Positions 1-33,573 of a stretch of 33,573 nucleotides of DNA are shown one piece after another. Below the pieces are notes generated by a model, which did no database searches, was not told where the DNA came from, and saw only the letters and a list, made by a program, of their open reading frames with translations. Numbering within the stretch: the stretch's first letter is position 1; each line of letters opens with the position of its first letter. Location of the stretch: IMG/VR virus record IMGVR_UViG_3300020281_000009, positions 1-33,573 of that record. One strand, given 5' to 3'. The DNA is from a virus. Made by a program: the position numbers and the translations under genes.

Positions 1-77
1 TCTCAGGTGGTATTGGTGGCTCTGTTGTAATTATATCTTCAGGTATTGTATCAAGCTGACAACATCCATGAAAATAA
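1..77. repeat. 77-bp direct terminal repeat, left copy
   Basis: Bases 1-77 are identical to 33497-33573. The repeat lies inside the coding sequence of the YqaJ-type exonuclease and keeps its frame, so joining the ends restores a full gene. A perfect repeat of exactly 77 bases matches a k-mer size commonly used by assemblers, so it most likely marks contig circularity and not a physical phage terminus. Confidence 0.97.
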
Positions 78-661
78 GAAGCTAAACCTATTAATTCTTC
101 CTGATACTTGGTATCTATAGTAACTTCCTCAACAATAGGCTCAGAACCTGCCCTAATGATACTTAATACACCTTTTTCTACTGGTTTTCCTAGCTTTTCA
201 GATAACAAGTAAGCATTCCAATTTAGCTGAGGTGTATAATATTTCAGTAATCTTGGTATGACATCAGCATAGGTTTCATCCATCATAGGTCTTCCAAGAG
301 TAAATTTAGCATCAACAACTGCTATTTGATTATCATAATTTTTAATAACACCATCTAAAGTACACCTCATAAAACTATGTTTTTTTGAAGTCAAAACCTT
401 TTGGTGCATTGAGATGTCATAACCATATTTCCTAGATATCCAAGCAAGGTTCAGCGCCTCTGTAACATTTCCCATCATTACTGGAAAAATAGTAGTAAGA
501 TCCTTGTCCATAATCTTGCCAGTTTTGGTTTCCCAAAGCTCATTAATTAAAGCCTGATCTCCAGTAGCAAGTATATTAATTTCAGAACCACCGATGTATT
601 TTTTTCTTTCTTTTAGTTCTTTTTCGTCAAAACTAAACTTTTCAAAAAATGAATTAGACAT
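1..661 (-). CDS. YqaJ-type viral exonuclease, 5' part (continues at 33496-33291)
   Basis: This is the N-terminal 220 residues of a 288-residue protein whose gene runs off the left edge and continues at 33496-33291. It is a lambda-type (YqaJ/PD-(D/E)XK) alkaline exonuclease, which resects double-stranded DNA from 5' ends to make 3' tails for annealing. Visible motifs, counted from the ATG at 661, are GGSE at 24-27, a GNxxE helix with E68, TLDG with D103, D117-A-K119 as the D/E-x-K pair, and YTPQLN with Q145. The order and spacing fit the family. It is the first gene of the leftward recombination operon, followed by an annealing protein. A predicted promoter overlapping a palindromic operator ends about 5 nt before the ATG, so the message may be leaderless. 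No Shine-Dalgarno is evident. Confidence 0.88.
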   Translation of the reverse strand, partial: MSNSFFEKFSFDEKELKERKKYIGGSEINILATGDQALINELWETKTGKIMDKDLTTIFPVMMGNVTEALNLAWISRKYGYDISMHQKVLTSKKHSFMRCTLDGVIKNYDNQIAVVDAKFTLGRPMMDETYADVIPRLLKYYTPQLNWNAYLLSEKLGKPVEKGVLSIIRAGSEPIVEEVTIDTKYQEELIGLASYFHGCCQLDTIPEDIITTEPPIPPE

Positions 662-666
662 AATTA

Positions 667-695
667 TTTATAACCAATAGTAATATATATTACAA
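667..695 (-). promoter_or_regulatory. Predicted promoter of the exonuclease operon
   Basis: Read leftward, TTGTAA (695-690) and TATAAA (672-667) are separated by 17 nt. The ATG at 661 lies 5 nt beyond the -10 box, so transcription would begin at or next to the start codon. The palindrome at 680-693 fills the spacer and the edge of the -35 box. Prediction from pattern only; a second -10-like box lies further upstream, in 724-735. Confidence 0.5.
680..693. promoter_or_regulatory. Palindromic operator GTAATATATATTAC
   Basis: A perfect 14-bp palindrome. The same 14 bp, within an identical 16-mer, recur at 3493-3508 upstream of the small membrane-protein gene. The half-site GTAATA/TATTAC is shared with the cI/cro operators. 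It sits inside the predicted exonuclease promoter, where binding would block RNA polymerase. Confidence 0.6.
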
Positions 696-696
696 G

Positions 697-717
697 TTAT
701 TACTAAAAAAGTAATAA
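697..717. promoter_or_regulatory. Second operator-like inverted repeat upstream of the exonuclease operon
   Basis: TTATTAC (697-703) and GTAATAA (711-717) form a perfect 7-bp inverted repeat with a 7-bp spacer. The TATTAC/GTAATA half-sites match the other proposed operators. It lies just upstream of the predicted -35 box of the exonuclease promoter. The remaining sequence to 800 is very AT-rich, with no gene seen. Confidence 0.5.
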
Positions 718-800
718 TTTTATTTAATTATAAATAATTTTAGATATAATGATTTTAACCTAATTAAGATTTTTAGGCTATATAATGTAAAGATGAAGTG

Positions 801-824
801 AGGGGGTGTAAAAACCCCCTTTTT
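801..824 (+). terminator. G/C-rich hairpin downstream of the repressor gene
   Basis: AGGGGG (801-806) pairs with CCCCCT (815-820) around an 8-nt loop, followed by TTTT on the plus strand. The repressor stop codon is at 823-825 on the minus strand, so the hairpin also sits at the end of that transcript, although the downstream minus-strand sequence is not T-rich. As a plus-strand terminator it would stop any rightward transcript from entering cI antisense. Confidence 0.55.
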
Positions 825-1437
825 AATATATCTGCCTTAATCCAACAACTGCATGAATACGACCAATATCTTTTTTTAAAATTTTTATATGATCATCTGC
901 TTGATAAGTGGCGCATAAATAATGATCATCTCCCTCTGAGATCAAACATTGAAGAGTTGCAATCTCTTGGTCATCTTCAAAGATTGAGATAAGTATTTCA
1001 TTTTCATTAGATATTTTTTTGATTGGATCTATGTAAATCAATTCACCATGATTAAATCTTGGTTGCATTTCATTACCAACAACAAAGCAGCTATAAGCTG
1101 ATGGACTATCTTTTAGATAATCAGGTCTTTCTGTTGTTGAAGCAAATTTATTAGATATATTAATTTTTTTACCATCTAAAGTAGGCATACCATAAACTGG
1201 TAAGTTTACTGGTATATTATTATAGACAATTTCATCTATTGTTTTTTGCCCTGAGTAGATTTCTTGAGTTTTTACTTTAAATAGTTCAGATAGTTTAGCT
1301 AAGTATTTGGTTGGGTCTACATTTCCCCTCTCCATCCTACAATATAAGCCTTGAGATATATCTAAATGTTTTGATATTTCAGATTGTGATAGATTATTCG
1401 ATAACCTTAATTTGTGTAAATTGTTTGAGTGTCGCAC
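823..1437 (-). CDS. CI-like repressor, HTH plus S24-like domain lacking catalytic residues
   Basis: A 204-residue lysogeny repressor candidate. Residues 5-60 form a helix-turn-helix DNA-binding domain (LSQSEISKHLDISQGLYCRM). Residues 78-204 resemble the LexA/CI S24 dimerisation and self-cleavage domain. In that family a G-D-S-M motif carries the catalytic serine; here it reads G-N-E-M, with E123 at the serine position. The catalytic lysine normally found in a T-L-K-R-L context is replaced in TLQCL by Q163. RecA-stimulated self-cleavage is therefore unlikely, though dimerisation could remain. The start is GTG at 1437 with GGGAG about 7 nt upstream. The gene is divergent from cro across three operator-like sites, the usual arrangement for a lambda-type immunity region. 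Confidence 0.88.
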   Translation of the reverse strand: MRHSNNLHKLRLSNNLSQSEISKHLDISQGLYCRMERGNVDPTKYLAKLSELFKVKTQEIYSGQKTIDEIVYNNIPVNLPVYGMPTLDGKKINISNKFASTTERPDYLKDSPSAYSCFVVGNEMQPRFNHGELIYIDPIKKISNENEILISIFEDDQEIATLQCLISEGDDHYLCATYQADDHIKILKKDIGRIHAVVGLRQIY

Positions 1438-1531
1438 GATCTTCTCCCTTGTAACAGTTTTGAAAAATCATAGACAGACACCTTAACCAAAAAGAGATCA
1501 TTTCATTTTCATCCTTTAATTGTGTTAATTA

Positions 1532-1549
1532 TATAACTATAAGGTATAT
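1532..1549. promoter_or_regulatory. Repressor operator O1 (cI side)
   Basis: TATAAC-TATAAG-GTATAT. It shares TATWACTATAAGGTA with the site at 1636-1653. It lies next to TATAAT on the minus strand (about 1555-1550), a possible -10 box for the repressor gene, so it could mediate autoregulation. The rest of 1438-1530 shows no gene. Confidence 0.55.
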
Positions 1550-1607
1550 TATATAACCTAAAAAATAATAATTAATACAAAAAAAAACTAAACTTGTTAA
1601 ATAATAT

Positions 1608-1635
1608 TTGACAATAATTACCTCTTAGTTATAAA
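1608..1635 (+). promoter_or_regulatory. Predicted early rightward promoter (cro/replication operon)
   Basis: A consensus -35 box, TTGACA (1608-1613), is followed by TATAAA (1630-1635) at 16-bp spacing. Operator O2 fills the space between the boxes and O3 covers the expected transcription start. Transcription would begin near 1642, about 40 nt before the cro ATG. This is the strongest promoter match in the immunity region. Confidence 0.72.
1616..1633. promoter_or_regulatory. Repressor operator O2, between -35 and -10
   Basis: AATTAC-CTCTTA-GTTATA. On the minus strand it reads TATAAC-TAAGAG-GTAATT, which matches O1 and O3. Its centre is 20 bp from that of O3, so dimers on the two sites would lie about two helical turns apart, as expected for cooperative binding. 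Confidence 0.6.
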
Positions 1636-1653
1636 TATTACTATAAGGTAATA
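1636..1653. promoter_or_regulatory. Repressor operator O3, at the start site
   Basis: TATTAC-TATAAG-GTAATA. The two 6-bp arms are exact inverted repeats with a 6-bp spacer. This is the most symmetric copy in the immunity region and defines the consensus half-site. It covers the predicted transcription start of the cro operon. Confidence 0.62.
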
Positions 1654-1682
1654 ATTAAAGCACAATATATAGTTTTTTATCA

Positions 1683-1877
1683 ATGAAGTTAATACAATAT
1701 CTTGTCCAAAACGAAATAAGTCAGAAAAAATTAGCAGAATTATTGCAAGTATCACAACCAACTATTCATAAGTGGTTAAATGATAAAGCGATTCCATCAG
1801 GTAGAAGAATTGTTGAAATTGAACGATTAACAGATGGAAAAGTCAGCGCAAAGGATTTTTTCAATGGGAAAGCCTAG
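1683..1877 (+). CDS. Cro-like regulator
   Basis: A 64-residue single helix-turn-helix protein. The recognition segment is within LAELLQVSQPTIHKWLNDK, followed by an acidic/basic tail, as in Cro and YdaS-like proteins. It is the first gene of the rightward early operon, divergent from the CI-like repressor, and should bind the same operators to switch off repressor synthesis and favour lytic growth. There is no clear Shine-Dalgarno before the ATG. The 3' end overlaps the resolvase gene by 14 nt, which suggests translational coupling. Size, position and HTH together make the Cro role likely; the alternative, a CII-like activator, cannot be excluded. Confidence 0.82.
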   Translation: MKLIQYLVQNEISQKKLAELLQVSQPTIHKWLNDKAIPSGRRIVEIERLTDGKVSAKDFFNGKA

Positions 1878-2193
1878 CAGAGATAAAGGTTACAGAACCG
1901 AAAACTCTGTGAGGAAAGCAGCACTTATTAATAATCTAAAAGCCTATCGAGTGCCATTGTCAGGTGGTGGCTCTATTAAAGGCGATGTTATCATCAACAA
2001 TGACATTGAAGAGTGGGTCTTAGAAGTAAAGTGCAGGGCAAATGGGTTTAAGGAAATCTACAAGTGGATTGAAAACAATGATGCTTTGATTATCAAAGCT
2101 GATAACAAGAAGGCACTTGCAGTTTTAGATATGAATGATTTTTTTAATATTTTATCGACACAGAAGAAAAAAGGAGAGGCTGATGTCACTTGA
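1864..2193 (+). CDS. Hjc/RecU-type Holliday-junction resolvase-like nuclease
   Basis: A 109-residue PD-(D/E)XK nuclease candidate. From the ATG at 1864 it begins with basic RDKGYRTE containing E13, has RVPLSGGGSIKGDV with D41 at 30-42, and E54-V-K56 (LEVKC), matching the E, D, ExK catalytic pattern of archaeal Hjc-like resolvases. It probably cuts branched DNA made during phage replication and recombination. I prefer the ATG at 1864, which has AAAGGA upstream, over an in-frame ATG at 1834, because the family begins near the RxKG motif. The last codons overlap the replication initiator start at 2183. A general PDDEXK phage nuclease is the main alternative. Confidence 0.72.
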   Translation: MGKPSRDKGYRTENSVRKAALINNLKAYRVPLSGGGSIKGDVIINNDIEEWVLEVKCRANGFKEIYKWIENNDALIIKADNKKALAVLDMNDFFNILSTQKKKGEADVT

Positions 2194-2830
2194 TGCTATG
2201 AAATGGGCATTTGATCAAGAAACTAAAGATGCAACTGCGAAGCTAGTTTTGGTTGCCATAGCTGATCATTTTAATGAGGATCTAGGGTATTCGGAATGGA
2301 GTTCTTATCAAAGGATTGCCAAGATAGGTTGTTGTTCTGAGAAAACAGTACAAAGAAAGATCAATGAACTTGTAGCATTAGGTTTTATCAATAAAGTGCA
2401 GAGAGGTTTTAGTAAGCCAAATGTGTATTATCTGCCCATGTATCAGGTGTATAAGAAGAAGCAGGAGATGCTCCATTCAGGTCAATTTGACCAGTCCATT
2501 CAGGACAAGGCTGCCCAATCCATACAGGACATGGGTGTCCAACATGGAGTGGACAAGGCTGTCCAGTCAGGAGTGGACATGGGTGTCCAACAAACACAAT
2601 ATAACACAATTACCAACACAAATAAGTTTGGTGGACATTTGAAAAAAGAATTAAGCTTCAAGCAAAAAAGATACATTGATGTTTTGATAGATAAGATTGC
2701 AGAAAAAGCAAAACATGATCCTCAATATGCTTATGAAAATTATGAGGCATTACGAGAGAAAATGAAGAATGGAATGCTAAAAAAAGATGGGTCTTTCGAA
2801 GAGTTGTTAAAAGTTTATAAGTTGGATTAG
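2183..2830 (+). CDS. Phage replication initiator with embedded iterons (lambda O-like)
   Basis: A 215-residue protein with an N-terminal winged-helix domain (about residues 1-90), including SSYQRIAKIGCCSEKTVQRK, typical of phage replication proteins that bind their own origin. Residues about 98-136 are five tandem 8-residue repeats such as SIQDMGVQ and SGVDMGVQ, encoded by the iterons described below. A C-terminal helical segment (about 150-215) may contact host replication proteins. The start at 2183 is set by a strong AAGGAGAGG 4 nt upstream; an in-frame ATG at 2135 lies inside the upstream gene and is less likely. No phage helicase or primase is seen, so host enzymes are probably recruited. 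The layout parallels lambda gene O with its internal ori. Confidence 0.8.
   Translation: MSLDAMKWAFDQETKDATAKLVLVAIADHFNEDLGYSEWSSYQRIAKIGCCSEKTVQRKINELVALGFINKVQRGFSKPNVYYLPMYQVYKKKQEMLHSGQFDQSIQDKAAQSIQDMGVQHGVDKAVQSGVDMGVQQTQYNTITNTNKFGGHLKKELSFKQKRYIDVLIDKIAEKAKHDPQYAYENYEALREKMKNGMLKKDGSFEELLKVYKLD
2480..2588 (+). repeat. Five 24-bp iterons: predicted replication origin core
   Basis: Five short inverted repeats start at 2480, 2503, 2527, 2551 and 2575, a spacing of 23-24 bp. Four are variants of GGACA-nnGG/nGGC-TGTCC, for example GGACATGGGTGTCC at 2527-2540 and 2575-2588 and GGACAAGGCTGTCC at 2551-2564; the first is GGTCAATTTGACC. Each is a near-palindrome about two helical turns from the next, as expected for an initiator-binding array. 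They lie in frame inside the initiator gene. Confidence 0.75.
2586..2625 (+). other. G-free A/C-rich stretch beside the iterons: possible unwinding element
   Basis: These 40 bases contain no G on the plus strand and are mainly A and C, directly after the last iteron. In lambda a strand-asymmetric AT-rich segment adjacent to the iterons melts first. Position and composition suggest the same role here. The stretch is also coding, and translates to a polar Q/T/N-rich segment. Confidence 0.5.
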
Positions 2831-3333
2831 TGAAAAAGAAAAAGCAGAAGTATAATATTAAAACTGAGAGGGTTTTACCTACTCCTGAGTTCCTGCAGAA
2901 GTTTGATGTTGTTGAACAGAAAACTGATAGAGCAGGTGAAACAAGGATGAGGGTTACAAACCAAACATGGCTTGATATTTATTTGAAAAAAGAAGTTATT
3001 ACCTATGCACATTTTATTCACGCTCAAAGGTTTCATTCTATTTGGGAAGGCGCTCAGTTCAGAGGTTCTGTTACAACGACACTAAAGCCAGTTATGTCAG
3101 GTAATACCAAAGCTGAGATGACACAAAGACAAGCAGCTTGTGTAGCTGATTATAATAAGATTGCTCGTAGTATGGGAAAGATAACCTTTGATATACTTAG
3201 AGCAGTTATTATTGATAACTGGTCAGCTTCAGACTGGGCAAGGAGAAACAAAAGGGCAAAGAAAGCAGCACCTGAGTTGTTTAGGATTGCTCTTGATGAA
3301 TTAGAAGATGTTTTTAAAAATTTTAAAAGTTAG
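2830..3333 (+). CDS. DUF6456-like putative regulator, 167 aa
   Basis: The start is GTG at 2830, overlapping the TAG of the initiator by one base, so the two are likely coupled. The protein begins with a lysine-rich tail (KKKKQK). From about residue 75 to 165 it has a helical domain with conserved-looking features: RQAACVADYNKIARSMGKI, then FDILRAVIIDNWSASDWARR, then ALDELEDVF. This arrangement resembles DUF6456-type domains of alphaproteobacteria, which have helix-turn-helix character. A role in transcription or replication control is inferred from its place in the early operon. It occupies the position of lambda gene P but shows no helicase-loader motif. Family assignment is by eye. Confidence 0.55.
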   Translation: MKKKKQKYNIKTERVLPTPEFLQKFDVVEQKTDRAGETRMRVTNQTWLDIYLKKEVITYAHFIHAQRFHSIWEGAQFRGSVTTTLKPVMSGNTKAEMTQRQAACVADYNKIARSMGKITFDILRAVIIDNWSASDWARRNKRAKKAAPELFRIALDELEDVFKNFKS

Positions 3334-3479
3334 AAAACAATCCAAAGAAATAACATTCCCATACAACAAACAAGAAAAGCTATAGCTCCTAAACTTTCTT
3401 TTGCTAAAGTTAAAGCTATGGATTCTTCTTTTTGTGGTGTAGCTTCTTGGATGTGTCTTATAATATTTTTGTGTAACAT
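3330..3479 (-). CDS. 49-residue single-span membrane protein
   Basis: A short leftward gene: the ATG at 3479 is preceded by GAGGAG at 7-nt spacing, a strong ribosome-binding site. The N-terminal about 28 residues are polar and charged (HKNIIRHIQEATPQKEES); the C-terminal about 20 form one hydrophobic helix, LGAIAFLVCCMGMLFLWIVF, ending at the C-terminus. It is therefore a tail-anchored or N-in membrane peptide. Its stop overlaps the stop of the convergent 167-residue gene. The promoter region carries two operators, so it is probably repressed in the lysogen. Superinfection-exclusion factor, toxin or accessory holin are possible roles; no family is recognised. Confidence 0.72.
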   Translation of the reverse strand: MLHKNIIRHIQEATPQKEESIALTLAKESLGAIAFLVCCMGMLFLWIVF

Positions 3480-3493
3480 GATATGCTCCTCAA

Positions 3494-3507
3494 GTAATAT
3501 ATATTAC
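3494..3507. promoter_or_regulatory. Palindromic operator GTAATATATATTAC, second copy
   Basis: Identical to the operator at 680-693, including one flanking base on each side (16 bases in total). It lies just downstream of the predicted -10 box of the membrane-protein promoter. Confidence 0.6.
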
Positions 3508-3509
3508 AT

Positions 3510-3537
3510 ATAATATGCTTATTAGGTAATAATGCAA
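3510..3537 (-). promoter_or_regulatory. Predicted promoter of the 49-residue membrane protein
   Basis: Read leftward, TTGCAT (3537-3532) and TATTAT (3515-3510) are 16 bp apart. The operator at 3519-3532 fills the spacer and the palindrome at 3494-3507 lies at the predicted start site. The same TTGCAT-N16 arrangement over an operator occurs at 29539-29566. Confidence 0.5.
3519..3532. promoter_or_regulatory. Operator TTATTA-GG-TAATAA
   Basis: A perfect 6-bp inverted repeat with a GG centre, between the -35 and -10 boxes of the leftward membrane-protein promoter. A near copy, TATTAGGTAATA, occurs at 29544-29555. A single half-site, GTAATA, at 3546-3551 continues toward the methyltransferase promoter. 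Confidence 0.55.
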
Positions 3538-3554
3538 GTCATTAAGTAATATAG

Positions 3555-3609
3555 TTGACAAGAGGAACTCTGTTTGGTAGCTTTTTATCAGAATGGGGAA
3601 TTGCCCATT
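3555..3609 (+). promoter_or_regulatory. Putative methyltransferase promoter and leader hairpin
   Basis: A consensus TTGACA lies at 3555-3560, but the -10 region 17 bp on (TAGCTT) is poor, so activation may be needed. The predicted leader carries a perfect hairpin: AATGGG (3592-3597), GAATTG loop, CCCATT (3604-3609). No T-tract follows, so it is not a terminator; it may affect translation of the gene at 3636. Confidence 0.4.
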
Positions 3610-3635
3610 GAAACAATTTCAAGATAAAATTTTAG

Positions 3636-4853
3636 ATGAATAATTTAAATATTGAGTATCAGGAAGTTGCTAAACTTACTCCTTATGCAAGGAATAGTCG
3701 TACACATTCTGATGAACAAGTATCTCAAATTGCAGCAAGTATTAAAGAATTTGGTTGGACTAATCCTATTTTAATTGATGAAAAAGATGGGATAATAGCA
3801 GGTCATGGTAGGCTCATGGCAGCGCAAAGGCTTAATGAAGCTAATGTGCCAACAATTAGGCTATCAGGCTTAACAGAGGCGCAGAAAAAGGCTTATGTTA
3901 TAGCTGATAATAAATTGGCTTTGAATGCAGGTTGGGATGAAGAAATGTTGGCTGTTGAAGTAGAAGAGCTTTTAGGTGAGGGTTATGATTTATCTTTAAC
4001 TGGTTTTTCAGAGAAAGAGATTAACAATATACTTTCAGCTAATGGAACAGATTACGAAGGACTTACCGATGAGGATGAAGTTCCTGAAGTAGATAAAACA
4101 ACTATTAAAGCAGGTGATATGTTTGCTTTAGGTCAGCATAGGATTATTTGTGGTGATAGTTTAAAAAAAGAAACTTTAGATCAATTATTACAAAAAGAAA
4201 CAATAGATTTATTATTAACTGATCCACCTTATGGTGTTAATTATTCCCAAAAAAACGAGTTCTTAAATAAATGGGATAAAGGCAATAGGGTTCAAAGAGA
4301 TATAAAAAACGATGAAATAGAAGATTTAGAAAGCTTTTGTACAGAGTTTTTAAATATAATTCCTTTTAGTCAGTATAATATTTGTTATGTATTTATGGGT
4401 GGACAAAAGCTACATCATTTAAGAACAGCTTTTGATGCAAGTAATTTAAACTTTAGTCAGTATTTAATTTGGAATAAAAATAATCATGTTTTAGGTAGAA
4501 ACGATTATTATCCTAAACATGAGTTTATATGCTATGGATGGAAAAATAAGCATAAATTTTATGGCAGCTCTAGCACTACAGTTCTAGACTTTGATAAACC
4601 TTTAAAAAGTGACTTACATCCTACAATGAAACCAGTAGCTTTACTGGAAAAACTAATTAATGATGGATCATTACCTAATCAAAATGTTTATGAACCTTTT
4701 TTGGGTAGTGGATCAACTTTAATAGCTTGTGAAAAAACTAATAGGAAATGTTTAGGAATAGAGTTAGAGCCACATTATATGCAAGTTATAATCAAAAGAT
4801 GGCAAGACTTTACTGGAAAAAAAGCAGAGAAAATAAATGGCAAGACCTTATAA
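3636..4853 (+). CDS. ParB-like nuclease domain / DNA adenine or N4-cytosine methyltransferase fusion
   Basis: A 405-residue two-domain protein. Residues about 5-110 form a ParB/sulfiredoxin-like domain (NPILIDEKDGIIAGHGRLMA). Residues about 155-400 form a DNA methyltransferase: GDMFALGQHRIICGDS, the catalytic D196-P-P-Y-G, and the AdoMet-binding EPFLGSGST at about 353-361. Motif order (DPPY before FxGxG) fits the beta class. It probably methylates phage or host DNA for protection or for marking packaging or replication sites. It sits directly before the small terminase gene, which it overlaps by 17 nt, linking methylation to packaging. No cognate restriction enzyme is seen. The start lacks a clear Shine-Dalgarno. 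Confidence 0.9.
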   Translation: MNNLNIEYQEVAKLTPYARNSRTHSDEQVSQIAASIKEFGWTNPILIDEKDGIIAGHGRLMAAQRLNEANVPTIRLSGLTEAQKKAYVIADNKLALNAGWDEEMLAVEVEELLGEGYDLSLTGFSEKEINNILSANGTDYEGLTDEDEVPEVDKTTIKAGDMFALGQHRIICGDSLKKETLDQLLQKETIDLLLTDPPYGVNYSQKNEFLNKWDKGNRVQRDIKNDEIEDLESFCTEFLNIIPFSQYNICYVFMGGQKLHHLRTAFDASNLNFSQYLIWNKNNHVLGRNDYYPKHEFICYGWKNKHKFYGSSSTTVLDFDKPLKSDLHPTMKPVALLEKLINDGSLPNQNVYEPFLGSGSTLIACEKTNRKCLGIELEPHYMQVIIKRWQDFTGKKAEKINGKTL

Positions 4854-5322
4854 GACAAACAATAAACAAACACCTGAATTAGAGCAAAAAATACTAACTG
4901 GGATTACAGAGGGTAAATCTTTGCATACGATTTGCAGAGATAAAGATATGCCTGATAGAACAACAATACATAATTGGATTAAAAGAGATCCTATCTTTGC
5001 AGCTAAGTATGATGAGGCTAGAGAGGAACGAGGTAATTATTATGGAGAGAAAGTATCAGAAATAGGCATGGCAGTCTTGGCAGGGAAGTTGGATTACAAT
5101 AATGCTCGTGTGGCAATAGATGCTCTTAAATGGACTGCAGCTAGAATGTCGCCAAAAAACTTTGGAGATAGGATGGAACTTAGTCATAAAGCTGAGGATA
5201 GCTTTGTTGACGCTTTAAAGGGGGTACAAGCTAAGGTTATAGAGCATGAGGAGATAGACAAGCTACCTCCACCACTACACGCACGTGGGGGAAAAAAAGA
5301 GCTAAAAAAGGCAATCCATTAG
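4837..5322 (+). CDS. terS: Terminase small subunit
   Basis: A 161-residue protein with an N-terminal helix-turn-helix (ICRDKDMPDRTTIHNWIKRD, about 34-53), a central helical oligomerisation region (to about 115) and a basic C-terminal tail ending KKELKKAIH. This is the common phage small-terminase layout: it recognises pac/cos DNA and hands it to the large subunit. It overlaps the methyltransferase 3' end, so expression is coupled. It is separated from terL by a 90-120 nt gap that carries att-like repeats. Confidence 0.87.
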   Translation: MARPYKTNNKQTPELEQKILTGITEGKSLHTICRDKDMPDRTTIHNWIKRDPIFAAKYDEAREERGNYYGEKVSEIGMAVLAGKLDYNNARVAIDALKWTAARMSPKNFGDRMELSHKAEDSFVDALKGVQAKVIEHEEIDKLPPPLHARGGKKELKKAIH

Positions 5323-5326
5323 TAAC

Positions 5327-5401
5327 GTCAGGATAAGAGCCTGACATATTTGTAACAATATCAATGGGATAGAGGAAAGTTAGCTATAAAACCATAGCTA
5401 A
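5327..5401. repeat. terS-terL gap with inverted repeats shared with attP
   Basis: Two inverted repeats are present: GTCAGG (5327-5332) with CCTGAC (5340-5345), and TTAGCTAT (5380-5387) with ATAGCTAA (5394-5401). Between them, ATATTTG (5346-5352) and TAACAATATCAAT (5353-5365) recur exactly at 29391-29397 and 29407-29419 in the attP region. ATAGCTAAAC (5394-5403) matches the arm-type repeat of attP. The gap thus looks like a shortened copy of the right side of attP. It could instead hold integrase or packaging sites. Confidence 0.6.
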
Positions 5402-5442
5402 ACATATATTATTTGGTCATACCCCCCCCCTCTGACAAAGCG

Positions 5443-6870
5443 ATGGGGGTAGGTCTAGAGATATATACCCCTTTTAATATTATGGAATTAGAAAAAACAT
5501 TACTAAAGCTAAGAAAAGACCCAGTCTTATTTGTAGAAACTGTTATAGGTGCTACCCCCCAAAAATGGCAAAAGGAAGCATTAAGGGCAGTTGCAAAAAA
5601 TGATCGGATAGCAATAAAGAGTGGGCATGGAGTAGGCAAAACTGCTTATTTAAGTTGGCTTACTTTGTGGTGGTTGTTAACCCACTATCCTTGTAAAGCA
5701 GCAGTTACAGCAAACACAGCGCATCAGTTAAGCGATGTATTGTGGACTGAAATTGATAAGTGGGCGAGGAAGTTGCCAAAGGGTTTTTATGATCAGCTTG
5801 AGATGAAAAGCGATAAGATTTCCCTTAAAGGGGTTCAGGATTCTTATGCTGTTGCTCGTACAAGTAGGCGAGAAAATCCTGAGGCTTTGCAGGGGTTTCA
5901 TAGTGAAAATATGTTGTTTATCTGTGAAGAGGCTTCAGGCATACCTGATGTTGTTTTTCAGGTAGGTGAGGGCAGCATGAGTACCAAAGGTGCTAAGACT
6001 GTCATGGCAGGTAATCCAACGAGAGCCGATGGGCATTTTTTTGATGCTTTTCATAGCATGAGGGACTCTTGGCATTGTATTACTGTATCGTGTAAGGAGT
6101 CTGACTCGGTAAATACTGGGTTCATTGATGAAATGTGTCGAAAATATGGCGAAGATAGTAATATTTTTCGTGTTAGGGTTTTAGGCGAGTTTCCTACTCA
6201 GTCGGATGATGTGTTGTTGCCCTTACATTTGGTTGAAAGTGCGACTAAAAGGTCGGTAGAGCCATCTCCTACGACTTCTGTTGTTTGGGGTATTGATCCT
6301 GCAAGAATGGGCGATGATCGGTCTTGTTTGGCAAAGAGAAAAGGTCAGGTGTTATTAGAGCCAGTTAAGTCTTGGTCTAAAAAAGATTTGATGGAGTTAG
6401 CAGGTATTATTGTTAATGAGTATGAGATCACAAGATGGGAAGATAGACCTGATCACATTTATGTTGATAGCATTGGTATTGGTGCAGGTCTTGCTGATCG
6501 TTTGGTGGAGCTTGATTTACCTGCTGTTGGGATTGCAGTTTCTGAAAGTCCCTCTATGAAAGAAAAATTTATGCGCTTGAGGGATGAGTTATATTGGAAT
6601 TGTAGGTCGTTTTTTGAGGGTAGGGATGTGCATATACCCAATGATGATGTATTGATTTCTGAGCTAACGAATATCAGGTATAAGTATTTGTCGACTGGTA
6701 AACTAAAGATTGAAAGCAAAGATGAGCTTAAAAGACGAGGTCAGAGAAGTCCTGATGTTGCTGATGCTTTTATTTTAACTTTTGCAGGTGATGGTGCGAT
6801 TGCTTCAGGTAGTGTTTCTAAATGGAGTACAAGGACAAGTTTGAAGCCTGATCTAAGATGGGTTGTATGA
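5443..6870 (+). CDS. terL: Terminase large subunit (ATPase/nuclease)
   Basis: About 475 residues. It powers DNA packaging into the prohead and cuts the concatemer. The Walker A motif SGHGVGKT lies about 60 residues from this start; a Walker B-like stretch is MLFICEEASG. The C-terminal RNase H-like nuclease shows WGIDPARMGDD, DSIGIGAG and RSPDVADAFIL, giving the acidic metal-binding set. The start is uncertain: a TTG at 5413 would include a run of nine C (5422-5430) encoding prolines, and ATGs at 5443 and 5482 are both possible; none has a good Shine-Dalgarno. Homologous terminases typically begin shortly before the DPxxFV segment, so 5443 or 5482 is favoured. Confidence 0.93.
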   Translation: MGVGLEIYTPFNIMELEKTLLKLRKDPVLFVETVIGATPQKWQKEALRAVAKNDRIAIKSGHGVGKTAYLSWLTLWWLLTHYPCKAAVTANTAHQLSDVLWTEIDKWARKLPKGFYDQLEMKSDKISLKGVQDSYAVARTSRRENPEALQGFHSENMLFICEEASGIPDVVFQVGEGSMSTKGAKTVMAGNPTRADGHFFDAFHSMRDSWHCITVSCKESDSVNTGFIDEMCRKYGEDSNIFRVRVLGEFPTQSDDVLLPLHLVESATKRSVEPSPTTSVVWGIDPARMGDDRSCLAKRKGQVLLEPVKSWSKKDLMELAGIIVNEYEITRWEDRPDHIYVDSIGIGAGLADRLVELDLPAVGIAVSESPSMKEKFMRLRDELYWNCRSFFEGRDVHIPNDDVLISELTNIRYKYLSTGKLKIESKDELKRRGQRSPDVADAFILTFAGDGAIASGSVSKWSTRTSLKPDLRWVV

Positions 6871-7109
6871 GTAATATCATTGAGTTTCCCAAGAGGAATA
6901 AGCAAGAGCTTGATTGTGATGCAGCTATTGATTGTTTGTTTGAGCAAATGGCACTTATACAAGCCAATCATCAGATTGACTGGATTGAGATGATGCAGAT
7001 TTGTATGGTTGGTATGGCAAAATCTGCTGTAAATGCAGGGATATCTAAAGAAAGATTCCTAGATTATTGCAGAAATATTGAGATTGAGGAAGTTTATGAA
7101 AGCGAGTGA
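6867..7109 (+). CDS. Conserved phage hypothetical protein, 80 aa
   Basis: The ATG at 6867 overlaps the TGA of terL (ATGA), so translation is probably coupled; an ATG three codons earlier is possible. The N-terminus reads MSNIIEFPKRN, followed by an acidic helical segment with several methionines (IDWIEMMQICMVGMAKSAV). No catalytic or metal motif is visible. Small acidic proteins starting with a similar NIIEFP segment are common in phage and bacterial genomes; function is unknown. It leads the cluster of small genes between terminase and portal. Confidence 0.7.
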   Translation: MSNIIEFPKRNKQELDCDAAIDCLFEQMALIQANHQIDWIEMMQICMVGMAKSAVNAGISKERFLDYCRNIEIEEVYESE

Positions 7110-7386
7110 TGTAAAGAGAACACCCTCAGGAAGATTATCTTATCGTGGTGAGACTTTTTCAGGTTTTAATAAGCCTAAAAGGTCGGTCAAAGGTAATAAA
7201 AAAAGTGCTGTCCTAGCTAAAAAGGGCGATGAAGTTAAGTTAGTTCGTTTTGGCGATGCCAATATGAGTATAAAAAAAAACAACCCTGCTAGAAAAAGTA
7301 ATTATTGCTCAAGATCAAGTGGTATCAAGGGCGCTAAAGATAAATTTTCAGCTAATTACTGGTCTAGAAGGGCATGGAACTGTTAA
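7096..7386 (+). CDS. DUF6321-like basic protein, 96 aa
   Basis: A strongly basic protein. The segment SAVLAKKGDEVKLVRFGD followed by a KSNYCSRSSGIKG stretch and SANYWSRRAW resembles the phage DUF6321 family (xAVLAKxGDKxKxxRxG ... SAxYWxR). The ATG at 7096 has AGGA 5 nt upstream and overlaps the preceding gene by 14 nt; a TTG at 7078 is less likely. The family is repeatedly found near phage terminase and portal genes, with no known function. Basic charge and position suggest a minor virion or DNA-associated protein. Confidence 0.7.
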   Translation: MKASDVKRTPSGRLSYRGETFSGFNKPKRSVKGNKKSAVLAKKGDEVKLVRFGDANMSIKKNNPARKSNYCSRSSGIKGAKDKFSANYWSRRAWNC

Positions 7387-7397
7387 AGGAGTTTTAA

Positions 7398-7547
7398 ATG
7401 GCTAAAAAAGCAAAAATTTTAGATAAAGATTTAAAAGTAGAAGTAAAAGCTGAGGCTGAGGTCAAAAAGTCTGAGCCTAAAGGCATGAATTATGATGCTA
7501 TGTCCCCAAAGCAAAGAAGGGAATATGATTTAGCTAATAAAAAATGA
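7398..7547 (+). CDS. Small charged protein, 49 aa
   Basis: The ATG at 7398 is preceded by AAAGGAG at 6-nt spacing. The product is highly charged, with alternating lysine and glutamate (KVEVKAEAEVKKSEPKG) followed by NYDAMSPKQRREYDLANKK, a segment that recalls small phage proteins beside DUF6321. It ends in ATGA shared with the next gene, supporting a real coupled operon member. No function is recognised. Confidence 0.68.
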   Translation: MAKKAKILDKDLKVEVKAEAEVKKSEPKGMNYDAMSPKQRREYDLANKK

Positions 7548-7717
7548 TTGTTTTTTCTTATTTAAGAAATCCAAAAAAATTAATTTTTAAAAAATGCAGA
7601 CCTTGTGTAACCCACAAACTGTGCAAACTAGAGAGACGATGCCAAGCATTAGATTTTGAAGGAGATGAAAATGTATCATGGAAACAAGAAAAAAGGCTCA
7701 AAAAAAACAAAGCCTAA
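7544..7717 (+). CDS. Small cysteine-containing basic protein, 57 aa
   Basis: Starts at the ATG overlapping the preceding TGA (ATGA). It contains four cysteines in a short span, C18-RP-C21-...-C27-...-C33, in a basic context, suggesting a small zinc-binding fold or disulfides. The C-terminus is lysine-rich and overlaps the next gene in another frame. Overlap architecture supports expression; no family is recognised. Confidence 0.55.
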   Translation: MIVFSYLRNPKKLIFKKCRPCVTHKLCKLERRCQALDFEGDENVSWKQEKRLKKNKA

Positions 7718-7748
7718 AAATAAGAAAAAGCCGATGAAGAAGAAATAA
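7671..7748 (+). CDS. Lysine-rich peptide, 25 aa
   Basis: The ATG at 7671 has AAGGAG at about 7-nt spacing; another ATG two codons upstream touches the Shine-Dalgarno and is less likely. The peptide is MYHGNKKKGSKKTK followed by more lysines, over half basic residues. The stop overlaps the next start (TAATG). Such tiny poly-lysine peptides occur at this position in other marine podovirus-like genomes, as I recall them. A DNA-condensing or packaging-associated role is inferred only from charge. Confidence 0.5.
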   Translation: MYHGNKKKGSKKTKPKNKKKPMKKK

Positions 7749-7876
7749 TGCCTTTTTCTAAGTACTCAAAAAAGCAGAAAAAATTAGCAAGAGTTGCGCC
7801 TCCAAGAAATGCAATTACTGCTGCTGATTTTAAAAAGCTAAAGAAAAAGAAGAAAAAGAAAAGTGCCAAAGTTTAA
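7748..7876 (+). CDS. Small basic phage protein, 42 aa
   Basis: Begins MPFSKYSKKQKKLARVAPPR, continues NAITAADFKKLKK and ends in a lysine run. The pattern SKKQKKIA-xxAPPRNxITxADFxxL is one I associate with a conserved small protein found next to phage portal genes. The start overlaps the upstream stop (TAATG), and the 3' end overlaps the next gene by 14 nt. Function unknown; probably translated in series with its neighbours. Confidence 0.6.
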   Translation: MPFSKYSKKQKKLARVAPPRNAITAADFKKLKKKKKKKSAKV

Positions 7877-8087
7877 GACAGTCCCCAAAACAAAAAGGGG
7901 AGTACCGAAAAAATATGTTAGAGGTGCTAAAAATCCAAAGAAAAAAGAGTCTGAGATTATTAGTACAGCAAAAAAATATAAACGAGGCGAGTTTATTGAC
8001 ATCCCCTCAATAATTAAATCAAGGGTAGCACAAGATGGTCGCAAGAAAACCACTAAGCGAAAAAGTAAAAAAAGCTCTAAAAAATAA
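7863..8087 (+). CDS. Small basic phage protein, 74 aa
   Basis: Starts at GTG 7863 inside the end of the previous gene. The core reads GVPKKYVRGAKNPKKKESEI, then TAKKYKRGEFIDIPSIIKSR, then a lysine/serine tail. It is related by eye to small conserved phage proteins with GVPKKYxxGLK and a KxxSR ending. Very basic. The 3' end overlaps the next gene in another frame by about 53 nt. No function is known. Confidence 0.62.
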   Translation: MPKFKTVPKTKRGVPKKYVRGAKNPKKKESEIISTAKKYKRGEFIDIPSIIKSRVAQDGRKKTTKRKSKKSSKK

Positions 8088-8292
8088 AGCTGATAAATCA
8101 AGGTTTTTTCAAGGTGAGCTAACTGAGGTGTATCGTAAAGGACAAGGTGCATACTTAGGGAGTGGATCAAAAAATGTAAGTATGAATGCTTGGGCAATGG
8201 GTAGGGTTAACTCTTATATGACTGGCAAAGGTGGTGCAAGGAAAGCCGATGCAGCCATTTATAAAAAATATCAAAAAAGAAGGTCGAAATAA
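8035..8292 (+). CDS. DUF5824-like small protein, 85 aa
   Basis: The sequence resembles the phage DUF5824 family: a basic helical start (SEKVKKALKNKADKS), a GELTEVYRKGQGAYLGSGSK segment, then NAWAMGRVNSYMTGKGGARKADAA. The AMxRVNSfxxGKGxxxKAD pattern is the characteristic part. It ends 2 nt before the portal start and probably belongs to the packaging/head operon. Function unknown. Confidence 0.68.
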   Translation: MVARKPLSEKVKKALKNKADKSRFFQGELTEVYRKGQGAYLGSGSKNVSMNAWAMGRVNSYMTGKGGARKADAAIYKKYQKRRSK

Positions 8293-8294
8293 TA

Positions 8295-10352
8295 ATGGCA
8301 GAAATGAATGAAGAACAATTAGCCAATATTGTATCTAGTGAAATAACAGACAGTCTAAATCACTTTGATAGTGAATATGCTGCTGATCGTCTCAGGGCGA
8401 TGGATATGTATTTAGGCGAACCTCTTGGGAATGAGATAGATGGAAGATCCCAAGTTGTTTTGACTGAGGTTGCTGATTGTGTTGATCAAATAATGCCCTC
8501 TTTGATGAGGATCTTTACTGCAAGTGACAAATATGTGCGATTTTCCCCTAGAACAGCAGAAGATGTCGAGAGGGCAGATACAATCACAGATTTTGTGAAT
8601 TATATAATTAATTCAGATAATGATGGTTATAAAATATTTTATCAATGGTTCAAGGATGCTTTGTTGTTTAGACTTGGCATTGTAAAATATTATTATGATG
8701 AGACAACTGTTGTTCAAGAGAAAGAATATGAAAACCTTACTGAAGAAGAAATAACGCTTTTATTGCAAAACCCTGATATTGAGATAATAAGTAGGGAAGA
8801 AAATTTTGGTGAGGAATTTACTTCTCAGAATGAAGTTGTTGAGGTTGTGCAGAGTTACAATCTTAAAGTTAAGGTCAGAAAAAAAAGTGGCAAAGTAAGA
8901 ATTGATAATGTGCCACCTGAGGAATTTTTAGTAAATAAAAAAGCTAAATCATTAGAAGATGCTTATTTTATAGCGCACAGAACATCAATGACAGTATCTG
9001 ATCTTGTTTCGTTAGGGTATGACAGAGAAGAGATTGAGGCTTATGTTGGGTATGAGGATCTTGATCGTCAGGAAGAAGTATCAAAAAGATTTGGTGATTT
9101 AGAAAATAATAATCAAAGTGAACCTGCTGATCCAACTCAGAAAGAAGTGCCAGTCTATGATTGTGTTATTAAATGCGATTATGATGGAGATGGTGTTGCT
9201 GAATTGAGAAGGGTGTTAGCTATTGGAGCTAATGGTGATAAAATACTTGAAAATGAGATAACAGATTATATACCTTTTGCTGTCGTAACACCAATAATCA
9301 TGCCACATAGATTGATCGGCAGGTCTATTTTTGATCTTACACAAGATTTACAAGTAATAAAATCAACTTTGATGAGACAATATTTAGACAGCACTTACTT
9401 GTCAGTTATGCCAAAGATTGTAGCAGTTGAGGGTCAGGTTAATTTAGATGATTTAATGAATGCAACAGCAGGATCTGTTATTAGAACAAGACAAGCAGGG
9501 GCAGTTCAGCCTTTATCAACTGGTGGTGTAGGTGGTGAAATATTACCACTTTTAAAAAATCTTGACGATATTAAAGAAAACAGAACTGGTATGAGTAAGG
9601 CTTCTATGGGTTTAGATGCCAATGCTTTGCAAAGTTCAACAGCATCAGCAGTATCAGCTACAGTTCAAGGCGCACAACAAAAAATTGAAAGTTATGCAAG
9701 AACAATAGCCGAAACTGGTGTCAAAGATTTATTTAAAGGCATTTTACATCTTGTAACAGCACATCAGCAAGGCGCTAGAGTTGTCAGGCTTAGAAATGAG
9801 TTTGTATCAATAGATCCAAGAGAGGGTGACTCTGAGTTTGATGTTCATGTTAATGTAGGTTTAGGCACAGCAGATGATCAGCAGAAAATATCCTTTTTAA
9901 CAAACATAGCTTCAAAGCAAGAACAAATACTACAATCATTAGGAGCAGAGAATGCAATTTGCGATATTTCACAATATTCAAAAACTTTACGAGAGATTGC
10001 TGAAATTGGTGGTTTCAAAGATACCGATTCTTTCTTCAACAGTCCCACAGAAGTTAGAAGAAAAATTGAAGAAGCTAGAGCAAGAGCAGAAGCGCAAGCG
10101 CAAAACCAAGAAAACCCTGCGCTGACACTTGAGTTACAAAAGGCTCAGGCTGATATAGAGGCAAAACAACTTAAATTACAAGCTGATATTCAGTTGGCAA
10201 GAGAGAAGGCTTTAGCAGATATACAACTTGAAAAAGAAAAGATGATGGCTGAGATAGAACTCAGGAGACAAGAGCTACAAGCAGAGGCTCAGTTAAGGGT
10301 AGTGAAGAGTGTAACAGATGGACAAATCTCAACAAACCTCCCTAGAAACTAG
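8295..10352 (+). CDS. Portal protein, P22-type
   Basis: A 685-residue protein that forms the dodecameric vertex through which DNA enters and leaves the capsid. N-terminal segments such as GRSQVVLTEVADCVDQIMPS and LMRIFTASDKYVRF are characteristic of P22-like portals, followed by the wing/stem region and ITDYIPFAVVTPIIMPH. From about 595 the C-terminus is a long coiled coil with repeated ADIQLxxEK units, likely a barrel-like extension. It is immediately downstream of the small-gene cluster and followed by the acyltransferase, which overlaps it by 35 nt. Confidence 0.9.
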   Translation: MAEMNEEQLANIVSSEITDSLNHFDSEYAADRLRAMDMYLGEPLGNEIDGRSQVVLTEVADCVDQIMPSLMRIFTASDKYVRFSPRTAEDVERADTITDFVNYIINSDNDGYKIFYQWFKDALLFRLGIVKYYYDETTVVQEKEYENLTEEEITLLLQNPDIEIISREENFGEEFTSQNEVVEVVQSYNLKVKVRKKSGKVRIDNVPPEEFLVNKKAKSLEDAYFIAHRTSMTVSDLVSLGYDREEIEAYVGYEDLDRQEEVSKRFGDLENNNQSEPADPTQKEVPVYDCVIKCDYDGDGVAELRRVLAIGANGDKILENEITDYIPFAVVTPIIMPHRLIGRSIFDLTQDLQVIKSTLMRQYLDSTYLSVMPKIVAVEGQVNLDDLMNATAGSVIRTRQAGAVQPLSTGGVGGEILPLLKNLDDIKENRTGMSKASMGLDANALQSSTASAVSATVQGAQQKIESYARTIAETGVKDLFKGILHLVTAHQQGARVVRLRNEFVSIDPREGDSEFDVHVNVGLGTADDQQKISFLTNIASKQEQILQSLGAENAICDISQYSKTLREIAEIGGFKDTDSFFNSPTEVRRKIEEARARAEAQAQNQENPALTLELQKAQADIEAKQLKLQADIQLAREKALADIQLEKEKMMAEIELRRQELQAEAQLRVVKSVTDGQISTNLPRN

Positions 10353-10758
10353 AAACTTTTTTGGGGATATCATGTCCTTAGTGGCATTGAGTTCATTTCA
10401 CGATAAGTGGACTATGGAAAAAATAAAAAGAGTTTTTGTACCACCTTTAAAATGTGGACAGTTTCGATTGTTTTATCAAAGCTCTGTGCCTAATGGCTTT
10501 TGTTGTTGGGCATGGGTTAGTGATGAAATATTGAATTTACTACAAAACAAAAATTATAAATTACAACCTCAGGATTGGCAGTCAGGAAAAAATTTATGGT
10601 TGGCAGAGTTTATAGCGCCAAATGGCAATACAAGAGAAATCGTAAGAAACATGAGAAGATTTGTCTTGAGCCATTATGGAGAAAATATAAAAGGACAATG
10701 GTTTAGACCAACAAAAAACAAACAAGGTTTTGCCATGTCAGGTAAGAAAGTAGCATAG
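10318..10758 (+). CDS. HlyC-like toxin-activating lysine acyltransferase
   Basis: A 146-residue member of the RTX-toxin acyltransferase (HlyC) family, which moves a fatty acyl group from acyl-ACP to lysines of a partner protein. Visible family features are FGDIMSLVALSSFH with the catalytic-type His in SSFHDKW, GQFRLFY, P-x-GFCCWAWVSDE, DWQSGKNLWLAEFIAP and a C-terminal RxFxxxxY. In HlyC an aspartate precedes the WxAPFG segment; here the matching stretch is L-A-E-F-I-A-P-N-G. The long start at 10318 is kept because the family match begins before the ATG at 10372, which nevertheless has GGGGA upstream. It lies between portal and a repeat-containing protein, with no RTX toxin anywhere in the genome. 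Confidence 0.82.
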   Translation: MDKSQQTSLETRNFFGDIMSLVALSSFHDKWTMEKIKRVFVPPLKCGQFRLFYQSSVPNGFCCWAWVSDEILNLLQNKNYKLQPQDWQSGKNLWLAEFIAPNGNTREIVRNMRRFVLSHYGENIKGQWFRPTKNKQGFAMSGKKVA

Positions 10759-10766
10759 GAGCAATT

Positions 10767-12071
10767 ATGGGCGAAAGCGCAGATAATGGTTCAGCAGAAG
10801 AAGAACAAGGTATAGCAGGTGAATTAGATCGTAGCGATGTTGTCAATGTAAGCAACATTACTAATGATCCTAATTATGATGCTCAGTTTACTGCTGATAA
10901 TTTAGAGGATAGATTTGGTGAAGGAACTGCACAAAATTTTATGTCCCCTGAAAACTTTGCACAGACAACTCAAGGGGGTGCATCAGATCCTTTTGCTTTA
11001 GATGATGGGTTTTACAATAATGTAACTTCTGCTTTTTCAGGAGGTGCGCCTTTAGGTGTTGCATCTCCTAATGCTGTGGTTAATGTTCAAGAATTACCAA
11101 GTCTAACTTCTAACAACATTAGTTTTGGTCAGGCTCAAACAACTGATCAAATTTATCCTGATGCAATATTAAGGTTGCCTGAAATTAGAAATAATGTTGT
11201 TAATAATACTGTTTATCCTGATGCTATATTACGATTACCTGAAATAAGAAATGAAAATGTAGATAGTAAAAAAGAAGAAGAAGATTTAGCAACTTTAGCA
11301 GCACAACAAGCATTTTCAGGCGCTCAGGTTGATGATTTTGAACGAGCTAATTTAGGAACATTACCGACTCCAAATATACCTGATATATCAGGTGATATAC
11401 CACGAGCAGGTAATTTGCCAACATTAGACACAGATGCAAGTGATTTTAACTTTTCAGGAAGTAATGCTGCACAAGCTTTAAGAGATAGAGCAAGACCTAC
11501 AAGTGGTTTATTGCCTCTTGTGGATTTAGTTTTAGGTTTTCCTGCAAGAAGAGAACTTGGAAGATTAGATCAAGGCTTTGTGCCAACTTTTGATGATGAT
11601 GGTAACATAAGTGGCACACAAAATATAAGTTTTGGCTCAAATCAAACTGAAGGCTTATTAGGTCAAAACCCTGATCTTACAAATATATTTCAAGGTGTTC
11701 AAGGTATGCAGACACCGACAAATGTTCAAACAGATGACAATGGCAATCAGACTGTGCCACCAGTAACTAATCCGATGACTGGTATTACAAAATGTCCTGA
11801 AGGTTATAAGTTTGATGAGGATCTTCAGGCTTGTCGTGTAGATACTGGATCAAGTGGAGAAAGTGATGAGCCATTAGTTGCATCAGGAGATAAATTTTTT
11901 AGAAGATCATTGTTAGATACTGCACCAAGTAATCTGCCATCAGGGTTTGATTTTGATGCAGCTAATAAACAATTTACATCAAGATTTGCTTTAAACCCAA
12001 GTTTATTTAATAGACCACCTCAAACTGTGGGTTTTACACCTTTTAGTAGTTTTAGACCATTTAACACATGA
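10767..12071 (+). CDS. Unrecognised low-complexity virion-region protein, 434 aa
   Basis: An acidic, Asn/Gly/Pro-rich protein with little predicted globular character. Residues about 130-165 contain a tandem duplication, YPDAILRLPEIRN, twice with a short linker. Around residue 330 a CPEGYKFDEDLQACR segment with paired cysteines suggests one small folded unit. The C-terminus is rich in F, P and S. It starts 8 nt after the acyltransferase stop, with AGGAG upstream, and overlaps the next start by 4 nt (ATGA). Position before the scaffold suggests a virion or assembly protein. It has few lysines, so it is not an obvious acylation target. No family recognised. Confidence 0.72.
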   Translation: MGESADNGSAEEEQGIAGELDRSDVVNVSNITNDPNYDAQFTADNLEDRFGEGTAQNFMSPENFAQTTQGGASDPFALDDGFYNNVTSAFSGGAPLGVASPNAVVNVQELPSLTSNNISFGQAQTTDQIYPDAILRLPEIRNNVVNNTVYPDAILRLPEIRNENVDSKKEEEDLATLAAQQAFSGAQVDDFERANLGTLPTPNIPDISGDIPRAGNLPTLDTDASDFNFSGSNAAQALRDRARPTSGLLPLVDLVLGFPARRELGRLDQGFVPTFDDDGNISGTQNISFGSNQTEGLLGQNPDLTNIFQGVQGMQTPTNVQTDDNGNQTVPPVTNPMTGITKCPEGYKFDEDLQACRVDTGSSGESDEPLVASGDKFFRRSLLDTAPSNLPSGFDFDAANKQFTSRFALNPSLFNRPPQTVGFTPFSSFRPFNT

Positions 12072-12337
12072 ACGAAGGTAAATTAACATCAGAGATGGAA
12101 AGAGGTCATAAAGCAGACCTTTTGATGAAAAACGAATTATTACAAGAGGCATTTCAAACTCTTGAAAACGAATTTACAACTGCTTGGAAACAGACAACAC
12201 ATGATCAGGTTGTCGAAAGAGATCGGTTGTATAATCTTTGCCAAGCCTTAGACAGTTTGAAGTCATACCTAGCTAGTGTGGCTCAAAATGGGAGGATGGC
12301 AGAAAATCAACTTAACCAAATGAGAGGTAAAAAATGA
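12068..12337 (+). CDS. Small conserved phage helical protein, 89 aa
   Basis: ATGA overlap with the upstream gene. It is all-helical by composition: ERGHKADLLMKNELLQEAF, LENEFTTAWKQTTHDQVVER, then LYNLCQALDSLKSYL. I recognise the pattern (ERGxKAxxLLxNxxxxEAFxxLExExxxAW) from small proteins encoded upstream of scaffold genes in many phages. Likely a head-assembly accessory protein; function not established. It ends 4 nt into the scaffold start (ATGA). Confidence 0.7.
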   Translation: MNEGKLTSEMERGHKADLLMKNELLQEAFQTLENEFTTAWKQTTHDQVVERDRLYNLCQALDSLKSYLASVAQNGRMAENQLNQMRGKK

Positions 12338-13317
12338 GTGTAGACTCGCAAGAGAGCAATCAAAATATAAGTATTTTAGAAGCAACAAATGAGGTTTTAA
12401 AAGCAACCCAAGAGGCAGAGCCGAATGAAACTCAGGAAGTAGCAGAAGAAAATACTGAAACACAAGAAACTGAGGAACAAACAGAAACCGAGCAGACAGA
12501 ATTAAATGCTGAAACTAGCGAGGTTGAAGAAGAAGCCGAAGCGCAGGAAGAGCCGACTGACGAGGTAGAAGAGGAGACAGAAGCAGCAGAACCAACTTTC
12601 TCTGTGAAAGTGGATGGTGAAGTTGTTGAAGTCACCTTAGACGAACTCAAAAGAGGTTATTCAGGTGAAAAAACATTCCATAAAAGAATGAATAAAGTGC
12701 ATCAAGAAAGACAAGCTGTTGAACAAGAGGCTAAAAATTATAGAGAAACTCGTGATCAATATGCACAAGGCTTGGCGCAAGTTAAACAACTTTTACAGAG
12801 GCAAGAGCCAAACTGGAATAAGTTAAAATCGGAAATGAGTCCTGAACAGTATGCTACAGCAGTTGCAGATTATCAGGTGCAACAAAGCAATCTAAAAAAA
12901 ATAGAAGAGCAAGAGAAGCAAATTCAACAAGAGCAACAAAGAGAGGCAACAGTAACATGGCAAAACTATGTTCAAGGTGAAGCCAAACTCTTACTTGATA
13001 AATATCCTGATTGGAATAAAGAAAAACAAAATCAGGTTGTTGAGTATGCAAGAGACTTAGGTTTTTCAGATGAAGAAATAGGTGCAGCAGCAGATCACAG
13101 AATGATCCAAGCTATCTATGAAGCATCTCGATTTGCCAAAATTAAAGAAAAAACACCTGAGGTAAAAAAGAAAATTAAATCTGCACCGAAGGCTACTAAA
13201 TCAGGAATGCCAAAAACCAAAAAAGAAATAATCAATAATCAAAGAGCAAAACTGCAAGAGACTTTTAGGAAAGCTCCTACAAGACAAGGAGCAGTTGAGC
13301 TTTTATTAAATAGATAA
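12334..13317 (+). CDS. Scaffold protein
   Basis: A 327-residue protein immediately upstream of the major capsid gene. The N-terminal about 95 residues are almost entirely Glu/Thr/Gln low-complexity sequence; the middle (about 120-220) is a coiled-coil region rich in Q, E and K; the C-terminus is basic (KKKIKSAPKATKSGMPKTKK). Acidic start, central coiled coil and basic capsid-binding tail are typical of internal scaffolds that shape the prohead and then leave. The FSVKVDGEVVEVTLDELKRG segment at about 88 is a recurrent phage scaffold feature. Confidence 0.82.
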   Translation: MSVDSQESNQNISILEATNEVLKATQEAEPNETQEVAEENTETQETEEQTETEQTELNAETSEVEEEAEAQEEPTDEVEEETEAAEPTFSVKVDGEVVEVTLDELKRGYSGEKTFHKRMNKVHQERQAVEQEAKNYRETRDQYAQGLAQVKQLLQRQEPNWNKLKSEMSPEQYATAVADYQVQQSNLKKIEEQEKQIQQEQQREATVTWQNYVQGEAKLLLDKYPDWNKEKQNQVVEYARDLGFSDEEIGAAADHRMIQAIYEASRFAKIKEKTPEVKKKIKSAPKATKSGMPKTKKEIINNQRAKLQETFRKAPTRQGAVELLLNR

Positions 13318-13326
13318 GGAATAGTT

Positions 13327-14280
13327 ATGGCAACTTTTACAACTTCAAATGCTGTGGGTGAAAGAGAACAACTCGCAGACATTATTTATAGATTGGACAC
13401 AAGTGAAACTCCAATCTTTTCAGCAGTAGAAAAAATCACAACAAATGGTGTTTTCTATGAGTGGCAAGTACAAGAACTTGCAGCAGCAGCAACAGACAAC
13501 CATGTCAACGAGGGCGCTGATGCCAGTTTTGCTACACCAACAGCAACTTCAAGATTAGGAAACTATCATCAGATTTCAGTCAAAGACTTTGCTATTAGTG
13601 GCACACTTGAGTCAGTTGACAAGGCAGGTAGAGAAAGAGAATCAGCCTATCAAACTGTATTGAAGGGGTTAGAGCTTCGAAGGGACATAGAGAAATCAGT
13701 TGGTGACACAAATGTAGCTAGAAGTGCAAGTGATCCAAGAAAATCAGCAAGTTTATTAACTTGGATTACAAACATTTCTGCTCCAAGTGATATGGGTGCA
13801 GCAACTGGTGATGGTACAGATACAGCAGATGTTACTGGTACTGCTAGAGCTTTAACACTTGCTCAAATAGAAGCAGCAAACCAAGCAGCATGGGAAGATG
13901 GTGGATCTCCAAAGATCCTAGTCTGTTCAGCTACAAATAAAGCAAACATATCAAATCTCAGCGCAGCAGGAACAAATCTTGTAACAAATCAGGTCAATGC
14001 AACAGCAGGGACAGCACCATCATTTGTTGGCGCAGTATCTGTGTTTTTGACTGATTTTGGTGAGTTACAGCTAACTCCATCAAGATTTATGAGCAATGAC
14101 AAGTTATTTGTTATTGACCCTGAGTATGTATCTATCGGTACTCTTAATGGAAGAAACTTTGCAGAGAGTGAGCTTTCAAAGACTGGTGATGCTGAAAAGA
14201 CACAGATTGTGACAGAGTATACTTTGGTGGTTAAAGCGCCAAAGGCTCATGGAGCAGTTATAGGACTTAATGGTTCTTAA
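13327..14280 (+). CDS. Major capsid protein, SU10/DUF5309 type
   Basis: A 317-residue capsid subunit. The N-terminus (MATFTTSNAVGEREQLADII, then YRLDTSETPIFSAVEK) and the EWQVQELAAAA, TSRLGNYHQISVKDFAISGT and LKGLELRRDIEKSV segments are typical of the DUF5309/SU10 capsid family, an HK97-fold protein. It forms the icosahedral shell around the scaffold. The start has AAGGA upstream. A strong terminator follows at once, as often found after highly expressed capsid genes. Confidence 0.9.
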   Translation: MATFTTSNAVGEREQLADIIYRLDTSETPIFSAVEKITTNGVFYEWQVQELAAAATDNHVNEGADASFATPTATSRLGNYHQISVKDFAISGTLESVDKAGRERESAYQTVLKGLELRRDIEKSVGDTNVARSASDPRKSASLLTWITNISAPSDMGAATGDGTDTADVTGTARALTLAQIEAANQAAWEDGGSPKILVCSATNKANISNLSAAGTNLVTNQVNATAGTAPSFVGAVSVFLTDFGELQLTPSRFMSNDKLFVIDPEYVSIGTLNGRNFAESELSKTGDAEKTQIVTEYTLVVKAPKAHGAVIGLNGS

Positions 14281-14283
14281 TAT

Positions 14284-14312
14284 AAGAGGGGGGTTACTCC
14301 CCCTTTTCTTTT
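14284..14312 (+). terminator. Intrinsic terminator after the capsid gene
   Basis: AGGGGG (14287-14292) pairs with CCCCCT (14299-14304) around a 6-nt loop and is followed by TTTCTTTT. The stem extends a few bases by A:T and G:U pairs. It begins 4 nt after the capsid stop. It probably acts as a partial terminator, since tail genes continue in the same direction without an obvious new promoter. Confidence 0.75.
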
Positions 14313-14321
14313 GGAGTAATT

Positions 14322-14654
14322 ATGAAAAAAATACTTTCGACTGATCCTTTAGCAAGAAAAAAAACATTTATGCACTTTGAGAATGATGGAAGTCGTTTTG
14401 TAACTACAGAGCAAGATGTGACAGAAATTGTTGATTTTAATAATGAACAATCAAAAGAATACAAAAAAGGATCAATGATAGGCAATACACAAAAGCATTA
14501 CCTTGAAGTCGCAAACATACCTTTAACAGTTTACCAAGATTTAATACAAAGGTTTGGAGATCCATCAAAAAACCCTGAAGCCAAAAAAAAATGGAAAGTT
14601 TGGCTTAATGATTCAAATAACAGAGCATTTAGAACTGGTGGGGGACATATTTAG
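14322..14654 (+). CDS. Conserved head-region protein, 110 aa
   Basis: Between capsid and connector. Features are DGSRFVTTEQDVTEIVDFNN, then QKHYLEVANIPLTVYQDLIQ, then KKKWKVWLNDSNNRAFRTGG. This layout, an N-terminal DGSxxxETxQDVxxI, a HxxxxxPxxVxxx centre and a LNDxxxxxxRT end, recurs directly after capsid genes in many phages. Its role is unknown; a capsid-decorating or head-completion function is inferred from position. The start has TTGGAG upstream. Its TAG overlaps the next GTG. Confidence 0.7.
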   Translation: MKKILSTDPLARKKTFMHFENDGSRFVTTEQDVTEIVDFNNEQSKEYKKGSMIGNTQKHYLEVANIPLTVYQDLIQRFGDPSKNPEAKKKWKVWLNDSNNRAFRTGGGHI

Positions 14655-15295
14655 TGGCTATAACAAATTATACTGAGTTAAAATCAGCAATAGCAAATAA
14701 TCTAGCAAGAACAGATTTAACAACAAATATTCCTGATTTTATAACTTTAGCAGAGGCTCGTCTTTCAAGAGAGCTTGAAACAAGAGAACAAGAAAAAAGA
14801 GCAACTGCAACAATGACAAGTGGTGATGAATACATAGCATTACCAACTGATCTTAGAGAGGTGAGAGAAGTTAAGGTCAATCAAAACCCAATCAAGGTTT
14901 TAGAATATATGTCACCAACTTCTTTAGACAGTAACTTTGCATCAGGATCATCAGGAACACCACAAGCCTATTCTATCGTAGGACAAGAAATAAAACTCAG
15001 ACCAATACCTGATAGCTCTGATACACTTGAGATAATTTATATTGGAAGTTTATCAGCTTTGTCAGACACAAATTTAGTAAATATTATGCTTACAAGACAC
15101 CCTGATGCTTATCTTATGGGGAGTTTAGTAGAGGCTTATCAGTATTTAATGGATGATCAAAGAGCATCATTATATGATGCAAAGTTTACAAGAATTATTG
15201 AAGAAATAAGAAAAGATGAACAAAGAGCGCATTATGGGACTGGTTCTTTGCAAATTCAAAGTATTTATCAACGACAAAACAACGCAGCACAATAA
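14654..15295 (+). CDS. Head-tail adaptor/connector protein
   Basis: 213 residues, starting at GTG 14654 within the preceding stop. The N-terminal helices NYTELKSAIANNLARTDL and ITLAEARLSRELETREQE, the SGDEYIALPTDLREVREV loop and the later helical HPDAYLMGSLVEAYQYLMDD are typical of phage adaptor proteins that dock below the portal (SU10-type adaptor, gp6-like). It likely forms the ring linking portal to tail. Confidence 0.8.
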   Translation: MAITNYTELKSAIANNLARTDLTTNIPDFITLAEARLSRELETREQEKRATATMTSGDEYIALPTDLREVREVKVNQNPIKVLEYMSPTSLDSNFASGSSGTPQAYSIVGQEIKLRPIPDSSDTLEIIYIGSLSALSDTNLVNIMLTRHPDAYLMGSLVEAYQYLMDDQRASLYDAKFTRIIEEIRKDEQRAHYGTGSLQIQSIYQRQNNAAQ

Positions 15296-15307
15296 GGAGA
15301 AAAAACT

Positions 15308-15694
15308 ATGTCAGCAATGAGTGATTATTTAGAACTAAAGTTTCTAGACCATTTTACAGGTACAGCATCAACATCTGCTCCATCAGCAGTATATATTGGG
15401 TTATCTACTGCTAGTTTAGCAGATGATAATTCAGGTACTGAATTGACTGGAAACAATTATGCAAGAAAAGCTATTACCTTTGGTTCAGCATCAAGTGGAT
15501 CTATTACAAATAACAATAATGTAGAATTTAATAGTGCTACTGGCAATTGGGGTCAGGTAAGTCACTTTGGTATCTTTGATGCCTCTTCATCAGGTAACTT
15601 ATTGTTTCATGGTGCATTTACAGCATCAAAAACAATTCAAACTGGAGATATTTTAAAAGTAGCTAGTGGATCTTTAACTATTACAGCTGCTTAA
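15308..15694 (+). CDS. Tail-fibre-like structural protein, 128 aa
   Basis: A beta-rich protein. It begins SAMSDYLELKFLDHFTGTAS, then SAVYIGLSTASLADDNSGTE, NYARKAITFG, GQVSHFGIFD and LLFHGAFTASKTIQTGD. This pattern (Y-x-ALxT-x-P-x-D-x-G-x-E ... YxRxAVTF ... VTHxxIFDAxxxGNLL) is widespread in marine phage tail or capsid-fibre proteins. Probably a small exposed fibre or decoration subunit. GGAG precedes the start. Confidence 0.72.
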   Translation: MSAMSDYLELKFLDHFTGTASTSAPSAVYIGLSTASLADDNSGTELTGNNYARKAITFGSASSGSITNNNNVEFNSATGNWGQVSHFGIFDASSSGNLLFHGAFTASKTIQTGDILKVASGSLTITAA

Positions 15695-15707
15695 ATAGGA
15701 GTTTTAA

Positions 15708-17036
15708 GTGGCTTTAGGTGTACCTCGTTTAGATCAATTAACTTCTCAGATTGATAGTATATCAGGAAGCCTTGACTCAGATTCTGTTCTAAACAAACTT
15801 GAATTTACAAAGCCAAATTTAGAACAGTTAGACAACTATGCCTCTAACTTAGATGAATTAGCCACATTTGGCAACTTAGAAGCCTTTGATGGATTTTTTG
15901 TTCGTCAAGGTACAGTAAGTGTTACTGTATCAGCTAGTGTTACATCAGGCGCTGAAGTTGTTGAAGGTGTTGCTGCTAATATTGATACTTCATCTTCAAT
16001 ATCATCAGGATCAGTAAGAATACGAACTGTTAGTAGCAGTATTTCTACAAGTGCAACTGTTTCTTCTGCCTCAGTCAGAATTAGGACTGTAGCAAGTTCT
16101 ATATCTGTTTCAGCATCTGCTTCTGCATCTAGTGTAAGAATACGATCTGCTAGTGCGAATATTTCTACAACAGCCTCTATTTCAAGTAGTTGTATAGGCA
16201 TTTTCTCAGTAGGAAGTTCAATTGCAACAAATGCAACAGTTTCTTCTTCGGCTATCAGAATAAGAACTATTGCAAGTACAATAGTATCAACTGGTACTGT
16301 ATCTGCATCTGCAACTGCTACATTAAATTTTGAAACAAGTATATCTTGTTCAGCTACAGTATCTGCTTCACCAGTAAGCATTTTAGCTTCTAGTGGATCA
16401 ATAAATACGACTGCAAGTATTTCAAGCGCATCTGTATTAATCAGACAGTTTGATGGATCTGTTGCTACATCTGCAAGTATTTCAAGCAGTTATACTGTTA
16501 CATTTTTAGTTGGTAGTTCTATATCAACAAGTGCAACTGCTTCGGCTAGTTCAGTAAGAATTAGAATAATAGCAGGTACAGTTGTTTCGGCAGGGAATGT
16601 AAGTGCATCTGCAACTGCAACACTTAACTTTGAGACAAGTATTTCATGCTCTGCTTCAGTATCAAGTTCAGCAACTAGTGAACTAGCATTTAGTGGTTCA
16701 ATAAGTGCATCGGCAAATGTTGCAGGATCTGCAATAAGAATACAACAAGCTGAAGGAGCAATTGCAACATCAGCAAATATTACAGCAATAGCAGGACAAA
16801 TATTTGGTGTATCAGGGTCTGAAGATACAATTGCCTCTATTGAAGCTACACCAACTTTTACTGTAAATGTTGCATCCTCTGTAGACACTACAGCAAGTGT
16901 CAGTTCTACAATTAGGATAATTGGAGATGATTGGTCTATAATACCTAAAGGAAATGAAACATGGACAAATGTAACTGTTGGATCTGAAGTTTGGTCAACA
17001 CAAAATACGTCAAATGAGGTTTGGACAATACAATGA
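15708..17036 (+). CDS. Repetitive Ser/Ala/Thr-rich virion protein with 20-residue repeats
   Basis: 442 residues, starting at GTG 15708 with AGGAG upstream. Residues 1-65 contain PRLDQLTSQIDSISGSLDSD, and then NLDELATFGNL. Residues about 75-400 are some 16 imperfect repeats of about 20 residues, such as SISTSATVSSASVRIRTVAS, alternating hydrophobic and small residues as in a beta-solenoid. The C-terminal about 35 residues carry spaced tryptophans (ETWTN, EVWST, EVWTIQ), like the end modules of other marine phage tail proteins. It lies between the small fibre and the gp10-like protein. Likely an elongated tail or fibre component; exact role unknown. Confidence 0.75.
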   Translation: MALGVPRLDQLTSQIDSISGSLDSDSVLNKLEFTKPNLEQLDNYASNLDELATFGNLEAFDGFFVRQGTVSVTVSASVTSGAEVVEGVAANIDTSSSISSGSVRIRTVSSSISTSATVSSASVRIRTVASSISVSASASASSVRIRSASANISTTASISSSCIGIFSVGSSIATNATVSSSAIRIRTIASTIVSTGTVSASATATLNFETSISCSATVSASPVSILASSGSINTTASISSASVLIRQFDGSVATSASISSSYTVTFLVGSSISTSATASASSVRIRIIAGTVVSAGNVSASATATLNFETSISCSASVSSSATSELAFSGSISASANVAGSAIRIQQAEGAIATSANITAIAGQIFGVSGSEDTIASIEATPTFTVNVASSVDTTASVSSTIRIIGDDWSIIPKGNETWTNVTVGSEVWSTQNTSNEVWTIQ

Positions 17037-18502
17037 TAACTTTTGGGGAATGGCTGCCTGATCAGCCTGATTTAAATTTAAAGGGTGTAAAGGTAGCAAC
17101 TAATGTAATTCCTGCAATTTCAGGATATAGATCATTGCCAAGTTTTAGTGCAGTTTCAAATGCAGCAGATAATGATTTAAGAGGCATTTTTGCAGCTAAA
17201 GATAATCAAGGAAATGCAAGTCTTTTTGCAGGTGATAGCGCTAAACTATATAAATTTAATAGTTCAACATCAAATCTAGACTCAATTAACTCAGGGTTTT
17301 CGTTAGCAGGAAACGAGAGATGGAGGTTCGTTCAGTTTGGAACTTCAATAATCGTTGCAGGTGGTATTGGTGAAAATTTGCAAGAGTTTACTATAGGAAC
17401 TGATAGTGCCTTTGGAAATTTGGCAGGATCGCCACCAAAAGCTGAGTTTTTAGCTGTAGTTAGGGATCAGGTTTGGACTGCCAATATAGATGAAGGCTCA
17501 GGAAGAGTGCCATTTAGAACAAGATGGTCAGCAATAAATAATGCTGAATCATGGACAGTTGGTACAGATCAAGCTGACTTTCAGGATATTCCTGATGCAG
17601 GTGCTATAACTGGATTAGTTGGTGGTGAGTATGCGACAATATTGTTAGAAAAGGCAATAGCAAGAGCTAGTTATGTTGGTACACCTTTAATTTATCAGAT
17701 AGATAGGGTTGAAACATCAAGAGGATGTGCTTTTTCAGGATCAGTTGCTTCAATAGGCAATTTAGTTTTTTACTTATCAGATGATGGTTTTTATGCTTTT
17801 GATGGCAGGTCATCATCTCCTATAGGTGCAGAAAAAATAAATAAATTCTTTTTTGATGATTTTGCAATAGCATTTTCAGATAATATGTCAGCAGCTATAG
17901 ATCCAACAAATCAAATAGTTGTGTGGTCTTATGCTTCAAATGAAAGCAATGATGGAACACCAAACAGATTATTAATATATAATTATGCTACACAAAAATG
18001 GAGTTATGCCCATGTGGAAGCTGATCTTATAAGTCCTCTTTTTACAGCAGGTTACACACTAGATGGCTTAGATAGTCTTGCATCAAATTTAGATGCTTTG
18101 CCCTCAAATTTAGACAGCATCATTTATAAAGGTGGATCTTTCTTATTTGGTGGATCTAAGGACAAAAAAATATTTTCTTTTACTGGAGTTCCTCTAGATG
18201 CCACGATTGAAACTGGGGAGTTTTTTTTGCAAGAAGGCAAACATGGAATAATAAACAGATCAGTCCCTTATTTCAAAGGGGGTGAAGTAACGATGCAAAT
18301 AGGCACTAGAGACAGACAAGATGATGACGTTACTTTTTCTGATGCAAATTCTCTTACTGATGATGGCTTTGTTCAACACAGATCACAAGGCAGATATCAC
18401 AGAGTTAGAATGAATATTAGTAATAAAGCATCAGCACCAAACAAAGATTGGGAGTTTGCTCAAGGTGTAGATGTAGAGGGACAAGTTCTTGGCAGACGCT
18501 AA
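17021..18502 (+). CDS. P22 gp10-like tail hub / packaged-DNA stabilisation protein
   Basis: 493 residues. Beta-propeller-like sequence, starting with ITFGEWLPDQPDLNLKGVKV and GYRSLPSFSAVSNA; FIAxxxGxxxLFAG- and KLYKF-type blades; then VPFRTRWSAINNAESWTVGT and DDGFYAFDGRSSSPIGAEKI. These match the gp10-type tail accessory proteins of P22-like phages, which extend the tail tube and plug the portal. It overlaps the repetitive gene by 16 nt (in-frame ATGs at 17027 and 17033 are alternatives). Confidence 0.83.
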   Translation: MDNTMITFGEWLPDQPDLNLKGVKVATNVIPAISGYRSLPSFSAVSNAADNDLRGIFAAKDNQGNASLFAGDSAKLYKFNSSTSNLDSINSGFSLAGNERWRFVQFGTSIIVAGGIGENLQEFTIGTDSAFGNLAGSPPKAEFLAVVRDQVWTANIDEGSGRVPFRTRWSAINNAESWTVGTDQADFQDIPDAGAITGLVGGEYATILLEKAIARASYVGTPLIYQIDRVETSRGCAFSGSVASIGNLVFYLSDDGFYAFDGRSSSPIGAEKINKFFFDDFAIAFSDNMSAAIDPTNQIVVWSYASNESNDGTPNRLLIYNYATQKWSYAHVEADLISPLFTAGYTLDGLDSLASNLDALPSNLDSIIYKGGSFLFGGSKDKKIFSFTGVPLDATIETGEFFLQEGKHGIINRSVPYFKGGEVTMQIGTRDRQDDDVTFSDANSLTDDGFVQHRSQGRYHRVRMNISNKASAPNKDWEFAQGVDVEGQVLGRR

Positions 18503-18812
18503 TTTTAAGGTTTTACCCTATGAGGCAACAAATCCAAGAGAAGTCTCATTAGTAGTAAACAATATTTTAAATGGAAAATTAAACTCAACTGGAAGTGTAA
18601 CTTTGACTGCTTCTGCAACAACAACAGCAGTTACAGATCAAAGGGCAGGAAAAAACAGCATGATATTATTTATGCCTTTGACTGCCAACTCAGCTTCGGA
18701 ACAAGGGAATGGAACAATGTTTGTCAGTACAAGGGCAGATGGCAGTTTCACAATAACTCATGCAAACAATAGTCAGACCGACAGACAGTTCGGATATATC
18801 ATTATTGGGTGA
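18489..18812 (+). CDS. Small beta-rich tail-associated protein, 107 aa
   Basis: Starts at a TTG within the last codons of the gp10-like gene. Residues 1-40 (NFKVLPYEATNPREVSLVVN) recall an N-terminal motif in marine phage tail proteins; residues 40-107 are beta-rich (TGSVTLTASATTTAVTDQRA, then FTITHANNSQTDRQFGYIII). The TDxRAG ... GxFTITHxNNxxTDRxFxYxxxG pattern is common in these phages. Likely a minor tail or fibre protein. It overlaps the next gene by up to 53 nt. Confidence 0.68.
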   Translation: MADANFKVLPYEATNPREVSLVVNNILNGKLNSTGSVTLTASATTTAVTDQRAGKNSMILFMPLTANSASEQGNGTMFVSTRADGSFTITHANNSQTDRQFGYIIIG

Positions 18813-19164
18813 GTGGGAAAGATGCTCAGAGTGGCTTGAGTCTGCTTTGAAATATTCTAATGGCACTCACACCTTAACAGATGTTTTAGAGTCAGTTATG
18901 AGAGGAGATGCTCAGTTTTGGCATTACCATGACTCAGCAGTAGTAACTGAAATTATGGATTATCCTCAGAAGAGAGTTTTAAGATATTGGTTAGCAGGTG
19001 GAAACCTAAAGACATTATTAAAAGCAGAGCCTGATATTAGGCATTGGTCACAGCTTTGGGGTTGTGTTGGTATTGAGATTATAGGTCGCAAAGGGTGGCA
19101 TAGAGTTCTCAAAGGATTTAAACAAACTGGAATTATTTTAGGAAAGGATATGTATCATGGGTAA
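18760..19164 (+). CDS. GNAT-like (phage acetyltransferase fold) protein
   Basis: 134 residues. The sequence WERCSEWLESAL, AQFWHYHDSAVVTEIMDYPQ, KRVLRYWLAGGNLKTLL, then WGCVGIEIIGRKGWHRVLKG resembles the small GNAT-fold proteins encoded in the tail operon of many podoviruses. The GC-xxIEIxGRxGWxRxLK ending is the most typical part. Whether it acetylates or only keeps the fold as an assembly factor is unknown. The start could be the ATG at 18760 or a downstream TTG near 18804. It ends in a short overlap with the next ATG. Confidence 0.72.
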   Translation: MQTIVRPTDSSDISLLGEWERCSEWLESALKYSNGTHTLTDVLESVMRGDAQFWHYHDSAVVTEIMDYPQKRVLRYWLAGGNLKTLLKAEPDIRHWSQLWGCVGIEIIGRKGWHRVLKGFKQTGIILGKDMYHG

Positions 19165-19894
19165 AGGTGGTGGTGGAGGACAGCAAGTCAACACACAAGT
19201 GACTGAGCCTCCTGCTTATGCAAAACCATTCTTGGAGTTTGGTTTATCAGAAGCAAAAAATTTATATGACAGCGATGCGCCACAGTTTTTTCCTCAAGCG
19301 ACAACTGTTGGTTTTAGTCCTGAAACAGAGATCGCTTTGGATTTACAAAGGGCAAGAGCTTTAGATCCAATGAGTTTGACTGCTCAATCAAGAAATATAT
19401 TAGAACAAAATTTAACTGGTACAAATCCATTGATGAGTGCAGCTTTTAAACCAGTCGTTGACACAGTTCAGTCACAATTCGCAAGAGCAGGAAGATATGG
19501 ATCAGGAGCAAATCAACAAGCACTTGCATCAGCTTTAGCACCTGCTGCTTTGAGAGCGCAACAAAACGCTTTGGCATCTATTCCATCAATGCAGAATCTT
19601 GATGCACAACAACTTGCACAAGTAGGAGCAGCAAGAGAGGCGCAAGGACAAGCTGAATTGCAAGATCAAATAAACAGATTTAATTTTGAACAGACAAGAG
19701 ATCAACAGAAACTAAGAGACTTTCTATCTTCAGTAAGAGGTGGAACTCTAGGATTACAAACAAGCAGACCAGTATTTAGAAATAGACCTGCAAGTGTATT
19801 AGGTGGGGGTCTAGGTGGCGCACAACTAGCGCAACTGGCAGGGTTTAATCCTGCTCTAGGTGCAGTTGGTGGTGGATTATTGGGGTTATTATAA
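19157..19894 (+). CDS. Ejection/internal virion protein 1 (245 aa)
   Basis: Begins with a glycine run (MGKGGGGGQQ) and VTEPPAYAKPFLEFGLSEAK. The middle is helical and Ala/Gln-rich (FARAGRYGSGANQQALASAL), and the C-terminus is a glycine-zipper-like hydrophobic segment (LGAVGGGLLGLL). The RxGRYGSGANQxA motif recurs in marine podovirus proteins next to large ejection proteins. Probably one of three proteins expelled with the DNA to span the cell envelope, like P22 gp7. Confidence 0.7.
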   Translation: MGKGGGGGQQVNTQVTEPPAYAKPFLEFGLSEAKNLYDSDAPQFFPQATTVGFSPETEIALDLQRARALDPMSLTAQSRNILEQNLTGTNPLMSAAFKPVVDTVQSQFARAGRYGSGANQQALASALAPAALRAQQNALASIPSMQNLDAQQLAQVGAAREAQGQAELQDQINRFNFEQTRDQQKLRDFLSSVRGGTLGLQTSRPVFRNRPASVLGGGLGGAQLAQLAGFNPALGAVGGGLLGLL

Positions 19895-21018
19895 TGATAA
19901 ATATATTTTCAGCACTTAGAAATCCTATGATGAGAAATCAATCTCCTATTTCTGTTTTACCAACACCAAGACCAAGCTCAATAGGTGCGATAAATCAGGA
20001 CTTTCCTCCAGTTCCTATGATGCGCCCTGATGATCTTCTTTCTCAAACAAATCAAGTTCAAGAACCTCCTCTTAACACTCAAGGTAGTTTGAGAAGTGGT
20101 TTTGGTGGCTTATTTGGACAAAATATGTCAGATCCACAAACACAAGGCATATTAGCAGCTTCAAGCTCTTTACTGAAACAAGGCGCACCATCATTTCAAC
20201 CAACATCTTTTGGTGGTATTTTAGGTGAAAGCATTAATCAAGGCTTAGGTGCTTTTAACAGAGCAAGTAGAAGAGGCAGAAACAATTTACAAGTTGTAGG
20301 TGGATCTCTCATAGATGTATCAGATCCAAGCAATCCTAAGGTTGTGTTTGAAGGAAGAAAGAAACCAAAGACACAGATATTAGGTGGTGGCAAATATATT
20401 GCTACTCAAGATCCTGATACTGGTGAATTTGATATAAAAAAATCAAGCATATTTGATGAAATATCTAAGCTAGAGGATAAAACTGGTGGCATAGGTACTT
20501 TAACAGAAGGACAAAAAGCTATAGATAAGTCTTTCTCTAAAGAATATGGTGATTTTGTTCTTAAAGGTGGTTTTGCTGATGTTCAAAAAGGTCTTAGTCA
20601 GCTTGATGAAGCAGTTAATATTTTAGAAACTGAGGGTGGTACTGGTGCTTTTGTCGGAAATCTTCCTGATTCTCTTGCAGCTATTGTTAATAAATCAGGT
20701 CTAAAAGCACAAGAGCTTGTCTCAGAAGTTGTGCAAAGAAACCTTAGACTAATTTTAGGCGCACAGTTTACTGAAAAAGAAGGTGAAAGACTAATAAACA
20801 GAGCTTTTAACCCAAGACTTTCTGAAGAGGAAAACATTAAAAGAGTTAAAAGATTGGCTGATTCAATTAAAAGAGCAGCAGAACAAAAAAGAAAATCAGC
20901 AGAGTATTTTGAAAAGTTTGGTACTCTTAAAGGTTTCAAAGGTACTGCATCTATCAATAGTATAAGTGAGGGCGCAGGTTTAAATTCTAAAAATGTTAAT
21001 TATAAGGTGATCAAATAA
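19894..21018 (+). CDS. Ejection/internal virion protein 2 (374 aa)
   Basis: N-terminal about 110 residues are proline/serine-rich; the C-terminal half contains LRLILGAQFTEKEGERLINR followed by AFNPRLSEEENIKRVKRLAD, a motif frequent in phage ejection and internal proteins, then a coiled coil. The start overlaps the upstream stop by one base and the end overlaps the next ATG (TAATG). By order it is comparable to P22 gp20. A direct biochemical role is not visible. Confidence 0.7.
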   Translation: MINIFSALRNPMMRNQSPISVLPTPRPSSIGAINQDFPPVPMMRPDDLLSQTNQVQEPPLNTQGSLRSGFGGLFGQNMSDPQTQGILAASSSLLKQGAPSFQPTSFGGILGESINQGLGAFNRASRRGRNNLQVVGGSLIDVSDPSNPKVVFEGRKKPKTQILGGGKYIATQDPDTGEFDIKKSSIFDEISKLEDKTGGIGTLTEGQKAIDKSFSKEYGDFVLKGGFADVQKGLSQLDEAVNILETEGGTGAFVGNLPDSLAAIVNKSGLKAQELVSEVVQRNLRLILGAQFTEKEGERLINRAFNPRLSEEENIKRVKRLADSIKRAAEQKRKSAEYFEKFGTLKGFKGTASINSISEGAGLNSKNVNYKVIK

Positions 21019-22979
21019 TGCCAACATTAGAAATAGATGGTATAGGCAAAGTCAAGATTGACGATGCAGATTGGAATAATTTAAACAATCAAGGCAAACA
21101 AGAGCTTGTTAATCGTATCGCAAGAGAAGGCACGACACCTGAACCGAAAGAACAATCAACTGCTGAAAGCATTGTCGGTGGTGGAAGAACTGGACTGCAA
21201 GGTCTTACTTTAGGCTTTGGTGATGAATTAGAAGCAGGATTAAGAACTGGTTTTGGGTTACTTGGTGATTATGATGAAACTGTTGGTGACATTAGAAAAA
21301 ATATAAAAGATTTCAGAAGGGAAAATCCTGAATTAGCTTTAGGTTTAGAAATAGGTGGTGGACTTGTTACTGGTGGTTTAGGTGCAGCAAGAGCAGCAGG
21401 ATCAGCGCTAGGCAGAGAGGCTATTAGAAGATTTGGCACAACTGGATTTGGCGCAGGAGTTGGCGCTACTGAGGGCGCTATCGCAGGAGTTGGCGCAGGA
21501 GAAGATGCAGAAAGTAGGGCAACTGGTGGTCTAGTAGGTGGAGTCTTAGGTGGTGGATTAGGTGCTGCCATACCATCTGTTATTAATTTAGGAAAAGGTT
21601 TTGCTGATCGTGTTTCATTGCCTTTTAGAGGTGATAAAGCAGTTCAAACAGCATCAGATAAAAAAATAGTACAAGGGATAGAAAGATCAGATAAAACAGT
21701 TGAAGATGTTATTGATGATGTAAGAGGCACTCCAAATGCAATGATTGCTGATACTGGTACTGGAACACAAAGATTAACAAGAGGTGCAGCAGGAATATCA
21801 GGAGAGGGTGCTGATATAGCACAGAAAAACCTTGATGAGAGAATGCTTAGTCTTGGTGATGAGATAGCTGATGATATCAATCAAGTATTTAATGTAAACA
21901 AATCAAGTCTAGAAGTCTTAGATGATATAGCTAGTAAACAAAAACTAAATGCAAATGCAGATTATGATGCAGCTTTTAACTTAGATGGAAAGCCAGTAAC
22001 TGTAAGTGCTGACAAAGTAAAACCATTTTTAAATCTTCCTGCCTTTGATGAGGCAATAGATCAGGCAAGAAACCTTGCCAAATTAGAAGGGTTTGATTTA
22101 CCTGCCAACATCAATGATCTAAGTAAAATAAACAACTTTTCAATCAAAGAACTTCATTACATTAAAATGGGACTTGATGAGGTTCTTGGGTTAGGCAAAA
22201 GAGGTGCTTCTAAAACATCTATTGGCAGAGGTGTTGAGAGAGCCTTAAAACAAAAAAGAAACGAGTTTGTTAAATTAATTGATGATGCCTCACCTAAGAT
22301 CAATGGTGAAAGTTCATATAGTATTGCAAGAAACAAGTTTGCAGGTGATGCTAGAATTAGAGAAGCAGTTGAAGATGGTGGCAAGTTTTTAAGGGCAAAA
22401 CCTGAAGAAATTGATCAAGTCATATCAAAACTCTCAGATAGTGAAAAGCAAGGCTATTTAGTAGGTGTAGCTGATGCAATTAAAAACTCAGTTGATAGCG
22501 CACCTGATATGGCAAATGTAGCAACGAGAATATTTGGAACACCAAAGAAGAGAAAACAACTAGAGGCTTTATTTCCTGACAAAAAGGCTTTTGAACAGTT
22601 TGAAAAAAGAATGAAAGCTAGAATAAATCAAGTCAAAACAAGATCAACAGTCAATGTAGGATCAAGAACAGCGCCAATGAGTCAAGATATTGATGATGTT
22701 GCAAATGTTCCAACTGGCTTTTTAGGAATACCAAGCATCAGGGAGTTAGCAGGGAAAGCTATTAATATGACAAGGACACCTGAGGCAGTAGCCTCAAGAT
22801 TAGCAAGAGACTTAACTGAGACTGATCCAAGAAAATTAGAAGAAATACTAACAAGATTGCAAACAGCAAGGAATAATCTTCAGCAACAAAGATTAAGATC
22901 AGGGAGAAATATCGGTATTGGTACTGGTGTATTAGGACAACAAATAGGATTAGCAACTGGCAGAGGAGCAAGTGAATGA
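21018..22979 (+). CDS. Ejection/internal virion protein 3, large (653 aa)
   Basis: The largest of the ejection set. Residues about 1-45 are a short charged domain (PTLEIDGIGKVKIDDADWNN). Residues about 55-205 are very rich in Gly and Ala with repeated GxxxG (GLGAARAAGSALG, GFGAGVGATEGAIAGVGAGE), typical of membrane-penetrating segments. The rest is mostly helical and charged. Position after two smaller ejection proteins and before tail fibres fits a P22 gp16-like DNA-translocation protein. No lytic transglycosylase motif is seen. Confidence 0.72.
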   Translation: MPTLEIDGIGKVKIDDADWNNLNNQGKQELVNRIAREGTTPEPKEQSTAESIVGGGRTGLQGLTLGFGDELEAGLRTGFGLLGDYDETVGDIRKNIKDFRRENPELALGLEIGGGLVTGGLGAARAAGSALGREAIRRFGTTGFGAGVGATEGAIAGVGAGEDAESRATGGLVGGVLGGGLGAAIPSVINLGKGFADRVSLPFRGDKAVQTASDKKIVQGIERSDKTVEDVIDDVRGTPNAMIADTGTGTQRLTRGAAGISGEGADIAQKNLDERMLSLGDEIADDINQVFNVNKSSLEVLDDIASKQKLNANADYDAAFNLDGKPVTVSADKVKPFLNLPAFDEAIDQARNLAKLEGFDLPANINDLSKINNFSIKELHYIKMGLDEVLGLGKRGASKTSIGRGVERALKQKRNEFVKLIDDASPKINGESSYSIARNKFAGDARIREAVEDGGKFLRAKPEEIDQVISKLSDSEKQGYLVGVADAIKNSVDSAPDMANVATRIFGTPKKRKQLEALFPDKKAFEQFEKRMKARINQVKTRSTVNVGSRTAPMSQDIDDVANVPTGFLGIPSIRELAGKAINMTRTPEAVASRLARDLTETDPRKLEEILTRLQTARNNLQQQRLRSGRNIGIGTGVLGQQIGLATGRGASE

Positions 22980-23614
22980 GCAAAGATAAAATAACTGATT
23001 ATAGCGCAACAGCATCAAGTAATACTGATGTTGGTGGGGTAAATCTTCAAGAAAATAGTATGTTAGCAAGTGATGTTAACAATGCTTTTAGAGAAATACT
23101 TTCACATTTAGCAGAGATGAATGCAGGAACTCATCCACTAGCTGATACATTAACTTTAGCAGATCCAACAGATTTAACTAAAAAATTTAGATTTGATGGA
23201 GTTGGAATTTCAGCTAGTAATACTAGAGTTCTTACTATACAAGACAGCGACCTGACAGTTGCAGGTATAAATGTTGCACAAGAGTTTACAGCAACACAAA
23301 ATTTTAATGCTACAACCTTAACTGATGCCTCAACAATAGCTTGGGATGCTTCAGCCAATCAGGTTACATCGGTCACATTAGGTGGTAATAGAACACTTGG
23401 CGCATCAACAAATCAGGTTGATGGTGGTGTCTATGTGATATCTGTTATTCAGGATGGAACTGGTGGTCGTACATTAAGTTTCAATTCTAATTATAAATTT
23501 GCAGGTGGTACTGCTCCAACAGTAACATCAACAGCTTCAGCAAGAGATGTATTTGTTTTTATGAGTAATGGCACAAATATGTTTGAAATAGGTAGGAGTC
23601 AAAACGTATCATGA
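22976..23614 (+). CDS. Tail-fibre protein, adaptor type (212 aa)
   Basis: The N-terminal 50 residues (SKDKITDYSATASSNTDVGG, then SMLASDVNNAFREILSHLAE) form the tail-attachment module used by many marine podovirus fibres; the rest is beta-rich with a FNATTLTDASTIAWDASANQ type segment and GGxxYVxxVxQDGTGGRTL, a common fibre motif. It likely anchors or extends the larger receptor-binding protein that follows. It overlaps the next gene by 4 nt (ATGA). Confidence 0.78.
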   Translation: MSKDKITDYSATASSNTDVGGVNLQENSMLASDVNNAFREILSHLAEMNAGTHPLADTLTLADPTDLTKKFRFDGVGISASNTRVLTIQDSDLTVAGINVAQEFTATQNFNATTLTDASTIAWDASANQVTSVTLGGNRTLGASTNQVDGGVYVISVIQDGTGGRTLSFNSNYKFAGGTAPTVTSTASARDVFVFMSNGTNMFEIGRSQNVS

Positions 23615-26496
23615 GTATTTTAGGTGTAGGAGCAGGTGCTGTTGGAGTAAGTGGATTTTATCCACATACTATAGACCAATCTTTAAAATTTGATGGCAGT
23701 ACATCAAAATTTGAAATAACACCTTCAAGTGATGGTAACCGAAAAAAATGGACTACAAGTTGGTGGGTAAAAAGATCAAAACTTGGAGCATTACAATATA
23801 TGTGGTCTGGTGCTTCTTATTATGGTAATGATGGAATCGCTGCACTTTATTTCAATAGTGATGATAAGTTACATATGTATTTTGATGCAAACACACATCC
23901 ATATGGTGCTATAAATAATCGTGTCTACAGAGATACAACAAATTGGTATCATATCGTCTGGGCAGTCGATGCTGAAAACACAGCAACAAAGGTTTACGTC
24001 AATGGTGTTGAAGAAACTAGTGCAATTCAGCCACCGAATTTTAGTTATGGTATGAATAAGGCAAGTACAAAGATGGGATTTGGAGTTGCAACTTGGGGAG
24101 GATCACCAAATTATGATGGATATTGTGCTGAGTTTGTTCATTTAGATGGTCAATATTTAACTGCCGATAGTTTTGGACAGTTTAAAAATGGAGTTTGGGT
24201 AGGAAAGAATATAAACGAGCAGGGTTTTACATTTGGTACAAATGGCTTTTATTTGCCATTTTCAGATAGTAGTAATATTGGATATGATTATCAAACTACT
24301 GATAGAAGTACAACAAACGATGTTACAACTACTGGATTAGCTTCCTCAGATGTGGTTTTAGATTCGCCTACTTCAAATTTTGCTACTTTAAATGTTTTAC
24401 AAACTTCAAATAATGCTAGTACCTTTTATTTTTCAGAAGGAAGTTTAGGACTTAATGTCACCAATAATAGTGGATATAGAAATTGCTCTGCTACTTTTAG
24501 TCCTATGGGTATTAAAGGATATTTTGAATTTTGTGTTACTACAGGCACACCTAACTTTTACATAGGTGTAATTGAAGATACAACATATCCAACAAATTTG
24601 GATTATGCTGATACATCACATAATTATACAGCGTTAGTTCATAATAGTGGAGTTTATCAAAATGCAAACATCCCAAGTCAAGGCAATAAAATTGTAAGGG
24701 GAGGTTCTACTTATCTTCCTCACAATATTGGAACTATTTCAGCAGGTGATGTTTTGGGTATGGCATTTGATTTTACTGGTACAAATAGACGAATATGGTT
24801 TCATAGAGCAAACACATATGGAACTTCAAGTAGTGGAGTTGGCAATCCATCAACTGGTGCAAATCCAGTTCAATCAGAAACATATTTAAATTCTACTTCA
24901 GATTATAGATTTCATTTTGGTGCTAATACTGGAAGTGGATTACAAACAATAATTTTTAATTTTGGGCAAGATGGAACTTTTAATGGTACTAAGACAGCAC
25001 AAGGTAACACAGATGCAAATGGTAATGGGGATTTCTTTTACGCTGTGCCGACTGATTTTATTGCATTATGCTCTGCTTCATTAAGCGACACTACACTCTC
25101 TCCCAATCAGTTAGAAAACGCTAGTGATTATTTTAACACAAAACTTTGGACAGGAACTGGAGCAAATGCCGATGCTAAAACAGGAGTAGGTTTTCAACCA
25201 GATTGGTTGTGGGCAAAAGATAGAAATTATGCAAATGGTCATCATCTATTTGATAGTTCAAGAGGTGTAGATAATTATCTCTCATCTGATTCAAATGCTA
25301 GTGAAACAAATAATAGTGGCTATGCTCTCCAATCTTTTGATGCAGATGGATTTACAACAGTTGGTCAAGGAATAAATTATTTAAATGTAAGTGATTACGT
25401 AGGATGGAATTGGCGTTGTGGGGGAACAACACCTACAAAGACTTATAAAGTTGTAGTTGTAAGTGATAGTGGCAATAAATATAGATTTAGAAACTCAGCA
25501 GATAGTGCGACATTCGCTCAAAGTGCAGTTGCTTTAGATTTACAAGAGGGTGGCACTTACGTCTTTGATTGGTCTGATAGTTCAGCACAAGGACACCCAT
25601 TTAGATTTTCAACAACATCAGATGGAACTCATGGTGGTGGCTCAGAATATACAACTGGTGTTGTAAAAGATGATAGTGCCTATACAACGACAATCACAGT
25701 TGCTAGTTCAGCACCCCAGTTATATTATTATTGTAGTATACATTCAGGGATGGGTGGATCTGCGAACACGAACAGTACGTTCGGATCGACAAACTTCGAT
25801 GGAGAAGTATTAAGTATTACACAAAATAATTCTAATGCAGGATTTTCTATTGCAACTTTTACTGGTTCTTCTGCTTCAAGTTCAACTTTTTCAGTCGGTC
25901 ATGGATTAGGCTCAACCCCAAAGATGATTATAGCAAAACAAAGAAATCTTGCTTCAGGTTGGTCAGTATATCATCACAAAATTGATAGTTCATCACCTGA
26001 AGGATATTATATTCTTTTAAATTCGTCAGGTGCAAGAGTTTCAAGTAGTACAGGTTGGGGAAATACTGCACCAACTTCTACTGTTTTTTCAACATATACT
26101 ACTGGTTTTTGGGGAACTTCAGCAGAAATAGTCGCATACTGTTTTGATGAAGTAGAGGGTTACTCAAAACTGGGATCTTATATTGGGAATGGGAGCAGTA
26201 GTGGACAGTACATTCATATAGGTTTTCGTGTGGCTTTCATTATGTTTAAGCGAACAGATGTTGCTGAAAACTGGTGGATACATGATAATAAAAGAAATAC
26301 TTTTAATCCAACAATTAACTATTTAAGTGCGAATACGAATAATGTAGAATATTCAAATCTTTCAGAAGTAGTTGATTTTACAAGCAATGGAGTAAAAATC
26401 AGGACAACAACAACAGCACTTAATGCTAGTGGTGGAACATATCTGTATATGGCTTTTGGAGATGGAAATACAGCAAAATTTGGAAATAGTAGATAG
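23611..26496 (+). CDS. Large receptor-binding tail fibre with LamG, SPRY-like and cupredoxin-like domains (961 aa)
   Basis: Residues 1-30 form the attachment end. About 20-215 is a LamG/concanavalin-like domain (SLKFDGSTSKFEI, NWYHIVWAVD, VYVNGVEE). About 240-470 looks SPRY-like (GYFEFCVTTG ... GDVLGMAFDFTGTNRRIWFH). About 500-600 holds a FQPDWLWAKDR / YVGWNWRCGG module. About 608-718 is a cupredoxin-like domain with H662 and C708, H711, M714 in YYYCSIHSGMGG. The C-terminal 230 residues hold a related fibre module (PKMIIAKQR, FRVAFIMFKR). It likely binds the host surface. The mosaic of domains suggests recombination. Beginning as ATGA, it is coupled to the gene before. Confidence 0.85.
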   Translation: MSILGVGAGAVGVSGFYPHTIDQSLKFDGSTSKFEITPSSDGNRKKWTTSWWVKRSKLGALQYMWSGASYYGNDGIAALYFNSDDKLHMYFDANTHPYGAINNRVYRDTTNWYHIVWAVDAENTATKVYVNGVEETSAIQPPNFSYGMNKASTKMGFGVATWGGSPNYDGYCAEFVHLDGQYLTADSFGQFKNGVWVGKNINEQGFTFGTNGFYLPFSDSSNIGYDYQTTDRSTTNDVTTTGLASSDVVLDSPTSNFATLNVLQTSNNASTFYFSEGSLGLNVTNNSGYRNCSATFSPMGIKGYFEFCVTTGTPNFYIGVIEDTTYPTNLDYADTSHNYTALVHNSGVYQNANIPSQGNKIVRGGSTYLPHNIGTISAGDVLGMAFDFTGTNRRIWFHRANTYGTSSSGVGNPSTGANPVQSETYLNSTSDYRFHFGANTGSGLQTIIFNFGQDGTFNGTKTAQGNTDANGNGDFFYAVPTDFIALCSASLSDTTLSPNQLENASDYFNTKLWTGTGANADAKTGVGFQPDWLWAKDRNYANGHHLFDSSRGVDNYLSSDSNASETNNSGYALQSFDADGFTTVGQGINYLNVSDYVGWNWRCGGTTPTKTYKVVVVSDSGNKYRFRNSADSATFAQSAVALDLQEGGTYVFDWSDSSAQGHPFRFSTTSDGTHGGGSEYTTGVVKDDSAYTTTITVASSAPQLYYYCSIHSGMGGSANTNSTFGSTNFDGEVLSITQNNSNAGFSIATFTGSSASSSTFSVGHGLGSTPKMIIAKQRNLASGWSVYHHKIDSSSPEGYYILLNSSGARVSSSTGWGNTAPTSTVFSTYTTGFWGTSAEIVAYCFDEVEGYSKLGSYIGNGSSSGQYIHIGFRVAFIMFKRTDVAENWWIHDNKRNTFNPTINYLSANTNNVEYSNLSEVVDFTSNGVKIRTTTTALNASGGTYLYMAFGDGNTAKFGNSR

Positions 26497-26505
26497 GAGA
26501 AAAAA

Positions 26506-27063
26506 ATGCCTTGGAAACATAACAATATAGCAATAAAAGCAGGTAAAGCATGGTCTGATAAAGATGGTGTTCAACACCCTGCAAACTGGATGATTTGGAC
26601 TGATCCTGAGAAAAAAGCTAAAGGTCTTACTTGGGAAGATGAGCCTGATACAAGTTTTGACAATCGTTTTTATACGTCAAAAAATGTTGAAAGAAAACTT
26701 AATGATGAAGATGCAAAAGATGCTAATGGCAAACAGTTGTATGAACAAGATGGCAAAACAAAACTTATTTATGAGGGATTAAAAACAATATGGATAAGGC
26801 AAACAAAAGAAACAGCAAATTCACTCCTGAAGAAATCGGATTGGTATATTATTAGAGCAAGTGATGATTCAAGTTTAGCAGTACCTTCAGACATAACAGC
26901 AAAAAGAAAAGCAATAAGAGATGCTTGTAAAACAATAGAGGATAAGATCAATGCTTGTGGTAGTCTTTCAGACTTCCAAGCCATGTTTGTTGTGCCGACT
27001 GATGATAGTAAGCCACCAAAACCTACTGGGAATGCTCCCATATATGACTTTCCTGAAGAATGA
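26506..27063 (+). CDS. Putative tail-fibre assembly/chaperone protein, 185 aa
   Basis: Directly after the receptor-binding fibre with AGGAG upstream. N-terminal PWKHNNIAIKAGKAWSDKDG and HPANWMIWTDPEKKAKGLTW describe a small domain widespread in marine phages; the C-terminal half (KKSDWYIIRASDDSSLAVPS, then ITAKRKAIRDACKTIEDKI) is similar to the DUF4376/tail-fibre assembly chaperone region (W-x-xxR-x-xD ... IPxxIxxxRxxIR). Likely helps fold the fibre. It ends in ATGA shared with the next gene. Confidence 0.72.
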   Translation: MPWKHNNIAIKAGKAWSDKDGVQHPANWMIWTDPEKKAKGLTWEDEPDTSFDNRFYTSKNVERKLNDEDAKDANGKQLYEQDGKTKLIYEGLKTIWIRQTKETANSLLKKSDWYIIRASDDSSLAVPSDITAKRKAIRDACKTIEDKINACGSLSDFQAMFVVPTDDSKPPKPTGNAPIYDFPEE

Positions 27064-27299
27064 CGATTGAGCCAACTATTCTTTGGAACATCCTTTTAAG
27101 TTTAATTATTGTGCCTTTTGGTTGGGCATTCAATAAGATGTTTCAAGAGGTTAAGCGCCTACAAATTTTATTGAATAGAACTCGTGAAGAATTAGCAACC
27201 AATTATGCAAGAAAAGATGATGTTAAATCAGACATAAAAGATGTTATGGATGCCATACATAGACTTGAAGATAAAATAGACAAAGTCCTCTCCAAATAA
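27060..27299 (+). CDS. Membrane-anchored coiled-coil protein, 79 aa (lysis region)
   Basis: One N-terminal membrane span (ILWNILLSLIIVPFGWAF, about 8-25) followed by a charged coiled coil (EVKRLQILLNRTREELATNY, then KDDVKSDIKDVMDAIHRLED). This is the layout of inner-membrane spanin-like or accessory lysis proteins, but also of other phage anchors. It is ATGA-coupled to the chaperone gene. Assignment to lysis is from the neighbouring holins and endolysin. Confidence 0.6.
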   Translation: MTIEPTILWNILLSLIIVPFGWAFNKMFQEVKRLQILLNRTREELATNYARKDDVKSDIKDVMDAIHRLEDKIDKVLSK

Positions 27300-27311
27300 G
27301 GAAATAGAAAA

Positions 27312-27782
27312 ATGTTAGAGATATTAGCTGCTGCTAATGCTGCTTTTGCTGTGATCAAAAAAACCATTGAAAATGGCAAAGATATCGCTTCTTGTGGTGC
27401 TGCTATTTCTAAATTTGTTCAATCAGAAGATAAATTACAAGCTGATTTACATAAGAAAAAAAATAGTATTTGGACAACTTTTTTAGGCAAAGAGGACTCT
27501 GATTTAGAAGAGTTCATGGCTCTTGAACAAATAAGAGCCAAAAAAGAGCAACTTCGAGAGTATATGCAATTATATGGTCGTGCAGGATTATACCAAGATT
27601 ATTTAAAATTTTGTGCCGAAGCTAGAAAACAAAGAAAAGAAAATGCTGAAAAAATAGCAAAGAAAAAAAGAGAGCTAGAAGATTTATTGTTAAAAATATT
27701 TCTCTATGTTTTGTTAGCAATATTTGGATCAGGTCTTATTTTTGTCGTGGTTTTTATATTGAGAAAAAAAGGTATGATATGA
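27312..27782 (+). CDS. Conserved marine-phage protein with C-terminal membrane span, 156 aa
   Basis: N-terminus LEILAAANAAFAVIKKTIEN followed by GKDIASCGAAISKFV, a pattern recurrent in marine phage genomes; a long charged central coiled coil (about 55-125); and one membrane helix near the C-terminus (ILLYVLLAIF-type, about 130-150) ending in basic RKKGMI. AAGGA precedes the start. Could be an internal/tail membrane protein or a lysis accessory; no enzyme motif is visible. It overlaps the next gene by 4 nt. Confidence 0.65.
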   Translation: MLEILAAANAAFAVIKKTIENGKDIASCGAAISKFVQSEDKLQADLHKKKNSIWTTFLGKEDSDLEEFMALEQIRAKKEQLREYMQLYGRAGLYQDYLKFCAEARKQRKENAEKIAKKKRELEDLLLKIFLYVLLAIFGSGLIFVVVFILRKKGMI

Positions 27783-27988
27783 AACTTGTAAGCTGTTTTT
27801 TGTTGGCTTGTTATTTAAATGGTGTGCCAAATGGAAGCACTCATTTCAAGTCAGTTCAGACTTGTGCCTATTTTAAAAACTATTTGCATAAACAAACTGT
27901 TAATATTGGACAGCCACCTGAAGCTAAAATGTATGAATGTTATTGTAAATTGGTAAATGTAAATCCTGAAAAAGTGAGAGTGCATTGA
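27779..27988 (+). CDS. Small cysteine-containing, possibly exported protein, 69 aa
   Basis: Starts MKLVSCFLLACYLNGVPNGS; the LLAC could be read as a short lipobox, but the hydrophobic run is short for a signal peptide. Further cysteines at T-C-AYF and ECYCKL may form disulfides if exported. It lies between membrane-type genes of the lysis region and overlaps both neighbours. An outer-membrane spanin is conceivable given the position, but evidence is thin. Confidence 0.5.
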   Translation: MKLVSCFLLACYLNGVPNGSTHFKSVQTCAYFKNYLHKQTVNIGQPPEAKMYECYCKLVNVNPEKVRVH

Positions 27989-28200
27989 TTACTAAAGAAG
28001 ATTTTTTAAAAGGTAAATACAAAGTTTTGCCAAGAATAATGATGCTTGTAAGTACCATTATGAGTTGGAATACAGCCTCTTGGTTTATGAATTTAGAAGA
28101 TCCAACAGCGCCACAATCTGCCTTTGTTTCGGTTGTTATGGGTGTAATGACTGGAATATTTGGAATATGGATGGGACATGAACACAAAGGTGATAAATGA
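27985..28200 (+). CDS. Holin-like two-span membrane protein, 71 aa
   Basis: Starts at TTG 27985, overlapping the preceding TGA. Two membrane segments, VLPRIMMLVSTIMSWNTASW (about 13-32) and FVSVVMGVMTGIFGIWMG (about 47-64), separated by a polar DPTAPQ turn, with a basic/His C-terminus. The ITKEDF...VLPRxMM...DPTxxQxxFVSVVxG pattern recurs in marine phages beside lysis genes. It is a good holin or antiholin candidate. Ends in ATGA with the next gene. Confidence 0.68.
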   Translation: MITKEDFLKGKYKVLPRIMMLVSTIMSWNTASWFMNLEDPTAPQSAFVSVVMGVMTGIFGIWMGHEHKGDK

Positions 28201-28358
28201 AAAAACTTACTAAAAGACAATCAGATGCTATGAAAAAACACTCTAAGCATCACACAAAAAAACATATGGATGAAATGACTAAACTGATGACTAGAACAAG
28301 AAATCCAATGACGTTTACTCAAGCGCACAAAGCTACAATGAAAAAGGTAGGCAGATGA
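28197..28358 (+). CDS. 53-residue Lys/His/Met-rich basic protein
   Basis: ATGA overlaps at both ends (28197 and 28355) tie it translationally to its neighbours, which is good evidence that it is real. The sequence begins KKLTKRQSDAMKKHSKHHTK and contains KHMDEMTKLM and FTQAHKATMKKVG. The KRQ-x-x-x-x-KxHSxHHTxKHM pattern followed by FxxAHKxAxKxVG is one I recognise from other marine phages at this position, between membrane lysis genes. No membrane span; function unknown. It could bind nucleic acid, metal, or regulate the holin. Confidence 0.68.
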   Translation: MKKLTKRQSDAMKKHSKHHTKKHMDEMTKLMTRTRNPMTFTQAHKATMKKVGR

Positions 28359-28756
28359 TCCAAGCCTTTATATCTCCAGTAGCTAATTTAGTTGGAACTT
28401 GGCTACAAGGAAGAGTTGACAAATCAAAGGCTGAAACAGAAGTAAAAGTTGCAAAAGCTAAAGCAGAAGCAAAGGTGTATGAAACTGAGGCAACTTCAAC
28501 AATGTTACAAGAGCAAAAGCTAACTGACCACATGGGCGATTCAATCAAAGATGAGCTTTGGACAATTTGGTTTATATTAGTTTTGACTGGCTGTTTCCTG
28601 CCTTGGACACAAGAGTATGTGAAAAATGGTTTTATATTTTTAGATCAGCACACTCCATCATGGTTTCATAATATGCTTTATATAGTTATCGGAAGTTCCT
28701 TTGGTTATCGATTTGGAAAACAAGGATTACAACTTATTAACAAGAGAAGAAGATGA
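28355..28756 (+). CDS. Holin, GTA/3TM-like family
   Basis: 133 residues. An N-terminal amphipathic/charged region (KSKAETEVKVAKAKAEAKVY) precedes two membrane helices, WTIWFILVLTGCFLPW (about 69-84) and WFHNMLYIVIGSSFGY (about 102-117), and a basic tail ending KRRR. The IxGxGGLVxxxxx...EWxxxExxSW...DExWTxWF layout of GTA-type holins is partly preserved (KDELWTIWF). It would permeabilise the inner membrane at lysis, releasing the endolysin. It overlaps the endolysin ATG by 4 nt. Confidence 0.74.
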   Translation: MIQAFISPVANLVGTWLQGRVDKSKAETEVKVAKAKAEAKVYETEATSTMLQEQKLTDHMGDSIKDELWTIWFILVLTGCFLPWTQEYVKNGFIFLDQHTPSWFHNMLYIVIGSSFGYRFGKQGLQLINKRRR

Positions 28757-29202
28757 ACTTATCAGATAATTTTACATTAGATGAAATGATTAAAAGTCAA
28801 ACAGCAGAAAGAAAAGGGATAGATAATTATCCTGACAAAGATCAAATAGAAAACTTAAAACTACTGGCACAAAACATATTACAGCCAATAAGAGATAAAT
28901 TTGGTGCTTTTATAATTTCATCAGGTTTTAGATCACCTGAGCTTTGTGTAGCTGTAGGCTCTACAGTAAAAAGCCAACATGCTAAAGGTCAAGCTGCTGA
29001 TTTTGAGGTTTCAGGCATAGATAATTATGATCTAGCTAGATGGATAGAGAGTAATTTGCCTTTTGATCAATTAATTTTAGAGTGTTACAAGCCACCAAAC
29101 AAGAACTCAGGTTGGATTCATTGTAGTTATGTGCATGAACCAAGAAAAGAAACACTTACCTACCACAGAGATACTGGCTATCAAAAAGGGTTATTAGCCT
29201 AA
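28753..29202 (+). CDS. Peptidase M15 endolysin (D-Ala-D-Ala/L-Ala-D-Glu peptidase type)
   Basis: 149 residues. It cuts peptidoglycan cross-links or stems at lysis. SSGFRSPELCVAVGS (56-70) precedes the zinc ligands H76 and D83 in SQHAKGQAADFE, and H123 in GWIHCSY is the third. This H-x6-D ... H set is the M15 signature. There is no signal peptide, so it depends on the holin. It is the last gene of the rightward late operon, with attP beginning just downstream. Confidence 0.88.
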   Translation: MNLSDNFTLDEMIKSQTAERKGIDNYPDKDQIENLKLLAQNILQPIRDKFGAFIISSGFRSPELCVAVGSTVKSQHAKGQAADFEVSGIDNYDLARWIESNLPFDQLILECYKPPNKNSGWIHCSYVHEPRKETLTYHRDTGYQKGLLA

Positions 29203-29282
29203 AATAAATCAAAAAGTTCGTCAGGCATGACATTTCGTCAGGATATTTGTTGTTTCGCTATAAATTTTTGCGAATCGTATTT

Positions 29283-29305
29283 TATAGCTAAACTTATAGC
29301 TAAAC
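29283..29305 (+). repeat. attP left-arm sites (two tandem TATAGCTAAAC)
   Basis: Two copies of an 11-mer one base apart. The same 11-mer occurs twice to the right of the core, so it is the best candidate for the integrase N-terminal (arm) binding site. Confidence 0.7.
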
Positions 29306-29336
29306 ACCCCTCCAAACCCCCAAAAACCTTAGCTAT

Positions 29337-29388
29337 CGTCAGGCTCATAACCTGAAGGTCGTAGGTTCAAATCCTACCCCCGCAACCA
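29337..29388 (+). other. attP core: 3' part of initiator tRNA-Met
   Basis: Reads as the last 52 bases of an initiator tRNA: an anticodon stem-loop TCAGG-CTCATAA-CCTGA with anticodon CAT at 29346-29348, variable AGGTC, T-stem GTAGG/CCTAC, acceptor strand CCCCGCA, discriminator A and CCA at 29386-29388. A72 at 29384 and the lack of a Watson-Crick partner base for a typical C1 mark an initiator. There is no 5' half upstream, so this is not a complete tRNA gene. Integration would restore the host gene. The exact crossover point cannot be set from this sequence alone. Confidence 0.85.
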
Positions 29389-29432
29389 AAATATTTGAGA
29401 TTTCACTAACAATATCAATCACTTACACAAAG

Positions 29433-29460
29433 CCACTTGATTATTTCAGGTGGTTTTTTT
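29433..29460 (+). terminator. Intrinsic terminator right of the att core
   Basis: CCACTTGA (29433-29440) pairs with TCAGGTGG (29446-29453) with one G:U pair, a 5-nt loop and seven T. It could end late transcripts coming from the lysis genes and also, after integration, the tRNA transcript at one prophage end. Confidence 0.78.
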
Positions 29461-29488
29461 ATTGTCTTTTTACAAAATATTCTACTTT

Positions 29489-29510
29489 TATAGCTAAACC
29501 TATAGCTAAC
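29489..29510 (+). repeat. attP right-arm sites
   Basis: TATAGCTAAAC (29489-29499) and the one-base-shorter TATAGCTAAC (29501-29510), tandem as on the left. A further full copy lies at 29597-29607, in the leader of the gene at 29622. Confidence 0.68.
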
Positions 29511-29528
29511 ATTCGTCAGGATTATTTT

Positions 29529-29566
29529 GTAATATTACTTGCATATTAGGTAATAATAGTTATATT
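29529..29566 (+). promoter_or_regulatory. Operator-controlled promoter of the integrase module
   Basis: TTGCAT (29539-29544) and TATATT (29561-29566) at 16-bp spacing. The spacer begins with the operator-like TATTAGGTAATA (29544-29555), and a 10-bp palindrome GTAATATTAC (29529-29538) abuts the -35. The half-sites match those in the cI/cro region. Predicted start near 29574. Confidence 0.52.
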
Positions 29567-29621
29567 AGATAATATATATAACTAATAGTTATATTTTATA
29601 GCTAAACAAAGGAGAGGCAAA

Positions 29622-29816
29622 ATGAATAAACTTACACAAAAAGAAATGATTAAAATTATAAAAGAAGGCAAAATTTCAAAACAACCTAGAGAAATAAGAG
29701 ATCAAATTTGTTCTTTCGCTTTCGGTAAAGATTTTATGAAGCAGGATCAAGATCAAAAAGGGACTTTGCAAGAGTATCAAGATGATCTTCACTTTTCTAC
29801 ACATCAATCAAATTAA
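29622..29816 (+). CDS. Unrecognised 64-residue protein before the integrase
   Basis: A small charged protein starting MNKLTQKEMIKIIKEGKISK; it is polar and Gln/Asp-rich toward the end. GGAGAGG with 4-nt spacing gives a strong ribosome-binding site, identical (GGAGAGGCAAAATGAA) to that of the next gene. By position it might be an excisionase or a regulator of integration, but no winged-helix pattern is obvious. Confidence 0.65.
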   Translation: MNKLTQKEMIKIIKEGKISKQPREIRDQICSFAFGKDFMKQDQDQKGTLQEYQDDLHFSTHQSN

Positions 29817-29827
29817 GGAGAGGCAAA

Positions 29828-30064
29828 ATGAAAATAACAAACCCAAAATTTCACCGACAAAATTTCACTCTTTACATTGATTTAGATGTTCAGAAGTTGC
29901 ATGAAGTAAAACTTAAAATGGGTGCTATTGATAAAGATACATCCATAGAAGATAGTTTGTTCCATGATCTTATGCAACTTGAAATTGATGTCAAAAGTTT
30001 TATTGAAGATTACTTTAATGATTATGATAAAGATATAATTATTAAGGACTCAGAAAATGAATAA
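29828..30064 (+). CDS. Unrecognised 78-residue acidic protein before the integrase
   Basis: Starts MKITNPKFHRQNFTLYIDLD; the second half is rich in D and E (SFIEDYFNDYDKDIIIKDSE). The ribosome-binding site and start context are the same as those of the upstream gene. Its end overlaps the integrase start by 8 nt. It is acidic, so it is unlikely to bind DNA directly; an anti-repressor or integrase partner is conceivable, with no direct evidence. Confidence 0.65.
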   Translation: MKITNPKFHRQNFTLYIDLDVQKLHEVKLKMGAIDKDTSIEDSLFHDLMQLEIDVKSFIEDYFNDYDKDIIIKDSENE

Positions 30065-31211
30065 CAGAGAACCGTCAAAACCAAAAAAAATAACAACAAT
30101 GAGAAGAGGTAAGCCATTTAAAACATGGCTTATCTATTACAAATTAGATGGCAAAGAATTTCGTTTTACATCAGTTGAAAAAGAAAAGGTTGAACAAAAA
30201 GTCAAACAAGTAAGAGACATGATTGCTCAAAATGGTGGAGCATCAAAAGCAACCTCTTTTGCTAGTTGCCATAAAATGTTTTTGATTTACAGATCAACCA
30301 TGATTGGAGTCATGGATGGTATTAGCAGAAGGCATTATCAGAATGATGAGAGACATTTAAGACTTCATATAGCAAAGTTTTTTGATGAGGATACAAACCT
30401 TGCAACCATAAATGCAGGGCGCATAAACTTCTTTAATGATCACATGAAAAAGCAAAATCTATCAGGTAAAACGAGAAGGGCAATTTTAAGCACCCTAAAT
30501 CTTTTATTTAAATATGCTATCTCAATGAACTGGATTGATCACAATCCTTGTAGCAGATCAGAAAGAGATATTATTAGAGGATCATCTCAGGAAAGAGTTG
30601 ATTTTACTTTAGAGGAGATCAATAAGCTAATACAATCAGCTAAGGAAGATAGTCCTTTATATTTTAGTTTGTTTTGGACTTCTGCATTGACTGGTATGGC
30701 AGCTAATGAATTAGCAGGTCTACAATGGAAAGATATAGATTTTTATAAAAGAACTTTGAAAGTCCTGAGAACTGCTCATAGAGGTGAGTTACTACCTACA
30801 AAGACTAAATTTAGAGAAAGAACTATTCCACTTTGCTCTAAGCTATCAGGAGTGCTGCAAGATTGGAAAATGGTCTGTAACTCAAATGTTTTTGTTTTCC
30901 CCTCTGCTAGAGGCTTACATGGCGATCAAGATGCTTGGAGAAAGCAAATAAAGCATTATTGCAAGGTAAGTGGAGTATCATATAAGGCAGATCCAAAAGA
31001 TAGGGATGGAAGAGGTCTTGGTGCTTTTAGAAAAGCATTTTCAACAACTATGGATGAAAGATTACAAGTACCACCAACCACTAATAAATATCGTATGGGA
31101 CACTCTAAAAGGTCAAATACTGCCAAGCATCATTATACTTTTGCTGATATGGATAGGGCGCAATCGCCTGATGACTATGAAAGAATGGCAGATATGATTG
31201 AGGAGAGTTAA
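30057..31211 (+). CDS. int: Tyrosine integrase with atypical active site
   Basis: 384 residues. An N-terminal arm-binding type region (about 1-60), a core-binding SAM-like domain (about 65-165) and a C-terminal catalytic domain (about 180-370). It should recombine attP with attB in the host initiator-tRNA gene. The first catalytic Arg of the TG-x-R-x-x-E motif is Ala in T212-G-M-A215-A-N-E. The HxxR box reads G322-A-F-R325, so the His is missing but the Arg stays. K249 or K251, H349 in MGHS and nucleophile Y360 in HHYTF are present. Other family members may share these changes. It is downstream of attP and converges with the PAPS-reductase-like gene, the two stop codons overlapping by 4 nt. 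Confidence 0.88.
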   Translation: MNNREPSKPKKITTMRRGKPFKTWLIYYKLDGKEFRFTSVEKEKVEQKVKQVRDMIAQNGGASKATSFASCHKMFLIYRSTMIGVMDGISRRHYQNDERHLRLHIAKFFDEDTNLATINAGRINFFNDHMKKQNLSGKTRRAILSTLNLLFKYAISMNWIDHNPCSRSERDIIRGSSQERVDFTLEEINKLIQSAKEDSPLYFSLFWTSALTGMAANELAGLQWKDIDFYKRTLKVLRTAHRGELLPTKTKFRERTIPLCSKLSGVLQDWKMVCNSNVFVFPSARGLHGDQDAWRKQIKHYCKVSGVSYKADPKDRDGRGLGAFRKAFSTTMDERLQVPPTTNKYRMGHSKRSNTAKHHYTFADMDRAQSPDDYERMADMIEES

Positions 31212-32026
31212 TCAGTACACTCTCCCCCATCAGCTTGACAAAAATATCCTTGTTGATCAAAAACCCAATCTTGTTGAACATCTACAAAGTTTTGAAATTT
31301 TTTTAGGTTTCTATCTCTGTTAAATTGCTTTTTAGTCATTTCTTCCATTTTAATCCACCATTCCATTTTATCAGGATGTTCTCTAGCCATCATAGCTAAT
31401 AAATGTTCTGATTTTAAAAAACAACAATCACAATTACCTTTGACACTTTTACCTTTTACAGTAGGTAAATTAAGATTAAAATTTTGTTTTTTCCAAAATA
31501 AATCTATTTGGTTAAGAGTTACCTTATTTTCAATCAAAGGATATTTTCCATAATACCAACCATTTATTAAATCTTTTTTTTCTCTATGCTTTTCATCAAA
31601 ACGAATACCTAAATAGTTAGACCATTTTTTCCAACCTAAAGATTTTAAATATTTAGCAGCAGTTTGTACTTTTAAAATTCCGGTACAAAACCTCTGCAAA
31701 GCATTAGGTAGTCTGCCATATTTTTTTATAATTTTTTCAAAAGGCTCACCATTTCTTGATGCAGAGTTGTGAGATACTTCTTTAAATAAGTTTTTGTCAT
31801 TGATTATATCATACTCTAACCAAACAACATTAATATTCCATCTTTCAGAACACTCCTGAACAAAATCAAGTGTCTGCTCCATTTCTTTACCAGTATTAGT
31901 AAATATTACTTTTGAATTATATAAAAATTTTGGATTGTTTTTTTTTAGTTGATAAAGCAAATATGCACTTGTCCTGCCACCACTAAAGGATATTTGATTT
32001 TGATGCCCATAAAGACTATAAGTCAT
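31208..32026 (-). CDS. PAPS-reductase-like PP-loop enzyme
   Basis: 272 residues from the ATG at 32026. The PP-loop S13-F-S-G-G-R-T-S20 near the N-terminus binds ATP/PAPS-type nucleotides; NTGKEMEQTLDFVQEC and PNALQRFCTGILKVQ are typical of the phage branch of the phosphoadenosine phosphosulfate reductase family; C-D-C-C (in GNCDCCFLK) may bind an Fe-S cluster or zinc. In phages this family is associated with DNA modification or sulfur chemistry of unknown role; sulfate assimilation is not implied. A GTG nine codons upstream (32053) lies within the zinc-ribbon gene; the ATG is preferred. Last gene of the leftward operon. Confidence 0.82.
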   Translation of the reverse strand: MTYSLYGHQNQISFSGGRTSAYLLYQLKKNNPKFLYNSKVIFTNTGKEMEQTLDFVQECSERWNINVVWLEYDIINDKNLFKEVSHNSASRNGEPFEKIIKKYGRLPNALQRFCTGILKVQTAAKYLKSLGWKKWSNYLGIRFDEKHREKKDLINGWYYGKYPLIENKVTLNQIDLFWKKQNFNLNLPTVKGKSVKGNCDCCFLKSEHLLAMMAREHPDKMEWWIKMEEMTKKQFNRDRNLKKFQNFVDVQQDWVFDQQGYFCQADGGECTD

Positions 32027-32096
32027 TTTTATGCCCACACATAGGGCAAACACCCTTTTTGTCTAAAGCTATTTTACATCTTGGGCAGAGTTTCAT
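32016..32096 (-). CDS. 26-residue zinc-ribbon microprotein
   Basis: A very short leftward gene: the ATG at 32096 has GAGGGG 5 nt upstream. The product has two CxxC knuckles, C4-P-R-C7 and C17-P-M-C20, followed by G-H, a treble-clef/rubredoxin-like zinc ribbon. It overlaps the end of the upstream gene by 23 nt and the start of the PAPS-reductase-like gene by 11 nt, so it is probably translated by coupling. It could act as a free zinc peptide or a partner of the neighbouring enzyme. Confidence 0.6.
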   Translation of the reverse strand: MKLCPRCKIALDKKGVCPMCGHKNDL

Positions 32097-32391
32097 CTTT
32101 TCCCCTCAAAGCCATAGAAGCTGCCATAGCTAAATAAGCAATCAAATCAACCCAACTATCCCTATTTGTTGGATCAAATAAAAGCCTTGTTAGTTTTGTA
32201 ATCGCTAGTATTAAAGGTGCTTGAAAAGGCTTAACTTCCTGCTTTAGAACCAACTCTAGTCCCTTAGCATTAGTAGTAAAACTATCTTCAAAGTTCCCAT
32301 ATTGTTTGCCTCTTTCACGAATAAGACTAGCTGATTCCTCAAGCAAACTAAAAGGGGATTTCGTCTTCATCTGTGCTTGATGCTTCTTCAT
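32074..32391 (-). CDS. DUF6378-like protein, 105 aa
   Basis: An all-helical small protein with ERGKQYGNFEDSFTTNAKGL at about 30-49, LAITKLTRLLFDPTNRDSWV and DLIAYLAMA. The RGKxYGxxxExF ... KxxRL ... DSWxDxxxYxxxA layout matches DUF6378, a common phage protein which resembles small nucleotide-pyrophosphohydrolase folds; activity unproven. The first codons overlap the SSB-tailed gene by 44 nt in another frame; an ATG at 32370 is an alternative start. Confidence 0.72.
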   Translation of the reverse strand: MKKHQAQMKTKSPFSLLEESASLIRERGKQYGNFEDSFTTNAKGLELVLKQEVKPFQAPLILAITKLTRLLFDPTNRDSWVDLIAYLAMAASMALRGKDETLPKM

Positions 32392-32623
32392 TTGTCTTTT
32401 CCATAGGTTGTTGATTTACTTCTTCCTTTTTTGGTTGCATTTTTGCAAAAGTACCAACCATCCATGTATCATTTCTTATTTTTATGTTTACATGATATTG
32501 CTCATCGTTAAAAACAGCAACTCCCTTCCAATCATCGTGCCAATGCTCTTGCTTGATTTCTTGTTTGTTTATGGAGATAGTCATATTATCTACTCCATGT
32601 TCTTTATATTTTTTCTCATCCAT
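32348..32623 (-). CDS. Small protein with SSB-type acidic C-terminal tail, 91 aa
   Basis: The ATG at 32623 has GAGGAGAG at about 7-nt spacing and overlaps the annealing-protein stop. The core (about 14-62) includes EHWHDDWKGVAVFNDEQYHV and IRNDTWMVGTF, beta-rich enough for a small OB-like unit, then a Q/E/T-rich linker and the C-terminal DEDEIPF, the classic tip by which SSB recruits partners. With exonuclease and annealing protein next to it, a ssDNA-binding role is likely. Not a standard full-length SSB. Confidence 0.68.
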   Translation of the reverse strand: MDEKKYKEHGVDNMTISINKQEIKQEHWHDDWKGVAVFNDEQYHVNIKIRNDTWMVGTFAKMQPKKEEVNQQPMEKTNEEASSTDEDEIPF

Positions 32624-33281
32624 TAATGCTCTCCTCTTGATAATGATGTGTCATTGATTCCTCTATGTGTGTTTTTTTACTTGCACAATAATCTATAATT
32701 TTTTTGTTAAGGGCAGGGTCTTTAATAAAATAAATTCTATTAGAAGTGTAAAATTTATTAAGATCCTTAACATCATTGATTTTATCTATTTCATCAAGCC
32801 ATTGTGCCTCACTCTTAGGCTTGGGTTGAGGTGTAGAGGTGGCATTTGGAGAGGCAACCCCTACAACCTCTTTTTTCCTTGCTACTGCATCCATTTCGTT
32901 CGCTGAGGCATATTCACCCCCTGACAAGCCTAAACTCGCTAGACAACGACCTATGGCGCTTGTTTCAGCATTTTCTAAAGCTGAAGTAGTGTTAATATTT
33001 CTTTTATCTCCCTGAGCAAAATAGCCTGATCCTCTTATTTCTTCAGCAAAGCCTGATCCGATTATTCTTCCATCCTTTGTTGTGGCAGTTGCTTTCATAA
33101 CAACTCTTTTGCCATCATCAACAATAATATTTGTGTCTATACCTATTTCAGTTCCAATATGTGATCTTAAGGCTTCCATTCGATGCACAACTTGTGTATA
33201 AAATTTGCCACCTTTTTGTTGCACTCCATGTGTTTTATGAAGTTGCGCTATACTATTCATTACTGGTTTTAAATCTGTCAT
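32616..33281 (-). CDS. ssDNA annealing protein (Erf/Rad52-like), recombination partner of YqaJ
   Basis: 221 residues. GKFYTQVVHRMEALRSHIGT (about 25-44), DDGKRVVMKATATTKDGRII, then TTSALENAETSAIGRCLASL and GLSGGEYASANEMD match the ENAETSAIGRALxxLG signature of phage single-strand annealing/Erf-type proteins. Residues about 140-165 are a Pro/Ser linker, followed by a helical C-terminus. It coats exonuclease-generated 3' tails and anneals homologous strands. AAGGAGAGG lies 2 nt from the ATG, and the gene starts 10 nt after the exonuclease stop. Confidence 0.8.
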   Translation of the reverse strand: MTDLKPVMNSIAQLHKTHGVQQKGGKFYTQVVHRMEALRSHIGTEIGIDTNIIVDDGKRVVMKATATTKDGRIIGSGFAEEIRGSGYFAQGDKRNINTTSALENAETSAIGRCLASLGLSGGEYASANEMDAVARKKEVVGVASPNATSTPQPKPKSEAQWLDEIDKINDVKDLNKFYTSNRIYFIKDPALNKKIIDYCASKKTHIEESMTHHYQEESING

Positions 33282-33290
33282 TTCCTCTCC

Positions 33291-33573
33291 TTAAATGATT
33301 TCGATTGATTTTCTAAAATTCTTTGAAACTTTGATGTTGATCCCATGCCCATGACAATTGAGGGCATCTTTAGGCACAAGACCTTTTAATTTATTTTCAT
33401 ACGATTTATTATCTAAAGCAGCACCTTTGGTCTGAATAAAACCTTGTGCAAAAAACTTCCAATCATCATTTCCTGACATATCGTAAGGTTTTCTTTTCTC
33501 AGGTGGTATTGGTGGCTCTGTTGTAATTATATCTTCAGGTATTGTATCAAGCTGACAACATCCATGAAAATAA
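33291..33573 (-). CDS. YqaJ-type exonuclease, 3' part (continues from 1-661)
   Basis: C-terminal part of the exonuclease described at 1-661. The unique portion (33496-33291) codes for the last 68 residues, starting in the EKRKPYDMSGNDDW segment and ending KVSKNFRKSIEII. The ORF is open across 33497-33573, the second copy of the terminal repeat. Joined, the gene is 867 nt (288 residues). The stop is 10 nt before the annealing-protein start. Confidence 0.88.
   Translation of the reverse strand, partial: YFHGCCQLDTIPEDIITTEPPIPPEKRKPYDMSGNDDWKFFAQGFIQTKGAALDNKSYENKLKGLVPKDALNCHGHGINIKVSKNFRKSIEII
33497..33573. repeat. 77-bp direct terminal repeat, right copy
   Basis: Identical to 1-77; see the left copy. 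For a circular map these 77 bases should be counted once, giving 33,496 bp. Confidence 0.97.

Follow-up and report, generated by a model that had tools for sequence, protein, structure and literature searches.

The question raised by this locus is why the interval between the two terminase genes of a temperate phage repeats, in the same order, words found at the phage attachment site. The window, i.e. the whole stretch of DNA analyzed, is a 33.6-kb temperate phage record from a virus described as marine, and contains a ParB-methyltransferase, terS, terL, portal, scaffold, major capsid and endolysin genes, attP and a tyrosine integrase gene. The terminase small subunit gene terS (4837 to 5322, + strand; PHROG 1482, E 3e-32) ends with its stop codon at 5322 and the large subunit gene terL (5482 to 6870, + strand; PHROG 2, E 4e-51) starts with the ATG at 5482, leaving a gap at 5323-5481. 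The methyltransferase is a fusion with a ParB-like nuclease encoded just upstream of terS (3636-4853), and a PAPS reductase gene (31208-32053) is located 3′ of int. Relatives were gathered by terminase and integrase searches and comprised several hundred loci and 30 genomes. In every integrase-bearing relative, the integrase gene lies around 6 to 9 kb upstream of terS. A scan of bacterial genomes for integrated prophages yielded a single short MAG contig.

The initial annotation had reported four words shared by the gap and attP. All four were found in the gap in that order, namely CGTCAGG at 5326-5332, ATATTTG at 5346-5352, TAACAATATCAAT at 5353-5365 and ATAGCTAAAC at 5394-5403, and their attP counterparts are at 29337, around 29391, 29407-29419 and 29490-29499, respectively. 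The two inverted repeats (GTCAGG/CCTGAC, 7 bp apart, and TTAGCTAT/ATAGCTAA) were also recovered. A chance match had been considered unlikely, and shuffling bears this out: a 13-base common word was obtained in 0.12% of the dinucleotide shuffles of the gap, and none of 3000 shuffles reached the collinear chain of 37 bases (largest 31). However, only two of the words, CGTCAGG and ATAGCTAAAC, proved to be meaningful. The word TAACAATATCAAT, common to the window's own clade only, coincides in part with an IHF-like box (WATCAAN4TTR), and ATATTTG is without counterpart in the relatives.

We then delineated attP itself, all elements being on the + strand. The core is contained in a copy of the 3′ part of the host tRNA-fMet, from the anticodon stem-loop to CCA, identified from its sequence at 29337-29388. 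It is preceded by the P-arm pair, two copies of ATAGCTAAAC with a period of 12 (29284-29305), and followed by an IHF box matching the consensus at 9 of 9 positions (TATCAATCACTTA, 29413-29425) and by the P′-arm pair, again with a period of 12 (29490-29510). Immediately past the P′ arms, an additional CGTCAGG half-site (29514-29520) is present in nearly all relatives; further extra half-sites flank attP at 29219 and 29236. A single arm-type site (29598-29607) immediately precedes the first gene of the int operon, as it does in G006, G008, G009, G018 and G019. In nearly all relatives, the attP core upstream of int corresponds to the 3′ part of tRNA-fMet, the anticodon loop CTCATAA forming the overlap. 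Two relatives, G003 (around 23950) and L002 (1-400), have an intact integrase but no attP core; in L002, a segment of about 280 bp, which in the window lies between CGTCAGG words, has been lost from attP.

The gap contains a core-type integrase site (5326-5346, + strand), in which the half-sites CGTCAGG and CCTGACA are separated by the 7-bp overlap ATAAGAG. Half-sites and spacing agree with the attP/tRNA-fMet core, CGTCAGG-CTCATAA-CCTGAAG. Scanning the whole window for the core pattern gave just two matches, one at attP and one in the gap, and the integrase-bearing genomes scanned (complete or long) had the pattern at these two locations and no others. In G003, which lacks the attP core, the pattern was restricted to the gap, and a genome scan of the integrase-less C72C1 and G022 did not reveal it. 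The gap core of G005 (GGTTAGT...CCTGACT) is more diverged and was found by a looser search. When spacers of 3 to 11 bp were scanned over 131 distinct terS 3′ regions, 83 had a high-scoring core with a spacer of exactly 7 and no rival spacer emerged. Across relatives the half-site consensus, directly after terS, is CGTYAGG-like followed by CCTGACG. In these 83 gap sequences the half-sites reach up to 2.0 bits of information per column, and the overlap columns mostly 0.15 to 0.7. Thirty different overlap sequences were counted in the gaps, none of which (0/30) is the tRNA-fMet/attB overlap CTCATAA. The gap site therefore does not have the overlap identical to attB that characterizes a functional attP, a mismatch that should prevent its homology-dependent exchange with attP and attB alike. 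Such a site would either bind integrase without recombining, or recombine with its own copies only.

Several other readings of the core were discarded. An intrinsic terminator after terS had been flagged in the window scan, but 31 of the 83 sequences have a disrupted hairpin (CGTTACA...CCTGACG) and a conserved T-tract is absent. A tRNA-like identity was rejected since the inverted overlap resembles an anticodon loop in the window and not in other clades. The variability of the overlap was not retained as proof of recombination: L086 and L004, which differ in the overlap alone, would fit, yet other clades keep one overlap, such as TAACTGA, constant in many phages of the G009 clade.

Downstream of the core, the gap carries two arm-type sites, TTTTATAGCTAAC on the − strand (5379-5391), 33 bp from the gap core, and CATAGCTAAAC on the + strand (5393-5403), which matches the attP arm sites. 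The resemblance had been assigned to the right side of attP; the left (P) half, in inverted orientation, matches better. The distance between core and arm in the window is 33 bp in the gap and 33 bp for the P arm of attP, and the gap corresponds to the mirror image of the P half with its core and arm pair. The two arms are placed at 33/45 bp from the core on the P side of the window and at 33/47 bp in the gap; the corresponding values are 32/43 and 33/44 in G001, 30/41 and 31/42 in G005, L163, L167 and L169, and 43/55 and 44/56 in G026. In G008, G009 and G015 the gap spacing deviates from the P side by one arm step of 10-12 bp. Overall, gap and P-side spacings agree to 1-3 bp or are one such step apart, the arm pair lying around 31-56 bp beyond the gap core across relatives. 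The gap arms are direct repeats with a period of 11-12 in most clades, and inverted in the window's clade. In the G005 contig, positions 1-137 and the last 137 bp are near-identical copies of the gap that start just past the core; one has an extra 11-bp arm repeat, and the two may be strain variants or a terminal repeat.

Two further elements of the gap seem to belong with packaging. A C-run/G-run hairpin (TACCCCCCCCC...GGGGGTA; 5420-5451, + strand) is the sole such element in the window and a candidate cos/packaging element. It adjoins terS in almost all relatives, whether integrase-bearing or integrase-less, and is located upstream of terS, at 1755, in G021. Contig ends were set aside as evidence for cos because they scatter and C-runs break assemblies. 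The IHF-like box TATCAATGGGATA (5359-5371, + strand) matches 8 of 9 consensus positions and includes part of the shared 13-mer; taken alone, it is not significant (shuffle P 0.13). In some lineages such a box is found between core and arms, with 9 of 9 positions in G006, G019, G015 and G026, while it is at chance level in G001, L167 and L215. Since similar boxes are present in the gaps of integrase-less relatives, the IHF-like box probably belongs to the packaging module; for the same reason the 13-mer was rejected as an attP-specific word. The proposal of a packaging site sharing sequence with attP holds in part: the candidate hairpin directly adjoins the attP-like words, but the hairpin is a separate element, which integrase-less relatives have as well.

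The link between the gap and the integrase was evaluated by comparing lineages. The tyrosine integrase (30057-31211, + strand; PHROG 1, E 1e-41) has an N-terminal arm-binding domain, as indicated by alignment and by AlphaFold/Foldseek analysis: the predicted N-domain comprises three strands and a helix like known arm-binding domains (moderate confidence, mean pLDDT 72), and Foldseek retrieved the Tn1549 and lambda integrases. The catalytic tyrosine, the second Arg and the His are all present. The catalytic Arg I is missing, position 215 being A/S in 11 of 11 aligned integrases (motif TG[LMVI][AS]ANEL). Arg238, downstream of this residue, is invariant in the alignment and may stand in for Arg I, as in the CTnDOT integrase, which has lost the first catalytic arginine and uses a downstream substitute (PMC8138268).

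In each phage, the arm word of the gap is that of its own attP: TAGCTAAAC in the window, CAGAGAAAC in L154, TAGCGACA in G006 and G019, TAGCACCA in G001, TAGCGCCA in L215, GGCGATACA in G005, GGCAACACA in L167, GTGATAAAT in G008, TGGCTAAC in G009, TACCAACCA in G015 and TGCTTACAT in G026. Even the mix of TAGCCAAAC and TAGCTAAAC seen in L150 is present at both places. Over 12 lineages, matched gap/attP pairs shared 17-37 8-mer positions, whereas mismatched pairs shared 3.2 on average; the permutation p value of 1e-5 is indicative, as the lineages are related. Furthermore, arm similarity showed a partial correlation of 0.40 with the N-domain of the integrase, versus 0.09 with the rest of the protein. 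A natural swap illustrates this relation: the integrases of G009 and L213 share 58% identity in the N-domain, compared with 95% in the remainder of the protein, and have different arm words (GTGGCTAAC and GTGATTAAT). By this comparative evidence, arm words track the arm-binding domain of the integrase, natural domain swaps included. Relatives that had lost the words from the gap but kept them in attP would have spoken against the initial annotation; the opposite was observed, gap and attP changing together.

The distribution of the site points in the same direction. Among contigs that are complete or have at least 10 kb upstream of terS, around 13 bearing the site all encode the integrase, and the three without it (C72C1, G022 and G041) do not (Fisher estimate around 0.002). 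The fully extended integrase-less relatives have neither core nor arms in the gap and keep the adjacent hairpin.

Taken together, the gap displays what would be expected of a half-intasome: inverted core half-sites around a fixed overlap (83 distinct sequences), P-side spacing and, as the covariation implies, arm sites for the N-domain of the same integrase. Judged by its sequence, it is a complete integrase-type site, a bipartite core with an arm pair, and not an att relic. A second integrase-binding site had been among the possibilities raised initially, and the gap very probably is one, conserved at the packaging junction. The coordinated changes suggest that it has evolved in step with the integrase and that integration and packaging are linked. 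We lean slightly towards a dedicated second intasome site that couples the lysogeny machinery to packaging, be it by terminase gating or by recombination between sister gaps.

The presence of the site, its geometry, its covariation, its restriction to phages with this integrase and the overlap mismatch are read directly from the sequences, and from them we infer a function. The best explanation, to which we give an even chance, is a functional core and arm pair on which an integrase-bound complex gates packaging or late expression. A role in packaging is suggested by the location of the site, next to both terS and the candidate packaging element. The integrase, perhaps with IHF, would bind the core and arms of the gap and bridge them as in an attR half-intasome, and the bound complex would shield the beginning of the packaging region. 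At high integrase levels, during establishment of lysogeny or upon induction before excision is complete, terminase cutting would be blocked or late-gene expression lowered; once these levels drop, packaging would go ahead. Two observations count against this gate. The arms are inverted in the window's clade and direct in the others, and a simple roadblock does not need an exact 7-bp core, which leaves room for a recombination-competent gap core.

The main rival is accordingly a self-recombination site comparable to loxP or cer, at which the integrase would exchange the gap copies of sister genomes or co-infecting relatives, for dimer resolution or DNA circularization. The overlap could then drift freely because both partners carry the same one, and this would account for the complete core, its invariant 7-bp spacing and the free overlap. 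In addition, two or more gaps are mosaic, with a change of ancestry no more than a few tens of bp from the core: in G001 versus G002, and in L341 versus the G009 clade, gap and terL are nearly identical and the terS types unrelated. These switches, however, also fall at the end of the terS gene, a place of frequent ordinary recombination. Neither dimers nor rearranged contigs turned up, a phage with cohesive cos ends could circularize without recombinase, and the constant overlap of many G009-clade phages does not fit a freely drifting one. We regard this alternative as rather unlikely.

Slightly less credible is that gap-bound integrase controls transcription into terL and the late operon. 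It fits that terL is the first gene past the gap and that the single arm site at the start of the int operon would suit autoregulation, since integrase autorepression is known for KplE1 IntS (PMC2951348). Nevertheless, a consensus scan gave a single weak promoter-like match before terL, fewer than in shuffled sequences, and in L060, L070 and L072 other genes, some on the reverse strand, are inserted between the site and terL.

The direct repeats might instead be TerS binding sites of the cosB type, shared with attP by chance or recruitment. They adjoin terS and the candidate packaging hairpin, and lambda cosB likewise combines repeats with an IHF site. This is very improbable given that the words track the N-domain of the integrase, are missing from relatives with TerS and no integrase, and differ despite closely similar TerS: near-identical gaps of the G009 clade carry either GTTAGCCAC (L309) or ATTAATCAC (L308), whose terS are 99% and 100% identical to that of G009, respectively. 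Finally, the relic of an att site or module junction proposed initially, or a chance resemblance, would explain the overlap unlike tRNA-fMet, hence a gap that is not an active attP, but is hardly tenable because drift would have destroyed the exact spacing, the kept half-sites and the match to a changing integrase in around 12 lineages, and because the initial 95 bp of the gap show no difference between phages with TerS proteins of just 79% identity.

Temperate phages must not package before the prophage has left the chromosome, and packaging before excision moves host DNA (lateral transduction). To our knowledge, few phages are understood as to how excision and packaging are ordered. An integrase site conserved beside the terminase genes would link integration and packaging directly and, if terminase gating proves true, would stop prophages from being cut before excision. 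Such coupling, by gating or by recombination of sister gaps, would amount to a new type of developmental checkpoint in temperate phages. The natural swaps of arm words would also provide a ready-made code between arm-binding domains and DNA. In the open-access literature searched, no description of a dedicated integrase site beside terminase genes was found, so that its novelty is provisional.

Known systems share parts of this arrangement. Phage P1 has loxP, the site of the tyrosine recombinase Cre, next to pac; as in the gap, a recombinase site lies by the packaging region with an overlap free to differ. Cre is, however, separate from a chromosomal integrase, whereas here a tRNA integrase would have two kinds of site. 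P2 Cox and similar dual-function proteins use one set of boxes for recombination and for a second phage activity; in the gap, the covariation implicates the integrase itself rather than a directionality factor. Lambda cosB combines an IHF site with repeats close to where terminase cuts. An IHF-like box and repeats also lie by the candidate packaging element of the gap, but there the repeats correspond to arm words of the integrase, and the likely cut-site element is located between terS and terL. The KplE1 integrase IntS, bound at recombination sites, also acts as a regulator and represses its own gene (PMC2951348). Its site is a real attL overlapping the int promoter, while the gap would be a separate, dedicated site at the terminase genes. 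The closest likeness is to attP/attR of the lambda Int type, with inverted half-sites around a 7-bp overlap, helically phased arm repeats, in some lineages an IHF-like box, and the same integrase. The gap differs in being distant from attP, between terS and terL, in its overlap unmatched to attB, and in its single, mirrored arm pair, inverted instead of direct in the window's clade.
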